Assembly (NCBI RefSeq): GCF_002201895.1
Contig: NZ_CP019436.1
Location: forward strand, 1,277,867-1,341,866
Length of the DNA: 64,000 nucleotides
Direction of reading: 5' to 3'
Source: Methanopyrus sp. SNP6
GTDB lineage: Archaea > JAADCQ01 > Methanopyri > Methanopyrales > Methanopyraceae
The position numbers and the translations under genes were made by a program. This document shows, piece after piece, positions 1-64,000 of this stretch. Positions within the stretch are counted from its first letter, which is position 1; every line of letters starts with the position of its first letter. Under the pieces are notes generated by a model that was not told where the DNA came from, did no database searches, and saw only the letters and a list, made by a program, of their open reading frames with translations.

Positions 1-2
1 AG

Positions 3-932
3 GTGTTGCGCCCGCTGAGAGAGGACGACAAATACCGCCATCCGGCGGTGTTGGACGAAGAGGTCAGAGTGATCGGGGACAACTTGGCCGACGTGACGGC
101 TGAGATCGGTGCGTACGCCGAGATAGGTCCGTCGGTGGTAATCCGGAGGAAAGCCGCAATCTACGGGTTCTGTCGGGTGTTCGACTCGGACGTGGGTGAG
201 CGAGTGAGCGTATCCCCATTCTCAGTTGTGCGCGCGGACGTTGGTAACGACGCGTTCATAGGCGACGGGTCCATGATAGGGGTGATCGGCGGGGATAGGG
301 CCAGGTTGGGTTACGATTGTTTCGTCGGTATGAGGTGTGTTGTGTACGGCGGCGTGAAGGTGGGTGACGGAGCGATCGTAGGGGCGGGATCGGTCGTTGA
401 GGAAGACGTTGAACCTTATACGGTCGTGATGGGGCGACCGGCCGAGTACGCTGGTGATACAGTCAGGATAAGCGCCAACACGTTCGTGGGCGGCGAGGAG
501 ACGTTGGCGGAGGTTCGAATGGTCACGAGAGGTTACGACACGGGTTGGGAGACGTTGGGGTGTACGGAGAGTCGCGGTGTGAACCTGACGGTCGTAACCT
601 TCGACCGTGAAGTGTGGGAGAGGCTGATGGGACTGCTCGGGAGGTTCCGTGGCGAGGTGGACCACGGAACGTTTCGGTTCGAAAGTGCGGAGTACTTCGG
701 GATCGCGGCGTCGTCTGAACGACCACCTCGTCGAGTGGTGGATAAAATCCGTGAACTGCTACTAGAGCGGGCCGAGCGGTTGGTGGCATGCATCTTGGAT
801 TGCCCTAAGGGGTACGGTAGAGACGTGGTAGTTCGGAGCGGCCGGATCAGCGATGAACGGGTGGCCGGTCCGTTACGCGCCCGCGGATCTAGGTACTACC
901 GGCGCACCGAGGTGGGCTTACGTACCGTTTGA
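3..932 (+). CDS. Hexapeptide-repeat (gamma-carbonic-anhydrase-like) protein with extra C-terminal domain, possibly 5'-truncated
   Basis: Residues about 20-155 are a left-handed beta-helix with hexapeptide repeats (for example IGDGSMIGVIGG, VGDGAIVGAGSVV), ending in VVMGRPAEY as in hexapeptide acyltransferases and gamma-class carbonic anhydrases. The family's zinc-binding histidines are not visible: the whole helix domain has no histidine, so carbonic anhydrase activity is unlikely. About 150 further residues, of a fold I do not recognise, follow the helix. The first in-frame start is GTG at base 3, but the gene may begin before the window. It ends about 60 bases before pdxT and is probably transcribed separately, because a TATA-like box lies between. 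Family assignment is good; function is unknown. Confidence 0.7.
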   Translation: MLRPLREDDKYRHPAVLDEEVRVIGDNLADVTAEIGAYAEIGPSVVIRRKAAIYGFCRVFDSDVGERVSVSPFSVVRADVGNDAFIGDGSMIGVIGGDRARLGYDCFVGMRCVVYGGVKVGDGAIVGAGSVVEEDVEPYTVVMGRPAEYAGDTVRISANTFVGGEETLAEVRMVTRGYDTGWETLGCTESRGVNLTVVTFDREVWERLMGLLGRFRGEVDHGTFRFESAEYFGIAASSERPPRRVVDKIRELLLERAERLVACILDCPKGYGRDVVVRSGRISDERVAGPLRARGSRYYRRTEVGLRTV

Positions 933-948
933 ACCCGTGGCCGGTGCG

Positions 949-957
949 TATTATATC
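949..957 (+). promoter_or_regulatory. TATA-like box before pdxT
   Basis: The sequence TATTATATC sits in a GC-rich gap, about 35-42 bases before the TTG I prefer as the pdxT start. That places a transcription start near 980, leaving a short leader with GGGG as a ribosome site. It argues for the TTG at 991 over the upstream ATG at 964. Confidence 0.4.
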
Positions 958-990
958 TCCTCGATGTCGGACACCTGGGGGTCGTCCGAT

Positions 991-1599
991 TTGAAGATAG
1001 CCGTCGTCGCCGTTCAGGGAGACGTAGAAGAGCACGAATCGATCCTGAAGGCGGCCGGTGAGCGAGTCGGCGAAGACGTCGAGGTGGTGTGGGCGAGGTA
1101 CCCTGAAGATCTCGAGTACGTGGATGCCGTCGTGATTCCAGGAGGAGAGAGCACTACGATAGGACGTCTGATGGAGCGGCACGACCTGGTTAAGCCGCTG
1201 CTGGAGCTGTCGGAGTCGGATACTCCCATCTTAGGGACCTGCGCGGGGATGGTCCTCCTCGCGCGTGAGGTCGTTCCGCAAGCTCATCCAGGGGCTGAGG
1301 TGGAGATCGAGCAGCCTTTACTAGGTTTGATGGACGTTCGGGTGATCCGGAACGCGTTCGGCCGTCAGCGTGAATCGTTCGAAGCGGATGTCGAGATCGA
1401 GGGGTTCGAGGACAGGTTCCGTGCTGTCTTCATCCGGGCCCCCGCCGTGGACGAAGTTCTGTCCGACGACGTGAAAGTACTCGCGGAGTACGGGGATCAC
1501 ATCGTGGCAGTGGAGCAGGATCACCTGCTCGCCACGGCTTTCCACCCGGAGCTCACCGACGATCCGCGTCTTCACGCTTACTTCCTGGAGAAGGTGTGA
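991..1599 (+). CDS. pdxT: Pyridoxal 5'-phosphate synthase glutaminase subunit PdxT
   Basis: PdxT releases ammonia from glutamine and passes it to PdxS for vitamin B6 (PLP) synthesis. The roughly 200-residue protein begins LKIAVVAVQGD, the typical family start. It has the PGGEST loop near residue 50, the nucleophile cysteine in GTCAGM (about residue 84) and the catalytic His-x-Glu in FHPEL near the C terminus. The TTG at 991 matches family length and has GGGG ten bases upstream; ATG 964 would add nine residues. The next gene, another glutamine amidotransferase, starts 12 bases after the stop. No pdxS is in the window. Confidence 0.92.
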   Translation: MKIAVVAVQGDVEEHESILKAAGERVGEDVEVVWARYPEDLEYVDAVVIPGGESTTIGRLMERHDLVKPLLELSESDTPILGTCAGMVLLAREVVPQAHPGAEVEIEQPLLGLMDVRVIRNAFGRQRESFEADVEIEGFEDRFRAVFIRAPAVDEVLSDDVKVLAEYGDHIVAVEQDHLLATAFHPELTDDPRLHAYFLEKV

Positions 1600-1611
1600 G
1601 GGGAACTGACC

Positions 1612-2553
1612 TTGGCGTGCGGCATCGCCGGTATCGTGCTGCCCGAGCCGGGGCCCGTCGGCGCTATCCTTACGGAGATGCTGGACGCGCTGCAGCACCG
1701 GGGCCCCGACTCGGCAGGTTACGGTCTGTATTTGGACGTCGACACGGCGGTTTTCGTCCTCGAGCTGCCGGCCGAGGACGGGGAAATGGAGATGCTGGGT
1801 GAGGTCGAGCGAGCGCTGGAAGGGCGTCAACTGGAACGGGTAGAGCGGATCGCCGAAGACGCGAGTACACGGGTGTACCGACTGTTCGTGGAGGGATTCT
1901 CGACGGGACGACAGGGTCAGCGAGAGCTGGCGGAGGTAGTGGAGAGGATCGAGAACTCGGATATCACCGTATTGAGCGCGGGTCACGGCTTCGAGATCCT
2001 GAAGGACGTGGGTACGGCAGCAGAAGTCTCGGAGCAGTACGGGGTCGAGGCGATCGAAGGTACCCATGGGATCGGACATGTGAGGTTCTCGACGGAATCG
2101 GAGGTCGATAGATATCACGCTCACCCGTTTCAAAGTCACATGGTACCTAACATGGCAGTGGTTCATAATGGTCAAATCACCAACTACTACACGATCAGAG
2201 AGCAACTCGAAATTAAAGGATACCAGTTTAAGACCAACAACGACTCGGAGTGCATAGTGGTGTACGTAGCGGACAAGTTGCGGGATGGGTACTCGCTGGA
2301 GGAGGCGATGGAGGAGGCCATTCGTGACCTCGACGGGCCGTTCTGCTTTATTATCAGCACTCCGAACGCGATCGCGGTTGCGAGGGATCCGCTGGGGCTC
2401 CGTCCCGGTGTGATCGGATTCGGTAAGGACGGGGCCGTCGCCGTCGCCTCGGAGGAGGTCGCGCTGCGTCGGATCTTCGGCGACGAGCTCGAAGGTATCG
2501 AGCAGATCGAACCGGGCGAGTACGAGGTGTTCGAGGTGGGTGGCCGGAGTTGA
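1612..2553 (+). CDS. Class II glutamine amidotransferase, glutamate synthase subunit 1-like (GlxB type)
   Basis: This stand-alone N-terminal-nucleophile amidotransferase corresponds to the first domain of glutamate synthase; methanogens encode the synthase in separate pieces. The start reads MACGIAGI, so the nucleophile cysteine is residue 3 and two residues must be removed rather than the usual one. GTHGIGHVRFST and DSECI are typical substrate-binding segments, and GPFCFI and ARDPLGLRPG are typical of GltB/PurF amidotransferases. TTG 1612 has GAGGGG just upstream. It overlaps the next gene by four bases (TTGA), so the two are probably translated together. The FMN synthase core subunit is not in this window. 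Confidence 0.85.
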   Translation: MACGIAGIVLPEPGPVGAILTEMLDALQHRGPDSAGYGLYLDVDTAVFVLELPAEDGEMEMLGEVERALEGRQLERVERIAEDASTRVYRLFVEGFSTGRQGQRELAEVVERIENSDITVLSAGHGFEILKDVGTAAEVSEQYGVEAIEGTHGIGHVRFSTESEVDRYHAHPFQSHMVPNMAVVHNGQITNYYTIREQLEIKGYQFKTNNDSECIVVYVADKLRDGYSLEEAMEEAIRDLDGPFCFIISTPNAIAVARDPLGLRPGVIGFGKDGAVAVASEEVALRRIFGDELEGIEQIEPGEYEVFEVGGRS

Positions 2554-3242
2554 AGGAGAAAATTATCGACTGTCGCGACAAGGAACCCCGAGACATCAAC
2601 AGTGCGCTGAAAACCTACGCTCGAGAGTACGACCGGATCGTGCTCGAGAACCCCGGCGCCAAGCACTACATCGCGGCCGGACTGACCGAGGAGGTCGAGG
2701 TGATCATCAAAGGAAGTGTCGGCTATTACGTGGGCACGATGATCCACGGGCCGCGGATCCTCGTCGAGGGGAACGCGGGTTGGTACCCGGGCGATAACGT
2801 CACGAAGGGAGAGATCGTGATCGAGGGTCACGCGGGTGACGGAGTAGGTCAAGGAATGTACGGTGGTACCGTCGTCGTCCGTGGCGACGCAGGTTCACGA
2901 GTTGGTCAGATAATGAAGAACGGGACGGTGATCGTGGGCGGCGATGTGGAGATCATGATAGGCATGTACATGATGGGCGGAACGATCATCGTACTGGGCG
3001 ACGCCGGTACGTACACCGGAGAGAGCATGCTCCGCGGCGAGATCTATGTGTTGGGTGAGGTCGAGGATCTGGGTAAGAACGCCGAAGCCGTCGATCCCGA
3101 CGGCAAGGATATCGATCGCGTCTGGGAGCTCGTCCGCGCGTACGACTTCGACGTGACCCGTGACGACTTAAAAGCGTTGACGAAGATAGTACCCAGGTCG
3201 AAGCGCCCGTTCTACGGCCCCGAAGAGATGGAGGAGGGGTAA
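2550..3242 (+). CDS. Glutamate synthase subunit 3-like GXGXG protein (GlxC type)
   Basis: This 230-residue protein corresponds to the C-terminal right-handed beta-helix domain of glutamate synthase. Repeated G-x-x-G turns run from about residue 55 to 175, with the family pattern GHAGDGVGQGMYGG followed by VRGDAGSRVGQ. In the fused enzyme this domain is structural; methanogens encode it separately (established for the archaeal split enzyme). It overlaps the amidotransferase gene by four bases and the next gene, queC, starts seven bases after its stop, so the cluster appears to be one transcript. The C-terminal 40 residues are a charged tail outside the helix. Confidence 0.85.
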   Translation: MKEKIIDCRDKEPRDINSALKTYAREYDRIVLENPGAKHYIAAGLTEEVEVIIKGSVGYYVGTMIHGPRILVEGNAGWYPGDNVTKGEIVIEGHAGDGVGQGMYGGTVVVRGDAGSRVGQIMKNGTVIVGGDVEIMIGMYMMGGTIIVLGDAGTYTGESMLRGEIYVLGEVEDLGKNAEAVDPDGKDIDRVWELVRAYDFDVTRDDLKALTKIVPRSKRPFYGPEEMEEG

Positions 3243-3248
3243 GAACCC

Positions 3249-3968
3249 GTGGCCACGACCGTTGTGTTGTGTAGCGGCGGGCTGGACTCCTCGGTTATCG
3301 CCAAGTGGGCGGTAGAGGAGCTTGGAGGGCGCGTGATATGTCTTTTCGTTGACTACGGGCAGCGGAACGCACCCTTCGAGCGGAAGGCTGCGGAACGTAT
3401 AGCTAAGGCGGTGGGGGCTGAGTTCGAAACTGTCGGCACGTTCTGGCTGAGGCGCCTCTGCCCGGATAACCCCATGTTCGCCGGTGGACTGCCGCGTGAG
3501 GCCGGGACCGAAGACCTCTCGGCGAACTGGCTCCCGGCGAGGAACTGGAACCTCCTGGGGGTCACGGCAGCGCTCTGTGACCATCTGTACCTCAAGGGGG
3601 AAGACGACGAGTTCCACATCGTTTGGGGTATCAACGCTGAGGAGGCTGAACGGTTTCCGGACAACACCAAGGAGTTCGCCGACGCCGTAGCCGAGGCGCT
3701 GAAGCGTGGACTGCCATCGCGGCCGCGGCTCCACAGTCCGTTGGCCGAGTTGTACAAGCCAGGTATAGTGCGTCTGGGCTCGGAGCTCGGTGCCCCTATG
3801 GACCTCTCCGTAAGTTGCTACAACCCGATCTGGGAGGACGACACGCCGGTGCACTGCGGAGAGTGTGAGGCGTGTTACCACCGTAAGCGGGCCTTCGAGA
3901 GGGCTGGGATCGAAGATCCCACAGAGTATTCTGGAGTGACCTCGCCTCCCTCGAGACCATCGCCCTGA
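3249..3968 (+). CDS. queC: 7-cyano-7-deazaguanine synthase QueC
   Basis: QueC converts 7-carboxy-7-deazaguanine to preQ0, the precursor of archaeosine in archaeal tRNA. The PP-loop motif SGGLDSS is at residues 9-15, WLPARNWNLL matches the conserved ARN segment, and the C-terminal zinc site is visible as C-N-P-x-W followed by HCGECEAC. The usual family end (DPTEY) is followed here by about ten unusual residues, because the frame runs on into the remains of the next gene. GTG 3249 is the only sensible start. ArcS, which acts later in the same pathway, lies at 22954-24507. Confidence 0.93.
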   Translation: MATTVVLCSGGLDSSVIAKWAVEELGGRVICLFVDYGQRNAPFERKAAERIAKAVGAEFETVGTFWLRRLCPDNPMFAGGLPREAGTEDLSANWLPARNWNLLGVTAALCDHLYLKGEDDEFHIVWGINAEEAERFPDNTKEFADAVAEALKRGLPSRPRLHSPLAELYKPGIVRLGSELGAPMDLSVSCYNPIWEDDTPVHCGECEACYHRKRAFERAGIEDPTEYSGVTSPPSRPSP

Positions 3969-4247
3969 TCGTGGCGATTCACATCGGCTACTGGACCGCC
4001 ATCGCCTATGGGCTCGCCCACGGCCTTCCCGACCATGTTTATCGTGGTACCTGGCATGATACCGGTTGGACTGTGCCGGTTCGTGCGCAACCCCCGGCTG
4101 AATACGTCCGGTAAGCGCGCCGAGCAGCTAGTACGACGATACGACCCGTACCTGGGCGTGCTGGTTTTCGGATCTTACATCACAACACTAGCCACGATGG
4201 CGGTCGTGGGACTCGGTGGTGACCGGCGAGCCCACTCTCGGTCTTGA
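3936..4247 (+). pseudogene. Decayed small membrane protein, frameshifted
   Basis: Two overlapping frames together read like one three-helix membrane protein. From about 3941, in a frame without a start codon, comes a hydrophobic stretch (ETIALIVAIHIGYWTAIAYG). The next frame, from 4008, continues with MFIVVPGMIPVGL and, near the end, YLGVLVFGSYITTLATMAVVG. The frame must change near 4030-4045. The shared pattern of helices split by short basic loops suggests one gene broken by an indel. I do not recognise the family. Either frame alone could be a real short protein, but neither has a convincing start. Confidence 0.4.
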
Positions 4248-4259
4248 TTCCATGCTCTG

Positions 4260-4373
4260 ATGGGATACAGGTTAGACCAACATGACGTTAAGGGCGCTAC
4301 AGCCGTGGTTAAAGTGGGGAAGAACTCCTCCGACGGTTCGATACACGTCGAGGTGCTACGAAGGGGGGAGTAA
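4260..4373 (+). CDS. Possible 37-residue ORF upstream of the methyltransferase
   Basis: ATG 4260 opens a 37-residue frame ending in VEVLRRGE, with TAA at 4371-4373 directly after a run of six G (4363-4368). The methyltransferase coding sequence continues in a different frame across this point. It may be a leader peptide coupled to the downstream gene, the true N-terminal end of that gene separated by an indel in the G run, or chance. No homology recognised. Confidence 0.3.
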   Translation: MGYRLDQHDVKGATAVVKVGKNSSDGSIHVEVLRRGE

Positions 4374-4498
4374 CCGTCAGACGAGACGTACCCTCCATAG
4401 TAGTCGACAAGCATGCCCGGGACGCGATTCGGTCGGGAGCCCTCTCGGTTTTCGCGCCGGCCGTTCGGAGAGTCAGGGGACGGTTCCGACCCGGTGAT

Positions 4499-5608
4499 GT
4501 GGTGAAGATCGAAACCGCGACCGGCGACTTCCTGGGCTACGCCTTCGCCCAGACTTCGGACCGCGACGTGCGTAGGGGTCGGGCCCCGGGCATCGTGGCT
4601 AGGATCTTCGATCGGAAGGGAGAGTATCCAGAACGCTCACCGGACGAGATCGTGCTGGAGCGTATCGAGAGCAGATATCGGTTCAGGAAGCAGTGGAAGA
4701 TCGACGTGCATAGGAACCACATGAGAGTGGTGTTCTCGGAAGCCGACGATGTTCCCGGCCTCATCCTGGACAAGTTCAACGATATCGCAGTGTTTCAAAC
4801 CACGTGTCCGGCCATCGAGAGGATTATCCTGAGGAATGCGGCCGAACTGCTGGAGGTATTGGATGTGGACACGCTCTACGAGAAGAACGATTCGAGAAAG
4901 CGGCGACAATTGGGTATGGGGGTGCGAAAGAGAGTGGTGTCCGGAGAGGAGCGGGTCGAGACCGTCGTGGAAGAGTACGGGGTGCGCTTCGCGGTCAACG
5001 TCGAGGAGGGTCAGAAGACGGGGTTCTACATCGACCAGGTGGAGAACCGCGCGAAGGTGCAGGAGCTGGTGGATGGAGGCAGGGTCCTCGACACCTTCAC
5101 GTACGTGGGTGGGTTCGCGATTCACGCGGCGGTAGGTGGCGCTGAGGAGGTAATAGGTATCGACAAGTTTGACAGGGTGGTCCAGGCCGCGTACCGTAAC
5201 GCCGATATCAACGATGTCCGGGACCGCGTGAAGTTCCTCGTAGGGGACGCGTTCGCCCTGCTCGAGAAATTCGAGCGGCAGGGGGAGAAGTTCGACGTCG
5301 TGGTCTTGGATCCGCCGGCGTTCGTCACGTCCAAGGAGCACCTGAACAGAGGACGTAGGGCGTACTTCGACGTGAATTACAAGGCCTTGGGGTTGGTCCG
5401 GGACGGTGGCCTCTTCGTGACCTGCTCGTGCAGCCACTTCTTAGAACCCTCCGACTTCGTGAGACTGGTTAACGAGGCGGCGGCCCGGCGAGGTGTGAAG
5501 CTCAGGATGCTCGGTCCGCTGCGAGGCCAACCCCCATGCCATCCGATAGTGCCAGGGAACCCCGACACCAGGTACCTCAAGGCAATGTTCTGTGTAGTAG
5601 AGCACTAG
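4499..5608 (+). CDS. PUA-domain class I rRNA methyltransferase, RlmI-like
   Basis: The protein has an N-terminal PUA-type RNA-binding domain, then a Rossmann SAM-methyltransferase domain. LDTFTYVGGF is motif I, VVLDPPAF is motif IV, and CSCSH holds the C-terminal cysteine region of RlmI-type (23S rRNA m5C) enzymes. GTG 4499 is the first ordinary start, but it would cut off most of the PUA domain: coding sequence in the same frame clearly runs back to about 4376 (DVPSIVVDKHARDAI), where no ATG, GTG or TTG exists. The best ribosome site is the G run at 4363-4368. So the true start is non-standard or lost to an indel. The 3' end overlaps the convergent gene by four bases. Confidence 0.82.
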   Translation: MVKIETATGDFLGYAFAQTSDRDVRRGRAPGIVARIFDRKGEYPERSPDEIVLERIESRYRFRKQWKIDVHRNHMRVVFSEADDVPGLILDKFNDIAVFQTTCPAIERIILRNAAELLEVLDVDTLYEKNDSRKRRQLGMGVRKRVVSGEERVETVVEEYGVRFAVNVEEGQKTGFYIDQVENRAKVQELVDGGRVLDTFTYVGGFAIHAAVGGAEEVIGIDKFDRVVQAAYRNADINDVRDRVKFLVGDAFALLEKFERQGEKFDVVVLDPPAFVTSKEHLNRGRRAYFDVNYKALGLVRDGGLFVTCSCSHFLEPSDFVRLVNEAAARRGVKLRMLGPLRGQPPCHPIVPGNPDTRYLKAMFCVVEH

Positions 5609-7023
5609 CCGATCGGTAGTGCGATGTAGAGAGCGAAGATGTATGTGGGCAAAGTGAACACGAGGAGCATCGGGTGGATAGCCCAATCGTGGGGACGCTC
5701 GTCGGCTGGTTTCGGGTCTTTCATCCACCTCAGTAGATCTAATAGCGTCTTCGTAACCACGAGTGTATATGCAATGACTAATACTAGTTCCACTTGATGC
5801 ATATGATAGTACCATAATCGCATGAAATTGGGTGCGACTAGGTACAACTGGCGAGCCTTCTCTACAGCTAATGGTGTGGAAAAGTTCAGTAATTGAAGTG
5901 CATGGTACCATCGCACATCTTCAGGTACGAATACGGGAGCGTTACATACAGCGGCAGGAAGTCTGCTAAGTGCGAGGAGGAACGGGGCGACGTTGAGGAA
6001 CCCGACACGCCATGATGGCAGTAACCAGACGGCGAATGGGAACACCCATAAGTAGATCCAGGAGATGTAGTAAGGGTTTCCTACTTTGGTAGTTAGGGCA
6101 AACCATAACATGAATAGGGCCGCAGAACCCCAAATAGAGTATTTTAAGTTAGATATCTTAATGGATTCTTGTAGGATTTCATGACGTTTCCAAAGCCACA
6201 AAGCTAGGGTTATAAACCCGAGAATTATAAGTGGCCCTGATAGCTTCCCTATGGTGAAGTGGTAGGGGTACACGTGCCATCTAGTTAGGAGTAATGGAAT
6301 GTTTAGAGGAGTGAGGTCTTGAGGAAGTCTAAGCATATGAAACAGAAATGCTTGTTTCCAAAAGGCTTCCGGATCGTATAATATAAAGGGTGACCAAAGT
6401 AATGCAGTGGTGATTGAGGAAGTTAATAAAAATATCATTGCTGGGTGTGAACCGTACTTTTCCTTGAGAATTAGAGTGAATGGAATTACGAGTATTCCAG
6501 GTACATACTTGAAACTAGAAGCTAAAGCTAATGATACTCCAGCGGCGATGGGTCGACCACGGTGTATGCATATAGCAGTAAGTGCTAGGAAAAACGCGAT
6601 AATAGTATCGAACTGGTAGCCCCACACGACCACACCCATAGGTACTGATATGATTCCCCACTGAGCTATCGGCCACTCGAACTCCCGAATTATTACCAGA
6701 CATGTAAGTAAGTAGAATATGACTAAAAATACCTTAAGAGAAAATTGGAACGTCCATGGGTTAGAGTCTAAACCTAAGTTATGGATAAGATCGCGCGTGA
6801 TTACGTAGAAGACTACGGCCATCGGTGGGTAGTGTACTTTCTCGCACTCCGGGTATACGTGTAGGAGGCCTTTAGACGTCGCGACGCGGTACCACTCCTC
6901 GAAATAGTGGACGTCGTACCAGTTCATCATCACTGGGGAGGATATCAGGAGGAAGACCGTCACAAGGAGTGAAACCGCTACCGCTAGGTACCGCTCGTGC
7001 CGCTCGTCACGGATTCGAAACAA
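5605..7023 (-). CDS. Multi-pass membrane glycosyltransferase-like protein (GT87/DUF2029 type)
   Basis: This 472-residue protein has about ten hydrophobic segments. An acidic first loop (NWYDVHYFEEW) and VHYPPMAVVFY resemble GT-C mannosyltransferases of the GT87/DUF2029 group, which use a polyprenyl-phosphate sugar donor at the membrane; donor and acceptor cannot be told from sequence. TTG 7023 has AGGAGGG seven bases upstream and lies 13 bases after mdh, so it is the last gene of the operon. From about 5800 to 6750 the DNA is clearly more AT-rich than its neighbours, which suggests acquisition from elsewhere. Confidence 0.65.
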   Translation of the reverse strand: MFRIRDERHERYLAVAVSLLVTVFLLISSPVMMNWYDVHYFEEWYRVATSKGLLHVYPECEKVHYPPMAVVFYVITRDLIHNLGLDSNPWTFQFSLKVFLVIFYLLTCLVIIREFEWPIAQWGIISVPMGVVVWGYQFDTIIAFFLALTAICIHRGRPIAAGVSLALASSFKYVPGILVIPFTLILKEKYGSHPAMIFLLTSSITTALLWSPFILYDPEAFWKQAFLFHMLRLPQDLTPLNIPLLLTRWHVYPYHFTIGKLSGPLIILGFITLALWLWKRHEILQESIKISNLKYSIWGSAALFMLWFALTTKVGNPYYISWIYLWVFPFAVWLLPSWRVGFLNVAPFLLALSRLPAAVCNAPVFVPEDVRWYHALQLLNFSTPLAVEKARQLYLVAPNFMRLWYYHMHQVELVLVIAYTLVVTKTLLDLLRWMKDPKPADERPHDWAIHPMLLVFTLPTYIFALYIALPIG

Positions 7024-7036
7024 CTTCCGCCCTCCT

Positions 7037-7993
<957 letters not shown>

Positions 7994-7997
7994 TCAG

Positions 7998-8936
7998 TCA
8001 CCCCATGAGGAGAGCTAGGATAGCCTTCTGCACGTGCAATCGGTTTTCGGCCTGGTCGTAGATAACGCTCCGCTCCGAGTCCGCCACGTCGTCCGTGAGC
8101 TCGTACCCACGTTGTATGGGCATACAGTGCATTACGATCGCGTGTTCGGGGGCGTATGACATCAGTTTCTCGTTGACCTGGTACGATCGGAATACAGACA
8201 ATCGTTTCTCCCGTTCGTCTTCGTCGCCCATGCTCACCCAAACGTCGGTGTACACGACATCGGCCTCGCGTACGGCTTCCTTAGGATCTCTAACTACCCG
8301 GATCTCCGACCCCGACTCCTCGGCGCGACGCTCCGCTTCCCGCCAGATTCTGTCCGGACACTCATACCCTTCGGGCACTGCGTGCACGAAATCCCAACCC
8401 AAAGTGGCACACACGAGGGCCAAGGACGAACAGACGTTGTTCCCGTCTCCGACGAAGACCACCGTGTGGGGACCCCGACCGAGCTTCTCCCGGATCGTGA
8501 ATGCGTCCGTAAGAGCTTGACATGGGTGTTCGAGATCACTCAGGCCGTTGATGACGGGTACTTCCGAGTACCTGGCGAACTCCTCGATATCTTCGTGGCG
8601 GTGCGCTCGGATCATGACTCCGTCTAAGTATCTGCTCAACACGGCCGCCGTGTCCTTGATAGCCTCGCCTCGACCCAACTGCAGCTCTTGTTTCGTGTAC
8701 GTGAAGGACTGCCCGCCCAACTGATGCATGGCCACCTCGAAGGAGACACGGGTGCGGGTGGAAGGCTTCTCGAAGATTAGGCCGAGCGTCTTGCCTTTCA
8801 GTACTGGTATTACCCTCTCGCCCGCTAGGTAGCGCTCCTTGAACTGTTCGGCCACGCGAAGAACAGTCTCGACTCCCTCCTGATTTAAATCCATGATGGA
8901 GAGTAAGTGGTCGATGTTGAGGCGCTTCAACCTCAC
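7998..8936 (-). CDS. argF: Ornithine carbamoyltransferase
   Basis: It makes citrulline from ornithine and carbamoyl phosphate in arginine synthesis. Visible motifs are STRTRVSFE (carbamoyl phosphate), HPCQ, the SMG ornithine-binding loop (VWVSMGDE) and HCMP near the C terminus, where HCLP is commoner. The SMG loop separates it from aspartate and acetylornithine transferases. Length is 312 residues. GTG 8936 shares one base with the purD stop (TAGTG), so translation is probably coupled. argC lies elsewhere in the window (14846-15877). Confidence 0.95.
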   Translation of the reverse strand: MRLKRLNIDHLLSIMDLNQEGVETVLRVAEQFKERYLAGERVIPVLKGKTLGLIFEKPSTRTRVSFEVAMHQLGGQSFTYTKQELQLGRGEAIKDTAAVLSRYLDGVMIRAHRHEDIEEFARYSEVPVINGLSDLEHPCQALTDAFTIREKLGRGPHTVVFVGDGNNVCSSLALVCATLGWDFVHAVPEGYECPDRIWREAERRAEESGSEIRVVRDPKEAVREADVVYTDVWVSMGDEDEREKRLSVFRSYQVNEKLMSYAPEHAIVMHCMPIQRGYELTDDVADSERSVIYDQAENRLHVQKAILALLMG

Positions 8937-10285
8937 TACTCCCCACGGATTCGCCCCATACGGCGCACCCGCTTCTCGACGGTCTCACGCCTCCCGATGT
9001 CCGACCGGTGCCGAATCCTTTCCCCGCTCACGCACTCACGGATCGCACTCTCCGCGGCTTCTTCCGCCCGATCGAGTTCATCGCTTATACCCACGATCGC
9101 CAGGGCGCGGGAGGAGGTCATCCGGATCTTTCCGTCCTCGTCAAGGTTCACGGAGGCGTAGTACGGGATCGCGTCGTACCTATGGATGCACTCCTCGTCC
9201 ACCTCGATGACGTCTCCCTCCCCTTCCGACGACTCCGGGTACCCCTCGGGTACGACGTACTTGCACACAGTGGCCTTCTCGAGGAACTCGACCTCTCCCT
9301 CCATCGATCCTTCTGCGATCGACGCGTGAAGTGTTACGATGTCGCCTTCGGCGATCGGGAGGATGTTCATGGCCTCGGGATCTCCGTACCGGCAGTTGAA
9401 CTCGATGACGACGGGACCTTCTGAGGTCAGCATGAACTGCCCGTACAGGACCCCCCGGTACGGCTCACCGGTTTCCTCCTTGATCGCTTCGACCGCGCGT
9501 TCCAGGATCTCGACGGAACGTTCGTAATCCTCCTTGGTCATGAACGGCAACAGACCGTCGGGACACGAGTACGAGCCCATTCCACCGGTGATAGGACCCT
9601 TATCACCCTCGTACGCGTGTGGATGATCCTGTACGGCCGGTGTGGGGATCACCTTTTCCCCGTCCGTGTAGGCCTGGATTGTGTACTCCTCACCCACGCA
9701 CTTCTCCTCGATAATTACCTTGGGGATCCCACCGATATCTTCCTCGAAGATCTCCCTCACGTATTCCTTCGCCTCGTCGAGGTTCTTCAGCTGGTCGCCG
9801 ACTACCTTCACTCCCTTACCGCCGGTTAGACCCGCCGGCTTGACGGCCACGGGTTTACCGAGCTCGTCGATGAAGTCGCAAGCCTCATCTGGATCCTCGA
9901 ATATCCCGAACTCCGGACAGCCCGGGATGTCGTACTTCTCCATCAGCTCGCGCGCGAAGCCCTTATCCCACTCGATCCGAGCCGGACCCCGCTTTGGGCC
10001 GAACGTAGGGACACCTTCCTCCTCTAGGCGGTCTGCCACTCCCTCGGCCAGCGGGTCCTCCGGTCCCACCACTGCGAAGTCCACGTTCCAGTCCGCGGCG
10101 GCTCGAGCCACCGCTTCTACGTCGGTCGGATCTCCTACGATGTAGTCTTCGGCCAATCGGATGATGCCCGGGTTCCGGTTCCCCATGAACGCGTAAAGCT
10201 GTACGTCCTCGTCCGGAGCTCCGCAAAGCGCCTCTGCGATCGCGTGTTCTCGGGCGCCGCTACCCACGAGCAGTACTTTCAGCAT
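8936..10285 (-). CDS. purD: Phosphoribosylamine-glycine ligase
   Basis: PurD joins phosphoribosylamine to glycine in the second step of purine synthesis. The start MLKVLLVGSGAREHAIA is the family N terminus. ATP-grasp features follow, including KPAGLTGGKGVKV (about residues 135-150), GGMGSYS, and VIEFNCRYGDPE with metal-binding Glu and Asn. At 449 residues it is slightly longer than usual, with a charged C-terminal tail. It overlaps pyrE by 26 bases at its start and shares one base with argF at its end, placing purine, pyrimidine and arginine genes in one transcript. Confidence 0.95.
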   Translation of the reverse strand: MLKVLLVGSGAREHAIAEALCGAPDEDVQLYAFMGNRNPGIIRLAEDYIVGDPTDVEAVARAAADWNVDFAVVGPEDPLAEGVADRLEEEGVPTFGPKRGPARIEWDKGFARELMEKYDIPGCPEFGIFEDPDEACDFIDELGKPVAVKPAGLTGGKGVKVVGDQLKNLDEAKEYVREIFEEDIGGIPKVIIEEKCVGEEYTIQAYTDGEKVIPTPAVQDHPHAYEGDKGPITGGMGSYSCPDGLLPFMTKEDYERSVEILERAVEAIKEETGEPYRGVLYGQFMLTSEGPVVIEFNCRYGDPEAMNILPIAEGDIVTLHASIAEGSMEGEVEFLEKATVCKYVVPEGYPESSEGEGDVIEVDEECIHRYDAIPYYASVNLDEDGKIRMTSSRALAIVGISDELDRAEEAAESAIRECVSGERIRHRSDIGRRETVEKRVRRMGRIRGE

Positions 10286-10805
10286 CCCGCAGCCCCCGCA
10301 GGTCGTCGGCCGTCAGCACGCTCGAGAGCCTCACACCCCGCTCTTTAAGCGCTTCTTCCGCACCCTCCTGTCGATCGACCACGACTACGGCGTCCCGCAC
10401 CTCTCCCCCCTCCTCCTCGATGGTTTCCAGGGCGTTCAATAGTGATCCCCCGGTCGTTGCGACATCGTCGACGAGTACGACCTCCTGTCCCCTCACGTCC
10501 CCTATAATCCGCTCTCCGATTCCGTACTCCTTCTTCCGCTTCCGAACTATCGCCATGGGTAGTCTGGCCTTCACTGAGAGCACCGAAACCAGCGGAACCG
10601 CTCCGAGCTCCGGTCCAGCTAGTACATCTCCATCCGGTAGGACCTCGAGGAGGGCGTCCGTGAGCGCGTCGAGAACTTTCGGGTGTGTGCAGGCCTCCTT
10701 GATATCCACGTAATAGTCGCTTCGCTTACCGGAGGAGAGCACGAAATCCCCGAACTTCAATGCCCCTACCTCCAACAACATCTCGGCGAGTCCCTCCCGA
10801 TCCAT
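10260..10805 (-). CDS. pyrE: Orotate phosphoribosyltransferase
   Basis: PyrE joins orotate to PRPP in UMP synthesis. The protein has LSSGKRSDYYVD near the N terminus, the core KRKKEYG loop, and the PRPP-binding motif VVLVDDVATTGGS. ATG 10805 is preferred because GGAGGTG lies eight bases upstream and it gives the usual length of about 181 residues; longer starts would reach into carS. The start shares a base with the carS stop (TGATG), and the 3' end overlaps purD by 26 bases. Confidence 0.94.
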   Translation of the reverse strand: MDREGLAEMLLEVGALKFGDFVLSSGKRSDYYVDIKEACTHPKVLDALTDALLEVLPDGDVLAGPELGAVPLVSVLSVKARLPMAIVRKRKKEYGIGERIIGDVRGQEVVLVDDVATTGGSLLNALETIEEEGGEVRDAVVVVDRQEGAEEALKERGVRLSSVLTADDLRGLRDAESTARG

Positions 10806-11317
10806 CACCACGGCACCTCCTTCAGCTTCAGGAGGTATCCGATGACGTTGGTCAGCCAGTGGAGTGCCAGGGTCAGGATAGCCAGACTGACCAGTACCCA
10901 ACCCGGTGGGTGCCACCGGTACACCAGGTAGTATAGTAGCACCGCCCCAGCGAAGAAGTCGAGCTGATCGAGAACTGGAGCCGGTGCCCCGCGTTCGAGC
11001 CCGATCCTGCGCTTCACGAAGCTGCCTACCGCGTCGCCGACCATTGCACCGAGTCCTAGGATAAACCCATCACCGGCCTTCCAAGGGTCCCCAACCACGA
11101 GCCCTTCTCCGAGTCCCACCACAGCTCCCGCCAAGACGCCCACGATAAAGCCACGGATCGTTACACCACCACCCAGCAGTCGGCGTCCGTCGGAAAGCTT
11201 TTTACCGAAATCGAGCGGTCTTCCACCGCCGAAAAGGCACGCGCTCAAGTTCGCGATGTACGCCGGTAGGATGAACCAGAGACCCTTTCCGAGTTCCAAC
11301 CATGCCCCGCTTCCCAT
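10805..11317 (-). CDS. carS: CDP-archaeol synthase
   Basis: CarS uses CTP to activate digeranylgeranylglyceryl phosphate to CDP-archaeol, the branch point to archaeal polar head groups. The roughly 170-residue protein is mostly hydrophobic with about five helices and carries the family signature FGGGRPLDFGKKL-x-DGRR-x-LG, then GLGAMVGDAVGSFVKRR. ATG 11317 has GAGGGG nine bases upstream and matches family length; ATG 11326 is the alternative. It is the first gene of the minus-strand operon, and only 27 bases separate it from the divergent tetraether-synthase-type gene, so each promoter must lie inside or beside the other gene. Confidence 0.92.
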   Translation of the reverse strand: MGSGAWLELGKGLWFILPAYIANLSACLFGGGRPLDFGKKLSDGRRLLGGGVTIRGFIVGVLAGAVVGLGEGLVVGDPWKAGDGFILGLGAMVGDAVGSFVKRRIGLERGAPAPVLDQLDFFAGAVLLYYLVYRWHPPGWVLVSLAILTLALHWLTNVIGYLLKLKEVPW

Positions 11318-11344
11318 TTCAACCATCCCCTCGGGGGTCCGGTA

Positions 11345-12844
11345 GTGAGCGACACCCTGTACGAGACCGAGAGCCTCTGCCCCGAATGTCTCCGAGCTGT
11401 ACCGGCGAGACTCGTTCGGACTGCTGAAGGTTCCGTGGAGATAGTTAAGAAGTGCCCGGAACACGGTGAGTTCCGCGAAGTCGTATGGTCCGATGCCGAG
11501 TTCTTCAAACGCGCCCTCGAATACGAGTTCAATGGTTCCGGAGTGGAGAACCCACAAACGGACAACGAGAATGGCTGTCCGTTCGACTGCGGTCTTTGCC
11601 CGTGCCACGAGAGTACTACCGCTCTCGGTATCATCGACGTCACGAACCGGTGTAACCTGAACTGTCCCGTATGTTTCGCCAACGCAGAGGCCAAAGGTTA
11701 CGTGTACGAGCCGCCCCTCGAGCAGATCGAGGAGATGCTCGACTTACTACGCTCGGAGCGCCCCGTGCCGGCTCCAGCGGTGCAGTTCGCAGGTGGTGAG
11801 CCGCTAGTTCGCGAGGATATCGTCGAGATCGTCGCCGCCGCGGACGAGCGCGGCTTCCACGTACAGATCGCGACGAACGGTGTGGAGTTCGCCCGGAACC
11901 CGGAGCTCGCGGAGGATCTCCACGCCGCCGGACTGAACGTCGTGTACCTGCAGTTCGACGGGCTGAATCCCGAGATCTACGAGGAGATACGGGGTTCCAG
12001 AAAGATCCTCGAGTTGAAGAAAAAGGCGATCAAGATCCTCGAACGCGAAGGTATCTCCACGGTCCTCGTACCCACGCTGGCCCGCGGGATTAACGACGAT
12101 CAGATTCGGCCCATGCTGGACTTCGCCCGAGAGTTCGAGGTCATCCGCGGGATCAACGTGCAGCCGATCTCGTTCACGGGTCGAACGCCGCGCGAGGAGC
12201 GGGAGCGTATGCGCATCACCATACCTGACTTCGTTAAGCTCGTCGAGGAACAGACGGACGGTCGTATACCAGCCGAAAGCTTCTACCCGGTCCCGATCGC
12301 GGCGAAGATAGCCCGGTTGATAGGACAACTCCACGGGGAGCGGAAGCCGGAGTTCTCCGCGTACCCCATCTGCGGAGTCGCCACTTATCTACTCGACGAA
12401 GGGGATTGGTACCACCCCATCACCGACTACGTCGACCCGGACGCGTTCATCGATGCGCTGGAAGAGGTCGCGGAGAAGGTGGGAGCGTTGGATCGAAAGC
12501 GGGATCGAGCGAAGGCCGCTTGGATCGTGACCAAGCACCTACGTCGCGTCTTCAAGAGCCTCACCGGCAAACGCAAGCTGGCCCGACTGGTCCTCGACGT
12601 CGTGACTAAGGGAACCTACGACGCCCTCGCGGACTTCCACTGGAACGCGCTGCTATTGGGCTGCATGCATTTCATGGACCCGTACAACTTCCAGACGGAC
12701 CGTGTGCGACGGTGCGTGATCCACTACGCGACACCGGACGGACGGATCATACCGTTCTGCGCCTATAACTCCATACACCGTGAAGAGATCGAGCAGAAGT
12801 TCGGCGTGCCGCTAAAGGAGTGGAAGGAACGCAGGAACGGGTGA
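11345..12844 (+). CDS. tes: Radical SAM protein of the tetraether lipid synthase (Tes, MJ0619-like) family
   Basis: Tes enzymes join two archaeol chains tail to tail to make macrocyclic archaeol and GDGT. The N-terminal region has cysteine pairs (CPEC at 14-17, [16 protein letters not shown]) that can hold an extra iron-sulfur cluster or rubredoxin-like site. The radical SAM motif is CNLNCPVC near residue 103, followed by [12 protein letters not shown]. Cysteines near the C terminus (CPIC-like at ICGV, LGCMHF, RRCVIHY, FCAYN) fit further metal sites. At 499 residues the length fits the family. Divergent placement next to carS supports a lipid role. The function is by homology. Confidence 0.8.
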
Positions 12845-13602
12845 CACGGTTGTCCCTCCGCGAGACAGCCGAAAGGTTGGTAGAGGCCGAGACAGTCGTC
12901 GCGCTCACCGGGGCCGGCGCATCGGCGGACTCCGGTATCCCAACGTTCCGAGGGAAGGATGGACTCTGGAACAAGTACGACCCTCGGGAACTGGCCACAT
13001 CCGAGGCCTTCGCACGCGATCCGGAGAGGGTTTGGGAGTGGTACCTCTGGCGTCGTCGTAAGATCGCTGAGGCCGAACCTAACCCTACTCACACGGTCCT
13101 AGCGCTCATGGAGCGAGACGGCCTCCTCGAAGCCGTCATCACGCAGAACGTGGACGGACTCCACCAACGTGCCGGATCCCGTCGCGTGATAGAGCTCCAC
13201 GGCAACATCTGGCGGGATGAGTGCGTATCTTGCGAATATCATCGGGTGAACGATCCAGAGCGCGGCGAGGGACTCGAGTACGACGAACTGCCACCTAAGT
13301 GCCCCGATTGCGGAGATCCGCTGCGCCCCGGCGTCGTCTGGTTCGGTGAGCCGCTGCCCCATGACGCGCTCGTGGAGGCGGAGAATCTCGCACGATCCTG
13401 TGACGTGATGCTCGTGATCGGAACCTCGGGCGAAGTCCGGCCCGCCGCCGATCTTCCGCTCGTGGCTAAATCCTGCGGAGCCACCTTGATAGAGATCAAC
13501 CCGAGTGAGACCGCGCTCAGCTCCCACATGGACGTTATCATCCGAGAACGAGCAGCCTCTGCCATAAAAGCCCTATGGGGCGAGATCGAACGACTCTCGT
13601 GA
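12841..13602 (+). CDS. Sir2-family NAD-dependent protein deacylase
   Basis: It removes acyl groups from lysine using NAD; in archaea Alba and other chromatin proteins are candidate substrates. Motifs are [15 protein letters not shown] (NAD binding), [12 protein letters not shown], the catalytic histidine in ELHGN, and four zinc cysteines as CVSC and [13 protein letters not shown] and GTSGEVRPA are also typical. I chose GTG 12841, which overlaps the tes stop by four bases (GTGA); TTG 12850 is a possible alternative. An alba gene lies at 30049-30330, though not linked. Confidence 0.93.
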
Positions 13603-13657
13603 TTGTGCGTGGATTTTCTTCCGGTATAGACCCTATAGACCCTACCGGCAGGTTTCC

Positions 13658-13834
13658 ATGTTCCTGCGCGATGATTTGTGCGATAACCACCTCGCAACTT
13701 CTGCTCTCAGATCGCCCGAAGACATCGAGGTCTGCCAGATGTGGGTACTTCTTGCCGGCAATCCGCTAGGACATGATTTCTTCGTGCTACGATCTACGGG
13801 AAGGAACCGCACGGAGTTCCGAGTTCTCCGTTGA
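13658..13834 (+). CDS. Possible 58-residue ORF
   Basis: ATG 13658 opens a 58-residue frame with an ordinary protein-like composition, including CQMWVLLAGNPLGHDFFVLR. No family is recognised, and the ribosome site (GGCAGG) is weak. It lies in the roughly 500-base gap between sir2 and mptE and could be a fragment of an older gene. Evidence is composition only. Confidence 0.25.
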   Translation: MFLRDDLCDNHLATSALRSPEDIEVCQMWVLLAGNPLGHDFFVLRSTGRNRTEFRVLR

Positions 13835-13886
13835 ACATCCGTAGTAGGGCGCGTGGGGAGACTCAGCCTCCCCCCGACGAGTCCGC

Positions 13887-14114
13887 CTACCTCGAGTACC
13901 GGCACGGTGGTGCGGTCCGAGGTCCTACGGAGATCCGAAGCGTCGCACAGATCCGTGGGAAGAGCTCGTTCCTCCCCGAAGGTCCGCAACGGTCGATCCT
14001 CGCCTCTACGGTGCTCCAATACTCCCTCGTGATCGCACTAAGTAAAGTCGCATTAAGTAACATGACAAGCAGGGACCCAAAGCGCTCACCCACCGCCTGC
14101 ATCCGCTCATTCAC
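13887..14114 (-). CDS. Possible small membrane protein downstream of mptE
   Basis: GTG 14114 is about ten bases after the mptE stop and opens a 75-residue frame. A single hydrophobic segment (FGSLLVMLLNATLLSAI, about residues 13-29) could be a membrane anchor. The second half looks like out-of-frame GC-rich sequence, so the gene may be truncated or not real. No family recognised. Confidence 0.25.
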   Translation of the reverse strand: MNERMQAVGERFGSLLVMLLNATLLSAITREYWSTVEARIDRCGPSGRNELFPRICATLRISVGPRTAPPCRYSR

Positions 14115-14124
14115 TGCGGTCCGA

Positions 14125-14829
14125 TCATCGCCGGGCCGTGTGGGACTCCACCTCGACACCCAACTCCCGCGCCACGAGCTTGAGCACGCGTTCGCCCCAG
14201 GCCAGCTTCTTCCTCTTCACGGGGTCTGCCCGGAAAACCCCCTCACCTTCACCGGGTCGGGAGTATTCAGTCGTTAGATCCCCGAAGTCCATCCCCACGG
14301 TGAGTACGCGCTCCGCGCCCAATCTCGCCGCCATGACCACCGCCCGATCTCCGTCCGTGAAACCCCCGAAGTTGTGCAGAAGATCACACGGTGGCTCGAC
14401 TTGACACGTTCCCAGAATCCTGCCAAGAGTGGGTACAAGTTCCGCCATCTGGGTCATGTTATCCCCGTGGGCGTGTACGACCGTGATGGAACCGCACTCG
14501 CTGGACATCAGTAGGTACTCCTTCGGCCCGTCGAGATCCGTCACTACGACATCCGGTACGATTCCGAGCTCGAGGAGGGCTTTACAGGCGCCGTCGGCGG
14601 CGTAGACGACACTGTCCTCCAGCTCCTCGACTATCTCCGGCAGCTCAACTATCGAAGGACCTGCTCCCACCACGATTACTTCTTCTTCGACCGGCAGGTC
14701 CTCCGGGCGTAGGACGTGAGGATGGTCGTGGAGAAGCTCGCATAAGAACGAGGCGGCCAACAGGTCCTCGGACTCCTTATAACCTAGGTCCGCCCGGATT
14801 TCCTCGATTATCCCCTTCAGCGGATCCAA
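14125..14829 (-). CDS. mptE: 6-hydroxymethyl-7,8-dihydropterin pyrophosphokinase MptE
   Basis: MptE (DUF115 family, MJ1634-like) transfers pyrophosphate to 6-hydroxymethyldihydropterin in methanopterin synthesis, the archaeal replacement for FolK. The 234-residue protein has VVGAGPSIVE, YAADGACKALL, VVTDLDGP, VHAHGDN and GFTDGDRAV, the set of Asp/Gly motifs that binds ATP and metal in this family. It starts at TTG 14829. argC diverges from a start only 16 bases away, and the shared gap is little more than a G/C-rich inverted repeat (GGGG-x-CCCC). Confidence 0.9.
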   Translation of the reverse strand: MDPLKGIIEEIRADLGYKESEDLLAASFLCELLHDHPHVLRPEDLPVEEEVIVVGAGPSIVELPEIVEELEDSVVYAADGACKALLELGIVPDVVVTDLDGPKEYLLMSSECGSITVVHAHGDNMTQMAELVPTLGRILGTCQVEPPCDLLHNFGGFTDGDRAVVMAARLGAERVLTVGMDFGDLTTEYSRPGEGEGVFRADPVKRKKLAWGERVLKLVARELGVEVESHTARR

Positions 14830-14845
14830 CAGGGGGGAACCCCAC

Positions 14846-15877
14846 GTGGTTGTGGTAGGTATCGTGGGTGCATCGGGTTACACCGGCGGTGAACTCCTTA
14901 GATTCCTCGCCCGACACCCGGAGGTGGAGGAGGTCCGCTACGCGACCTCCAGGAGGCTCGAGGGAGAACCCGTCTGGAAGGCACATCCGAACCTGCGGCG
15001 TGACTACCCCGACCTCGAGTTCTCGGATCCCGATCCAGTTGAAATCGGAGAAGACTGTGACGTCGTGTTCACAGCCGTCCCACACACCGCCGCCATGGAG
15101 ATAGTCCCTGATCTACTGGAAGGAGGAGCCGTGGTGATCGATCTCAGCGCCGATTTCCGGTTCGATGATGTGGAGGTCTACGAGGAATGGTACGGCGTCG
15201 AACACTCGGCCCCGGAGCTGAACGCCAAGGCCGTTTACGGGCTGCCCGAGCTACACCGCGACGAAATACGGAGCGCGGACCTCATCGCCAACCCGGGATG
15301 CTACCCGACCGGTGCGATTCTGGCCGCCGCGCCGCTCGTCGAGAAAGGGTTAGTCGACGTCGTGATCTTCGACTCCAAGAGCGGTACCTCCGGGGCCGGT
15401 GCGAAACCTTCGGAGATCACTCACCATCCGGAGTGCGCCGAGGACTTAACGCCCTACAACCCGACGGATCACCGTCACTTGCCCGAAATACGACAGGAAC
15501 TGGGGAAGTTAGGCGACGTCGAGGTTCACTTCACCCCACACCTAGCACCGCTCGTCCGGGGTATTGAGACCACGGCCCACGGTCTAGGGGACGTAGAAAT
15601 CGAGTCGGAGGAGCTCCGGGAGCTCTACGCGGAATACTACGACGGTGAACCTTTCGTCCGTATCTGCGAGGTCGGTGAAACCCCGAGGCTCTGGGCCGTC
15701 CGTGGGACCAACTACTGCGACGTGGGTATCTTCGCGGTCGGTGATGGCAGGATCGTCGTAGCGTCGGCGATCGATAACCTCGCCAAGGGCGCGTCCGGTC
15801 AGGCAGTTCAGAACATGAACGTGAGGTTCGGGTTCGGGGAAACCTCTGGATTAGAGGAATCCGGGTATCACCCATGA
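14846..15877 (+). CDS. argC: N-acetyl-gamma-glutamyl-phosphate reductase
   Basis: ArgC reduces acetylglutamyl phosphate to the semialdehyde in arginine or ornithine synthesis; in archaea a related enzyme can work on the LysW-bound lysine pathway. The NADP-binding motif GASGYTGGELLR is at the N terminus, the catalytic cysteine is in NPGCYPT (about residue 153), and KSGTSGAGAKP and HRHLPEI follow. Length is 343 residues, normal for ArgC. GTG 14846 has a six-G ribosome site eight bases upstream. The 3' end overlaps the convergent interrupted V4R gene by ten bases. Confidence 0.93.
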   Translation: MVVVGIVGASGYTGGELLRFLARHPEVEEVRYATSRRLEGEPVWKAHPNLRRDYPDLEFSDPDPVEIGEDCDVVFTAVPHTAAMEIVPDLLEGGAVVIDLSADFRFDDVEVYEEWYGVEHSAPELNAKAVYGLPELHRDEIRSADLIANPGCYPTGAILAAAPLVEKGLVDVVIFDSKSGTSGAGAKPSEITHHPECAEDLTPYNPTDHRHLPEIRQELGKLGDVEVHFTPHLAPLVRGIETTAHGLGDVEIESEELRELYAEYYDGEPFVRICEVGETPRLWAVRGTNYCDVGIFAVGDGRIVVASAIDNLAKGASGQAVQNMNVRFGFGETSGLEESGYHP

Positions 15878-16364
15878 ACCCGCTCCCTCACGAGCTCATG
15901 GACCCTTCGACACCCTTCATCGTCTTCCTTCGGTACTAAGGCGAAGGCACAGCGCCCGTCACCGAGCCCCCAACACGCGTACTCGATCGCGTAGTACTCT
16001 CGGCCTTCAACGGCGGCGACCATCCCCTGAATCAGGCCACCTTCCAGCGCACACAGGTCTTACCAGTCTCCGGTGCTCCACAACACGAGATGCAGTCGTA
16101 CACGACGACGTTATCGTAACCCATGTCCGCGACGAGCTCGTCCTCTTCGTCCTCCTGGACGTCAACTTGAACCTCACCGCACCCTATCCCTTGCAGGTAC
16201 TCACACACGTCCTCCACGTCCGAGAACCCCATCCACCCGACGATCTCGTGTCCGAGTTGTTCCGCTCGCTTCCTGACCTCACCGTCCGCTTCGAGGTCCC
16301 AGATCGCCGACCTCACGATCAAGAACGCCGTACGATCGATCCTCCGGCTACACGTTTCCACCAT
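15868..16364 (-). pseudogene. V4R-domain protein interrupted by one frameshift
   Basis: V4R (4-vinyl-reductase-like) domains bind hydrophobic small molecules; many methanogens carry several. From ATG 16364 the frame reads through the conserved VYDCISCCGAPETGKTCV region, then stops at about 16032. The rest of the domain continues at once in another frame: LEGGLIQGMVAAV, GREYYAIEY and the end motif LGDGRCAFALV, stopping at 15868. The shift is near 16045-16053, just after the cysteine cluster. With one base changed the two parts form a normal domain of about 165 residues. Recent pseudogene, sequence error or recoding are all possible. The last ten bases overlap argC. Confidence 0.7.
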
Positions 16365-16449
16365 CTGTAGAATTGTCTTTCAGCCTCATGCTAGCCCCGC
16401 GGAGTCCGAGGTGATCATGGTGATATCATTTACCTACGGGACGTTGCGC

Positions 16450-17091
16450 TCACACGCGTATCACCAGCCCGGGACCGACGTTCAGAAACTCGAAGCGTCG
16501 CCGGAACACGCGCTTCGCGACCTCACCGGAGCAGTGACAAGGACCTGTGCTCACTCCGAGTTCCTCGAGGCGGTCCGCCATTTTCTTCACCTCGACTTCG
16601 GTCGCACCTATCAAATGGAAATTCGACGAGTATCGTATGGACTTCGAGACCCCCTCCTCACGCACCACTCGACGAACTCATGGACCCCGGGGGTGCACAC
16701 ATCCCGTGATCAGGAGTCCGTTCGCGTACGAGCCCGCTCCGGTGGTAGTCCGTCCAGGACGTAAGCATCACGTCACCTATTCCTAACGACTCCTCCCGGA
16801 CGAGCTCGTTCTTCACCCCAATTCGTTCGGGAGTCACGACCATGGTCACTTCCGACTCCACAGCCTGTAACCCACCGGTATGGTACCAATGGTCGTGGGG
16901 GATGACCACGCGGTCAAGCCTTCGGGTTCGTAGCCTAATACCTCAAGATTGTGCAATAAGAGGTCCGGATCGGGCCCCCCTGTGTCGAAGAGCACTCTGT
17001 GACGTCCCTCTACTAGTGCTGCGAAACTTGGACCCGACCGTAACTTCGGATTTAGTGGCGGTTCGTCAGACACCACTACCGTAACCTTCGA
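16450..17091 (-). pseudogene. Decayed metallo-beta-lactamase-fold hydrolase
   Basis: Three frames spell out one MBL-fold protein of the archaeal dihydropterin-synthase-like group (MJ0888-like). The first part (SDEPPLNPK to LLLHNLEVLGYEPEGL) runs from about 17091; the second carries IPHDHWYHTGGL; the third carries GLLITGCVHP and, at the end, GPCHCSGEVAKRVF. At least two or three frameshifts and a TGA near 16670 separate them. The metal motif HxHxDH reads HDHWYH, so the key aspartate is lost, and the expected start codon is TCG (17091-17089). Several independent lesions show a dead gene rather than sequence error. Confidence 0.8.
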
Positions 17092-17193
17092 CGAGCTACG
17101 CCTCCCCGTGAGCCGCTACCGATGATGGGCGCCGCTGCCCCAGGCCCCAGGATCGGAACTAGTTTTTTCCTTACCTTAGAGGGAAAGAAAAAT

Positions 17194-17221
17194 GTCCTCC
17201 CGGCAGGAGACGCCGGGGGAC
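17194..17221 (+). promoter_or_regulatory. Strong hairpin in the leader of the V4R-like gene
   Basis: GTCCTCCCGGC (17194-17204) pairs with GCCGGGGGAC (17212-17221) with a single bulged T, leaving the seven-base loop AGGAGAC. It lies 16 bases before ATG 17238. The loop itself resembles a Shine-Dalgarno sequence, and a second purine-rich site (GAGAGAGG) lies after the hairpin next to the start. It may control translation or end an upstream transcript. Confidence 0.45.
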
Positions 17222-17237
17222 AGTGAGATGAGAGAGG

Positions 17238-17687
17238 ATGGGGGAGTTGCGTGAGGATATCGCCGAAGAGCTCAAGTTCCAGCCGAAAGATAGGAAACTG
17301 GCGTTCGCATTACTCAGTGCGTTCAGGACTGCTGCGCTGAGACACATGGGCGAATCGTGGGAACCGATCATCATGGAGGCCGGTAGACAGTTCCTTAAGA
17401 TCGTCGAGATCGCGGAGGGTAAGGAAATAGAAAGTATTGAGGACGCTTTGAACGTCGCCGCGGAGTACGGACTAATCAGCGGTTTCGAGATGGACGAGGA
17501 CAGCGTCACATTGGAGGGCGTGTTAGAGAGCCTCGGCTGGGACGAGCGAACGCGTCGCGGCGAGGCAGCCTGCGTAATGACCAAAGGGATCGTCTTGGAG
17601 GGACTCCGCCGAGAAGGCTTGGACGTGGTAGAGCTGGAGGAGGACCCGGACGGATACAGTGTCACGTTCCGGTGGAAGACTCGATAG
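17238..17687 (+). CDS. V4R-like domain protein
   Basis: A 149-residue soluble protein. Its middle (MEAGRQFLK, then SIEDALNVAAEYG) and end (GEAACVMTKGIVLEGL, DPDGYSVTFRW) line up with the intact V4R protein at 47922-48350 and the interrupted one just upstream. Most domain cysteines are missing: only one lies in the C-terminal part, against four or five in the others, so it probably cannot bind the same metal. ATG 17238 follows GAGAGAGG directly. The MobB-like gene starts 83 bases downstream. Family assignment is from motif order and is moderate. Confidence 0.6.
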   Translation: MGELREDIAEELKFQPKDRKLAFALLSAFRTAALRHMGESWEPIIMEAGRQFLKIVEIAEGKEIESIEDALNVAAEYGLISGFEMDEDSVTLEGVLESLGWDERTRRGEAACVMTKGIVLEGLRREGLDVVELEEDPDGYSVTFRWKTR

Positions 17688-17770
17688 GATATCCGCAGCC
17701 TATCTTTCGCCCCCCTTAACTTTACACCGTTCCGATTTCCATCTCACAGCTCGGGGGATTCACGCTGCGT

Positions 17771-18412
17771 GTGCTCCAAGTCGTAGGACCGAAGGACTCC
17801 GGTAAAACGTCGTTCTGTGAAGAGGCCGTGGAAGGATTACGTGGTAGTGGTTACAGGGTCGGGTACGTGAAGTCCGTGGGCGAACATCACCTGGACCTCC
17901 GGGATCGAGACACGGGTCGCGTTCCAGCGGACGTGCGGGTCGGTATGGCTAAAAAGGAAACAGTTCTGCTTCTCGATTTGGATATAGATTCCGTCCTCGG
18001 ACTCCTCGCACTGTTGGGGTTCGACTACGTACTGATCGAGGGATTCAAGTCCCGTGAGCTCGGCGTCAGGGTGGGGTTCGGCGGCTACACGGAGGGCCCC
18101 ACCGTACCCGCGGAGGAACTCGATACTCCACCTGCGGACGTGGTCGAACGTTACGCGGTGAAGTACACAGCCGATATCAACTGCGGGAAGTGCGGTCCGG
18201 GGTCCTGTAGTGATTTCAGGCGGGCGGTGGCACGAGGGAAAGAAGACCCGGACGGATGCGCCGTTCCGGAGGACGTCACTGTGCTCGTCGACGGGAAACC
18301 CCTAGGCCTCAATCTGTTCGTGGGTGACTTGGTTAAGAGCGTGGTGGAGGCACTGGTTGGGAATTTGAAAGGCGGAGATGGGGACGAAGTTATTGTAGCG
18401 ATCCGTCGTTGA
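17771..18412 (+). CDS. MobB-like P-loop protein with C-terminal iron-sulfur motif
   Basis: The N-terminal half resembles MobB, the nucleotide-binding partner in molybdopterin guanine dinucleotide synthesis: Walker A GPKDSGKTS at residues 5-13, then VGYVKSVGEHHLD and DYVLIEGFKSRE. The C-terminal part adds NCGKCGPGSCSDF followed by a further cysteine about 14 residues on, a four-cysteine pattern like the 4Fe-4S domains of corrinoid and CO-dehydrogenase proteins. The combination suggests cofactor handling for a tungsten or molybdenum enzyme such as formylmethanofuran dehydrogenase; that role is inferred. It starts at GTG 17771. Confidence 0.75.
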   Translation: MLQVVGPKDSGKTSFCEEAVEGLRGSGYRVGYVKSVGEHHLDLRDRDTGRVPADVRVGMAKKETVLLLDLDIDSVLGLLALLGFDYVLIEGFKSRELGVRVGFGGYTEGPTVPAEELDTPPADVVERYAVKYTADINCGKCGPGSCSDFRRAVARGKEDPDGCAVPEDVTVLVDGKPLGLNLFVGDLVKSVVEALVGNLKGGDGDEVIVAIRR

Positions 18413-18553
18413 AATAGGGCTCCCGTCGGAACCGCACCCGTTTAATGCGCGCCGCCCGGACGCCAACCGACACGGATCGACTACGTGTCGGAATCGGATG
18501 ACGATCGGTTGCGAACGGAGCGTTCGCGATGAAGAGGGCTGTACTCGCCGACC

Positions 18554-19834
18554 TCATATCTCTGCCACGAGTCGTGCGTGAGACGCACCCACGATACGAC
18601 ACTCCAACCGCTCGCCTGGTTCCGGAACTTCACCCCGAAACACCGTCTTCTTCGCGTGCTCGTCTCGTCCCCATCTCTCCATTACCATCGTCACCTCTAC
18701 GGTCTCTCCGATCAGCTCGCGGTTCGCCTCTTCAGCCCACTCGAGGCGCTTACTGTGAAGGATCCGGCTCCTCCGTAGCTTCACATCCTCCGGTACCTGA
18801 TCTTCAAACCGCGCCGCCTGGGTCCCTGGACGTCGGCAGAACCTGGAAGCGTGCAGGATATGCGGTCTGGTTCTCTCCAGGAACTCGAGGGTGTTACGGA
18901 AGGCCTCCTCAGTCTCCCCCGGGAACCCCACAATAACGTCCGTGATGAAGGAGAAGTACCCGAGTCGGCGCTCGAAGGCGCGGTACACCTCCAAGGCCTC
19001 TTCGACCGTATAGTTCCTGTTCATGCGACGCAACACTTCGTTGTCACCGCTCTGCACGGGCATGTGGATAGAGCGGTACAGCACGTCGTCTCGGCTCGCG
19101 AAGAGATCGGCGAGGTCGTCCGCGATAGGGTAAGCGTGACCGGGGTTGAACATACCCAGGCGAACCCGGGCTCCGTAGCGCGAGCAGAGATCGACCACGT
19201 CCTCCAGTAGATCGACGACGTTTGTCCCCCTGTCCAGTCCGTACGTCGCGGTGTCCTGTGCGGTGAGGTGAATCTCAACGGCCCCACGCTCTAGCTCCCG
19301 CCTCACACGCCTCAGAATGCGTTCCGGTGGAAAACTGCGGAGGTTCCCACGTGCGAGCTTCACGGCGCAGTACGCGCACTTATTCGGACAGCCTTCCGCG
19401 ATCGGCACGATGGCGGCGAGGTTAGGTAGCTCACGTGGAGCGTCGGCCTTCCAATCGAGGTCATCGCGTTCGCCCAGGAATTCCACTCGATCGCCGCGCA
19501 GTACGGCTCGAACGGCTTCCGGTACTCGGTCGAGGTGTCGAGGACCTACGAGGGCGGCGTCTGGGCGAAGCTTGCGGGCGCGCTCTGGGTAGGCTTCCGG
19601 GAAGCATCCGGCTACGACGGTCGGCACACGCTCCAGCTCACACATCCTATTCACCATTCTGGCGTCTACGCTGTCCCGAACGATGCAGGTCAGGAGGACG
19701 ACAACGTCCGCGTTCTCAGCGTCTTCGACAACCTCGAAACCTTCTCGGCGTAACAGCTCCCTCACCAATCTACCGTCGTCATGGTTGGCAGCACATCCGT
19801 ACACTTCGACGGTGACTCTAATCACCGTTATCAC
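18554..19834 (-). CDS. tRNA t6A37 methylthiotransferase, archaeal CDKAL1/MtaB type
   Basis: This radical SAM enzyme inserts a methylthio group into t6A at tRNA position 37. The N-terminal cluster cysteines are in YGCAAN, LLTCIV and VAGCFP; the radical SAM motif is CPNKCAYC near residue 150; and a C-terminal TRAM domain starts near residue 360. The arrangement and roughly 425-residue length match the archaeal family. GTG 19834 overlaps the PelG-like stop by four bases (GTGA); GTG 19825 is an alternative. It is the last gene of an overlapping three-gene unit whose first two genes handle polysaccharide, an unexpected pairing. Confidence 0.88.
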   Translation of the reverse strand: MITVIRVTVEVYGCAANHDDGRLVRELLRREGFEVVEDAENADVVVLLTCIVRDSVDARMVNRMCELERVPTVVAGCFPEAYPERARKLRPDAALVGPRHLDRVPEAVRAVLRGDRVEFLGERDDLDWKADAPRELPNLAAIVPIAEGCPNKCAYCAVKLARGNLRSFPPERILRRVRRELERGAVEIHLTAQDTATYGLDRGTNVVDLLEDVVDLCSRYGARVRLGMFNPGHAYPIADDLADLFASRDDVLYRSIHMPVQSGDNEVLRRMNRNYTVEEALEVYRAFERRLGYFSFITDVIVGFPGETEEAFRNTLEFLERTRPHILHASRFCRRPGTQAARFEDQVPEDVKLRRSRILHSKRLEWAEEANRELIGETVEVTMVMERWGRDEHAKKTVFRGEVPEPGERLECRIVGASHARLVAEI

Positions 19835-21336
19835 CCCCAGCGTCTAGGTATTTCCGTGACGTACGAAACGAACGCGTTGTAAGCCACTACCCGGTAAGCC
19901 TCCCTGCTGATCCTTCGGTATATCCTAATCGAGAAGATCAGGGAAAGCCCGGCTGCCAAAGTGGCTCCCGTCAGGTAGCTCATCGGGAGAAAACCTTCCC
20001 CGAAGTACTTCCATACTAGCAGTTCCGTAGCCGGTACTGCAGATGTTACGAGCAGTGCCTCGAAGTCCCTACGGAAGGTGAGGAGCTGCGGGTAAGTGTA
20101 GACGATGATAGCTCCCGGCAAACTCCCGATTAAATACGTCGTCAGGACACTCACGCTTGGGAAATTGACTTTTAAGAACAACGCGCCGGTGGCCGTGAGC
20201 AGTAACGGTATCGCGTACTTCCTAGGCAACTTCACCGCCCCGAGTCCCATGAAGAACGACAGGGCGCCGAGAACGGCCATCGAGATGTACCCTAGAGTCC
20301 GATGCGCGGAGATGCCGATCGCGAGCATGATCGAAGCCGTGATCAGGCCGGCGAGCACGAGCGTCCAGGTGAGGCCCCGCCAGTACGCCTTCATGACGAA
20401 CTCGCGGAGTGCGTACATCCCGTCCCAGTCCACGCGGTACAGGAGGTCTAGTTTCCCCTCCACGGAGTCCCAGAACCTGATCGCTGCCAGGGTACCGGCG
20501 AACAGTGGCATCATGCCGATGAACGACGGGGAGTCTAGCGGGAAGTACGGGAACCCGTACTTGGACCAAATCAAGAACTTGTCGAAGAACATCACCGAGT
20601 AATACGCGATTGCGGACATCATCATGAGCGAGTAGTCCGCGAACGCTGCAATGGCTATTTTTAGGCTTTTAGTCAGTAAGTTACTACGTGTGAATATGGA
20701 GATCCTAGAGACTCTACTCACGCCTTGTATGACATCTATAAAAGACAGTAACATTGTGAATACCAGTATAGCGGAGGCTATTAAATACGCCTGGTCCGCC
20801 TCTGTTATCATCAAAGAGACTATGAATGAAATCACGAAAAGGGTCCATGGTATTGCTACTCGACGAGCAATTAATTCCGGACGAGTCCAAGAAACGGCGG
20901 AATGGGCGGCCGTAAATATGTACGCTAATGCGGCCATAGGGGTCGCTATAGTGGCTGCTAGTGATATTTTTATGCTGAACAGCCGAGTTAGTTCGTCGTA
21001 AAGAACAATTGAACATACGGTACAAAGAATGGTCGATAATATCATGATTCCAGGTATGGGTATGAACGTTTCTAGAAACAGAGCGTCTAAAATCACGCGT
21101 GAAACAAGCACTTGAAAGGGGGCAGAAGTGAGAACAGCTGCGATTAGTGAAAGGCTTACTGGAGCTAGTTTCATCGATCCTAAAACTGTGAGTGTAGACA
21201 GCACGAAAATAACTCCGAGTACAGGGGAAGCTCCCAGGACGATTTTTATGAGCACAACTGAGTCACTGGTAGCTCCACCTATTGAGCGAATTATCGTTAC
21301 TAGTGTGTCAGATATTGCACCCAATTCAGTCACCAC
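19831..21336 (-). CDS. PelG-like polysaccharide flippase (MOP superfamily)
   Basis: A 501-residue protein with about 12 hydrophobic segments. Its position right after a PelF-type transferase, with overlapping reading frames, and segments such as AIAYYSVMFFDKFLIW and MPLFAGTLAAIRFWDSVEGK match PelG, the inner-membrane transporter of Pel exopolysaccharide. In Pel systems PelG passes the chain made by PelF across the membrane. It starts with two GTG codons at 21336 and 21333, overlapping the PelF-like stop. The first 700 bases or so are more AT-rich than the rest. The family call rests on topology, context and short motifs. Confidence 0.62.
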   Translation of the reverse strand: MVTELGAISDTLVTIIRSIGGATSDSVVLIKIVLGASPVLGVIFVLSTLTVLGSMKLAPVSLSLIAAVLTSAPFQVLVSRVILDALFLETFIPIPGIMILSTILCTVCSIVLYDELTRLFSIKISLAATIATPMAALAYIFTAAHSAVSWTRPELIARRVAIPWTLFVISFIVSLMITEADQAYLIASAILVFTMLLSFIDVIQGVSRVSRISIFTRSNLLTKSLKIAIAAFADYSLMMMSAIAYYSVMFFDKFLIWSKYGFPYFPLDSPSFIGMMPLFAGTLAAIRFWDSVEGKLDLLYRVDWDGMYALREFVMKAYWRGLTWTLVLAGLITASIMLAIGISAHRTLGYISMAVLGALSFFMGLGAVKLPRKYAIPLLLTATGALFLKVNFPSVSVLTTYLIGSLPGAIIVYTYPQLLTFRRDFEALLVTSAVPATELLVWKYFGEGFLPMSYLTGATLAAGLSLIFSIRIYRRISREAYRVVAYNAFVSYVTEIPRRWG

Positions 21337-22801
21337 CGGTGTATTTATAGTACTCCTGGAAGTAGTTATGACACATGCGCATTACATCGTACTGTTTGGC
21401 ACGTTCGACGGCATGATGAGCCATATCGAACATCAACTCGGGATCGTAGAGTAGGCGTACTAGGTGCTTAGCGGCTTCGTCTGCGTCCTCGGACCGGAAG
21501 GTGCGACCGAAGTTCCTGTCAACTATGTACGGCACTGCGCCGACCTCGGAGGCTACTACCGGGCACCCACAGCTCATCGCCTCGAGGAGTGCCATCGGTA
21601 GTCCTTCCAAGCGGCTCGGTAAGAGGAAGACGTGGAATCTACGAAGCCATTTGACTACTTCATCTGGGTTGCAGGGACCGTGGAACCTCACGATGTCTTC
21701 CAGGCCGTATTCCTTCACGAGTTTCCTGCACTTCTCATAGTACGCTTTGTCTTCCACTGGACCTATCACGTGGAACACTACGTTATCTATGTGCTCGACT
21801 GTGCGGGCCGCGATCTCGATGAGTACGTCGATGCCTTTAACACGTTCGATTCTCGTGATCGTACCGACTTCGAGTATCTCCGGTTCGCTGTATTTCCTCT
21901 CCAGGTCGCCTGGGTAATACTTCCAGGTCTCTATCCCCGAGTAAATGACTTTGATTTTATCTTCAGGGGCTCCCTGTTTCAGTGCCAGCTCCGCGTGGTA
22001 ATCCGAGATTTCTATTATCTCTTCGCACTGCTCATACGACGTGAACATCATCGAACGGAAGCATTCCTTGAAGAGCTCGCGTGCCGTCTTCCCGAACCCC
22101 TGCAGTCGCATGTCGAGCTCCCTAAGCAATATCCCGTGCTCGGTGATGATGAAGGGGACGCCTCGCACGGCCTTCGCCACCGAGCACAGGAATCCGCATA
22201 CTCCCGAGTTCTGTGCGTGCGCAACGTCACAGTTCGGTAGTCGTCTAGCGCCGGCAGCCGCTCCCAGCACGAAGGAAACTACGTTCACGGCTACCCAGAA
22301 CACGTCGCTGAACAGGTTATTCTCGCACTCGTCCTCGTACTGGGAAGCTAGGTAGTGAACGTATCGTGCGAGCTCGTACATTGTGGAGCTGGCGAGTACA
22401 TTCGTGGGTGACTTGGAAGCTTTCCATAGCTCCTTCAACATCGGCTCCGAAAGCGGTTCGCCCTCCACCATCCTTTCGAAGACGATCTGGAGTGTTTTCG
22501 ATACTGTAGACCACCTGAGGCAGTGTGCTGGCGTCATCCTATCGAGCCACCGGCGCAGCTTGTTCCCCTTAGGGACGATCTCCTGAATTACAACGTCCCG
22601 GACGTTCGCCGGAATTTCCACGACTGGTTCGGTCCTTCCCTGTCCCGTCATGCATAACACGTTGAACACAACGTCCGGTGAGTACTTGATGAGGCGATGG
22701 ACCCAGGTAGTGACCCCGCCTAAAGCTACGGGATATGTAGCTTCAGTTACCACGGTGACGGTGGGTCGTCTGTACGCCTCGATTCTTCGAAATCCCGTCA
22801 T
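21326..22801 (-). CDS. PelF-like family 4 glycosyltransferase
   Basis: PelF-type enzymes polymerise hexosamine from UDP-sugars in the cytoplasm. The N terminus has the hallmark TEATYPVALGGVTTWVHRLI (compare EGTYPYVxGGVSSWVHQLI in PelF). A long middle region precedes the GT4 part: HIITEHG-like ITEHGILLRE, VYSGIETWKY, GTITRIERVKGIDVLIE, and the nucleotide-sugar motif PSRLEGLPMALLEAMSCG. ATG 22801 gives 491 residues, close to PelF; longer in-frame starts add unrelated sequence. A second, closely similar gene begins at 63806. It overlaps the PelG-like gene, as in bacterial pel operons. Confidence 0.8.
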   Translation of the reverse strand: MTGFRRIEAYRRPTVTVVTEATYPVALGGVTTWVHRLIKYSPDVVFNVLCMTGQGRTEPVVEIPANVRDVVIQEIVPKGNKLRRWLDRMTPAHCLRWSTVSKTLQIVFERMVEGEPLSEPMLKELWKASKSPTNVLASSTMYELARYVHYLASQYEDECENNLFSDVFWVAVNVVSFVLGAAAGARRLPNCDVAHAQNSGVCGFLCSVAKAVRGVPFIITEHGILLRELDMRLQGFGKTARELFKECFRSMMFTSYEQCEEIIEISDYHAELALKQGAPEDKIKVIYSGIETWKYYPGDLERKYSEPEILEVGTITRIERVKGIDVLIEIAARTVEHIDNVVFHVIGPVEDKAYYEKCRKLVKEYGLEDIVRFHGPCNPDEVVKWLRRFHVFLLPSRLEGLPMALLEAMSCGCPVVASEVGAVPYIVDRNFGRTFRSEDADEAAKHLVRLLYDPELMFDMAHHAVERAKQYDVMRMCHNYFQEYYKYTGGD

Positions 22802-22953
22802 AGTGGTTGGCCCTGAAACTAGATACGCGCCTCTTCCGTTTCTTACTGTCACCTCATAGCCCCGGCAATATGAGTTACTCCATTCCGGCGCACTTATCGC
22901 CAGGTGAGGAAACACACCCAGTACTCTATTCTTTGACTGGTGGAGGCATGGGA

Positions 22954-24507
22954 CTATCTGGTTTCGACTACCGTTGTGTCGGGTGGAACGTCTTCGGGCC
23001 GGGCGATCACTCGACACGGTCGGATCTCGTCACCGAGGTCGACCGGCCAGTGGAACCCAGGGAGCACGTCTTCGGGGACGTCCACCACCTCGGCTTTCGT
23101 TCCCTCCTCGGCGTGGACCGGAGGTACCCGGGAGCTCACACACAGTTCGGCGCCCAACTGAGACAAGGTCAAGAGACCAGAAGTGGGGGGGACCGAAAAG
23201 GCCCTCTCCCCGTCGATGAGTACGCGCTGTCCGTCGAATCGGTAGTCCACGTCCTCCAACACGTCGACACCGTATTGAAACCTCGAAACGGCTCGGGGTA
23301 CGTGCTCACGGAGATCCCCGGGTTCACCCTCCGTGAGATCCTTTAGGGTCCGTCGGAGCTCCTCGAGCGCCCCTCTGGAGGCAGGGTTCCCCTCGGGACG
23401 GCACGTGTAAACGACGTCGTATCCTCTTTCTTCCAACTCTTCTCCAACTTTCCGGTAACCGTCCGAAGCGTGGCATACTATCGGGAGATCTTCCACTATC
23501 TTCTCAATAAGCGCCGCCGAGCGCTCGATCTCCTCCCGACTCCACTCCCCGGTGACTCGGACGTCATAGTGGGCAGCTGGAAACGTCCTCTCCAGCGTCC
23601 TCGGCACGGCACCTAGTGGGCTGGTGATAATTATCTCGTCCACGGGGAAATTCCACGTTATCCGAGTGATACGTCGGTGCGTGGGCGATCGTGAGTAGGG
23701 TTTCCGGGCGGAGCACGGGAGCAGAACGACTGCCTCCGCCCAATCCGGTGGTTCGTACCGACGGACGCGATGGAGCCACTCGGTGACCTCCGGACGATCG
23801 AACGATAGGTCGGTAGCGCAGGCGATCTGGGTGTTCCGGTTCAGGTTCACGTATCGGGCAATGACACGTTTCCGATCACAGAATCGCAGGACTTCGGCGA
23901 TCCTGGGGTGCCTCGCGGCCACGGACTCGACCAGTTCCCTCAAAGTGCCCTCACGGATCGCTTCGCGGAGTCTCAGCAGGCAGAACTGTAGCTGGGTCCA
24001 GTTTTCCCTGAGCAACTCTTCGCGGTCCTCCGTCTCCACGGTCTCGGTCGAGAAATCATCCAATAGCAACCGGTCCTCCAGCGTCAGACGTAGACACAGT
24101 GCGGCGTCGAAGAGGTCGAACCCGAGGTAGAATAGCACGGGTATCCATTCAGGATCCCGCACCGTCACGGCACGAACCGAGCCGCTCCGACGTATCTTGC
24201 TCACTACCTCCGCGAACTCCCGGGCATCTGGGATCGACTCGAGCCTGTACACCGTGATCGATCCGCCCGAAGGGGCTTCGGCAGGGTTCGTCCACGGGGA
24301 CGGCAGATCGACCGGCGTGAGTCGTACGGAGTACGGCCGTGCCAGTTCCTCGAGCTCCTTCACGAGTTCTCGCACTTCTGGGACATTCTCCACAGCGATG
24401 GACAGTCGTTCGGGGATGAAGAAGGGGGCCGGGGTTTCTACGCCCTTTACCTCGAGGACGCGCGCGCAATCACACCGAATTACCCTGACTTTATCCGGCA
24501 CCGACAC
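22954..24507 (-). CDS. arcS: Archaeosine synthase ArcS (TgtA2)
   Basis: ArcS adds the amidine nitrogen to preQ0 at position 15 of archaeal tRNA. The diagnostic motif PCSARKPYS-x-S-x-T-H lies near residue 270, where SH is usual at the end. An N-terminal TGT-like region lacks transglycosylase catalytic aspartates, as expected. A PUA RNA-binding domain fills the C-terminal end (about residues 425-517) and looks a little short. GTG 24507 overlaps the purB stop by 17 bases; GTG 24501 is the other choice. queC at 3249-3968 makes its precursor. Confidence 0.85.
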   Translation of the reverse strand: MSVPDKVRVIRCDCARVLEVKGVETPAPFFIPERLSIAVENVPEVRELVKELEELARPYSVRLTPVDLPSPWTNPAEAPSGGSITVYRLESIPDAREFAEVVSKIRRSGSVRAVTVRDPEWIPVLFYLGFDLFDAALCLRLTLEDRLLLDDFSTETVETEDREELLRENWTQLQFCLLRLREAIREGTLRELVESVAARHPRIAEVLRFCDRKRVIARYVNLNRNTQIACATDLSFDRPEVTEWLHRVRRYEPPDWAEAVVLLPCSARKPYSRSPTHRRITRITWNFPVDEIIITSPLGAVPRTLERTFPAAHYDVRVTGEWSREEIERSAALIEKIVEDLPIVCHASDGYRKVGEELEERGYDVVYTCRPEGNPASRGALEELRRTLKDLTEGEPGDLREHVPRAVSRFQYGVDVLEDVDYRFDGQRVLIDGERAFSVPPTSGLLTLSQLGAELCVSSRVPPVHAEEGTKAEVVDVPEDVLPGFHWPVDLGDEIRPCRVIARPEDVPPDTTVVETR

Positions 24508-25909
24508 TCAACACCTCCTTCATCTCGCGATCGATCTCTTCCAGGTCGCGTCGGGTCTTCTCAGCGGCCCCACGCGCCAGGTCGGGAGCCACTCCCAAGT
24601 ACTTCTCGGGGTTCAACACCTCTTCCAACTCCTCTCCCTCGAACAGCTCACGGATGCGCTCTTCCTCCTTAACTACTTCCGCGAAGTCGCGTCCTTCTTC
24701 CCAAGCCCTCATCGCGAGCCGTCTCACGAGCTCGTGCGCCTCCTGTCGCCCCATTCCTCGCTTAACCAGTTCGACCATCAGCGCCTCCGCCATGTTAAGC
24801 CCATTCGTCAGCCGAAGGTTCTCCCGTATGTTTTCCTCGTAAACGCGTAATCCCTCCAAGTTGTGGATCGTCAGCCGCAGCATTTCGTCCAACAGCAGGA
24901 ACTGTTCTGGGAGGATCACTCGCTCGCTCGCGGAGTTCGTGAGGTCCCGCTCGTGTTCGAGCGGCACGTTCTCGAGCGCTACCTGCACGTTCGACCGTAG
25001 TACCCTCGCCAGGCTACACACCCGCTCGGAACGGATTGGATTCCGCTTGTGTGGCATCGTCGAGGATCCGACCTGCTTCTTGGGATCGAACGGTTCCTCG
25101 ACTTCCCGGATCTCCGTCCGCTGGAGATTCCTGATCTCGCGGCCGATCTTATCCAGCGTCGAACCGATCAGCGCGAGTAATGCGATCAACTCCGCGTAGC
25201 GATCACGCTGAATGACCTGGTTGGATACTGTCACCGGCCTGAGGTTCAGCAATTCCATCACCCTACGCTGCACCTCGGGACCCTTCTCGCCCAGTGCCGC
25301 CATCGTTCCGACGGCGCCGGACAGCTGCCCCACCAGTACCCGGTCCGCGCACTCCCGGAGTCGCTTCAGGTGTCTCACGATCTCCCGTGCCCAGATCGCG
25401 AACTTCATACCGAGCGTCGTGGGGACCGCGTGCTGACCGTGCGTACGACCCACCATTGGGAGGTCGGCGTACTCTTCGGCCCGCTCCGCTAGCACTTCCG
25501 CCAGACGATGCAGCCTGCGGTAGATTATCGATAGTGCCTCCCTCAGTACCAACGCGTGCGCGGTGTCTATCACGTCGTTACTGGTAGCGCCCAGGTGCAC
25601 GTAGTCCCCTCCCACCTCGCACCGCTCCGAGAGCGCCTTCACTAGGGCCATCACGTCGTGTTTGATCTCCGCTTCGATCTCCTTGACGCGTTCCACGAAC
25701 CGTCGTAGCTCTCCCTCGTCGCCGGTGATCTCCTCGACGACGCGTTCCACCTCATCCGCTGCCTCCTTCGGTACGAAGTCGAACACCTCGGAGAGCGCCC
25801 GTACCAGGGCCGCCTCCACCTCGAGCATCTTCGCTACTTTGTTCTCCTCCGAGAACACCCGGCGGAGCTCGTCCGACCCGTACCGTGACTCGATCGGATG
25901 AACAGGCAA
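24491..25909 (-). CDS. purB: Adenylosuccinate lyase
   Basis: PurB removes fumarate from SAICAR and adenylosuccinate in purine synthesis. The fumarase-superfamily signature GSSTMPHKRNP is present near residue 290; YVHLGATSNDVIDTA and MVGRTHGQHAVPTTLG carry other active-site residues. Length is 472 residues. It begins MPVHPIESRYGS, as other archaeal PurB proteins do. The 3' end overlaps arcS by 17 bases, so the two are probably cotranscribed; the radical SAM gene upstream ends 93 bases before the start. Confidence 0.95.
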   Translation of the reverse strand: MPVHPIESRYGSDELRRVFSEENKVAKMLEVEAALVRALSEVFDFVPKEAADEVERVVEEITGDEGELRRFVERVKEIEAEIKHDVMALVKALSERCEVGGDYVHLGATSNDVIDTAHALVLREALSIIYRRLHRLAEVLAERAEEYADLPMVGRTHGQHAVPTTLGMKFAIWAREIVRHLKRLRECADRVLVGQLSGAVGTMAALGEKGPEVQRRVMELLNLRPVTVSNQVIQRDRYAELIALLALIGSTLDKIGREIRNLQRTEIREVEEPFDPKKQVGSSTMPHKRNPIRSERVCSLARVLRSNVQVALENVPLEHERDLTNSASERVILPEQFLLLDEMLRLTIHNLEGLRVYEENIRENLRLTNGLNMAEALMVELVKRGMGRQEAHELVRRLAMRAWEEGRDFAEVVKEEERIRELFEGEELEEVLNPEKYLGVAPDLARGAAEKTRRDLEEIDREMKEVLSVGAG

Positions 25910-26002
25910 CTCAGAGCCCCCCTCCGGTCGGGACGGCTCTCCGCATCCATTCTCGTAGTCGACGGCAACCTACCCTTTCGTCATCGGGGGTAAGTTATCC
26001 CT

Positions 26003-27172
26003 TCACCGGCGCACCGAGACCTTCTGGGCGTGCACCCTACGGAAACCCAAAGATCTGGCGTACTCTTCCAGCTCGACCATGTCCTCGTACTTGGGAAGTG
26101 GCAGATCTCTACGCCGAAACTCCGGTCGATAGTCCAGGTAACACACCTGGATGTCCTCTCCCAGGCGCTCGTACAACCAATCCGTCAGCGCGAAGACCTC
26201 CTCCTTGTCGACCAGTTCGGGGTTGTACGGTATCCCGACACCTACGAAGACTCCCTCCAGGTATTCGTCCGCCAGGTACTTCAGGATCCGTAGCACCCTA
26301 TCTACGTACTCGTCCGCTTCCTTCACGTCTATCCCGGCCACCTCTGCGAACGTCTCGGGACGGAACCCCTTCACGTCTATCCCTATATCCGTCATGCCCG
26401 CCTCGACAAGCTCGTCAACGTAGTCTGGGGAGAGGACCGTACCGTTCGTGTCGATGTGCACGCGGAGATCGGGCCCGCCGTACTCACGGCACTTCCTGAC
26501 GAATTCCACGAGGAACTCTCGGTTCAGCGTCGGCTCCCCACCGGAGATCGCGACGCGGTTCACGCCGTACTCTCGGGCCGTCCCGAGCAGCAGTCGGGCC
26601 GCTTCCTCCGGCCGCATCCGCGCGCCCATCGCGGCTCCGAAGGCGATCGAGTGGTTCTGACATTGGGGGCATCTAAGGTTACAACCGTGCGCGAAGCACG
26701 CCGCCTCGACATAGCCCGGCTTGTCTTTCAGTTCGACCGGTGTCCCTACACCTCCTACGGGATGCGGCTGGAAACCGCTGACGACCCGGATCCTCCGGTC
26801 GACGTCCTCCGACTCGACTTCGTCACCCTCGGTGAGCTTGGAGTTACAGGCAGGAACCACCTCGCCGTTGATCCGGACAGCGCACGCGTAACAACCTCCC
26901 ACACCGCACGGGGCATCTACTTCATGTCCTATCTCCCGGAGGGCCCCCTCCACCCACCGGGATTCAACATCTACTTCTTCCCCGTCCACCCGCACCGTGA
27001 TCGGCTCTTCCTCGACCTCGACTAATCTGCGGGCGCCGTACGGGCAGGCCGGAACGCACGTACCACATCCGACACACTCACGGTTCCACACGGGATCACC
27101 GGCGGGGCAGTCTACAACCTGGGAGCAATAGCCGCAGTGCCTGCACCCGACCAGTCGGACCTTCCGGGCCAA
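26003..27172 (-). CDS. Radical SAM protein with 4Fe-4S and 2Fe-2S N-terminal domains (PflA-like)
   Basis: Three redox modules sit in one 389-residue chain. First comes a cysteine-rich start (CRHCGYC) and a bacterial-ferredoxin motif CVGCGTCVPACPYGA. A plant-type 2Fe-2S pattern follows, CGVGGCYAC with a fourth cysteine in VPACNS. Last is a radical SAM domain with CNLRCPQC near residue 165 and SGGEPTLNREF. The radical SAM part resembles activases such as PflA. The substrate is unknown; the ferredoxin domains probably feed electrons to the SAM cluster. It starts at TTG 27172, 42 bases after glnB, so it may belong to the amt-glnB transcript. Confidence 0.8.
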   Translation of the reverse strand: MARKVRLVGCRHCGYCSQVVDCPAGDPVWNRECVGCGTCVPACPYGARRLVEVEEEPITVRVDGEEVDVESRWVEGALREIGHEVDAPCGVGGCYACAVRINGEVVPACNSKLTEGDEVESEDVDRRIRVVSGFQPHPVGGVGTPVELKDKPGYVEAACFAHGCNLRCPQCQNHSIAFGAAMGARMRPEEAARLLLGTAREYGVNRVAISGGEPTLNREFLVEFVRKCREYGGPDLRVHIDTNGTVLSPDYVDELVEAGMTDIGIDVKGFRPETFAEVAGIDVKEADEYVDRVLRILKYLADEYLEGVFVGVGIPYNPELVDKEEVFALTDWLYERLGEDIQVCYLDYRPEFRRRDLPLPKYEDMVELEEYARSLGFRRVHAQKVSVRR

Positions 27173-27214
27173 TCCATACCCTTGAATGATGAGGGGCGTA
27201 AGGGAAGAAGTTCG

Positions 27215-27622
<408 letters not shown>

Positions 27623-28921
27623 TTACCGGACTTCGAATTCCGGATAAGGTGACGTAGAGAAGAGCGCGTCGTCCAAGCCCTCCCTTTCCGCCTTCTCTGA
27701 CACTCTCAGACCCACGATCGCGTCGATCGCCTTGTAGACCATCAACGCCGTTACCGCTGAGTACGCAATACACACCAGTACGCCGGCGATCTGCGCCGTG
27801 AGGCTCACGCCACCGACACCTCCGAGCACCTTGGCACCGAAGATTCCGGCTGCGATACCTCCCCAGGCACCGCACACTCCGTGTACCGGGAACGCCGCGA
27901 CCACGTCGTCGATGCCCTTCCGCTCCAACCAGCTGAACGCAGGCTTGATGATCAGTCCCGCCACGATACCGGTGATCAGGGCTCCTATGGGACTCATGAC
28001 GTCGGCTCCCGCACAAACGGCCACGGCTCCCGCCAGGATACCGTTTGCAGTCCATAGCGGGTCGAACCGCGAAACCAGACCCGCCGACAGCAGGGCACCA
28101 CACATCGCCAGCGTGGTGTTCGCGGCTACCAGCGAGCTGATCCACGACTCGTTCGTCGGGTCGTAGAGCACCGCCGAGCTACCCACGTTGAAACCGTACC
28201 AACCTACCACCAGCATCAGCGTACCAAGGAACACGTGTGGGATGTTGTGTCCCGGGATCGGTACCGGCTTACCGTCCTTGAACCTCCCGATCCTCGGACC
28301 AAGCAGCCATGCCGCGATCAGGGCGACGGTGCCTCCGAAGGCGTGAACCACGGTCGAACCGGCGAAGTCGTGGTACGGTTGGCCGAAGACCTTGGCGAAC
28401 AAGCCGGTGTCGCCGCCCATCCAGCCGCCGCCCCAAGTCCACAGCACGAAAATCGGGTACACTACCGACGAGAGGACCAGTGATCCCAGCATGTAGGCCT
28501 TGAAGTCCATCCTTTCGGCGACGGATCCCGAGATGATTGTCACTGCCTTGTTGCAGAACGACCATTGGAACAGTGCGAACGCCAAAGCGTAAGGTAATAT
28601 CGACTTCATCGGGTCGGCAGCCCATGCTTTGGCCGAGAATAGGTTCGACAGCCACCACCCGAGTCCCTTTGCGTACTCGGGGAACGCGATCACGAAACCC
28701 AGTAGCATGAACGCGATGGCTGTGATCCCCACATCTACCAGACACTTCATGAAAATCGAGGTTATGTTCTTGCTACGGATCTGACCTGATTCTAAGAACA
28801 TGAAACCTACTTGCATCATTACGACGAGTACCATCGCCCAGATCAGGAAAAAGATCGCACCCGGTCCCTGAGCTCCCCACGTCGCGAGTACTCGGTATAA
28901 ATCGCCCATGTCTGCCGGCAA
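27623..28921 (-). CDS. amt: Ammonium transporter Amt
   Basis: Amt is a trimeric membrane channel for ammonium. The 432-residue protein has about 11 helices and the twin pore histidines in STVVHAFGG and FPVHGVCGAWGG. The entry-gate phenylalanine and tryptophan region is FQWSFCNKAVTIISGSVAERM-like around residue 120. It starts at TTG 28921, five bases after GGGGGG, with ATG 28909 as an alternative. glnB follows. The divergent gene on the other strand starts about 100 bases away, and the gap holds an AT-rich stretch (GGATAAATC on the minus strand) that may be the amt TATA box. Confidence 0.95.
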   Translation of the reverse strand: MPADMGDLYRVLATWGAQGPGAIFFLIWAMVLVVMMQVGFMFLESGQIRSKNITSIFMKCLVDVGITAIAFMLLGFVIAFPEYAKGLGWWLSNLFSAKAWAADPMKSILPYALAFALFQWSFCNKAVTIISGSVAERMDFKAYMLGSLVLSSVVYPIFVLWTWGGGWMGGDTGLFAKVFGQPYHDFAGSTVVHAFGGTVALIAAWLLGPRIGRFKDGKPVPIPGHNIPHVFLGTLMLVVGWYGFNVGSSAVLYDPTNESWISSLVAANTTLAMCGALLSAGLVSRFDPLWTANGILAGAVAVCAGADVMSPIGALITGIVAGLIIKPAFSWLERKGIDDVVAAFPVHGVCGAWGGIAAGIFGAKVLGGVGGVSLTAQIAGVLVCIAYSAVTALMVYKAIDAIVGLRVSEKAEREGLDDALFSTSPYPEFEVR

Positions 28922-29028
28922 CGATCTCCCCCCAAGAATTTCCGGCTCTTCCCTCCGGATGGGCTTGACTATTGGATTTATCCTACGATCATTTACCGGA
29001 AAAATTGACCGGAAAGAGGGTGCCGGTG

Positions 29029-29949
29029 ATGGACGTCATAGGGCTCGTCGTACACTACCTACTGGTGATCGCGAAGGTGGCACCTCTCGTATTCTTGGGG
29101 TTCTTTTTGGCTTCAATGATGATAATCCTCCGAGTACACGAAAGGTTAGGAAAACTGATGGGTAGGAGGCTAGCGAGGCTGGGATTGACCCCCGAAGCCG
29201 CTTCCGCGATGGCGGCCTCGCTCGTGAGTCCCAGCGCGGGATATCCCGTACTAGCCGAGTTCCGGCGTGAGGGTCGCCTGGACGATCGTGACGTGGTGTT
29301 GCTAGTCGTCGCCACCACGTTCCCTACTACGGTGGGTGAAATGTTCCTGAAAGGGCCGTTCTTTGCGGCCCTGGCAATACTCGGCCCGAAGCTAGGAACG
29401 GAGTACATGGGTGCGCTCTTCGTCACCGCGCTGCTCCAGACGCTCCCCGCCCTGATACTGTACGGAGTGCGCTCCGGCGACGGTCCCGACATCCGTCTGC
29501 CGTCGACGTCTCGTGACGACATCCCACCCTTCCGCGAGGCCGTGATCGAGGGGCTACGGCGTGCGGCCCGGAGGATGAAATACGTCCTACCCAGGATGAT
29601 CGGGATCGGATTACCCATGGTGATCCTGGCGGAAGTCCTTCGGTCGTGGGTCCACGGAGGCCTCGGTCCGGTGGTGGCGATCACCCTCGCCAACGTCAGC
29701 CACTACACGGTCGGATACGCCACGGCGGCGGAGCTGGTCCACAGAGGAGTGCTCTCGGATAGCGAAGCGGTGGCGGCCCTGCTCATCGCGGGATGCGCCA
29801 ACGTACTGGTGATATTCTTGAAGGCGTCGTTAGCGACGTACATATCGATCTTCGGCTCCAAGCTTGGTCTTCGGGCGTGGGCCGCGAACTTAGGATCCAG
29901 CATCGGAGCCCGGCTCCTAATGGCGTACGCGATACTGCGGTGGTCGTAG
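29029..29949 (+). CDS. Membrane protein with nucleoside-recognition (gate) domains
   Basis: A roughly 306-residue membrane protein with about eight helices. It contains two gate-type repeats: the first near LVSPSAGYPVLAEF and TTFPTTVGEMFLKGP, the second near TLANVSHYTVGYATAAELV and LLIAGCANVLVIFLKASLATY. This matches the nucleoside-recognition domain family found in spore maturation and nucleoside transport proteins and in several methanogen paralogues. I prefer ATG 29029, seven bases after GAGGGTG; ATG 28972 is possible. The substrate is unknown. Confidence 0.72.
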   Translation: MDVIGLVVHYLLVIAKVAPLVFLGFFLASMMIILRVHERLGKLMGRRLARLGLTPEAASAMAASLVSPSAGYPVLAEFRREGRLDDRDVVLLVVATTFPTTVGEMFLKGPFFAALAILGPKLGTEYMGALFVTALLQTLPALILYGVRSGDGPDIRLPSTSRDDIPPFREAVIEGLRRAARRMKYVLPRMIGIGLPMVILAEVLRSWVHGGLGPVVAITLANVSHYTVGYATAAELVHRGVLSDSEAVAALLIAGCANVLVIFLKASLATYISIFGSKLGLRAWAANLGSSIGARLLMAYAILRWS

Positions 29950-29962
29950 CTGGGGAGTCAAC

Positions 29963-29968
29963 TTTATA
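29963..29968 (+). promoter_or_regulatory. TATA box of alba
   Basis: TTTATA inside ACTTTATAGG stands out in GC-rich sequence 80 bases before the alba start. It predicts transcription starting near 29993. Confidence 0.5.
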
Positions 29969-29992
29969 GGACCGAACGCGGCGGCTCGGTCC
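29969..29992 (+). repeat. Inverted repeat at the alba transcription start
   Basis: GGACCGA (29969-29975) and TCGGTCC (29986-29992) form a perfect seven-base inverted repeat directly after the TATA box, at the expected transcription start. It is followed by two copies of CCGCCTGCG (29991-29999 and 30008-30016). A DNA operator, possibly for autoregulation of this abundant DNA-binding protein, is more likely than an RNA structure because it would lie mostly upstream of the RNA. Confidence 0.4.
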
Positions 29993-30048
29993 GCCTGCGA
30001 AAGACACCGCCTGCGGTGATAGGGAAGAGATGCAAGCGGGGTGTTCTC

Positions 30049-30330
30049 GTGGCTGAGGAGAACGTAATCTACGTCGGCAACAAGCCCGTAACCAACTACG
30101 TCCTGGCGGTGATGACGCAGTTCAGTGAAGGCGCCGACGAAGTGAAACTCGTCGCTCGTGGTCGTGCGATCAGCCGTGCAGTCGACGTCGCTGAGTTCAT
30201 CAGGAACAACGTCATGCCGGAGGTCGAAGTCAAGGACATCGAGATCGGCACCGAAGAGATCGAAACGGAAGAAGGTGATACCATCAGTGTGTCCACGATC
30301 GCCATCACCCTGGCTAAGCCGCCCGAATAA
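30049..30330 (+). CDS. albA: Chromatin protein Alba
   Basis: Alba is a small dimeric DNA- and RNA-binding protein that coats archaeal DNA. The start [20 protein letters not shown] carries the lysine in the conserved GNKPV motif (usually GxKP), whose acetylation by other enzymes weakens DNA binding in related species. [18 protein letters not shown] is the conserved DNA-facing helix region. Length is 93 residues. GTG 30049 with GGGGTG seven bases upstream matches the family start. A Sir2-type deacylase gene is at 12841-13602. Confidence 0.95.
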
Positions 30331-30350
30331 CGCCCCTCCTTCCTCCTCCC

Positions 30351-30962
30351 ATGAGAGTACCCGATTCACCTGATCTCCCATCCGTAAAGGACCTGATAAC
30401 GCGAAGTCAGGTCACAATGGACGCCGATCAGCCCCTCAAGTTCACCCGAAGACCATACACGAACGCAAGGTGAACAGGTTGCCCGTCGCCGAGCGTGTCT
30501 CGACTCGGTCTTGGATGTCGCAAATGCTACGTTCGTGGACCTTCATCCTGGGGAATTAAGGTCTCGTAGGCCATGTCATCGTCCGTGATCATCTCATCCA
30601 GAATCATCTCATCAAGAGCCACTGTCTTCGACGCCACCCAGACCATGCTAGCCCACGATATCTCCGGGCTTCTTGATGGCGACCGCCTCGTCGGAACAAT
30701 CAATGAGACCGACTTACCGGAGCTCGTGCGGTCCGAGGACGCGGCGCTTCACATGGTCAATGGTCCGATCACGGTGTAGGACGGTACCAGCCTGCTTCAA
30801 GCACGTCGACTCATGTTCGACGTGATGAGAACGCCGATCTCCGCACGGACCGACTATGGTCTGATCGACGCCGCCGAGCTCATCGCCCGGAAACGGGTCC
30901 TCGGGTCCGGTGATCAACTACCAGGACTGATCTCCTGCACCTATTTGGAGGTGGCCGGCTAA
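30351..30962 (+). pseudogene. Decayed CBS-domain protein
   Basis: Pieces of a protein with CBS domain pairs appear in order but in different frames. MRVPDSPDLPSVKDLITRSQVTMDAD starts at 30351 and stops at about 30473; VNRLPVAERV follows in another frame. From 30573 comes TQTMLAHDISGLLDGDRLVGTINETDL, stopped by TAG at 30777-30779. After it, in the same frame, DGTSLLQARRLMFDVMRTPI and YGLIDAAELIARKRVL continue. CBS domains bind adenine nucleotides and act as sensors. A 15-base tandem duplication (ATCATCTCATCCAGA, then the same with one change) near 30588-30617 adds IISSRIISSR. At least two frameshifts and one stop. Confidence 0.72.
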
Positions 30963-31005
30963 TTCTTAACCTCCACCAACCGCCCGTCGGACGGGCTCAC
31001 CCGGG

Positions 31006-33048
31006 ATGGTCGAGCGCGCCGTCGGCATCGATGTAGGAGGAACTTTTACCGACTTGGTGGAGTACGACGGACGGGAGCTCCGTGTCCGGAAGGTCCTGTC
31101 GTCCCCCCGGCGGCCCGAACGGGGCTTCACGGAAGCTCTTAAAACCATCGAAGCGAGTCCGAGTATCATCCTCCACGCCACGACTATCGGAACCAACGCG
31201 TTTCTGGGTCAGAAGGGACTTGAGTTGCCAGAAGTTGCTCTTGTGACGACACTCGGGTTTCGCGACGCGATCGAGATAGGACGGCAGGTTCGTCCCCAGA
31301 CCTACTCGTTGTCACCTCAAAAACCAGAACCGCTCGTACCTCGACGACTCAGGTTCGATGTCAAGGAGCGTACCTCACCCGACGGCGAGATTATAGTACC
31401 TGTCGACGAGGACGAGCTCCGCCGCATCGCCCGCCGCATCTCGGTCGAGGGCGTCGATGTGGTAGTTATCGCCTTTCTCCACGCCTACGCTAATCCGGCC
31501 AACGAGTGCAAGGCGAAAGAGATCTTGGAGGAGGAGCTCGATGATGTCGAGGTAGTATGTTCACACGAGGTATGTAACGAATACCGCGAGTACGAGCGGA
31601 CTTCGACGACCCTCGTCAACGCGGTCTTACGGCCGATCGTCACGGAGTACGTCGAAAGGACTTGGGACGTCGTCCGCGACGCCGGTGCCTCTGAGTACTT
31701 CCTGATGCAGTCGGACGGGTACGCCGTGCCGGCCGAGCTCACCCTCCATACTCCGGCCAAGCTCATCGAGTCGGGTCCCGCCGCCGGAGTCGTCGCAGCC
31801 CGATACCTGGGTGAAACACTGGGCAGGGATCGCTTGGTCTCGTTCGACATGGGAGGAACGACGGCCAAGGCCGGTACGGTTGTTGAAGGTCGTTACGAGG
31901 TGACTAAGGAGTACGAGGTGGGTGGTGAGGTACACAGGGGTCGTAGGATTCGTGGTTCGGGGTATCCCGTTCTTCATCGCTTCATAGACCTGACGGAGTG
32001 TAGCGCCGGCGGCGGTACGATACTTTGGATCGACGAGGCCGGCGCGCTCCGGGTGGGACCGCTGAGCGCCGGAGCCGACCCGGGTCCGGTTTGCTACGGG
32101 AAGGGAGGTACGGACCCTACGATAACCGACGCCAACGTCGTCCTGGGACGACTCAACCGACGTGCCCTTCTCGGCGGCGAGATGCCCATCGACGCCGAGG
32201 CCGCCGATCGTGCGCTCTCGGAGCTCGCGGACGAGCTCGGGCTCGAGCCGGAGGAAGCCGCGTATCAGGCCCTGTGCCTCGTCGTCGAGGAGATGGCTCG
32301 GATCGTGCGTATAGTCACGGTGGAGCGCGGCCACGATCCCCGCGAGTTCTCGATGGTCGCTTTCGGTGGTGCAGGACCATTACACGCGGCGGAGCTGGCC
32401 GAGATCTTGGAGGTCGAGGAAGTAATAGTGCCCTTGCACCCTGGCGTGTTCTCGGCGTACGGACTCCTCGCGGCTGAGGTCGCCTGGGAACACGTTACCC
32501 CTGTCATGAGGACGCTCGAGGAGCTCGACGATGAGGAGTTGCGCGCGGTCGTGAGGAGCACAGCGGAGAATGCGGCTAAGCGCCTACCGAAGGAGCCGGA
32601 CGACGTTCGGATCGTGGTGGAAGCGAGGTACCGCGGGCAGGCGCATGAGCTCGAGGTTCAGACGGGGCCGGACGTGACGACAGACGAGCTCGATGAAGCT
32701 TTCCACGAGCGGCATCGCGCCGTTCACGGGTTCCAACTCGATGCTCCAGTAGAGATCGTCAACGTCCGCGCCATCGCAGTGATTGAACGGAAACCACCCG
32801 AACCGAGTCCGCTCAAGAAAGGTGGGGAAGGGAACCCCGAGCGTGCACTCTCCGGAACCCGGGAGGTGTACTTCAAAGAGGAAGGTTACCTGGAAACTCC
32901 TGTGTTCGACAGAAACACCCTGAGAGCTGGTGATATCATCGAAGGACCGGCGGTAATCGAGCAGTACGATTCGACCACTCTCATACCGCCCGGCTGGGAG
33001 GCGCGTGTTCACGAGTCAGGCGCTATTCTGCTCCGCCGGATCGAGTGA
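31006..33048 (+). CDS. hyuA: Hydantoinase/oxoprolinase A subunit (HyuA)
   Basis: HyuA-type proteins are ATP-using ASKHA-fold subunits that open hydantoin or 5-oxoproline rings with HyuB. The start VGIDVGGTFTDLV holds the phosphate-binding loop. HATTIGTNAFL, LIESGPAAGVVAA, SFDMGGTTAKAG and VAFGGAGPLHA are family hallmarks. Length of 680 residues fits the full HyuA. No hyuB lies next to it; the nearest relative is the shorter paralogue at 33591-35048 on the other strand. Substrate is unknown: hydantoin, 5-oxoproline and N-methylhydantoin are all possible. Confidence 0.9.
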   Translation: MVERAVGIDVGGTFTDLVEYDGRELRVRKVLSSPRRPERGFTEALKTIEASPSIILHATTIGTNAFLGQKGLELPEVALVTTLGFRDAIEIGRQVRPQTYSLSPQKPEPLVPRRLRFDVKERTSPDGEIIVPVDEDELRRIARRISVEGVDVVVIAFLHAYANPANECKAKEILEEELDDVEVVCSHEVCNEYREYERTSTTLVNAVLRPIVTEYVERTWDVVRDAGASEYFLMQSDGYAVPAELTLHTPAKLIESGPAAGVVAARYLGETLGRDRLVSFDMGGTTAKAGTVVEGRYEVTKEYEVGGEVHRGRRIRGSGYPVLHRFIDLTECSAGGGTILWIDEAGALRVGPLSAGADPGPVCYGKGGTDPTITDANVVLGRLNRRALLGGEMPIDAEAADRALSELADELGLEPEEAAYQALCLVVEEMARIVRIVTVERGHDPREFSMVAFGGAGPLHAAELAEILEVEEVIVPLHPGVFSAYGLLAAEVAWEHVTPVMRTLEELDDEELRAVVRSTAENAAKRLPKEPDDVRIVVEARYRGQAHELEVQTGPDVTTDELDEAFHERHRAVHGFQLDAPVEIVNVRAIAVIERKPPEPSPLKKGGEGNPERALSGTREVYFKEEGYLETPVFDRNTLRAGDIIEGPAVIEQYDSTTLIPPGWEARVHESGAILLRRIE

Positions 33049-33146
33049 TACGAGAACATCCTGAACGTGCTCTCACACCCTCTCATCCATAACCATCGGA
33101 TGCGTCGGAGTCCTGGTGGACCCGTGAGGTCATCCCCGCACCGCCG

Positions 33147-33470
33147 ATGGAAACCGTTTCAGTGATGATGATCCTGGGTGAGGTGGTACTGTGCGTGATC
33201 TACGGCCACAGGGTGGCCGATGCTGTATCGGAAGTAAGTCAGTCTCTATCCTCGCATTGGCATGGACACGTGCGATCCATGGAGGACTTAGCTGTGAGGA
33301 TCGTAGAGGAACTCGGGAGATCGCTCGGCTGGGAGTCGGAAGAAGTGCGACGATGGCAGGCGATCGTGCGGACCATCGGTGATCTCGCAAGGAGGGGGAC
33401 TTATCTGAGCTTCCTTGATATTGTTACGCTCTCCATAACGATTCCGGATGGAGCCGCGGCCGGGATTTGA
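33147..33470 (+). CDS. Uncharacterised small protein overlapping the tRNA-Cys 3' end
   Basis: A 107-residue frame from ATG 33147. It opens with a hydrophobic stretch (MMILGEVVLCVIYGH) and then looks helical and charged (MEDLAVRIVEELGRSLGWESEEV). The last few codons lie inside the tRNA-Cys gene on the opposite strand, which suggests the frame runs past its original end and is truncated. No family recognised. It may be a gene remnant. Confidence 0.35.
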   Translation: METVSVMMILGEVVLCVIYGHRVADAVSEVSQSLSSHWHGHVRSMEDLAVRIVEELGRSLGWESEEVRRWQAIVRTIGDLARRGTYLSFLDIVTLSITIPDGAAAGI

Positions 33471-33545
33471 ACCCGGGTAACGGGATATCCGCCGGGACTG
33501 TGCCTGGCTGCAGTCCCGCGCCCAGCCAGGCTAGGCTGCCGCGGC
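33449..33545 (-). tRNA. tRNA-Cys (GCA) with a 21-base intron and C at position 8
   Basis: Read on the minus strand, GCCGCGG and CCGCGGC form the acceptor stem, with U at the discriminator (cysteine identity) and an encoded CCA. The D arm is GCCT...GGGC, the T arm CCGGG-TTCAAAT-CCCGG, the variable loop TTAC. The anticodon arm is CGGGA-CTGCAG, intron, A-TCCCG, with anticodon GCA at 33511-33509. The intron (33507-33487) lies at 37/38, and a bulge-helix-bulge forms: CUGC pairs with GCGG, with bulges AGC and AUA cut after their second bases. Mature length is 76. Position 8 is C, not U, as in tRNAs edited by the Methanopyrus deaminase CDAT8. Confidence 0.93.
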
Positions 33546-33579
33546 GACCATCCGAACCGTGGGGCCTGTCCACCTACCA

Positions 33580-33588
33580 GTTTTTAAG
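33580..33588 (-). promoter_or_regulatory. TATA box of tRNA-Cys
   Basis: On the minus strand this reads CTTAAAAAC, about 35-43 bases before the 5' end of the tRNA. That is right for an archaeal box A with a short leader. It lies directly after the stop of the hyuA-like gene, so the tRNA has its own promoter. Confidence 0.5.
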
Positions 33589-33590
33589 CC

Positions 33591-35048
33591 TTACCCTGGT
33601 GAGGGTGGCTCAACGCCGGGAGTTCTGTACAAGTATACCTCGGCCCATTGGCCCACGCGAACTCCCCCGCGTACGATCTCGAAGGCACGGACCCTGATCT
33701 CGTCGGGCTCGAAGCCGGCAGCTTCGGTGGCGAGCTCAGCCAATTCTTCGCGACTGTACACGCGACCCCGATCGACTTCGAACTTCTCCCCCGCGGGAGC
33801 GACGTGTCCGTACCCTCGCTCGGTATGTACGTAGACGACGGCTTCGCGGGCGCGACGGGCGACGGCGCAGCCGACGGCGTTGCAGACATCGTGGTAGGGA
33901 ACCACTTCGCCGACGCCGGTTAGCTCGCGGAGGGCGGGCGCGAGGGCACCGGCCCAGAGGACGGGACCGTCGTACGTCTCGAACCTCCGAAGCAACTCCC
34001 GACGTAGAGTTTCGAGAGTATCCTCGGCTACCTCGTGGGGATCGCCAAGCTCGCGAAGAACGCGACGAGACTTGCATGGATCGCCGTCTGGCTCTGGATC
34101 GTGGTACCCGGCGACGACCAGGGCGTCGGTCAAGGTGGGTTCGGAACCGCCGTAGCAGGCCGGGGTGGCAGTGTCGTCTGTGATTCTCTCACCGGTGAGG
34201 ACGACGTTGCCACCGTACGGGAGAGAGCGGACGTTGGCGGCTCGGACGGCGGTCAGGTACCCGAAGAGCTCGGCACCTTCCTCGATGGCCGGGCGCCCGT
34301 CACGGGCCTTTGTAATGTCGATGGTAGCACCACCTACGTCGGCGAGTAGGAAGTCATCGAGACCTGTGAGGTAAGCAGCACCTAGGACGCCGGCAGCTGG
34401 TCCTGAGTGAAGGACGTTGACAGGAACGCGGAGAGCCTCTTCGGGGGTCTGGAGTCCACCGTCACCACGAAGCACGCCGTCGACGCGACCAAGGGCTTCG
34501 AGAAATCGGCGGGTGATCCGTTTGACGCGGGCGCCGAGTACCGCCGTGGCGACGCGGCGTGGGAAGTTACCGTAAGGTAGGTGGTAGCCGGGGATCGTCT
34601 CGACGTAGGCATTTCGGTGAGCTTCGATAATCTTCCGCTCCAGATCCGCGTTACGATGGGAGTACTTCGCGACGACGGCTAGGGCGTAGCCCCTTTCTGG
34701 AGGCTCCACAGCGTCTGGGTCTGGTTCCTCGACGACTTCACCTCGATGGTCGACGTAACCGGGAAGAACGTCGGTACGGTCGGCTAAGTCGAGGAGGGGG
34801 TCGGGGTCTAGGCCAGGACCGGGGATAAGGACGAGGTGAACGGGGTCGGTACGACCGCGTGTAAGGGCGTTGATCGGAAGGGTGGTGCTAACACGTCGCT
34901 CGTCGGCGTCAAGCGTACGGAGAGCGCGGCGGATCGGTTCGAGGAGCTTACCGTCTCGCGGTACCTTGACGCGATCCTCGACTTCTCCATCCTCGAGGAC
35001 GACGGCGTCAACGTGAGTGCTGCCGGTGTCGAGACCGAGGATGCGCAT
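33591..35048 (-). CDS. HyuA-like ATPase, short archaeal form
   Basis: A 485-residue relative of HyuA. LGLDTGSTHVDAVVL is the N-terminal phosphate-binding loop, NVLHSGPAAGVLGAAYL the conserved GPAAG segment, and LLADVGGATIDITKA the second phosphate loop. The C-terminal third of full HyuA is missing and no HyuB is near. The family includes archaeal proteins of unknown function. ATG 35048 has GGGGGA seven bases upstream. It faces the full-length hyuA across the tRNA-Cys gene. Confidence 0.75.
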   Translation of the reverse strand: MRILGLDTGSTHVDAVVLEDGEVEDRVKVPRDGKLLEPIRRALRTLDADERRVSTTLPINALTRGRTDPVHLVLIPGPGLDPDPLLDLADRTDVLPGYVDHRGEVVEEPDPDAVEPPERGYALAVVAKYSHRNADLERKIIEAHRNAYVETIPGYHLPYGNFPRRVATAVLGARVKRITRRFLEALGRVDGVLRGDGGLQTPEEALRVPVNVLHSGPAAGVLGAAYLTGLDDFLLADVGGATIDITKARDGRPAIEEGAELFGYLTAVRAANVRSLPYGGNVVLTGERITDDTATPACYGGSEPTLTDALVVAGYHDPEPDGDPCKSRRVLRELGDPHEVAEDTLETLRRELLRRFETYDGPVLWAGALAPALRELTGVGEVVPYHDVCNAVGCAVARRAREAVVYVHTERGYGHVAPAGEKFEVDRGRVYSREELAELATEAAGFEPDEIRVRAFEIVRGGVRVGQWAEVYLYRTPGVEPPSPG

Positions 35049-35119
35049 GCTCAGTCCCCCGGTGACGTCGGGAGTCTCGGTGCGTGACTGTGAGCGTAGT
35101 GTGCGTCTGGGCCGGTAGA

Positions 35120-35545
35120 CTAATCATCGATCTGGAGCTGGAACTCCTCCCTGACTGTGCCGTAAGGACCCTCGTAGCGAACTACGAGCCGGTACTTGCC
35201 AGGTTCTTCCGGTGTGTGGAACTCAAACTCCACCCAATCGTCGGCCCAAACCTCGGGCTCGCTCAGGTCGATACGACCTAGCTCGGAGTTTTCGGCACCG
35301 TTAAGACTGAATTCTAGAGTACCCTCCCACAGAGGACCGCCGCCGCGAAGAGTGAGTAAATAAGGTCGAACGAACACTATTGCTGACGAACCGGCCGGGG
35401 CCGAGACTGGTGCGAAGATCTCGAGCGTCAGCGCTACTCCTCGGACGCGTGAGATGACGACGGTCGGAACGTACTTAAAACCCAGTCGAGCCATCATCCT
35501 TTCCCACTCCAGCCACGCGTCCTCCTCTGGATCGATGGGAGTCAA
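35120..35545 (-). CDS. Small beta-sandwich protein of unknown function
   Basis: A 141-residue protein rich in alternating beta-strand patterns (VALTLEIFAPVSAPAG, AIVFVRPYLL, EFSLNGAENSELG). It ends with WVEFEFHTPEEPGKYRLVVRYEG, the pattern of an immunoglobulin-like or CARDB-type domain where EPGKY forms the last turn. No signal peptide is seen. TTG 35545 has GGGGG seven bases upstream; ATG codons about 20 residues further in would remove an acidic helix. It lies 71 bases upstream of the hyuA-like gene, in the same direction. Function unknown. Confidence 0.55.
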   Translation of the reverse strand: MTPIDPEEDAWLEWERMMARLGFKYVPTVVISRVRGVALTLEIFAPVSAPAGSSAIVFVRPYLLTLRGGGPLWEGTLEFSLNGAENSELGRIDLSEPEVWADDWVEFEFHTPEEPGKYRLVVRYEGPYGTVREEFQLQIDD

Positions 35546-35927
35546 TCCCCGGCCCCCTTCGACCCCGTTCGGGCGACGGCGCTGGCCCTTGGGCTCCGCC
35601 CTGTTTCTCCAAGAAAAAGCCTTGCGGACAGTCAAAGCGATCACAATCCGCGTTTGGTGTACAAATGGCCGCATGATGTTCGCACGGCAGTTCGCCCCAC
35701 GGTAACTGGTCGTGCCCGCATGACGCTGCGAGAGTTATGGGGAACCCGTTCGGTCGACGGTGGATCTTGATCCGCAGTTGTTCGGCCCTATTCTCAGCGA
35801 CACCGATGCAGTGTACCGACGGAGCACCCACGTCCGCGCAGCTTCCGAGGCCGATGAGAGGCACTGCGGGCGACGCACGTGCGATATGATCCAGTTCATA
35901 CCGTGGATGTAGTCCATCACAACCCAT
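35475..35927 (-). other. Possible cysteine/histidine-rich ORF or remnant
   Basis: From ATG 35927 a frame reads CADVGAPSVHCIGVAENRAEQL, then CGHDQLPWGELPCEHHAAIC and CDRFDCPQGFFLEKQGG, a spacing of cysteines and histidines that looks like a metal-binding protein. It then runs into the next gene in another frame without a natural end. It may be a 3'-truncated gene. No family recognised, and the composition could mislead. Confidence 0.3.
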
Positions 35928-35929
35928 CG

Positions 35930-36767
35930 ACGAGGACGGCGAGCTGGACTGGAAGCGTCGAACTTTCGGCACTGGGGCTTCCGTCATCCGCGCGGACTTC
36001 CTCATTACCTCTATGGTACCACGGTCTATACCCCGCCGTTCGAAGCCAGCCGTGTTCCGACCTCGAGTATCGAGATCAAGGAGGCCGCCACGAGCTCCGA
36101 TGGTCCGTTGCGCAGCGCGCTATGTACCCGAAGCTGCTCCCAGCTCGGATGCGTGCCTCTCGAACTCCTGTGGGCCGTGACGCGCGTCCCACGTGGCGAC
36201 GAACATCAGCCCACGATTCAGAGGGCCCCCGAATCGGCTCAAGATGCGATGGTCGGCCCCGGATCCTCGTCGTGGACGTGCGGATCGGCACCACGAGTTC
36301 CGGATCATCCACGTCCACTAGACCGGCAGATCGGTCGGAGAATAGGAGTAAGTGCCTATGTTTCCCTTCCACGGTAGTCCTCACAAGATAGATACTTCGA
36401 CTGCTAGGACGCGGGATTGGGAGTGTGACGGGATGTAGGAGGTCGAAGCGAGGTTGGCTCGCGGCCCCGGCTATGAGTAACTGGGTACGCACGCCACTCG
36501 ACGCCTCAGCAATAAGGGACGTCCTCACCTGTCGGTAAGCCGACCTGTCGTCATCGGAATGTGCTTCCGCGGAAGTTACGGCTCCGGAAATTCGGGCGTG
36601 CGGGTGGATGGTTGTCATCACTCCACGATCCTGGTCGGCGCCTAGTGACCTTTCGATGCGGGGTGCGGCGCACGAGGTCGGACCGGCGCTTGGACTGAAG
36701 GTTAAAGTTCAAGTGAGTTTTAAGTGGCGTAAGCTGTCGCAGCCGCACTGTCGGTGAGGCGGTCATG
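35930..36767. other. Gene-poor stretch, no supported gene
   Basis: All frames on both strands are open in places, as expected in GC-rich DNA, but none shows a start, composition and length that convince. Short protein-like scraps occur on the minus strand (for example GLMFVATWDARHGPQEFERH near 36130-36200), so this may be an old, heavily decayed gene. No RNA gene or clear repeat seen. Confidence 0.4.
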
Positions 36768-37895
36768 TCAGCCGATCATCCTCCGAAGTGTCTCGACCGA
36801 TGACCCTACCTCCTCCCCTCCACCGGCCGGGAGTTCCACACCACCCAAACCTAGCGCCGAGGCACGCTCGATAACCTCGTCCGCGTGTTCCACTCCGATG
36901 AGGTTCTGAATCCTCTTGATCCTCGAGTACAGACTCTTCTGAGCACCTTTCTCTTCCCATAGGGGGTCGTACTCCTTCGGCTCTATCTCGATCCATCCCA
37001 CCCTCACCGTCGCTCCCGAGTTCAGGATGTTCCCAGCAAGCTCCGTCGGCCGTGACAGAACCTGTATAAATTCCGCGGCCCTCTCCACGGTGTCCACGAG
37101 TATGTCTGATATCCATTTCTCCATCTGCTTGTCCTCGATTTCTAGGGCGGCGATGACTTCCTCCAGGTGTCCGTTGAGAAGCTCCAGTTCCTCTACGGGG
37201 CCGAGCTCGAGGTCCTCCAGAGGCTCGACCAGCTCTTCGAGTGAGAGAATCCTGTTCGCGCACGTGTGGCAGAGGAGTGCGAAGATCGCCCAAACCCGAG
37301 CCGGTGATGCGAACCTCGGGACGATGTCCCCGTATTGAATCTCCAGCGACGAGAGCGCCTCGACGATGCATGGATCCGTATCTATCGCCTTGGCCACTAG
37401 CTCGGCGGCTTTCCCGAGGTCCTCGTCCTCCAGTAACCCCTCCGTACACGCTATGAGCGCGACTTCTACCATCAATGGACCCGCTACGGTTTCTAAGCAG
37501 GGTTTTTCGAGGTACCTGGGTACTGCCGACAGGAAGGCACGGCGTATCTCCAGTAGGTATCCGAGTGCGACGTCCGGTGTTTCTGTAACTTCCTTGAGGG
37601 CCACGTGAAGCTCGAACACACCGCTCAACGACCATCGGGTGACTCGCTCCACGGCATCGACTAGCGTATCGGGGTTATCCAGGACCTCTTCTAAAAGGAA
37701 CCGAATCGGATGAACGTGATGGATTTCTTCCCCCCGAAGTACGCGGACGAGCGGTTCGTCCGAGCCGAGCGTCGAAATCATCACGCACCGAAAGAGCTCG
37801 AAGTCCTCGAGCACCTCACAGGGTTCCGATACCGCGGCGTGTAACTTCTCCAGCACCGACGGTTTCGGACGGATCGGGACCTCCCACCACCTCAA
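36768..37895 (-). CDS. Lineage-specific CHTC-motif protein, paralogue 1
   Basis: A 375-residue, largely helical soluble protein not matched to any family I know. It is clearly homologous along its length to the protein at 39133-40269. Shared blocks are LEKLHAAVSEPCEVLEDFE, STLGS, VRVLRGEEI-x-x-x-HPIRFLL, and the most conserved block VPRFASPARVWAIFALLCHTC-x-NR at about residues 200-222. ILVDTVE and EIEPKEYDPLWE follow. The Cys-His-x-Cys group is the best candidate for a metal or redox site. The two copies differ most at the C terminus. It starts at TTG 37895, behind a promoter with a duplicated element. Confidence 0.7.
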   Translation of the reverse strand: MRWWEVPIRPKPSVLEKLHAAVSEPCEVLEDFELFRCVMISTLGSDEPLVRVLRGEEIHHVHPIRFLLEEVLDNPDTLVDAVERVTRWSLSGVFELHVALKEVTETPDVALGYLLEIRRAFLSAVPRYLEKPCLETVAGPLMVEVALIACTEGLLEDEDLGKAAELVAKAIDTDPCIVEALSSLEIQYGDIVPRFASPARVWAIFALLCHTCANRILSLEELVEPLEDLELGPVEELELLNGHLEEVIAALEIEDKQMEKWISDILVDTVERAAEFIQVLSRPTELAGNILNSGATVRVGWIEIEPKEYDPLWEEKGAQKSLYSRIKRIQNLIGVEHADEVIERASALGLGGVELPAGGGEEVGSSVETLRRMIG

Positions 37896-37935
37896 CCGAC
37901 ATTCCCCGGTACTCCGGTCGACGTATTACAGTTAA

Positions 37936-37958
37936 GATTACAACAAAGATTACAACAA
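37936..37958 (-). repeat. Duplicated promoter element before CHTC paralogue 1
   Basis: Two exact copies of GATTACAACAA (37936-37946 and 37948-37958) lie 40-65 bases upstream of the start, with a 12-base period, in a roughly 50-base AT-rich patch (37925-37970). The position fits tandem operator sites or activator sites around a TATA element. The other CHTC gene lacks them. Confidence 0.4.
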
Positions 37959-38119
37959 TTAAGTTTACAGGAACGTTCGGTCGGGTGGTCGTGGTCTTAA
38001 GAGAGATATCATGTGCGGGGTAGGACGCTGGTACGATCCCTCGACTGGTGAAGTCAGCCTCTGGGGGCAGGCGCCTCCTCATTCCTTCGGCGTCGGGGAC
38101 GTTCTTCATCCGTGGAGAA

Positions 38120-38626
38120 TCACCTTGAACCGAGCAACCTCTCGAGTAGGTTCAGTAAACTAGACCACTTCTTGTAACCCGAGCTCTCGGGCGAGCTCCC
38201 AGAGGGCGGGTTAGATCTGAGCCTTACCACTTCGGACCCATCCCACAAGCGCCTCACGGACCGGTGGAACGAGATTTGGTCCCCTTGTAACCCGTGGGAT
38301 GAGATAATCCGTCGAAAATCTTTCGGGCTTCACACTACAGTGCCATACACATGGTCTCGTATGCGAGTTCGGGATGGTTGGCTATCCCATAGCAATACTC
38401 GCGCATACCGAACGGTGGTTAGGCTCGGAAAGCTTTCAGGACTCTTCCGGTCGTCGACGCGCTCCCTGAACTCGGCGATCAAACCCACTGAGAGCGTCTG
38501 CATGGCCGATCTCAAGGCGACGAGTTCCCAGAACTCCGCGAGTGTCCCATCGTCCTTGAATAGACTGGCGGCCAGCCAGGGACACGATATCCCCACCAGA
38601 AACCTAGCTCTTCCGAGTCCTTCCAC
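38120..38626 (-). pseudogene. Helical protein gene with in-frame TGA
   Basis: From GTG 38626 the frame reads VEGLGRARFLVGISCPWLAA, then FKDDGTLAEFWELVALRSAM, and stops at TGA 38332-38330. The same frame continues with equally protein-like sequence (SPKDFRRIISSHGLQGDQIS, then GYKKWSSLLNLLERLLGSR) to the next stop at 38120. Read-through would give about 168 residues. Selenocysteine is conceivable because Methanopyrus uses it, but the flanking residues (GTVV-stop-SPKD) do not resemble any selenoprotein I know. I think a nonsense mutation is most likely. Confidence 0.45.
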
Positions 38627-38683
38627 AACTTCCGTGCCACTTAAGCAGCATCCGGGATGAGGCCACGTCTCGCGGGTAGTCTC

Positions 38684-38989
38684 TCACACGGTCGTCGTCT
38701 GAAATCGGATTATCCTCCAGGCACCGTATACGGTCGTGGGAATGGTGACCTCGGAGAGCACCGGTAAGCCGTGCTCCGGACCTACTAGGTCTTCACTCAG
38801 ACGTTCCCAGCGGCCGGAGATGAGCTCCCACGTGGCGGCTCCGAACGCGGTCAGGTTCATGACGGCTACCACCGTACCGGGAGCCCGCGGTCCCCATAGC
38901 GGCCGGGGCAGGACTATAGGACATAAACCGCCAATAGCCCCACTTAGGACGTATACGGAGGCACACTGAGTGGCTTCCACTACATCCAA
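38684..38989 (-). CDS. Small membrane protein of unknown function
   Basis: A roughly 100-residue frame from TTG 38989 with two likely membrane segments (CASVYVLSGAIGGLCPIVLP, and VVAVMNLTAFGAATWELI). Protein-like sequence in the same frame extends upstream (WEYGRVPYTTRRSVDIGAAA) for about 25 codons without a standard start, so the N terminus may have been lost by a frameshift near 39050. No family recognised. Confidence 0.4.
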   Translation of the reverse strand: MDVVEATQCASVYVLSGAIGGLCPIVLPRPLWGPRAPGTVVAVMNLTAFGAATWELISGRWERLSEDLVGPEHGLPVLSEVTIPTTVYGAWRIIRFQTTTV

Positions 38990-39132
38990 CGCTGCCGCGC
39001 CTATATCGACGCTGCGTCGCGTGGTGTAAGGTACGCGGCCGTACTCCCACCCTCATGGCGCGATATCGGTTAAGACCTTCCCTCAGTGATCCGGGGTCCT
39101 CGTTTGCAGTCCTCTAAGTGGAGCGTGTGGGT

Positions 39133-40269
39133 TCACTTCATTCTCCTCTTCCTGAGCTCCTCGATAGAGTCGTTGAGGAGGTCGTCAAGTGCGTCGTCAC
39201 CCACTAACTCACCCGCTTCCCCCGTATCCAAATCGTACAACCGCTTGACCGCTCCGCTCGCTTCCTCCTCCATGAACTCACGAACACGCTCCACGACCGA
39301 CTCGTGTACGTCCTCCTGTGGACCCGGTTCCCAGAGTGGGTCGTACTCGCTCGGTTGTATCTCGACTTCGTCCAAACGGATCACGGCACCCGCTCCTGGC
39401 ATCTTCACCGCCAGCTCCTCCCATCGGGAAAGGGTGTTCGCGAGCTCCAACGCATGTTCCACGCTGTCCACTAGAATCGAGCTCACCCAGCGCAGAACCT
39501 CCTCGTCGTCGATCCTCAACCCGCCTACCACTTCGTGAAGTACTTCCCGCACCGAGTACTCTATTTCATCTATCGGCCCTGGTTTGAGCTTTTTCAGCGG
39601 TTCCACCAGTTCCTCCGGTGGGACGGCACGGTTCACGCATGTGTGACATAGCAGTGCGAAGGTCACCCAAACTCGAGTCGGCGACGCGAACCTCGGGACC
39701 AAGCTCTCGTACCGTACCCCCAACTCCGGAAGGAGCTCTAAAACCCGCTCGTCCACACCCACTCCGTCAGCCACGTACTCGGATGCTTCCTTCAGATCTT
39801 CACGTTCCAAGAGTCCTCCCGCGCACGCCATGAGCGCGACTTCTACCGATAGTGGTTCCAGCACGCCCTTCAGACCCGGGTCCTCCAGGTATTTCGTGGT
39901 CTTCCGCGCGAAGAACCGCCGTAGCTGAAGTAAATGTAGGAAGACTATTTCCGCAGGATCGACGGTGCTCCTCAGTACCTCCCAGAGCCCAGATACGTCG
40001 CTTATCGCACAGTGTATCAGCCGCTTCGCGGTTTCCGCCAGCGTACTCGGGGTATCCAATACCTTTAGGAGAAACCGGACAGGATGTGTCTCCTCGATCC
40101 CCTCACCCCTCAGCAGTCTTGCGAGACCCTCACGGGACCCGAGCGTCGAGAGCACTACCCGTCGGAAAATCTCGAAGTCCCCGAGGGCCTCGCAGGGCTT
40201 CGGCATCGCCACGTGTAGCTTCTCCAATGCGGATTCTTCCGGTTGGAACGGGTCGTTCCGATCCAACAC
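39133..40269 (-). CDS. Lineage-specific CHTC-motif protein, paralogue 2
   Basis: A 378-residue protein homologous to 36768-37895. Shared blocks are ALEKLHVAMPKPCEALGDFE, STLGSREGLARLLRGEGI, THPVRFLL, VPRFASPTRVWVTFALLCHTC-x-NR, ILVDSVEHA and EIQPSEYDPLWE. It is strongly acidic and helical, with no signal peptide. Its C-terminal 40 residues (DDALDDLLNDSIEELRKRR) differ from the paralogue. The duplication must be old, as only about a third to a half of residues look identical by eye. Function unknown. A 1.2 kb stretch with two damaged genes separates the copies. Confidence 0.7.
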   Translation of the reverse strand: MLDRNDPFQPEESALEKLHVAMPKPCEALGDFEIFRRVVLSTLGSREGLARLLRGEGIEETHPVRFLLKVLDTPSTLAETAKRLIHCAISDVSGLWEVLRSTVDPAEIVFLHLLQLRRFFARKTTKYLEDPGLKGVLEPLSVEVALMACAGGLLEREDLKEASEYVADGVGVDERVLELLPELGVRYESLVPRFASPTRVWVTFALLCHTCVNRAVPPEELVEPLKKLKPGPIDEIEYSVREVLHEVVGGLRIDDEEVLRWVSSILVDSVEHALELANTLSRWEELAVKMPGAGAVIRLDEVEIQPSEYDPLWEPGPQEDVHESVVERVREFMEEEASGAVKRLYDLDTGEAGELVGDDALDDLLNDSIEELRKRRMK

Positions 40270-40677
40270 GGTCCCCCGTAGACCTATGGTAGCACGTTCA
40301 GCTTACAAAGCTTCGAAAGCCCCGCCTCCCGAGGCTGAACTCGATCGCCGGAGACACCACCTGGAATCGGAAGAGTGGGAGTACCGGCCTCCAATCGCTG
40401 ATTAGCGGTTATAGCATCGAAGTCTCGGGACAACTCGGACTTAAGACTGTTGAAACAGATTGAAAGACTTGGGTACGATCTCGGTCCCCAGGACCCGGTT
40501 CAGGAGCGGGTCGGAGACCGACTCGGAGCTAAACTCGGGAACCCCTGAACTTTTCCGTCACCTTACGGGTTCCTAATCTAGGGTGATGGGATTAACCTCC
40601 GGAAAGTACCGTCACGCCGTGAGAGAGTCACATCGTGGAGTCCAGGACCGCCGGATCATCGAAGGGTTTAACCTCCC
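40270..40677. other. Gene-poor stretch before the GH114-like gene
   Basis: One short plus-strand frame ending at 40549 looks protein-like (LLKQIERLGYDLGPQDPVQE, then VGDRLGAKLGNP) but has no start of its own except a TTG that would give about 34 residues; it is probably a remnant. Nothing else supported. Confidence 0.3.
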
Positions 40678-41745
40678 GTGGGAGCGGCGTGTATAGGGGT
40701 CTCCGAAGTGCTCGGTACCGTACTCCTGGCTACTATCGCTTGGACGATCCAGGACCACGATCAACCCTTCGCCACGTACTGGCAGGAGGTGGATTTTTGG
40801 GAAATCCTGGAGCGACACCCGCGCACGCTTGTCGTCGATCCTTACTGCGGTCCCGAGGATAGACCTTGGACCGAGGATGAGCTCCGTGTCCTGCGAGAGC
40901 ATGGCGTGAAGCCCGTCGCGTACTTGTCGCTCGCCATGGTCGGTGAGCACCAGACGGACTTGTACCATCTCGCGGAGGAAAAGGGGCTCCTCGGTCCGTG
41001 GGACCCGTACTGGGAAGGTGACCGTGCGGTTCGGTTCTGGGAGCGTACTTGGCTCGACGTCCTCTGCACTAAGCTCGAAGAACTGCGACATCTAGGTTAT
41101 GAAGGGGTGTTCATCGACGTTGTGGATCCGTGGACTCTGGACTGGTACGTTAAGTGGTTCTGTCGCGAGACCGGTGAGGACGCGGAGAAACTGCGTGAGC
41201 TAACTTACGATGCACTCGAAGAACTCGTTCAGGTGGCACTACACCTCGGCCTCGAAGTCTACGTGAACGCCGGGGGCGCAATCTTCGACCTTGAACTCGC
41301 CGAGCTCAAGGAACGTTACGGGTTCAAGGTCGTCGTTGAGGACGTGATCACCGACGACGAAGGTAATCTCGTCCAGGACGACGTATTCCGTGATTACCTG
41401 CGCGCCCTCGCACACTTAGGCTCGGGTGCGTACGTGATCGAGTACGACCTGATGGTGACGCCCGAGGTGAACGAGCGGCTCGAAGAACTCTTCGCGGAGA
41501 CGGAAGTGGAGGCGGTGTACGTGACCTCTCTCGACCACGATCGACTCGGGATCGATATAGTCCCAGTCAAGGCCCCGGTGAACCCGTCGGACACCTCGAG
41601 GGAGGAGAAAGTGTCGTACACGCGGGAGAACGAGGAAGGCGTGGAGAAAACCACCATAGAGGAGCTCGTGGAAGAGGGTAAGAAGAGACTGCCGGTGATC
41701 CCGATAGTTCTATCGGCGCGTCGACGATGCCTATCACATGAGTAA
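40678..41745 (+). CDS. Secreted GH114-like glycoside hydrolase (TM1410/MJ1477 family)
   Basis: A TIM-barrel protein related to endo-alpha-1,4-polygalactosaminidases. The N terminus has a hydrophobic segment (VLGTVLLATIAW) that can act as a signal peptide or anchor. TLVVDPYCG, KPVAYLSLAMVGEH, PYWEGDRAVRFWERTWLDV and GYEGVFIDVVDPW match the family, the two acidic sites being LVVDP and FIDVVD. The last 60 residues are a charged tail. Related domains hydrolyse galactosamine polymers such as Pel, so a role in trimming a surface polysaccharide is plausible. GTG 40678 is the start chosen. The next frame starts in its stop (ATGAGTAA). Confidence 0.68.
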   Translation: MGAACIGVSEVLGTVLLATIAWTIQDHDQPFATYWQEVDFWEILERHPRTLVVDPYCGPEDRPWTEDELRVLREHGVKPVAYLSLAMVGEHQTDLYHLAEEKGLLGPWDPYWEGDRAVRFWERTWLDVLCTKLEELRHLGYEGVFIDVVDPWTLDWYVKWFCRETGEDAEKLRELTYDALEELVQVALHLGLEVYVNAGGAIFDLELAELKERYGFKVVVEDVITDDEGNLVQDDVFRDYLRALAHLGSGAYVIEYDLMVTPEVNERLEELFAETEVEAVYVTSLDHDRLGIDIVPVKAPVNPSDTSREEKVSYTRENEEGVEKTTIEELVEEGKKRLPVIPIVLSARRRCLSHE

Positions 41746-42847
41746 CACCACGGCTCCTTCCACTTCACGAAAAATCCCCCCTCCGAAGCGCGGTACGTCT
41801 CGGAACTCGACGGCTTACCAATGTGCCTCGAGGAGACGCGAGATGGGTCGCACTGTGACACGGTCCTGGGGTTCGGGCATGTGGTCGCCGGGGGCTCCGG
41901 TCCGTCGGCTCACCGGCTCGTTGTGTTTGGTTCTCGTAGAAAAGGCTACTACCGTGCCCACGTTCCCAGGCGCGCTGTACGTTCTGGACCCACCCAGTGA
42001 ACCGGGACGACTCCGTGAGGGTCCCGAGCTCACCGACGAAGAGGGAAGATCCGTCGTCCCGTTCGTGGCCCTCGTCGAGCCGCCGCTACGAGAAGTCATC
42101 CGGGTCGAAGGGATAACTCTCCAAGTACACCCGGACGCCGCCGTTCACGTGGACCCTGATCAACCGGTCGTACTAACAGGATACGCGTGCGACAATCGCT
42201 ACACAGTCACCGCCTCCCTTCCGTTTCGCTCCTTCCTCGTAGCACTGGATCACGCCCGCCATGGACCACCTGATCCCTACGAACTTTTCGAGGCTTTTGC
42301 GATCCTGTACGATCCGATTCAGGCAGCTGCCTTCACTCTGAACGCCCGTGGTCATGCACTCTTGATCGACGAGCACGGGGTGAACGAACATAGTGTACTC
42401 TACACGACCCCGCCGGGTCACCCCGGGCCCGACTGCGTCTCATCCCGGTACGCGCGGCCGAGTGACTTGCAGGGGACTCCGAAGCACGTCACCGGCAACG
42501 AGCCACCCATCCTCCCACGCGACAGTTACCTCGATCTACTCGCCAGGACTCAGTTGATCACCGGTGTTCCGGAACTCGGACGCGTCGACTTCCGTATGCT
42601 CGAGAGCGTGCACGAGTACGTTAGGCCACTCCTTACCACGATCCACCTAGCACACCATTGGGAAACGAGACAGGTTCACGAAGAAATCGGACGCCTCGTC
42701 GCCGATGTTCTCAGGGAACATCTTCACAGAGAAGTCGCCGATGTTCACAAGCGGGCGGTGCGCGCCCTCGGGTCCAGATATCCAACTCCGGCTTACACGC
42801 CCGACGCCCGTGTCCGCTGGGCTCGTCAGCTCGCCGGGCTAGCCTGA
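41738..42847 (+). CDS. Uncharacterised protein, start uncertain
   Basis: From about 41925 the frame is clearly protein-like (CLVLVEKATTVPTFPGALYVL, then EGRSVVPFVALVEPPLREVI, and ALLIDEHGVNEHSVLY). The first 60 codons after ATG 41738 are not: they are rich in Ser, Arg, Pro and Thr. ATG 41738 overlaps the hydrolase stop (ATGAGTAA), which favours it by coupling; ATG 41880 or TTG near 41922 would fit composition better. The C-terminal half is helical, with H-rich segments (TIHLAHHWETRQVHEE). No family recognised. Confidence 0.5.
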   Translation: MSNTTAPSTSRKIPPPKRGTSRNSTAYQCASRRREMGRTVTRSWGSGMWSPGAPVRRLTGSLCLVLVEKATTVPTFPGALYVLDPPSEPGRLREGPELTDEEGRSVVPFVALVEPPLREVIRVEGITLQVHPDAAVHVDPDQPVVLTGYACDNRYTVTASLPFRSFLVALDHARHGPPDPYELFEAFAILYDPIQAAAFTLNARGHALLIDEHGVNEHSVLYTTPPGHPGPDCVSSRYARPSDLQGTPKHVTGNEPPILPRDSYLDLLARTQLITGVPELGRVDFRMLESVHEYVRPLLTTIHLAHHWETRQVHEEIGRLVADVLREHLHREVADVHKRAVRALGSRYPTPAYTPDARVRWARQLAGLA

Positions 42848-42863
42848 CCGCGTCCTCACGAAG

Positions 42864-43166
42864 GTGCAGGATTTCGCCCGTCTCGTCGCCCACCATCGGC
42901 TCGTTAACCGTCTTTGGACGTTAGCCGATACCGTAACGCTTCTCGGATACGAGAAGTGCGTGGATCTCGTCGAGATGGCATACAGCTACACTGAACACGA
43001 CCTCCCAGGACACGAGATCGAGAGGCTTCTCCGGCCCTGGATCGACGTACTTCGAGACCCCCACTATCGACGTTTGGAGCGAGGAACCTCACCGCCACCC
43101 AAGTTGCGGCTCGTCGAACCCGAGAGGCCCGAGGACTTGCTCGTGTGTTACGATCGTCTGCTGTGA
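42864..43166 (+). CDS. Uncharacterised 100-residue helical protein
   Basis: GTG 42864 opens a frame with convincing composition (MQDFARLVAHHRLVNRLWTL, then VTLLGYEKCVDLVEMAYSYTEH, and PPKLRLVEPERPEDLLV). It begins 16 bases after the previous stop, in another frame, and continues the helical style of that protein's end, so the two might once have been one gene. No family recognised. The next 230 bases hold a tandem copy of CCGATAGAG (43222-43241) and nothing else I can support. Confidence 0.5.
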   Translation: MQDFARLVAHHRLVNRLWTLADTVTLLGYEKCVDLVEMAYSYTEHDLPGHEIERLLRPWIDVLRDPHYRRLERGTSPPPKLRLVEPERPEDLLVCYDRLL

Positions 43167-43398
43167 TCCGGCTACCGGAGGCTCGGGCCGGATCGTGGGA
43201 AGGGGATCTAGAAAACCTTTACCGATAGAGTTCCGATAGAGCTGGTGTGCTCCCGACACCGTCAGGGCCGTCGACGCTCGTGAGCGGTCCCTTGCGACAC
43301 GTCCGTCCGCCAAACCTGGCTTCCTTAATACCCCCTCCTCATACGGTGCAATGCGAACCATCGTAAGATAGTTGGACATTAGACCGAAATCTCCAGTA

Positions 43399-43662
43399 TT
43401 AAACTTCTTCTAAGGCTTTCAGTAAATTCTCCGCCTCAACTGACTTCGTCTTCCCTAACACTCTCTCAATGGCTTTATCCTCGTCTTTGATAGTATAGAT
43501 GGCACGTCCAGAGACCCGGTTCGACTCTATTAATCCTTCTTTTTTGAGTCTACTTGCTAAGGAATAGATCTTGTGTTTGGTCACGTTATCGTAACCTAAC
43601 TCACGGAGAACTTTTACGATTTCATCACATGTCATTCCCATATTAAATTCCATACATGCCAC
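43399..43662 (-). CDS. AT-rich winged-helix-like DNA-binding protein
   Basis: The 87-residue frame from GTG 43662 ends in a winged-helix-like domain: TCDEIVKVLRELG, VTKHKIYSLASRLKKEGLIES as recognition helix region, and SGRAIYTIKDEDKA as the wing. In the same frame good coding sequence extends upstream to about 43750 (HLSEDERLIEVKEALKSGKL, then SLTDAVLATICVACM), but no ATG, GTG or TTG occurs there. A GGGGG ribosome-type site and a strong TATA box (TTTATATA, 43827-43834, minus strand) fit a start near 43745. Base composition is far more AT-rich than the chromosome around it, so it is probably acquired. Confidence 0.6.
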   Translation of the reverse strand: MACMEFNMGMTCDEIVKVLRELGYDNVTKHKIYSLASRLKKEGLIESNRVSGRAIYTIKDEDKAIERVLGKTKSVEAENLLKALEEV

Positions 43663-43805
43663 ACATATAGTCGCTAAGACAGCATCAGTTAATGATAACT
43701 TACCGCTTTTTAACGCTTCTTTGACCTCTATTAGTCTCTCATCTTCTGATAAGTGGGTGGCCCCCTATAACTCCAGATTCCGACGCGGAGCCACCTATCC
43801 TCGTA

Positions 43806-43970
43806 ATGTCGCTGTGGGATGTTCCATATATAAATCCCGCGGAATGTCTGTTGGCTATTTGTAATGGGTTGGAAAATAACGGGATAAAGTGTGTGATTGT
43901 GTGGTCGAACGTTTTCTCGACGGAGTGTAACATCTGCTTACTATTCCATCAAACCTTCATGATGGGGTAG
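43806..43970 (+). other. Possible 54-residue ORF opposite the winged-helix promoter
   Basis: ATG 43806 opens MSLWDVPYINPAECLLAICN, then ENNGIKCVIVWSNVF and a cysteine-containing end. The frame is also open upstream to about 43745. It looks protein-like, loosely recalling the N-terminal strand-helix-strand of the NodB-like proteins at 51-56 kb, but is too short to assign. It may be a fragment of an AT-rich island. Confidence 0.25.
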
Positions 43971-44151
43971 GTTACCGTCAATGTTGTAGGATCGAGGGAA
44001 GCTCGGCCCTGCCCAGTCCTGTCATCCCCTAGTGGGTCGACGTTACAACCCTTCCCCATCGCCGGCGGATACGTATACTCGCGTAGATAGAGTTTAATCG
44101 ATTCCACCCATCGTTTCGTCCGTCGTAACGGCGGGGGAGGGGGAGGGTTCG

Positions 44152-45069
44152 GTGCGTTGTACGCGTTGCGGCGAGCGGAGCGCCGAGTACAAGCGTCCGT
44201 ACGCGGGTGACGCGGTCTGCGGTCGGTGTTTGATTGGACTGGTTCGGGATAGGGTGTTCCGCGAGATCAGACGGTGGAAGTGGTTCCGACCGGGACAGCG
44301 GATCGTAGTGGCCCTTTCTGGTGGTAAGGACAGTTCCCTAGCCCTGCGGCTCGTGACTGAGTACGTGGAACCGTTGCCGGACATCGAGGTGATCGCGTTA
44401 ACGGTGGATGAGGGAATCCCGAAGTTCCGGGAAGCGTGTATATGGGCGGCGGAGCGGGTCGCAGACGAGCTCGAGGTGGAGCACGAGGTTGTCTCGTTCG
44501 AGGAGGAGTACGGGTTCGCGCTGGAGGAGGTCGTGGAAGATGTGGACGTACCCGCGTGCACGTTGTGTGGCGTCCTGCGGCGACGATTGCTGAACAGGCG
44601 GGCTCGGGAATTAGGGGCGGATGTCGTGGTGACAGGTCACAACCTGGACGACGAGGCGCAGGCAGCCCTGATGAACTTCGTGAAGGCCGACCTGGCGCAG
44701 CTGGCGCGGTTACACCCGGAGGTGAGGCCGGAGGACGGCCTGATCGTGCCTCGGGTGAAGCCGCTGCGAAGAGTGCCGGAGCGTGAGGTGCGATGGGTGG
44801 CGGAGGAACTCGGTCTACCGTTCCACGCCGACCCGTGCCCGTACGCGCACTCCTCGGTGCGATCGTTTTTCAGGGAAATACTCGACGAGATGGAAGAGAG
44901 AATACCGGACGTGAAGTTCGGGTTGGTGCGGGCGTTGGACAGGGCTGGTCCGGTATTGGCTGAGGAGTTTCTGGAGGATAGACTCGGGCGTTGCGAGCGA
45001 TGTGGCGAGCCGGCAGCTGGAGATATCTGCAAGGCGTGTGAACTGCTAGAACGAGTTGGGTTAGTCTGA
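44152..45069 (+). CDS. ttuA: tRNA 2-thiolation protein TtuA/Ncs6
   Basis: TtuA adenylates and thiolates uridine (position 54 in thermophiles, or 34 in the Ncs6 branch), stabilising tRNA at high temperature. The N-terminal zinc ribbon is CTRCGERSAEY...CGRC, the PP-loop SGGKDSS, the cluster cysteines CTLCGVLRR, then GHNLDDEAQ and CPYAHSSVR. A second zinc ribbon ends the protein (CERCGEPAAGDICKAC). Length 305. GTG 44152 follows a very G-rich ribosome region (44131-44147). It overlaps the convergent membrane gene by nine bases. Confidence 0.9.
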   Translation: MRCTRCGERSAEYKRPYAGDAVCGRCLIGLVRDRVFREIRRWKWFRPGQRIVVALSGGKDSSLALRLVTEYVEPLPDIEVIALTVDEGIPKFREACIWAAERVADELEVEHEVVSFEEEYGFALEEVVEDVDVPACTLCGVLRRRLLNRRARELGADVVVTGHNLDDEAQAALMNFVKADLAQLARLHPEVRPEDGLIVPRVKPLRRVPEREVRWVAEELGLPFHADPCPYAHSSVRSFFREILDEMEERIPDVKFGLVRALDRAGPVLAEEFLEDRLGRCERCGEPAAGDICKACELLERVGLV

Positions 45070-45801
45070 TAACGCTAGCTCGATGCTCTCGATCAGGTCG
45101 CGCTCGAGACGGCGGTGGGTTCGGAAATGACGGTTGGGGTCCTGAACGACGGTGTACCACCAGTAGAGGCCGAAAATGCCGGCTGTTAGTATGGTGAGCA
45201 CGGAGTACAGGAAGGTATTGCGGCGGGGTACAACGTAGAACGTCTCGAGCTCAAACGGTGGCTCGTACGGGTTCATGTCGAGTAGATGTGCGATACTCTC
45301 GAGGAAATCCCGCTCTCGGACCGAGTGTTCGTGGAAGTCTCTGTTCAGGAAGTGGTAGATGTAGAGAGCCACGAGCCACCCTATGGGCGGGACTAGGGTG
45401 AGGAGTGCGTAGATCACGGGGTTCCGGTGCTCGGTGCGGAGACGCATCTCCTCGAGTTCTGATCTCAGGATATCGACGTCGTACCCCACTCCGGCGAGGA
45501 GCTCCGTGAGGTATCGTAGGAACCCCATGGACCTCATCAAGTGCTCGTTCCTACGCTTGATCATGAGGTACACCATGTATACGGCAATCGGGTACCCGAC
45601 GAGCATCTCAAAGAAGCCCAAGACGGCCAGGAACGCCCCGACAGCGTATCCTTGGAACGTTATAGCTACTACGATAGTGGACAATCCCAGAAACGTGAGT
45701 ACCTGCGGGAAGAAAGCGAACCACACCGGTACTATCCTGTCCTCTTCGCCGTAAACCGTGCTGTGTCCTCGGAGACCCTGGAGCGCTATCTCTGGGTCCA
45801 C
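45061..45801 (-). CDS. DUF4234-like membrane protein
   Basis: A 246-residue protein with five or six hydrophobic segments. Two similar halves carry a helix hairpin followed by a His/Arg tail: NPVIYALLTLVPPIGW...LNRDFHEHSVRERDFL, and NTFLYSVLTILTAGIFGLYWWYTVVQDPNRHFRTHRRLE. This is the DUF4234-type pattern found in archaeal membrane proteins of unknown role. GTG 45801 is three bases after the larC stop, so the two are cotranscribed. The last nine bases overlap ttuA. Confidence 0.65.
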   Translation of the reverse strand: MDPEIALQGLRGHSTVYGEEDRIVPVWFAFFPQVLTFLGLSTIVVAITFQGYAVGAFLAVLGFFEMLVGYPIAVYMVYLMIKRRNEHLMRSMGFLRYLTELLAGVGYDVDILRSELEEMRLRTEHRNPVIYALLTLVPPIGWLVALYIYHFLNRDFHEHSVRERDFLESIAHLLDMNPYEPPFELETFYVVPRRNTFLYSVLTILTAGIFGLYWWYTVVQDPNRHFRTHRRLERDLIESIELALSD

Positions 45802-45804
45802 GGT

Positions 45805-47001
45805 TCATTCCCCGACCCCGTTCTCGTCATTACCATCATAACGCTTCCGAAGACCCCCGACTAAGCGGGCTCGGGTCAGCGGGGCGGATTCCCGGTCGAC
45901 CTCCCGGCGTACGTCCTCCCACTCGGGTTTCGCGTGATGCACGTCCTCGAACCGCGAGACCTTGACGCGGATCCCGTCGACGTCCACGACCCTCCGGTCG
46001 GCCGTGACGCGCGTGCACCGGTACACGCGGGCTCCTAACGTACCCGTCCAACGGAAGAGCTCCCGGAAGACTTCTCGTTCGATCCCTGGCCGATCCTCCG
46101 TCACGACTCGGATCACGAACCTCGGACGCCCTTTCTTCCCGAACCCGTGGAGGATCTCCACGTCACGCACACCTTCGAGCTGTAGCACGGCCTCGATCAG
46201 CTCACCGACCGCTTCCCCGTCGACGTCGTCCACGGAAGTTTCGACGATCCGAACGTGCTCGTCGGATCCCCCGGGCTCGCAGATGAGCGCCCGGAGGACG
46301 TTCGGACGGTCTGGTAAGTCCCTGGCACCGGCCCCGAACCCCTGTCGCTTCACCATGTAAGGAGGTGACGGATCCGGGAGGAGCTCGTCGATCGTTCTGA
46401 GTAGAGCGGCGCCCGTGGGTGTGAGGAGCTCCCCCTCCCCCTCCCGGACTATCCCCACGTCCCATCCGGACAGTACTTCGACAACCGCCGGAGCTGGGAC
46501 GGGAAGACGGCCGTGCTCCGCTTCTACAGTTCCGGAACCCACGTTCGGGGGGAGGACCTCGGAGGCTTTGGGATTAAGATCCTCGAGGAGCGCGGCCGTC
46601 CCGACGAGGTCCACGACGGTGTCGGACGAGCCGAGCTCATGAAGATGGTAGAGGTCACCGTGAACGCGTTCTTCGGCCCTCAGCAGGTACTTCAGGGCGA
46701 GTTCAGGAAGCTCGCGCCAGCGATCCTCGAGTACGTTCTCGGCGACCGTTTTCACGGATTCTCGGAGCTCGTCCGGATCGCGGAGATCTCCCTCAGCATC
46801 GACCTCCACCCTGACGGCGCGGACTCCGCGCTTCCGGATCTCGTGGACGTGCACGTCGACCTCGTGGCCTAGGGAGGAGACCTCGTGCACGACCTCCTCG
46901 AGACGGTTCGGGTCCGCGCCGACGGCGATCAGAGCTCCCAGGACCATGTCCCCTGAGGCACCGGCCACCTGCGGGTCGAGTGTGAGGATCACCGGGAACA
47001 C
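45805..47001 (-). CDS. larC: Nickel-pincer cofactor nickel insertase LarC
   Basis: LarC inserts nickel into the pyridinium pincer cofactor first known from lactate racemase. The 398-residue protein has GASGDMVLGALIAVG near the N terminus, a conserved HLHELGSSDTVVDLVG segment, LLTPTGAALL and GFGAGARDLPDRPNVLR, all typical of DUF111/LarC. The frame runs in one piece, without the frameshift seen in some larC genes. larB and larE are not adjacent; TtuA nearby is a different PP-loop enzyme. Which racemase it serves here is unknown. Confidence 0.88.
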   Translation of the reverse strand: MFPVILTLDPQVAGASGDMVLGALIAVGADPNRLEEVVHEVSSLGHEVDVHVHEIRKRGVRAVRVEVDAEGDLRDPDELRESVKTVAENVLEDRWRELPELALKYLLRAEERVHGDLYHLHELGSSDTVVDLVGTAALLEDLNPKASEVLPPNVGSGTVEAEHGRLPVPAPAVVEVLSGWDVGIVREGEGELLTPTGAALLRTIDELLPDPSPPYMVKRQGFGAGARDLPDRPNVLRALICEPGGSDEHVRIVETSVDDVDGEAVGELIEAVLQLEGVRDVEILHGFGKKGRPRFVIRVVTEDRPGIEREVFRELFRWTGTLGARVYRCTRVTADRRVVDVDGIRVKVSRFEDVHHAKPEWEDVRREVDRESAPLTRARLVGGLRKRYDGNDENGVGE

Positions 47002-47064
47002 CCCGCGCCGCAGATCATAACGTTGTAAACCGCTCGGTAACCTATCACGGTGGGGGTATCCGGA

Positions 47065-47388
47065 GTGAAAGAGGTGCGCCTCTTTGTGGATCCTGAAAAC
47101 GTAGGACGCGTCATGAACGCGATGGCGGACGTCGGTGTGACGGGTTTCTACGCGATCGAATACCGGGGTGTGGCCCCGGATCGATGGGCCGGTTTCGAGA
47201 TCCGTGAGGATCCCGAGGGTGCGATCAAAGCGCTAAACGACCTGTCGGAGCGGGCGGTGATGATCGTGACGGTGGTCCCGGAGGAGTGCGTCGAGAAGTT
47301 GAAGGACGCCGTCGCGGAGCGCCTGGCGGGTGAGCGATACACGACGATAGTAACCGACGTGGAGGAGATCCACGTGGAGGGGCGTTAG
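47065..47388 (+). CDS. PII-like protein (COG4075 type)
   Basis: A roughly 107-residue protein beginning KEVRLFVDPENVGRVMNAMA and ending YTTIVTDVEEIHV, the beta-alpha-beta pattern of PII-like trimers. The PII T-loop tyrosine and GDGKIFV signature are missing. It resembles the methanogen PII homologues grouped in COG4075. GTG 47065 has GGGGG eight bases upstream; GTG 47050 is the alternative. It diverges from larC and its stop overlaps the interrupted V4R gene. Function unknown. Confidence 0.6.
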   Translation: MKEVRLFVDPENVGRVMNAMADVGVTGFYAIEYRGVAPDRWAGFEIREDPEGAIKALNDLSERAVMIVTVVPEECVEKLKDAVAERLAGERYTTIVTDVEEIHVEGR

Positions 47389-47877
47389 TGGAACGCACGC
47401 TTCACGGCATCGACGACACGTTTCGCCTTCCAAATGGCTCCTCTCGCCTTGACCACGCAGGTCCCCACGACCTCGCCTTCCTCGGCCGCACACCTCGCCT
47501 CCACAAGGCCCTTGAATGGTACTTCCCAGTGCTCTAGGATCTCGGCGAGTGCACCGCGGACCGCGTGACAAATCGGTTCCTTGAACGGCATTCCCGCGCA
47601 CTCCAGGCACTTTTCGACGATGAACCTGTCACCTTCGAGGGAGTACGAAGATCCGCTTATCCCTTCGACGTACCCGATGAGCTCGTCTGGGTCTTCTGGA
47701 TCTAACGCGTTGATGAACGCGCGGGCGTACAACCGACCCGCACGGAAGAACATGGGTCGGGGCTACGTCGCCGAGGGCGCACCTCAGGAGACCCTCAGAG
47801 ACTATCTTGAACGCCGCAACCTCGACGGCGTCACGACCGTCGGCGCTCATGACGATCTCGATGTCCTCCGCCGTCAT
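47385..47877 (-). pseudogene. V4R-domain protein interrupted by one frameshift (second case)
   Basis: ATG 47877 opens MTAEDIEIVMSADGRDAVEV and continues to ALGDVAPT, where the frame goes wrong. The next frame at once reads MFFRAGRLYARAFINALDPE and then CLECAGMPFKEPICHAVRG and ARCAAEEGEVVGTCVVKA, to a stop at 47385. Deleting one C near 47754-47756 joins them into a protein of about 164 residues aligned with its neighbour at 47922-48350 (VFRAGRMLAGSF...). ATG 47753 could alternatively start a shortened protein. It follows the intact copy by 44 bases, so they were a tandem pair. Confidence 0.65.
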
Positions 47878-47921
47878 CTGGTCGACTTCGGTATAGAAAC
47901 CACCGACCTCACCCCGCTCGC

Positions 47922-48350
47922 CTAGGATGAACTCGCATCGCCTGTCGCCTCGCACGCCACTTGCGCTACGGACACTACTTCACCCAATTCGTGTTCCGCC
48001 GCCCGTGAGATGAAGCCCCGTAGGAAGTTGCAGACCGCTCCCTCGGCGTTCACGTATCCGAGGCATTCTGGGCAGCTTTCGATGGCCACGTAATCTCGGT
48101 CCAAGTCGTAGTCCGCTCCGGTAAGCTCACAGAAGATGTGGAGGGCGTTCTCGAGTGTTTCAGCACCGAAGGAGCCTGCGAGCATCCTACCAGCTCTGAA
48201 CACAGAGGCGCAGCTCCGTTCGCCCCCGAGCGAGTAGAGGGCCATCATCACCATCTTATTCGTCGCCAGAAGCTCCTCCGCGGTGAACACCGAGCCGGCC
48301 TCCTCCGCACGTTCCCGCAAACTCTCTGGACTGAATCCGTCGTCTATCAT
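47922..48350 (-). CDS. V4R-domain protein, intact
   Basis: The 142-residue protein has the full domain order: VFRAGRMLAGSFG, LENALHIFCELTG, the cysteine group ESCPECLGY, GAVCNFLRGFISRA and an end VACEATGDASS. V4R domains bind small hydrophobic ligands and occur in bacteriochlorophyll synthesis and in many methanogen proteins of unknown role. The cysteines in CPEC and around residues 115 and 135 could bind a metal. ATG 48350 fits the family length; ATG 48410 adds 20 basic residues. It is first of a tandem pair with the interrupted gene downstream. Confidence 0.72.
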   Translation of the reverse strand: MIDDGFSPESLRERAEEAGSVFTAEELLATNKMVMMALYSLGGERSCASVFRAGRMLAGSFGAETLENALHIFCELTGADYDLDRDYVAIESCPECLGYVNAEGAVCNFLRGFISRAAEHELGEVVSVAQVACEATGDASSS

Positions 48351-48527
48351 GCTGCGAGTATCCCCCCTGTGTGCCGCGGCGCGATCCCTCTGAAACGGTG
48401 AAATTTCCACCGAGCCGGACCGACCGCGCGACAGCTGTGAGCTTTCCAGGAAAAGACTTACCTCTTCCGGGATGGGGAGAACCCTTGGGGTGGAGGCACG
48501 CCAGTGACGTGAGGCCGGCTTTCTTAC

Positions 48528-49943
48528 CTACCTCCGACCGATCACCACGGTCTTCTCCTCCGTGAACCTCCGGATCGCCTGCGGTACACCTTCCCTGCCC
48601 ACGCCGCTCGCCTTCACTCCACCGAACGGCATGTAGTCGGCCCGGTAGATGGTGGACTCGTTGACGATCACACCACCCGTCTCGAGCTCCCTCGCGGCCT
48701 TCACGGCCCTGTCCAGACGTTCCGTAAACACGGCGGCGTGCAACCCGTAGTCGGTCGAGTTCGCGATCCGGATCGCCTCCTCGAAGTCCTCCGCCCGGAT
48801 GACCGGGAGGACGGGTCCGAACGTTTCCTCCCGGGCCACGAGTGCGTCCTCCGGCACATCGGCCAGCACTGTCGGCGGGAAGAGCCTACCCTCCGGCTCG
48901 CCGCCTGTCAGGATCCTCGCTCCCCGCCCCACGGCGTCCTCGACGTGTTGTCGGACCTTCCCCACTGCACCGTCGTCGATGAGCGGTCCCACATCCGTGT
49001 CCTCGTCGAGCGGGTCTCCCACCTTCAGCGACTCCGCCACTTCGACGGCGGCCTCCAGAAACTCCTCGTACACGTCTTCCACCACTATCGCCCTCTCGAC
49101 CGCGATGCAGACTTGGCCCGCGTGGTAGCAAGCCCCGCGGACCGCCGCCTCGGCGGCCACCTCCACGTCCGCAGTCTCGTCCACGATCACCGGGTCGTTG
49201 CCGCCCAGCTCCAGTGTGATCCTGGGAATCGAGGAGATCTCACGCAGGCGCTTTCCAACCGACCGGCTCCCCGTGAACGAGAGCGCGTCGAAATCCGCCC
49301 GAGCGAGTTCCTCACCGAGCTCGGGCCCAGGACCGACCACGACCTGCAGCGCCAGCGGTTCCACGCCCGCATCGAGCAGGATCTCGGCCAGTCTGAGCGA
49401 GGAGAGCGGGGTCACGGTCGCGGGCTTGTGTACCACTGAACACCGGGCGGCGAGGGCCGGTCCGAGCTTATGTGTCGGCAGTAGGAGCGGGAAGTTGTAC
49501 GGAGTGATCGACAGTACCACGCCGACCGGCTCACGGACTGTGAGAATCAGCTCGGCCGTCCGACCGCGCTGCGTGTCGCCCGGTAGCGTCTCACCGTACA
49601 ACCGCTCCGCTTCGGCCGCGCTCAGTCGTAGGACCTCCCGCGTCCGGTAGACCTCGTACCGCGCGTCCCGGATCGGTTTGCCGCCCTCGAGCGAGATCAG
49701 CTCCGCCAGCTCGTCCTCGTACTTCTTCAGAAGGTGTGCGGCCTCCGCCAATGCCTCGCGTACTTCGTACGTGGGTCGATCTCTCCACCGCCGTTGGCCT
49801 TCTTTGGCGTCCTTCAATAGCGCCTCGACGTCCACTTCCGGAGCGAGGATGCGGCCTACTTCCGAACCGTCGTACGGGTTCTCCACTACGATCTCTCGGT
49901 CGCCTTCGACCCACTCTCCCCCGATCAGGCACCCGTACTCCAA
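48528..49943 (-). CDS. cofA: NAD(P)-dependent aldehyde dehydrogenase, CofA (lactaldehyde dehydrogenase)-like
   Basis: In methanogens a protein of this type (MJ1411, CofA) oxidises lactaldehyde to lactate for coenzyme F420. The active-site glutamate is in LELGGNDPV, the catalytic cysteine in HAGQVC (about residue 279), and ITPYNFPL and FTGSRSVG are substrate and cofactor loops. The 472-residue length fits; the similar non-phosphorylating glyceraldehyde-3-phosphate dehydrogenase is the main alternative. It starts at TTG 49943, six bases after GGGG, and 33 bases after the RAMP gene. Confidence 0.78.
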   Translation of the reverse strand: MEYGCLIGGEWVEGDREIVVENPYDGSEVGRILAPEVDVEALLKDAKEGQRRWRDRPTYEVREALAEAAHLLKKYEDELAELISLEGGKPIRDARYEVYRTREVLRLSAAEAERLYGETLPGDTQRGRTAELILTVREPVGVVLSITPYNFPLLLPTHKLGPALAARCSVVHKPATVTPLSSLRLAEILLDAGVEPLALQVVVGPGPELGEELARADFDALSFTGSRSVGKRLREISSIPRITLELGGNDPVIVDETADVEVAAEAAVRGACYHAGQVCIAVERAIVVEDVYEEFLEAAVEVAESLKVGDPLDEDTDVGPLIDDGAVGKVRQHVEDAVGRGARILTGGEPEGRLFPPTVLADVPEDALVAREETFGPVLPVIRAEDFEEAIRIANSTDYGLHAAVFTERLDRAVKAARELETGGVIVNESTIYRADYMPFGGVKASGVGREGVPQAIRRFTEEKTVVIGRR

Positions 49944-49976
49944 CGAGGACCCCGCCGCTCAGGCCGGATCCACGCC

Positions 49977-50828
49977 TTAGAAGCGGATCGGTCTCGATCG
50001 ACGGCTCGACTCCGCCGCTAAATCGAGCAACTTCGGGAGTGTCTCCCAGCCTACGTCCGAAAACGTTACCGCGACTCGTTGCAGTTCGACTCGTTCCCGT
50101 GCGTGGCGCGCGAACATCACGGCAACGGGGAAATGGAGCCCGTCACGCGTCCGCTTCACCTGGAGTATCAGTCGGAACCGGGCCCGTGCGAGCCTGTTGT
50201 AAACGTCTTCCACACGACCCAGTACCTCGTATAGGTCCCCCGTGGGACCGACCGCGATGAGGAAGTAACCGTCCCGGAACGCCGCGAACTTCGGTGGTCG
50301 GTTCGACACGTCCCCGAACCTCGCTTCCACCCACCTCAACGCAGCGTCCGTTCGCGAGAGCACGTCCCCGGGACGACGTGGTTCCCGACCCTCCCATAAG
50401 AGCGAACCCGCGCAGAGGTCCGATTGTGCGCCGACTCCTCCAAGCAGTGATAGGAGCTCTAGCGCCCAACCCAGACACTCAGACGCGAATTCCACGGGAT
50501 CGTCCGAGTAACGACCCAGAATCGACCAGGGTAATTCTCGATTCTCGATCCTTACCTCCAACTCGAACACCGAGCCGGCCGAGTATCTAGGGAGCTCGTC
50601 CCCGATCAGCCGAAACTCCACCGCAGGGAAGACCGTTTCACCCTTTACCGTCCCACCGAACAGTGCGGTCTCCACCAGGCGTACTTCTTCTCGCCCCAAA
50701 CACCGCCCCAGAAGCGCTCGAAGGTACCGACGCAGATCTTCCCGGAGATCGACCACGACCGACTCGCCAGTACGGGATATGACGGGGCTGACGGCCCGCA
50801 ACCGTACAGTCCCTGACAACCCCGCCAC
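49977..50828 (-). CDS. Orphan RAMP-superfamily protein, Cmr1-like
   Basis: The N terminus (GTVRLRAVSPVISRTGESVV, then LREDLRRYLRALLGRCLG and ETALFGG) follows the Cmr1 pattern of type III-B CRISPR systems: a first strand, a helix like ELRGALRFWFRA, and E-x-x-x-FG. Further on, LLSLLGGVGAQSDLCAGSL sits where Cmr1 has the glycine-rich GGLGARxRRGFGS loop, but the arginines are missing. No other cas gene or CRISPR array is in the window. The gene may be a leftover or a RAMP with a new job. It precedes the cofA-like gene by 33 bases. The assignment is from pattern only. Confidence 0.5.
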   Translation of the reverse strand: MAGLSGTVRLRAVSPVISRTGESVVVDLREDLRRYLRALLGRCLGREEVRLVETALFGGTVKGETVFPAVEFRLIGDELPRYSAGSVFELEVRIENRELPWSILGRYSDDPVEFASECLGWALELLSLLGGVGAQSDLCAGSLLWEGREPRRPGDVLSRTDAALRWVEARFGDVSNRPPKFAAFRDGYFLIAVGPTGDLYEVLGRVEDVYNRLARARFRLILQVKRTRDGLHFPVAVMFARHARERVELQRVAVTFSDVGWETLPKLLDLAAESSRRSRPIRF

Positions 50829-51136
50829 CCTATATCACGTTTGTTACGTTCCTGAAAGTAAAGGACCCTAGACGCGGGTCTGACGCCGTCCCGGTAATGC
50901 GTTCTGACGGTACCTAGAACTCCCACTTATCTCTTATCATCCACGCGTCCCTCGGTGGGCGCAGTGGCTAAGTGGACCGACCTATCTAACTAAGCTTTAG
51001 GAAAAGTTTCCGGTACCTGGAGGCGTTTCGTTAGTGATCAGGGACTAAATTCGGTATTCATTGGGTAATGGTGTGGGACGCCGAGCTACGTGCGGCCTCG
51101 TGCCGTTGGGTGATAAATCTCGGCAGTTAGTTCTGA
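50829..51136. other. Intergenic stretch, no gene seen
   Basis: About 300 bases, with an AT-rich part from 50985 to 51070, between two minus-strand genes. I see no ORF, RNA gene or repeat; it must contain the promoter of the RAMP gene. Confidence 0.4.
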
Positions 51137-52561
51137 TCACTGATACCTTTCACTGAACCGTCTAAGCCTCAGACTACGTCTCAACCGGAGTGGGGAGGGC
51201 AGCACCGGCAGTCCGCGTTTCGACTCCCTCTTTTTCAGCCCCTGAAGCTCCCGTTCTAACGACTCGATCCGACGTTCCAGGTCTTGTTGTTTCTCGTTCA
51301 GCCGACCCACCATCTCGGCGTGAAGTGCTAGTATCTCCCGATAAACGGTGTCAAGAGATTTCCGCTCTTTGAGGAGGATCCAACGGGACGAGCTCGGGTC
51401 ACTGTACTTCAGATAGTCCTCGAGGAGTGCCTCGTCCCAAACCCACTTCACGGCACGGTATAGATCCTCCAGGATGGAATCATTGATGACACCGTTCACG
51501 GTGAGGTCCCAGAGGGCTGGGTCTAAAACCCACCACCGTGATACCGTATCCAGCCACTCCCACACGATCTCCGACCTATCCGGGTACAGATCGACGAGTT
51601 CCCACCAATGATGGTGGCTGGTCGCGTGCAAGATGCTGGAGTAATCGGGCTCCGGAAGTGCGACGAGTTCAATGTTGGTGCCCTTCTGGATAGCGTCGAC
51701 CACCTCGCGAGGGTCGCTGAGTTCGAACGTTACCGCGATACCTTGGTATTCGAAGTTGAAGGATCCACTTCCGACCTCCGAGAGGAAGTTCTCGAACTCA
51801 CTGCGGACGTTGGCGTCCGCGAGCTCCCAGGGATGTACGAGTATCCATAGGACCAGATGCACGTCGCCGGCAGTACTTATGGCACCGCCGTCGATGAGAT
51901 TTCTAACTGCGTTCTGGAGGAGCTCTCGAACTGTCGTCCCGCGATCCTCCGCCCCTTGCACCAGGTCCGATACGTAGCTCAAGGCGGGTACGTAGTATAT
52001 CTTATCCCCACAAACGTTGAAGTACCCTACCAGCATGTGTCTGGCTATAGGATCCAGTCGATCCCATGTTGGATCGTGATCGGGATTGATCGCCGTGATA
52101 TCAACGCCACAAACCATCACCCGTATCTCGAGCTTATGGCAGGCGTACAGGGTGTTGGCGTCGAATGTCCACGAAGGGACCGATAGAACTTGAGAGACGT
52201 TGCTTCCCACTCGGTTCCTGAGGAATCGTAGGTTGAACTCTAGTTCCCAGTATTGAAGGCTGAGCGGGAGACCTCCTAGGGCGTGAGATGTTGAGTGTAA
52301 TCCGACCAGGCTGATCGTACCCCGCCCGGCGTACTCCCGGATCAAATCCGTGATACCCGGCGCCGCATCCTCACAGACGTTGTAGTGGAACACCGCGACT
52401 TTGATGCCTCTCCCCTCGCACCACGAGAGGAACTCTTTCAGTGCGGTGACATGGTCTTTGGACCACGCATCACTGTCGATGTAGGGAACTACGTGCACGT
52501 ATACCGTAGCGGTGGAGGGCGACAGCATACTGCCGATGATGAACACCAACGATGGGAGCAT
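51137..52561 (-). CDS. Secreted NodB-like polysaccharide deacetylase family protein with C-terminal coiled coil
   Basis: ATG 52561 begins a signal peptide (MLPSLVFIIGSMLSPSTATV) with GGGG seven bases upstream. The NodB-type barrel follows: PYIDSDAWSKD is the metal-aspartate strand (D-x-D), GLHSTSHALGGLP holds H-x-x-x-H, and VPSWTFDANTLYACHKLEI is the later R/P-x-x-x-Y region. HPWEL recurs in its paralogue. From about residue 410 a coiled coil (LNEKQQDLERRIESLERELQ) ends in a basic, arginine-rich tail that could bind acidic cell-wall polymer. Length 474. A damaged AT-rich relative is at 53810-56123. Deacetylase activity is inferred. Confidence 0.62.
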   Translation of the reverse strand: MLPSLVFIIGSMLSPSTATVYVHVVPYIDSDAWSKDHVTALKEFLSWCEGRGIKVAVFHYNVCEDAAPGITDLIREYAGRGTISLVGLHSTSHALGGLPLSLQYWELEFNLRFLRNRVGSNVSQVLSVPSWTFDANTLYACHKLEIRVMVCGVDITAINPDHDPTWDRLDPIARHMLVGYFNVCGDKIYYVPALSYVSDLVQGAEDRGTTVRELLQNAVRNLIDGGAISTAGDVHLVLWILVHPWELADANVRSEFENFLSEVGSGSFNFEYQGIAVTFELSDPREVVDAIQKGTNIELVALPEPDYSSILHATSHHHWWELVDLYPDRSEIVWEWLDTVSRWWVLDPALWDLTVNGVINDSILEDLYRAVKWVWDEALLEDYLKYSDPSSSRWILLKERKSLDTVYREILALHAEMVGRLNEKQQDLERRIESLERELQGLKKRESKRGLPVLPSPLRLRRSLRLRRFSERYQ

Positions 52562-52758
52562 CGCCGGGCCCCGGTACATACCCGAAGGACCCAGGGTTAA
52601 CACGTGTTGTCTGAAGTCATGCAAATCTTCTTCATGGATTATCAAGCTTCGTAGATGCTCCCGCAGATGGCGTAACTCACTGAGTTCGAAAAGTACGGAG
52701 AAGGAGGAGTTGAGAAGTTGCTGCGACTCATCGTGTGACGGAAGAACCATGCGAGGCC

Positions 52759-53334
52759 TCATCTGTACCTGTGTACCTCACGATCCCAATCGTGTGCCGC
52801 CCAATAGGTGTATTCGTAATAAGTCCCTCCCTCGGTCCAACGTACGCTCACGATGGACTTCCGAGCTGTCTCGAAGGAGATTCCTAGGACGAACGGGCCA
52901 CTGTATCGGTGGATCCGAACGCGTTCACCCAGGAGCGCGTGCGCACCTTCGGATAGGGGACCGCCCTCCAAGAACGTGGAGTCCTCGGTCACGGGAACTC
53001 CGTCTTCACTGGGTACTAGTAGAAGTACTTCCGCGAACTTAGGGCACTGAACGTGGAGGTACCCATCATTCCACCGGATCCGAACACCTGTGAACCATCG
53101 AGAAAGTCCGGATTGGACATCGGTTTCTCCCATCGTCTCCCTCCAACTGTCACCCTTCCGCACGAACACTGCTCCCTCATCCAGTTCAGGTGTGGTTAAG
53201 AATGCCCTAGTGACGTTCCACTGGACAACGACTCCCGTGTGGCCTGACGTCAGACACATTGGGCCGTCGTCGACGAATCCTGCCACGATGATCGTGGAAA
53301 GTACAATCAGGAGGAGTCCAAGTAATTCGTTCAA
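52759..53334 (-). CDS. Membrane-anchored extracellular beta-rich protein
   Basis: TTG 53334 has AGGAGGG seven bases upstream and gives a 191-residue protein. The start NELLGLLLIVLSTIIVAGF is a signal peptide or anchor; the rest is beta-strand-rich (GVVVQWNVTRAFLTTPEL, FVLGISFETARKSIVSVRW) and probably outside the cell. Its stop lies about 200 bases before the NodB-like start, in the same direction, so they may form one envelope unit. No family recognised. Confidence 0.55.
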   Translation of the reverse strand: MNELLGLLLIVLSTIIVAGFVDDGPMCLTSGHTGVVVQWNVTRAFLTTPELDEGAVFVRKGDSWRETMGETDVQSGLSRWFTGVRIRWNDGYLHVQCPKFAEVLLLVPSEDGVPVTEDSTFLEGGPLSEGAHALLGERVRIHRYSGPFVLGISFETARKSIVSVRWTEGGTYYEYTYWAAHDWDREVHRYR

Positions 53335-53382
53335 TTCGATTCCCTCCTCTTGCCGGATAGTGCCGTCATTGTCATCACACAT

Positions 53383-53809
53383 CCCAGAAGGTCATGATAG
53401 ATCTAACAACACAATTCGGGGCTCATCCGTCAACCAACATTTGGTTACGTTCCACAAAGCGAACCGTGCCGACAACTTCGGGTGTGTTGGGTGACAACGA
53501 ACATCGACCCTCAGCACGTGTTGACTGGATAGAACATAACTTATCACACTCATGCTTGCGATTTAGGATGTTCTGCATAGGAGCCACCGTATCGATTCCA
53601 AAGTTCGCAGCGTTCTAAAGGATTAACAGTGAAAGAAGGGTTAGTCGTGTCGGCGTCGTATAATTGGGACTATCGGTAAGATCGGAGAATGATTCGTACC
53701 CTCCCATGAACTTGGAGATGTTCTAGTACCACCTTCAGTTGAAGTCGGTATCCGTTTTCGCTCCTCCCTAAGCCGACCTCGTTTCTCAGTACTCTCTTCT
53801 CTTCTTTCC
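53383..53809. other. AT-leaning intergenic stretch
   Basis: No convincing gene. A minus-strand frame (53641-53832) is highly charged and repetitive in composition and is probably read-out from the neighbouring gene's end. The stretch forms one edge of the AT-rich island that follows. Confidence 0.4.
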
Positions 53810-56123
53810 TTAGTAGTTTCTCCCCCACTCATTAACAGTTACATTAGATTTGTGTATATGCCCCTGGTTACCTCCGTAGGGTTTCTGTTTAGCAGTAACA
53901 GTGTTACGGACGTAGCTAGTTCTAGACTCACGCCTCTCCTCCTTAGCGGGGGGCGAACTAGCCCGCTGCATTACAACCGTAACATCTGCCTTAGTAGTGG
54001 CTTTAAACCGTATTTTCGTGCTAGTATCTAAGCAGTATGCCACCATAATAATCCTATACTTACCACCCTTACCTATGCAAAATCTAACTGATCCCACCGG
54101 TTGGACGTCTTTATTCTGAACTATTTTCTCGACGACTTTGTCACTTTTATCTCGTAGTTCTATTTCAATGCTTTCTATCTTCACATTACTGGTACCAATG
54201 TTATAATTAACTATCAGCGTTGCCCTTCCTCCGGATTCAAACCGCACGTCTACACTTATCTTAGGTGCAGTCAGGAATAACGTGCCGGTCTTTTTAGTCA
54301 ATTTACCACTAACATTCGCTTTAGGTACCGGAATGGGAATATCTAAGATCATCTTCCCTTGACCTTGCACTTTCGCCTCTAATATGAATCGTACAAAGCT
54401 AGCCTGTTTATCACTCCCGAGTCTAATTGTGATGCCACTTTTGAGATTATTTAATTTAGAATGAACTTCTGTAATAGTATTCCCGTTTTCGTCATCAACA
54501 GCAATGTCGACTTTATCGGTTATTATATTTAACCCTACTGGAACTATTTCACCTTTAACTACAAGATCTGTGTGGTTTTTACACTCAAGTATTACTTTCC
54601 CACGTACTATTCCTATGAACGGACGCCACCAGTTTTTGTTCAAGAATACTGCGCTTACCTCACCGCACGAGCATCTAAACATTACTATAGTTTTGTATTG
54701 CTCATTTTGTTTAACAAGGATAGGATGAGCTTGTCCATATAGGTAATCGTATAACAACTCTATTTTATTCATCCAGGCTGTCAGAAATGATTCAACTACA
54801 TTCTTATTATTACTCATTATTTTCACAATCTGTAACTTGTTAAGCGAGCTAAGTAATGTATCTCTAACCAGTAGTTTCACGTTTTCATCTGTAACTTTTT
54901 GCAACCTCGAGCTTACTAAGCTTAAAAGATTTAGGCACTTTTCCCATAGTTTTTCAACGTCACTGTCGTCAATTTTAACATCTTCATATGTTGAAATTTT
55001 TTCCATATCTGTCACTTCTATTTTAATATCAAAAACCGGTTCGTAGGTAGGCTTGTCTCCTACAGTTTCGCGTATTTTCTTATGGTTTATTATTATTTCA
55101 TTTATTAACTCTATACACCTAGACGGCGTGTTAAGTTCAAAATGTACTAACATGTTGTCTAAAATGAAATCAAGTTCTTTATTGTTAATCCATTCAATAA
55201 ATTCTTTAAGTAAGTCTACAACTTTCTTGTCTGTGTTACTTACTTCCTCAACAAGCTGCCACGGGTGGACTAGTATAAATATAACCAGTGTTCCGTACCC
55301 ATAAATGAATCCGTCATCAAGTAGTTCTTTAATTGCTTTTTTGAATTCACTTCTCGTAACATCTTTTAGAGTCTCGTTATTTTGGACTTTATTTGCTAAA
55401 TTTTCGATCAAATCCTTGAAGTCTATTGTTGGGCAAACAACGCAAACATTTTGGCCGTTAATTGTTATTAGTCTCTTAATAACTAGTGCGTCCGCTAGCC
55501 AACCGATGTCCTTGCTCTTCCACGGTGGTAGTCCTTGTCCCTGTTGTCCTTTCGGTTGTAAGTCCCAACTCCGACACCCAGAAATTATCCAGACTCCGTA
55601 CATTCGGCAAAATTTTATCAGATTACCATCGATAGCCCATCTCACCTTCTTATTATTCTTGTTGTCCTCATTTATCCACTCCTCTATCGGTAGAACTACA
55701 TTGTCCAAGTACGGCTTCAGACCTTGTTCCTCGAAAAGCTCGTATGAATAATCAGTTTTCAATTTTATTACATTTAGAGGTAAACCGGCTATTCCGTGAG
55801 TTCCAACGAAATCAATGGATTTCCCGAGGTGTTTCTTTATCACGCATAAGATCTTCATTCGAGCCTAGTAGTGATCTTTCTAAGTCACGTTCCGGGGAGT
55901 AAAAGACGGCTACTTTCACACCATTTTCCTCACACCAGCTTAGGAAGTCATCGTAGGCTTGGATTTGGTTCTTGTCGTATGCGTCGCTGTCAATACATAA
56001 CGCCACGTTCACACATAGAGACTGAGTTGGCTGCGGTGTAATTAAATTTAAGAACGTTAAAAGAACAGTAGCGGTGGCAATGCGTTGACTCACTCGAAAC
56101 CTGCTAATTATGTAAGTTTCCAT
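53810..56123 (-). pseudogene. AT-rich NodB-like secreted protein broken by a frameshift
   Basis: The 5' part (ATG 56123) has a signal peptide (VLLTFLNLITPQPTQS), then NVALCIDSDAYDKNQIQAYD and DFLSWCEENGVKVAVFY, matching residues 20-60 of the protein at 51137-52561. It stops at 55812. The rest continues in another frame from about 55825 (IDFVGTHGIAGLPL...HPWQL) for some 670 residues to 53810. The shift is at about 55815-55825. The second metal motif is H-x-x-x-G rather than H-x-x-x-H, so it was probably inactive as a deacetylase. The C-terminal half is strand-rich (Ig- or CARDB-like), unlike the coiled-coil end of the paralogue. The DNA is much more AT-rich than the genome. Confidence 0.65.
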
Positions 56124-56189
56124 GCGGTTATCCCCGCAGTAGCTTATTACCTGAGGATCCGCGTGATGTTCCCAAACACCCTCGAGGCA

Positions 56190-56215
56190 TTATTTTTTAT
56201 TAGTTTTTTCCTCTT
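56190..56215 (-). promoter_or_regulatory. TATA region of the AT-rich NodB-like gene
   Basis: On the minus strand AACTAATAAAAAATAATG lies 70-90 bases upstream of ATG 56123. It is the only strongly AT-rich motif in the surrounding GC-rich gap. Confidence 0.4.
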
Positions 56216-56367
56216 TCCGGAGTGTTAGGTCCCCGGCTAGGCAGTACTAACGGGTACCACTTCGGCAGTGCGATCGCGACTAACCGTGCTGCACCGGCTC
56301 TCTCCGGCTAGCTTAGCTCTTGTGGTCATCGATTCACTCCAAGCAATGTTGTGCCTGCGTGTTTGAA

Positions 56368-57462
56368 TTACTTTGGACTTCGGAGTATCAAAGGGACGCT
56401 CGCCAGTGGTATTGTACCGGAGACGTAGAACACGTAATCCAACGAGACGTCCGCCATCAGTCCTGGTAGTGAGCCTATTATTCTACCTAGGGACATGATC
56501 GATCCCCACCATCCCATTCCAAGTCCTCGTCTTTCTCCCGAGATCACAGCCACCAGTTTGAGTGACGACGGTTGGGCCAGCGAGTACCCGAGCCCTCCAA
56601 CGCACAGTAGGGCCACCGCGACGGGAACGCTCTTCACGGTAGGCAACGCCAACACTCCGGTGGCGGCGAGCACACACCCGGACGCGGCCAGGACGACCGG
56701 ATTGTACCGGTCGGCCAACCACCCGCAAGGTGTCTGCATGATCACAGCCACGGCGTTACGGACCGCCAGTACCAGTCCGATCTGTGCCGGGTCCGCGCCG
56801 AGCTTCTTCAGGAATAGTGGGACGAACGATTCAATCGTGGGCTGTACGGCCGCGGTCGCGAACGCCGGTAGCGAGGCTCGGAAGAGCTCCCGGTCGACTT
56901 CTAGTGACCCCTTCAACGCCTCCGTGAGCGGGACTTTCTCCCGGAACGCTTGAACGTCGGGAAGACGTACAGCCATCGGAACGACGAACAGTGCCGGTAG
57001 TGCCAGGATGGCGAAGGCCAAGGGTCCGACGCTCCGGTAAAGGTAACCCCCTAAAGGAGGTGCCAGGATCATCGGGAGCTGGGTGACCGTGTTGAAGATC
57101 CCCAAGGAGCGTCCGCTGTCCGCAACGATGTACAGGAGCGGAGGCCAGAGCGCGCCCATGCCGAGACCCAGCGAAATCCGGCTAACCAACAGTGTCCCTG
57201 GATGCGGAAGTAGGATCAGGAGGTCGGACAGTGCGTATCCAAGTGCACCGATCGGTGCGAGCCTCCTGGGACCGTACGCGTCCGTCAGGGACCCTCCGAC
57301 GGGTCTGGCTAGGAGCTGCGTGACGTTGTGTACTAGGTTCATGACGCCGACGAACGAGCCGGGGTAACCGGAGTCCACTACGTAAAGAGGTAGGATCGGT
57401 AGGACGGAGGTCAAGGACACTGCGCACGCGACTCCCACGACGTGTGCGATCAATCGACACAC
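56368..57462 (-). CDS. Major facilitator superfamily transporter
   Basis: A 364-residue protein with about 11-12 helices. The MFS loop 2-3 motif reads GGSLTDAYGPRRLAPIG, repeated in the second half as GWLADRYNPVVLAASG. RISLGLGMGALWPPLLYIVAD and LAPPLGGYLYRSVG are typical of drug- or metabolite-efflux MFS proteins. It starts at GTG 57462 (TTG 57453 also possible). Substrate cannot be predicted. Next to it on both sides are gene-poor stretches, so it is probably monocistronic. Confidence 0.85.
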   Translation of the reverse strand: MCRLIAHVVGVACAVSLTSVLPILPLYVVDSGYPGSFVGVMNLVHNVTQLLARPVGGSLTDAYGPRRLAPIGALGYALSDLLILLPHPGTLLVSRISLGLGMGALWPPLLYIVADSGRSLGIFNTVTQLPMILAPPLGGYLYRSVGPLAFAILALPALFVVPMAVRLPDVQAFREKVPLTEALKGSLEVDRELFRASLPAFATAAVQPTIESFVPLFLKKLGADPAQIGLVLAVRNAVAVIMQTPCGWLADRYNPVVLAASGCVLAATGVLALPTVKSVPVAVALLCVGGLGYSLAQPSSLKLVAVISGERRGLGMGWWGSIMSLGRIIGSLPGLMADVSLDYVFYVSGTIPLASVPLILRSPK

Positions 57463-58208
57463 CCCGTGTTACGGGCGAAGCCGGTCTGGGCACTCTGCTA
57501 CCGTGTCCATACGTGGTTCGTCAGTCTGTGTTTCGCACGCAATGCCAGGTTGGGATGCTATACATACATAAAAGTGTAATCCGAACGGGTGGCGACGGTG
57601 CGGTAATCCCGATGTTACCGTTCATCGTCACGGTCGTCCGGAGGTGCCGACGCGACTACGGTCGTTTCGACACCTAAAGTGGTAGGTCCGCCGCAGATGA
57701 CGTCGAAACTATAACGATTCCACTTTTTCTGCAGGGAGCTCGAACTTGATTTTCGGCAAGTGAATACCGGTTTTCTGGCCTTCTGGGCCTTGACGATACC
57801 AGAAACTTTTAAGTACTATGAGCTCGCTACACGTTTGTGGGAGACCCGGTGGTGGGGTGAAGATGACTCCGCCCGTACGGCACAATCGTTACAATCATCG
57901 TAACGTTCCTGCCGGGACTAGTTGAGAAGCACCGATTGGTATCCGTCCGCGGGTGTCGGCAATGGACGGTCCGATCATCGGGGATATCACCGCTCACCCG
58001 TCTCCTCATCCCGTACGCGCACGTTGGGTATCTCATGGGGACCTTCCACACCGGTTTCGTGCCAACCTCCAGTTTCCGGCGGGCAGCACCGTCCTCCGAT
58101 AGGTACTTCGGTCGTCCACTTCCGGTACTAAGCCAGATGGAGGCCCGGTAGTTCCAGCATCTCGAAACGCACAAGTGTTTCGTCGTCCTCCGACCGACCC
58201 GGGGGCCT
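57463..58208. other. Gene-poor stretch with a possible membrane-protein remnant
   Basis: ATG 57862, behind GGTGGTGGGGTG and a TATA-like TTTTAAG (57806-57812), opens only 19 codons. One base over, the frame reads GTIVTIIVTFLPGLVEKHRL and runs to a TAG at 58149-58151, giving a degenerate protein of about 95 residues with one good helix. An indel near 57870 would join them. The rest of the stretch (57463-57800) shows nothing. Confidence 0.3.
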
Positions 58209-58991
58209 TTGAGGCTTGCTGCGGTCGCATCCGGACTGCTGGTACTCCTCTCCCAGCCGGCAAGCTGCTTGAAGGTGGCTGTGTTCGCGGTCGATGACGT
58301 GGAACCCACGTGCCTCAAAGCCATCGAGAAGGTGCTTAAAGACGCTGGCGTATCATTCGACGAGGTCAATGAGAAGGACATAGTCGACGGGACCATCGTC
58401 GGGAAGTACGACGTCTTGATCTTATCAGGTGGCGCGTATTCCGAGCGCGTCGTGCATCATCCCGGATTCATCGAGGGACTCAAGGAGTTCGCGAGGGCGG
58501 GAGGCAAGATCGTAGGTATCTGCGCGGGCGCGATCACACTGGTGAAGGGAGGACTGGTCAGAGCTAGGGTAGAAGAGGCGGGTCTCGGAGTCGGCAGGGT
58601 GGCGTTGAAATTGAAGCGCTGTTCGCTCACGGAGGAGTTGCCCGACCACCTCGACGTTACGTACATCAACGGACCTGTGATGCGGTCCCAAGGGGCCGAG
58701 GTAGTGGCCCGGTACGCTGGAGGTATCGTGGGTCGTGGGGACGCGATCCTCGTGGACCGTTACGGTAAGGGAGAGGTGATCGCGATCGGACCGCACCCAT
58801 GTCACGACGAGAGTGGGAACGTGAACACCCGGGGCGCCAAGCTGCTGCTCAACGCCTTAGGAGTGAAGAAGCGGATCGAGCCCGGGAAGGTCGAGGGTGA
58901 GGGATGGCTCCCGACGCCGGTTCCGGTAGCGGCGGTGATCTTGGGATCGGTGGCGGCCTTGGTGGTCCGCGGGCTGATCTGTGGATCCTAA
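58209..58991 (+). CDS. Secreted, membrane-anchored glutaminase-like (BPL_N) protein
   Basis: TTG 58209 begins a signal peptide (LLVLLSQPASC), whose cysteine is in a partial lipobox. A class I amidotransferase-like fold follows: DVLILSGGAYSERV, then the nucleophile-elbow cysteine in GKIVGICAGAITLV, close to the N-terminal domain family of biotin protein ligase (BPL_N). A single C-terminal helix (VPVAAVILGSVAALVV) anchors it. So the domain faces the outside of the cell, unusual for this fold. Possible roles are peptide or cell-wall amide hydrolysis; this is inferred. Length 260. Confidence 0.68.
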   Translation: MRLAAVASGLLVLLSQPASCLKVAVFAVDDVEPTCLKAIEKVLKDAGVSFDEVNEKDIVDGTIVGKYDVLILSGGAYSERVVHHPGFIEGLKEFARAGGKIVGICAGAITLVKGGLVRARVEEAGLGVGRVALKLKRCSLTEELPDHLDVTYINGPVMRSQGAEVVARYAGGIVGRGDAILVDRYGKGEVIAIGPHPCHDESGNVNTRGAKLLLNALGVKKRIEPGKVEGEGWLPTPVPVAAVILGSVAALVVRGLICGS

Positions 58992-59114
58992 CGCTAACGG
59001 TTACCTCACCAGATGCCGACCTGAATCAAGAACTCTAGAATTTGGTGATGTCAATATGACCGTTGGCGGGAGTTCAAGTTAGTAACGATATTCCTCGGCG
59101 CACACACCGGGATT

Positions 59115-59291
59115 TCATTCTCTGGAGATTACGATCTTGCATCCACTATCACCTAACCTGCGGTACTCCGTAACCTCGCCATCGAAGACGTACTCCAGGA
59201 GACCTACCACCACGCACACAACGTCTCTCACTTCACCCTCGAGCAGCTCCCGTACGGAGCAGAACGGGCACGTCGGGATACGCACGGTCAC
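59115..59291 (-). CDS. C-terminal half of a split V4R-type protein
   Basis: GTG 59291 opens 58 residues: TVRIPTCPFCSVRELLEGEV, then VVCVVVGLLEYVFDGEVTEY and SGCKIVISRE. This is the cysteine-containing half of a V4R domain (compare CPEC...C...G in 47922-48350). It overlaps the preceding frame by four bases (GTGA), the arrangement of a coupled gene pair, but the pair together has just the length and order of one domain. So it is either a natural split or a frameshift near 59290. Confidence 0.5.
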   Translation of the reverse strand: MTVRIPTCPFCSVRELLEGEVRDVVCVVVGLLEYVFDGEVTEYRRLGDSGCKIVISRE

Positions 59292-59503
59292 CCTACTCCC
59301 TCCTCCTCGATCTCCACATCCTCTCCGAAGATCAAGCATAGCTGCTCCTCGGGAGTTTCGTAACCCATATCCTGGAGCTTCCGCGCCAGCGTCCTGGAGA
59401 AGCACCGAATAAAGGCGTCACGACCCTTGCCGAGAACGACCCACGAGGACTCCTCCAGGGAAGCTATGGCGGCAGTCAGGAGATCTATGGGTTCTTCTTT
59501 CAT
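59288..59503 (-). CDS. N-terminal half of a split V4R-type protein
   Basis: ATG 59503 opens 71 residues: MKEEPIDLLTAAIASLEESS, then RDAFIRCFSRTLARKLQDMG and EQLCLIFGEDVEIEEEG. This matches the helical first half of the V4R proteins (VFRAGRMLAGSF...LENALHIFCELTG). It ends where the cysteine half begins in another frame. A run of six G lies just before the ATG. Together the halves would be about 130 residues. Confidence 0.5.
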   Translation of the reverse strand: MKEEPIDLLTAAIASLEESSWVVLGKGRDAFIRCFSRTLARKLQDMGYETPEEQLCLIFGEDVEIEEEGVG

Positions 59504-59780
59504 CCCCCCGAGCTGGGGCCGGTGCGGCACTAAAAAAGCCTAAGGTCTTGTTGGCAAGTGTCCACGTGCACTCTACGTGTGCCCACTTAAGCTCGGTCAG
59601 TCATCGGGTGGTGAGTACCTAGATACACCCACATATACCTGAGTCGTCCCGTGGATGTGTTAATGTGTTCTCACGGAGGACGACAGGACCGAAAGAGATG
59701 ATAAAGAGACGACACGCGAGGGACATCTAAGGGCCGACGTTGTCTTATGTTCGATGTTTTTTCCAACAGTTGCCGTCATT

Positions 59781-61758
59781 TTATAATAGTGTTGACATCT
59801 CTAGTCTAATCTCCGATCCGTGTGTAATCCTACGCAGAACGAGAGCTAGCACTCCTAGTGTGAACCCTACGACCCCCACCGAGTACAGCCATGTCGGGAA
59901 TGAGAAATGCAGAATTACCCGTGGCAGAGATGAATTTACTAAGATAACCATCGTTCCGCCAGGTCCAATGAATATCCTTCCATTCCGTGCATGCCATGCC
60001 GGAAAATGCTTTACTTTAATTAAGACCCATCTATAACCTCGTGCATCCACATCAATCGTACACCAGTTAACTTTCGCAGGTAGTGGTGATGGATTAGTTC
60101 TAAACTTCTCAAGTATTTTAGAGTATAAACAGCACTCACGCTTACCAGGAAGTGGTGGAATACAACTACGCGGGATTATTGTTACTGGGTGTAGTCGTGC
60201 CGCTACCATTGGTAAGTCTATTCCGACCACTCTAATTATCCCAGCACCTGCTTTAATGTCCTTGAACCATCTTCCGTCTACCATATACACTTTCGGCAAC
60301 TTCCTCGACTGTCGCACAGGTAAATTCCATTGATTACCGACGTTAGAATACCTAGGATGTAGCCTAATGTTTACCTTTATTAATTTTATTTTGAGTACTT
60401 TAGACAACTTTTTGGTAGTCCTACTATCCAGTTGTGATGGTAGTATTAAAATAACTTACCTACCTTCGCTCGCTAGCCTCACCGCCAGTTTGACATCTTT
60501 GTAAGATTTCGGTCTAACTATTATCTTGTGGAAACATACTGAGATCTTTTGGTTTCTGTACTGTGGCAAAAATGTACTCGTATCCATACTTAGGTACAAT
60601 GTTGAGGGCAGTAGTGTAGTCTCGTACTAATGATCGTATGTCGTTATAGTTCGGGTCGTACACTCCGATAGGATCTACAGCTTCCGCATCAGACACTTTA
60701 CTGTTCTCTAACACCAGCACATGTCTTGCTCGATATACTAGTGCCATTCCGGCACGACGACTGACCTCAGAAACTTGAGGCGTTGTGGTCACTAAGTATT
60801 GAATGTTGGCTAATCGACATACTGTTCTTACAAATTCCTTGTCATACCACTAGAATACCTCCCATTCTGATCTTTCGGTCAGTGCGTGGAAGTACGGATC
60901 ACCTTGTGCGAAGTATACAGTGAACCTAGATCCAACTCGTATGGAACCATGTGGGGATAGATTGGCTTCGTTATACATCCTAAGCAGCGGTCCCACTCCT
61001 ATCCTTACCATGGGGTCCTTCATACGATGCTTAGAAATCCAAACAGATACTATTTTGGTCCCCGGTATTTCCATAACATGAATAGTCAAAATATGGTTCC
61101 ACGATGTCAAGATCGTAGTTACCACAGATAACATGGCTAAAAGATACTCTCCCTTATAGCCGTGCTCCAGTAAATAACATGCAGGTAATGCCGTCAGGGG
61201 CGTTAGAAGCGCACACGTGAATCTATCTAGAAGTATATTTTTATCCAGTGGCAGCTTGGTTATTATTCGGTTATACAAGTGATTGCCAGCCCATACGCAA
61301 TCATCCAGCATATAAAAACGATTCGCATCCACGACTCTCGACGTGCTTTCCATAAACCTAACACTCCTAACGTGAGTAGAAATATTCCAGGAAACATAAT
61401 CCCCAGATCTCCTTTTGAATCCAAAGCTCATGGTAAGCTTATATACACTGTAAGAAAATAATATAGAGGCTGCTAGTAATCCCAAAGCGAATGCGTGTGG
61501 TCCGTCGGTCAGCCTAGCTAATGGAGCTATTAAATAGTAAGGTAAAAAACAGTAGAAGGTGGGGTATGGGAACCACATGTGCCAATAATAACATAGGTTT
61601 GACGGAGTGCGCCCTATCAGGATCTCCCATGCGTACTCTGCCCCGAACGCGTGTGCGGGTGCGTCTCTCGGGGCCAGTGGTTTCAACAGCACCGGTCCTG
61701 ACGCCATCATCGCGGCTACTAGTGGTATCAACCACCTGGTCCGGACAGACTGCATCAA
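59781..61758 (-). pseudogene. Decayed large membrane glycosyltransferase-like gene (PTPS-related type)
   Basis: Fragments in three frames on AT-rich DNA add up to one multi-helix protein. It begins at 61758 (PLVAAMMASGPVLLKPLAPR, then the PRDAPAH acidic loop). Near 61430 the hydrophobic coding shifts to another frame (IMFPGIFLLTLGVLGLWKAR) and returns near 61250 (LTALPACYLLEHG). An in-frame TAG is at 60852-60850, followed in the same frame by YDKEFVRTVCRLANIQYLV. Further shifts come near 60520 and 60410. The C terminus (GYRWVLIKVKHFPAWHARNG, then a last helix) is typical of archaeal PTPS-related membrane GTs. At least four lesions. Confidence 0.7.
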
Positions 61759-61943
61759 CTATCTCCTCTGGTCAACTAGGACTACCGTATGGGAACCCCG
61801 GATGTAGCGCCGGTACGTTAATTTCCTTTATCCTCCGTGTGGCGTGATCGTCCGGCAAGATATAGGTCCGGATGGCCACTCCACACTGAACGAACCGGCC
61901 GGTGGGCGCGTCTTTGACATAGGTCAGTTCGGAGTCGCGCGTG

Positions 61944-63332
61944 TTAGAGGAGCCAGTCCCTAACGTAATGAAACAGCGCTGAAACGGTCGATCTGAGGAC
62001 GTTCTTACCGATCCTGAAGCCCGCGTCCTTAGCTATCTTCAGGAACCGGAGATCGTCGAGGTAGAACCTCACGTACGCCTTCCTGAGTAATTTCTTCAGT
62101 TCTTTCCTCGAGAGGTACAGCGTCCTCATCACAGGGTGTAGCGTGGTGTATTTAGACCAGTCCTTGGTTTCTATCAGGCCTTTCCTCTCAGCCAGGTCGT
62201 AGAGTGGTGTCCCTGGGTACGGAGTGCACACCGTGAACTGGGCGTAGTCCGGCTTCAAGTCGATGGCGAACCGGATGGTCCTCTTGATGTCATCCCGATC
62301 CTCCCACGGGAACCCGAGTATGAACGAGAACAAGACCCCGAGCCCGTACCTGGCGGTTACTTTCCTACACGCGTACACGTCGCCCGTGGTGATCTGTTTA
62401 TTGATCTTCCTTAGCGTCTCGTCACTCGCGGATTCGGCGCCCACGTACACGTACCGACATCCGTACTCCTGGAGCGCTTTCGCCATTTCCGGTGTCATAA
62501 GGTTGGCCCGGGTCCCGCAGTCCCAAGGTACGTCGATTCCCTCCTTCCGTAATTTCTCCCCGATCTCCTCTACCCTGGAGACCGTGATCGCGAACACGTC
62601 ATCCACGAACTCTATACGCTCCACGCCTTTTTCCTCCACCAGGTACTCTATTTCACGGACCACGTGGTCCGCGCTCCTGGCCCTCCATTCCCTCCCTAAT
62701 AACCTAGAAGAAGCGCAGAACGCGCACTGGAACGGGCAACCTCGACTCGTGATCACCGGGGCGTACGGCTCGTCGGGATCAGGAGCGTACAACGAGATAT
62801 CGATCTTGTCGTACGCCGGTAAGGGGAGCGAGTCTAGGTCCTCGATGGGTCTCCGGTCGTCGTTTCGTATCAATTTACCGCGCTCGTCTAGGTACGAAAT
62901 GCCCGGCACATCCGACAGGTCAGGATCCTCCCAGCCGTCCACGTGGTCCAACAGGTCGGCGGTCGTGAGCTCACCTTCTCCCCTCACCACGGCGTCCGCG
63001 TGACTCTCCCGAAGGGCCTCTCCGTCCATGAACGTCGGATGCGGACCGCCTAGAAACACGAACACACCCTTTTCCTTGACGCGCCTGGCGATCTCGTACG
63101 CGTACGGGGCGGCGGGCGTCGTGACGGTGATCCCTACGGCGTCGTACCCTGAGGCCATCTTCACCACTTCCTCGATGTCCAACCCCTCGGCTGGGCAATC
63201 CACGATATCGGCCGAGAACCCCTCTCGCTCCAGGTAAGCTGATAAGTACAGTAGCCCGACGGGAAACGCCGTAGCACCTAGGACTTTCCTGATGTCGTCG
63301 TTATACGGGGGTTGAACCAGTAAGACCTTCAA
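61944..63332 (-). CDS. B12-binding radical SAM protein
   Basis: The N-terminal half is a cobalamin-binding fold (VLLVQPPYNDDIRKV, then FLGGPHPTFMDGEAL); the radical SAM motif is CPFQCAFC near residue 200. The SAM-binding region VYVGAESASDETLRKIN and ILGFPWEDRDDI follow. At 462 residues it fits class B radical SAM methylases and ring-forming enzymes such as the GDGT ring synthases; here the substrate is unknown, lipid or pterin-type cofactors being reasonable. It starts at TTG 63332, after GGGGAG. The flanking gene is a second PelF-like transferase, divergent. Confidence 0.8.
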   Translation of the reverse strand: MKVLLVQPPYNDDIRKVLGATAFPVGLLYLSAYLEREGFSADIVDCPAEGLDIEEVVKMASGYDAVGITVTTPAAPYAYEIARRVKEKGVFVFLGGPHPTFMDGEALRESHADAVVRGEGELTTADLLDHVDGWEDPDLSDVPGISYLDERGKLIRNDDRRPIEDLDSLPLPAYDKIDISLYAPDPDEPYAPVITSRGCPFQCAFCASSRLLGREWRARSADHVVREIEYLVEEKGVERIEFVDDVFAITVSRVEEIGEKLRKEGIDVPWDCGTRANLMTPEMAKALQEYGCRYVYVGAESASDETLRKINKQITTGDVYACRKVTARYGLGVLFSFILGFPWEDRDDIKRTIRFAIDLKPDYAQFTVCTPYPGTPLYDLAERKGLIETKDWSKYTTLHPVMRTLYLSRKELKKLLRKAYVRFYLDDLRFLKIAKDAGFRIGKNVLRSTVSALFHYVRDWLL

Positions 63333-63805
63333 CGCTTAGGACTCCCCTGGAGGGTTCAGGCGGTCAGTGAATCCTAGACGATCCCTTGAACGTTTCGCGT
63401 TCGCATAAACGCGACTCGTAACCCCAGATCATGGTTTACGAATAAATACGATGCACGACTGCGGTCACCCCGCCCATCACGCGGTACCCTACTCGACTGA
63501 ATTAGTCGAGCGTACGGAAAGTTGAATGCCGTTAGCGGGACATTGGGTTAGACCCCGCACGACCGGTTACGGGTACGTACGCGTCAAGGGATTTCTTCTC
63601 GCTCGGTGGGTCCGGGGACGGTAGTGTGCCACGTCGGGCGTCACCCGAGGGAACCAGTACGTACCTACCTATCGACGATCCTACAGGTTGATGTTTTCGA
63701 AACATTAGCTCAGTTTAGCCCAGGTGAGTTAACGTTAGTTTAGTAGAACTTGCACGAGAAATGCATATTATCGGGTTGTACGCTCGGTAACAGACACCGG
63801 GGACC
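63333..63805. other. Divergent intergenic region
   Basis: No gene seen in about 470 bases. On the minus strand CGTTTATGCG near 63400-63410 may be the TATA box of the B12-radical SAM gene. On the plus strand GCATATTATCG at 63763-63773 is a candidate TATA box for the PelF-like gene. Confidence 0.4.
63492..63510. repeat. Perfect inverted repeat in the divergent region
   Basis: CTCGACT (63492-63498) and AGTCGAG (63504-63510) flank GAATT. It is a symmetrical 19-base element, suited to a dimeric regulator or a short hairpin. It lies midway between two divergent genes. Confidence 0.45.
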
Positions 63806-64000
63806 ATGTTGGGCAAGCCTGAGGTCACCATTGTAACGGAGGGAACGTATCCCATCACTCTCGGCGGGGTCACCACCTGGGTACAGCGTCTCATCGAGCA
63901 CTCCTCAAACGTCAGGTTCAACGTGCTCTGTCTGGCGCCCTCAGGGAAGGCGGAACCTGTCGTTGATATCCCGGAGAACGTCCGGGACGTGGTCGTTCGA
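63806..64000 (+). CDS. Second PelF-like glycosyltransferase, cut off by the window end
   Basis: Only the first 65 residues are present. VTIVTEGTYPITLGGVTTWV, then RLIEHSSNVRFNVLCLAPSG and EPVVDIPENVRDVVVR, is nearly the same as the start of the PelF-like protein at 21326-22801 (TEATYPVALGGVTTWVHRLI, VVFNVLCMTGQG, VEIPANVRDVV). ATG 63806 has GGGG three bases upstream; TTG 63809 has better spacing. A paralogous polysaccharide transferase is certain; its partner genes lie beyond the window. Confidence 0.82.
   Translation, partial: MLGKPEVTIVTEGTYPITLGGVTTWVQRLIEHSSNVRFNVLCLAPSGKAEPVVDIPENVRDVVVR

Follow-up and report, generated by a model that had tools for sequence, protein, structure and literature searches.

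Does the archaeon Methanopyrus carry the core of a Pel-type exopolysaccharide system, and what might such a core make? The question is raised by two overlapping genes in a 64,000-nt stretch of DNA (the window; G000:C1:1277867-1341866) from a 1.42-Mb single-contig Methanopyrus genome, which the original prediction had read as a PelF-like GT4 transferase and a PelG-like 12-helix flippase, the core pair of Pel synthesis, within a Pel-like pathway scattered over the window.

The transferase and its membrane partner

The pelF gene occupies 21326..22801 on the minus strand; its start is the ATG at 22801 (the open frame reaches 23017), and its end at 21326 lies within an 11-bp overlap with the gene for the membrane partner. 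The pelF product, a predicted polymerase, matches PF11997 (DUF3492) over profile positions 2-268 of 268 with 240.5 bits (E 3.6e-71), PF00534 (Glycos_transf_1) with an E value of 1.1e-31, and the NCBIfam PelF model NF038011 over positions 2-487 of 489 with 152.7 bits against a cut-off of 100. The other GT4 equivalogs that NCBIfam lists for this protein all fall far under their own cut-offs, and these family scores place the PelF identity far beyond chance. The EHG motif, R323/K328 and E405/E413 (E-x7-E) are kept in the 15 archaeal and bacterial PelFs that were aligned. In comparison with PelF of the Pseudomonas aeruginosa and Bacillus cereus type, the Methanopyrus protein has the full domain architecture, the catalytic motifs, the family score and a PelG-like gene next to it, but it is only 23-28% identical to the aligned bacterial PelFs and lies on a separate archaeal branch with the PelF of a presumed Methanocaldococcus (100/99).

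That branch comes from a maximum likelihood (ML) tree of 56 proteins, in which 30 bacterial and archaeal PelFs are split by a 100/100 branch from 26 other GT4s (16 of them archaeal). Contigs scanned with a Methanopyrus PelF alignment had given mostly unrelated GT4s, and these were reused as the tree outgroup and in the transmembrane (TM) controls. The pelF product thus groups with PelF and not with unrelated archaeal transferases, a placement that we reject, and by domain content, family score and phylogeny the predicted transferase is confirmed as a PelF-family GT4 glycosyltransferase.

The partner gene (19831..21336, minus strand) encodes a 501-aa polytopic protein of the MOP-flippase type, a predicted polymer exporter. 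The overlap with pelF and the PelG homology of the predicted 12-helix flippase both hold up, but the number of predicted TM segments is 10-12, varying with the threshold. The window protein has no match in Pfam or NCBIfam, and the PelG-like protein misses the PF16933 cut-off of 29 bits in every Methanopyrus genome (the two copies of M. kandleri AV19 score 14.5 and 10.9 bits). We therefore aligned the Methanopyrus family by hhalign with a PelG profile of 20 sequences, comprising canonical bacterial PelGs, an archaeal PelG that passes the Pfam threshold (G035), Nitrososphaeria proteins and L029; the PelG-like set was gathered beside PelF genes in plasmid records and archaeal genomes. The match was 94.2% (E 1.1e-7) over 385 colinear columns. 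A shallow comparison of 5 Methanopyrus with 5 bacterial PelG sequences gave only 0.6%, so that the 20-sequence profile was needed. The reversed Methanopyrus profile gave 0.3% against PelG, 10 other sets of TM proteins gave <1% each against the Methanopyrus profile, and 30 block-shuffled controls scored at most 54.2 against the true 68.7; the best of these shuffles still reached 83%, and part of the PelG profile score is thus due to a local motif.

In the window protein this motif reads YYSVMFFDKFLIW. It aligns as YY..MFFDKFLIW in Methanopyrus, YNLG.WVDK..FW in canonical PelG, YFATLWADRFFVWF in G035 and FY...FADRILSW in Nitrososphaeria, and of 93 TM proteins used as controls only 1 carries the underlying D[KR]xx(x)W pattern, which is missing also from 2 of 5 canonical bacterial PelGs. 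To set the product of 19831-21336 against lipid II and O-antigen flippases, the Methanopyrus profile was also compared with 19 Wzx-type flippases (0.1-0.4%) and E. coli MurJ (0.1%); PelG is much the closer, and a Wzx or MurJ identity is rejected. An AlphaFold2 (AF2) model of the protein is of low confidence (pLDDT 48, pTM 0.52) and is only supporting: its top 45 PDB matches are all MOP-superfamily proteins, MATE, WzxE and MurJ structures being matched about equally, and the PDB yielded no PelG structure against which to compare it. The partner is polytopic and MOP-type, stands beside PelF, matches the PelG profile colinearly and has the common motif, but its Methanopyrus copies lie under the Pfam cut-off; on these sequence comparisons it is a distant PelG homolog, which we file as PelG-like and outside PF16933 membership.

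Locus context, conservation and a second pair

The pair is wedged, within 18554-25909, between DUF5591/purB genes and a radical-SAM methylthiotransferase gene. The latter (mtaB, 18554..19834, minus strand; UPF0004 and Radical_SAM domains) overlaps pelG by 4 bp and is kept in the 4 genomes whose contig continues past pelG. The DUF5591 gene (22954..24507, minus strand; PF17884, 153 bits) lies directly upstream of pelF and is its neighbor in 5 genomes, and a conserved purB-like adenylosuccinate lyase gene (24491..25909, minus strand; PF00206 and PF10397) follows upstream on the same strand. AV19, G004 and G003 share the block rSAM-purB-DUF5591-pelF-pelG-mtaB, and G002 shares it as far as pelF. 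These are housekeeping neighbors and not a pel operon.

PelF is present in all five Methanopyrus genomes examined. A PelG-like partner adjoins pelF at 6 of 6 complete loci (in four genomes), and the family is found in 4 of 5 genomes, the contig of the fifth (G002) ending inside pelF. No relative of the PelG-like protein was found with the Methanopyrus profile in the other sampled archaea among 297 archaeal genomes scanned. When the window genome is compared with G002-G004, identity is 48-55% for pelF and 32-33% for pelG, whereas for purB and mtaB it is mostly 76-86%. The pair thus diverges far faster than its flanks, through either fast evolution or replacement in place.

Two PelF-PelG pairs are present in M. 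kandleri AV19 and likewise in the window genome; pelF and pelG were duplicated together as a whole pair. The second PelF-like gene that had been predicted at 63806 starts exactly there (pelF2, 5' part at 63806..64000, plus strand; PF11997, 218.9 bits) and runs past the window end. Just beyond that end (L003:5690-5715) it lacks 1 nt that AV19 has, and the frame is shifted; the lost base lies in a run rich in G. The shift could be a sequencing error, or pelF2 could be a pseudogene. It is followed by its own pelG2 (G000:C1:1343150-1344661, beyond the window), which scores 17.8 bits against PF16933 (cut-off 29). We also note that in AV19 pelG2 is directly followed by a gene (L012:5374-6600) for a membrane protein of 408 aa whose tail is rich in Gly; at the corresponding place in the window genome no similarly long ORF is called.

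Other Pel components and PelF in other archaea

PelA combines a GH166 hydrolase with a deacetylase, PelD is a c-di-GMP receptor, and a complete Pel system yields a GalNAc polymer that is partly deacetylated. Unlike the pel operons of the P. aeruginosa and B. cereus type, the Methanopyrus pair is without adjacent pelD, pelE, pelA, pelB or pelC. Within the locus no PelD or PelE stands beside the pair, as had been predicted, the neighbors there being DUF5591, purB and the radical-SAM methylthiotransferase; nor do pelA, pelB or pelC adjoin it.

The same prediction saw a split PelA in the window, with a GH114-like secreted hydrolase and secreted NodB-type proteins. The hydrolase candidate (40678..41745, plus strand) does have an N-terminal hydrophobic stretch and a GH114 match, but the match is weak and partial, with 30.2 bits against PF03537 (cut-off 27) over less than half of the profile; TIGR01370 is matched at E 1.9e-10. 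It is a possible polymer hydrolase. The window genome has two GH114-profile matches (30 and 48 bits), the second outside the window and both unlinked to pelFG, and GH114 proteins occur in 5 of 5 Methanopyrus genomes. The original prediction related this family to the PelA hydrolase, which would be the likeness to PelA; the differences are that the match at 40678 is weak, partial and unlinked, and that no NodB domain (PF01522) was found. Indeed, PF01522 has no match anywhere in the window genome at E<=10, and the deacetylase half of the proposed split PelA is missing by this measure.

The two proteins put forward as NodB-type (51137 and 53810) fall into no significant Pfam or NCBIfam family, and their NodB nature is unsupported; BLASTP shows a distant relationship between the two (E 4e-10), and both contain an ILVHPW string. 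HSTSH and HPWE strings in the 51137-52762 protein are vaguely reminiscent of NodB, and Foldseek with its AF2 model, whose confidence is low (pLDDT 51), gave no convincing deacetylase-fold match. For the 53810-55858 protein, which as annotated shows no clear signal peptide, we reject a placement as a secreted deacetylase. The scattered pathway was an overreach, since the GH114 gene lies 19 kb from pelFG without an operon link, and the suggested tie to the pseudomurein surface is unsupported.

PelF itself is found more widely. Among the 297 sampled archaeal genomes, nine pass the PelF cut-off, the five Methanopyrus genomes plus G013, G035, G066 and G219, and targeted DUF3492 searches added to these: the G219 class has 17 genomes with substantial matches out of 300 (at E<=0.001 there are 20, of which three match weakly and partially), the G066 class has matches in 2 of 36 genomes, one of them weak, and the phylum of G013 has two strong and two weak matches among 196. 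We presume the hosts beyond Methanopyrus to be Methanocaldococcus, Odinarchaea and Nitrososphaeria (ammonia oxidizers, the class of G219). The presumed Nitrososphaeria loci examined have a recurrent order of ~205-aa protein, PelF, GalE-like epimerase and PelG-like protein, with glmS nearby and secreted Spherulin4-type proteins in many of them; examples are L166:4364-10990, L139, L168-L176 and L178. Their PelG-like profile matches bacterial plus G035 PelG at 97.6% (E 2.8e-12), and the PelG of G035 itself exceeds the Pfam cut-off. Like the Methanopyrus pair, this is an archaeal PelF with a PelG-like protein and no PelD; unlike it, it is a clear operon with an epimerase, a nearby glmS and a secreted Spherulin4, and its PelF joins that of Deinococcus, Thermus and Kocuria (100/97 in the ML tree). 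It is a much clearer archaeal cluster of the Pel or galactosaminan type than the Methanopyrus one, and the two separate branches, with Deinococcus and with Methanocaldococcus respectively, indicate that archaeal PelF is not one recent clade.

The Deinococcus, Thermus and Kocuria pairs (plasmid loci L016, L019, L023 and L025) resemble that of Methanopyrus in having a PelF with a divergent membrane partner annotated as hypothetical and no PelD or PelE annotated alongside, but this partner has no detectable match to the Methanopyrus one and the PelF branch differs. A polygalactosaminidase-type gene lies near the Thermus and Kocuria loci.

Two further arrangements were seen. Near the second PelF of the presumed Odinarchaea, a 1297-aa protein without a Pfam match (L137:9170-13063, L138:3361-7254) resembles a deacetylase in its N-terminal part (TVDQDWC, HDLASHSVTHVYW) and continues with 13-14 TM segments, and from its sequence it is possibly a fusion of a PelA-like deacetylase with a PelG-like exporter. 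A 373-aa polytopic protein (L140:9378-10499) overlaps the presumed Methanocaldococcus pelF upstream; PelG similarity is not detectable in it, and by position and topology it may be a third, previously unrecognized kind of PelF partner.

Possible product of the pair and alternative readings

We consider that the pair is probably a minimal PelF-PelG synthase-exporter, without PelD or PelE, that makes a surface hexosamine polymer. For catalysis, substrate, polymer, export, regulation and function we infer the following. PelF, a soluble GT4, would act at the inner membrane face and polymerize a UDP-amino sugar, with UDP-GalNAc or UDP-GlcNAc as the likeliest substrate, and the PelG-like MOP-fold protein would export the growing chain across the membrane. 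The product would be an extracellular or wall-associated hexosamine homopolymer, plausibly serving in adhesion or biofilm or as outer-envelope material, and it might be trimmed by a GH114-type hydrolase encoded elsewhere. With no adjacent PelD or PelE and a housekeeping block around the pair, expression is probably constitutive and not gated by c-di-GMP. A supply of substrate is plausible, since GlmS, GlmM and GlmU are present in M. kandleri together with a single 4-epimerase from the acetylated-UDP-hexose group, and the pseudomurein sugar is hypothesized to have UDP-GalNAc as its precursor (PMC12820599). Such a polymer could find a natural use in the two-species biofilm that M. kandleri is reported to form with Pyrococcus furiosus, as mentioned in a passage of PMC4086402 that cites Schopf 2008.

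Several observations count against a working minimal pair. Biofilm formation in Bacillus cereus requires all of pelD, pelE, pelA-DA, pelF and pelG (PMC7112168), and PelD, PelE and PelA-DA were not found here (PelD and PelE as neighbors of the pair). In addition, PF01522 gives no NodB deacetylase, the PelG-like protein stays under the Pfam cut-off, one block shuffle reached 83%, and pelF2 is frameshifted. In its favor are the PelF family scores and tree, the PelG homology of the partner, the pairing at all six complete loci with joint duplication, and the PelF genes of Deinococcus, Thermus, Kocuria and presumed Nitrososphaeria, which also have a partner and no annotated PelD or PelE.

A different reading keeps the homology to PelF and PelG and changes the sugar specificity, so that the pair would make an envelope glycan other than a Pel-type galactosaminan, for example one attached to or interleaved with pseudomurein or the outer layer of the wall. 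The low identity to bacterial PelF, the sub-threshold PelG-like score, the housekeeping surroundings and the lack of a PF01522 deacetylase all point this way, as does the two-layered wall of M. kandleri, which contains pseudomurein (PMC4243693). The DUF3492 domain and the GT4 catalytic residues are nevertheless fully retained, which counts against such a change. In addition, the nearest archaeal PelF belongs to the presumed Methanocaldococcus, a genus that to our knowledge has no pseudomurein, and the system is thus not tied to that wall. On balance we regard a changed glycan as unlikely.

Loss of function, in which a decaying or fast-diversifying accessory locus is kept but is no longer a functional Pel system, would fit the frameshift in pelF2 and the pace at which pelF and pelG outrun their flanking genes (pelG 33% against mtaB 80-82% identity between the same species). 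The pelF frame at the locus is intact and its catalytic residues are conserved in the genomes examined, however, and the one-base shift in a G-rich tract may be a sequencing error, so that we hold decay to be very improbable. A superficial likeness to Pel, with nothing more than a common lipid-linked-oligosaccharide flippase of the Wzx/MurJ type beside an unrelated GT4, is scarcely credible: the low-confidence AF2 model fits MATE, WzxE and MurJ about equally and the PDB offered no PelG structure, but the GT4 is PelF by family cut-off and tree, and the membrane protein reaches a probability of 94% with PelG against <1% with Wzx/MurJ and has the D[KR]xx(x)W motif in common with PelG.

Returning to the minimal synthase-exporter, a broader proposition may be put forward tentatively, with rather less assurance: that PelF-PelG without PelD or PelE is an established archaeal trait of several origins (Methanopyrus/Methanocaldococcus, Odinarchaea and ammonia oxidizers), and that Pel-type or galactosaminan-like polymers are a real part of the matrix in these archaea. 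A text search of the literature, mostly of papers outside subscription, found no paper placing PelF or PelG in archaea, and the Pel surveys PMC7112194 and PMC7112168 cover bacteria only, with no mention of archaea; the NCBI PelF model would label these archaeal genes automatically, which limits any claim that they are unreported. Pel-type surface-sugar machinery may reach beyond bacteria. Most archaeal biofilm matrices are chemically uncharacterized; to ask what archaeal surface polymers consist of, the PelF-PelG pair gives named genes, to which an existing Pel test kit can be brought (Wisteria floribunda lectin, anti-Pel antibody, and the PelA and Sph3 hydrolases). Together, the Methanopyrus pair and the ammonia-oxidizer operon let one ask whether PelF-PelG works without a c-di-GMP receptor.
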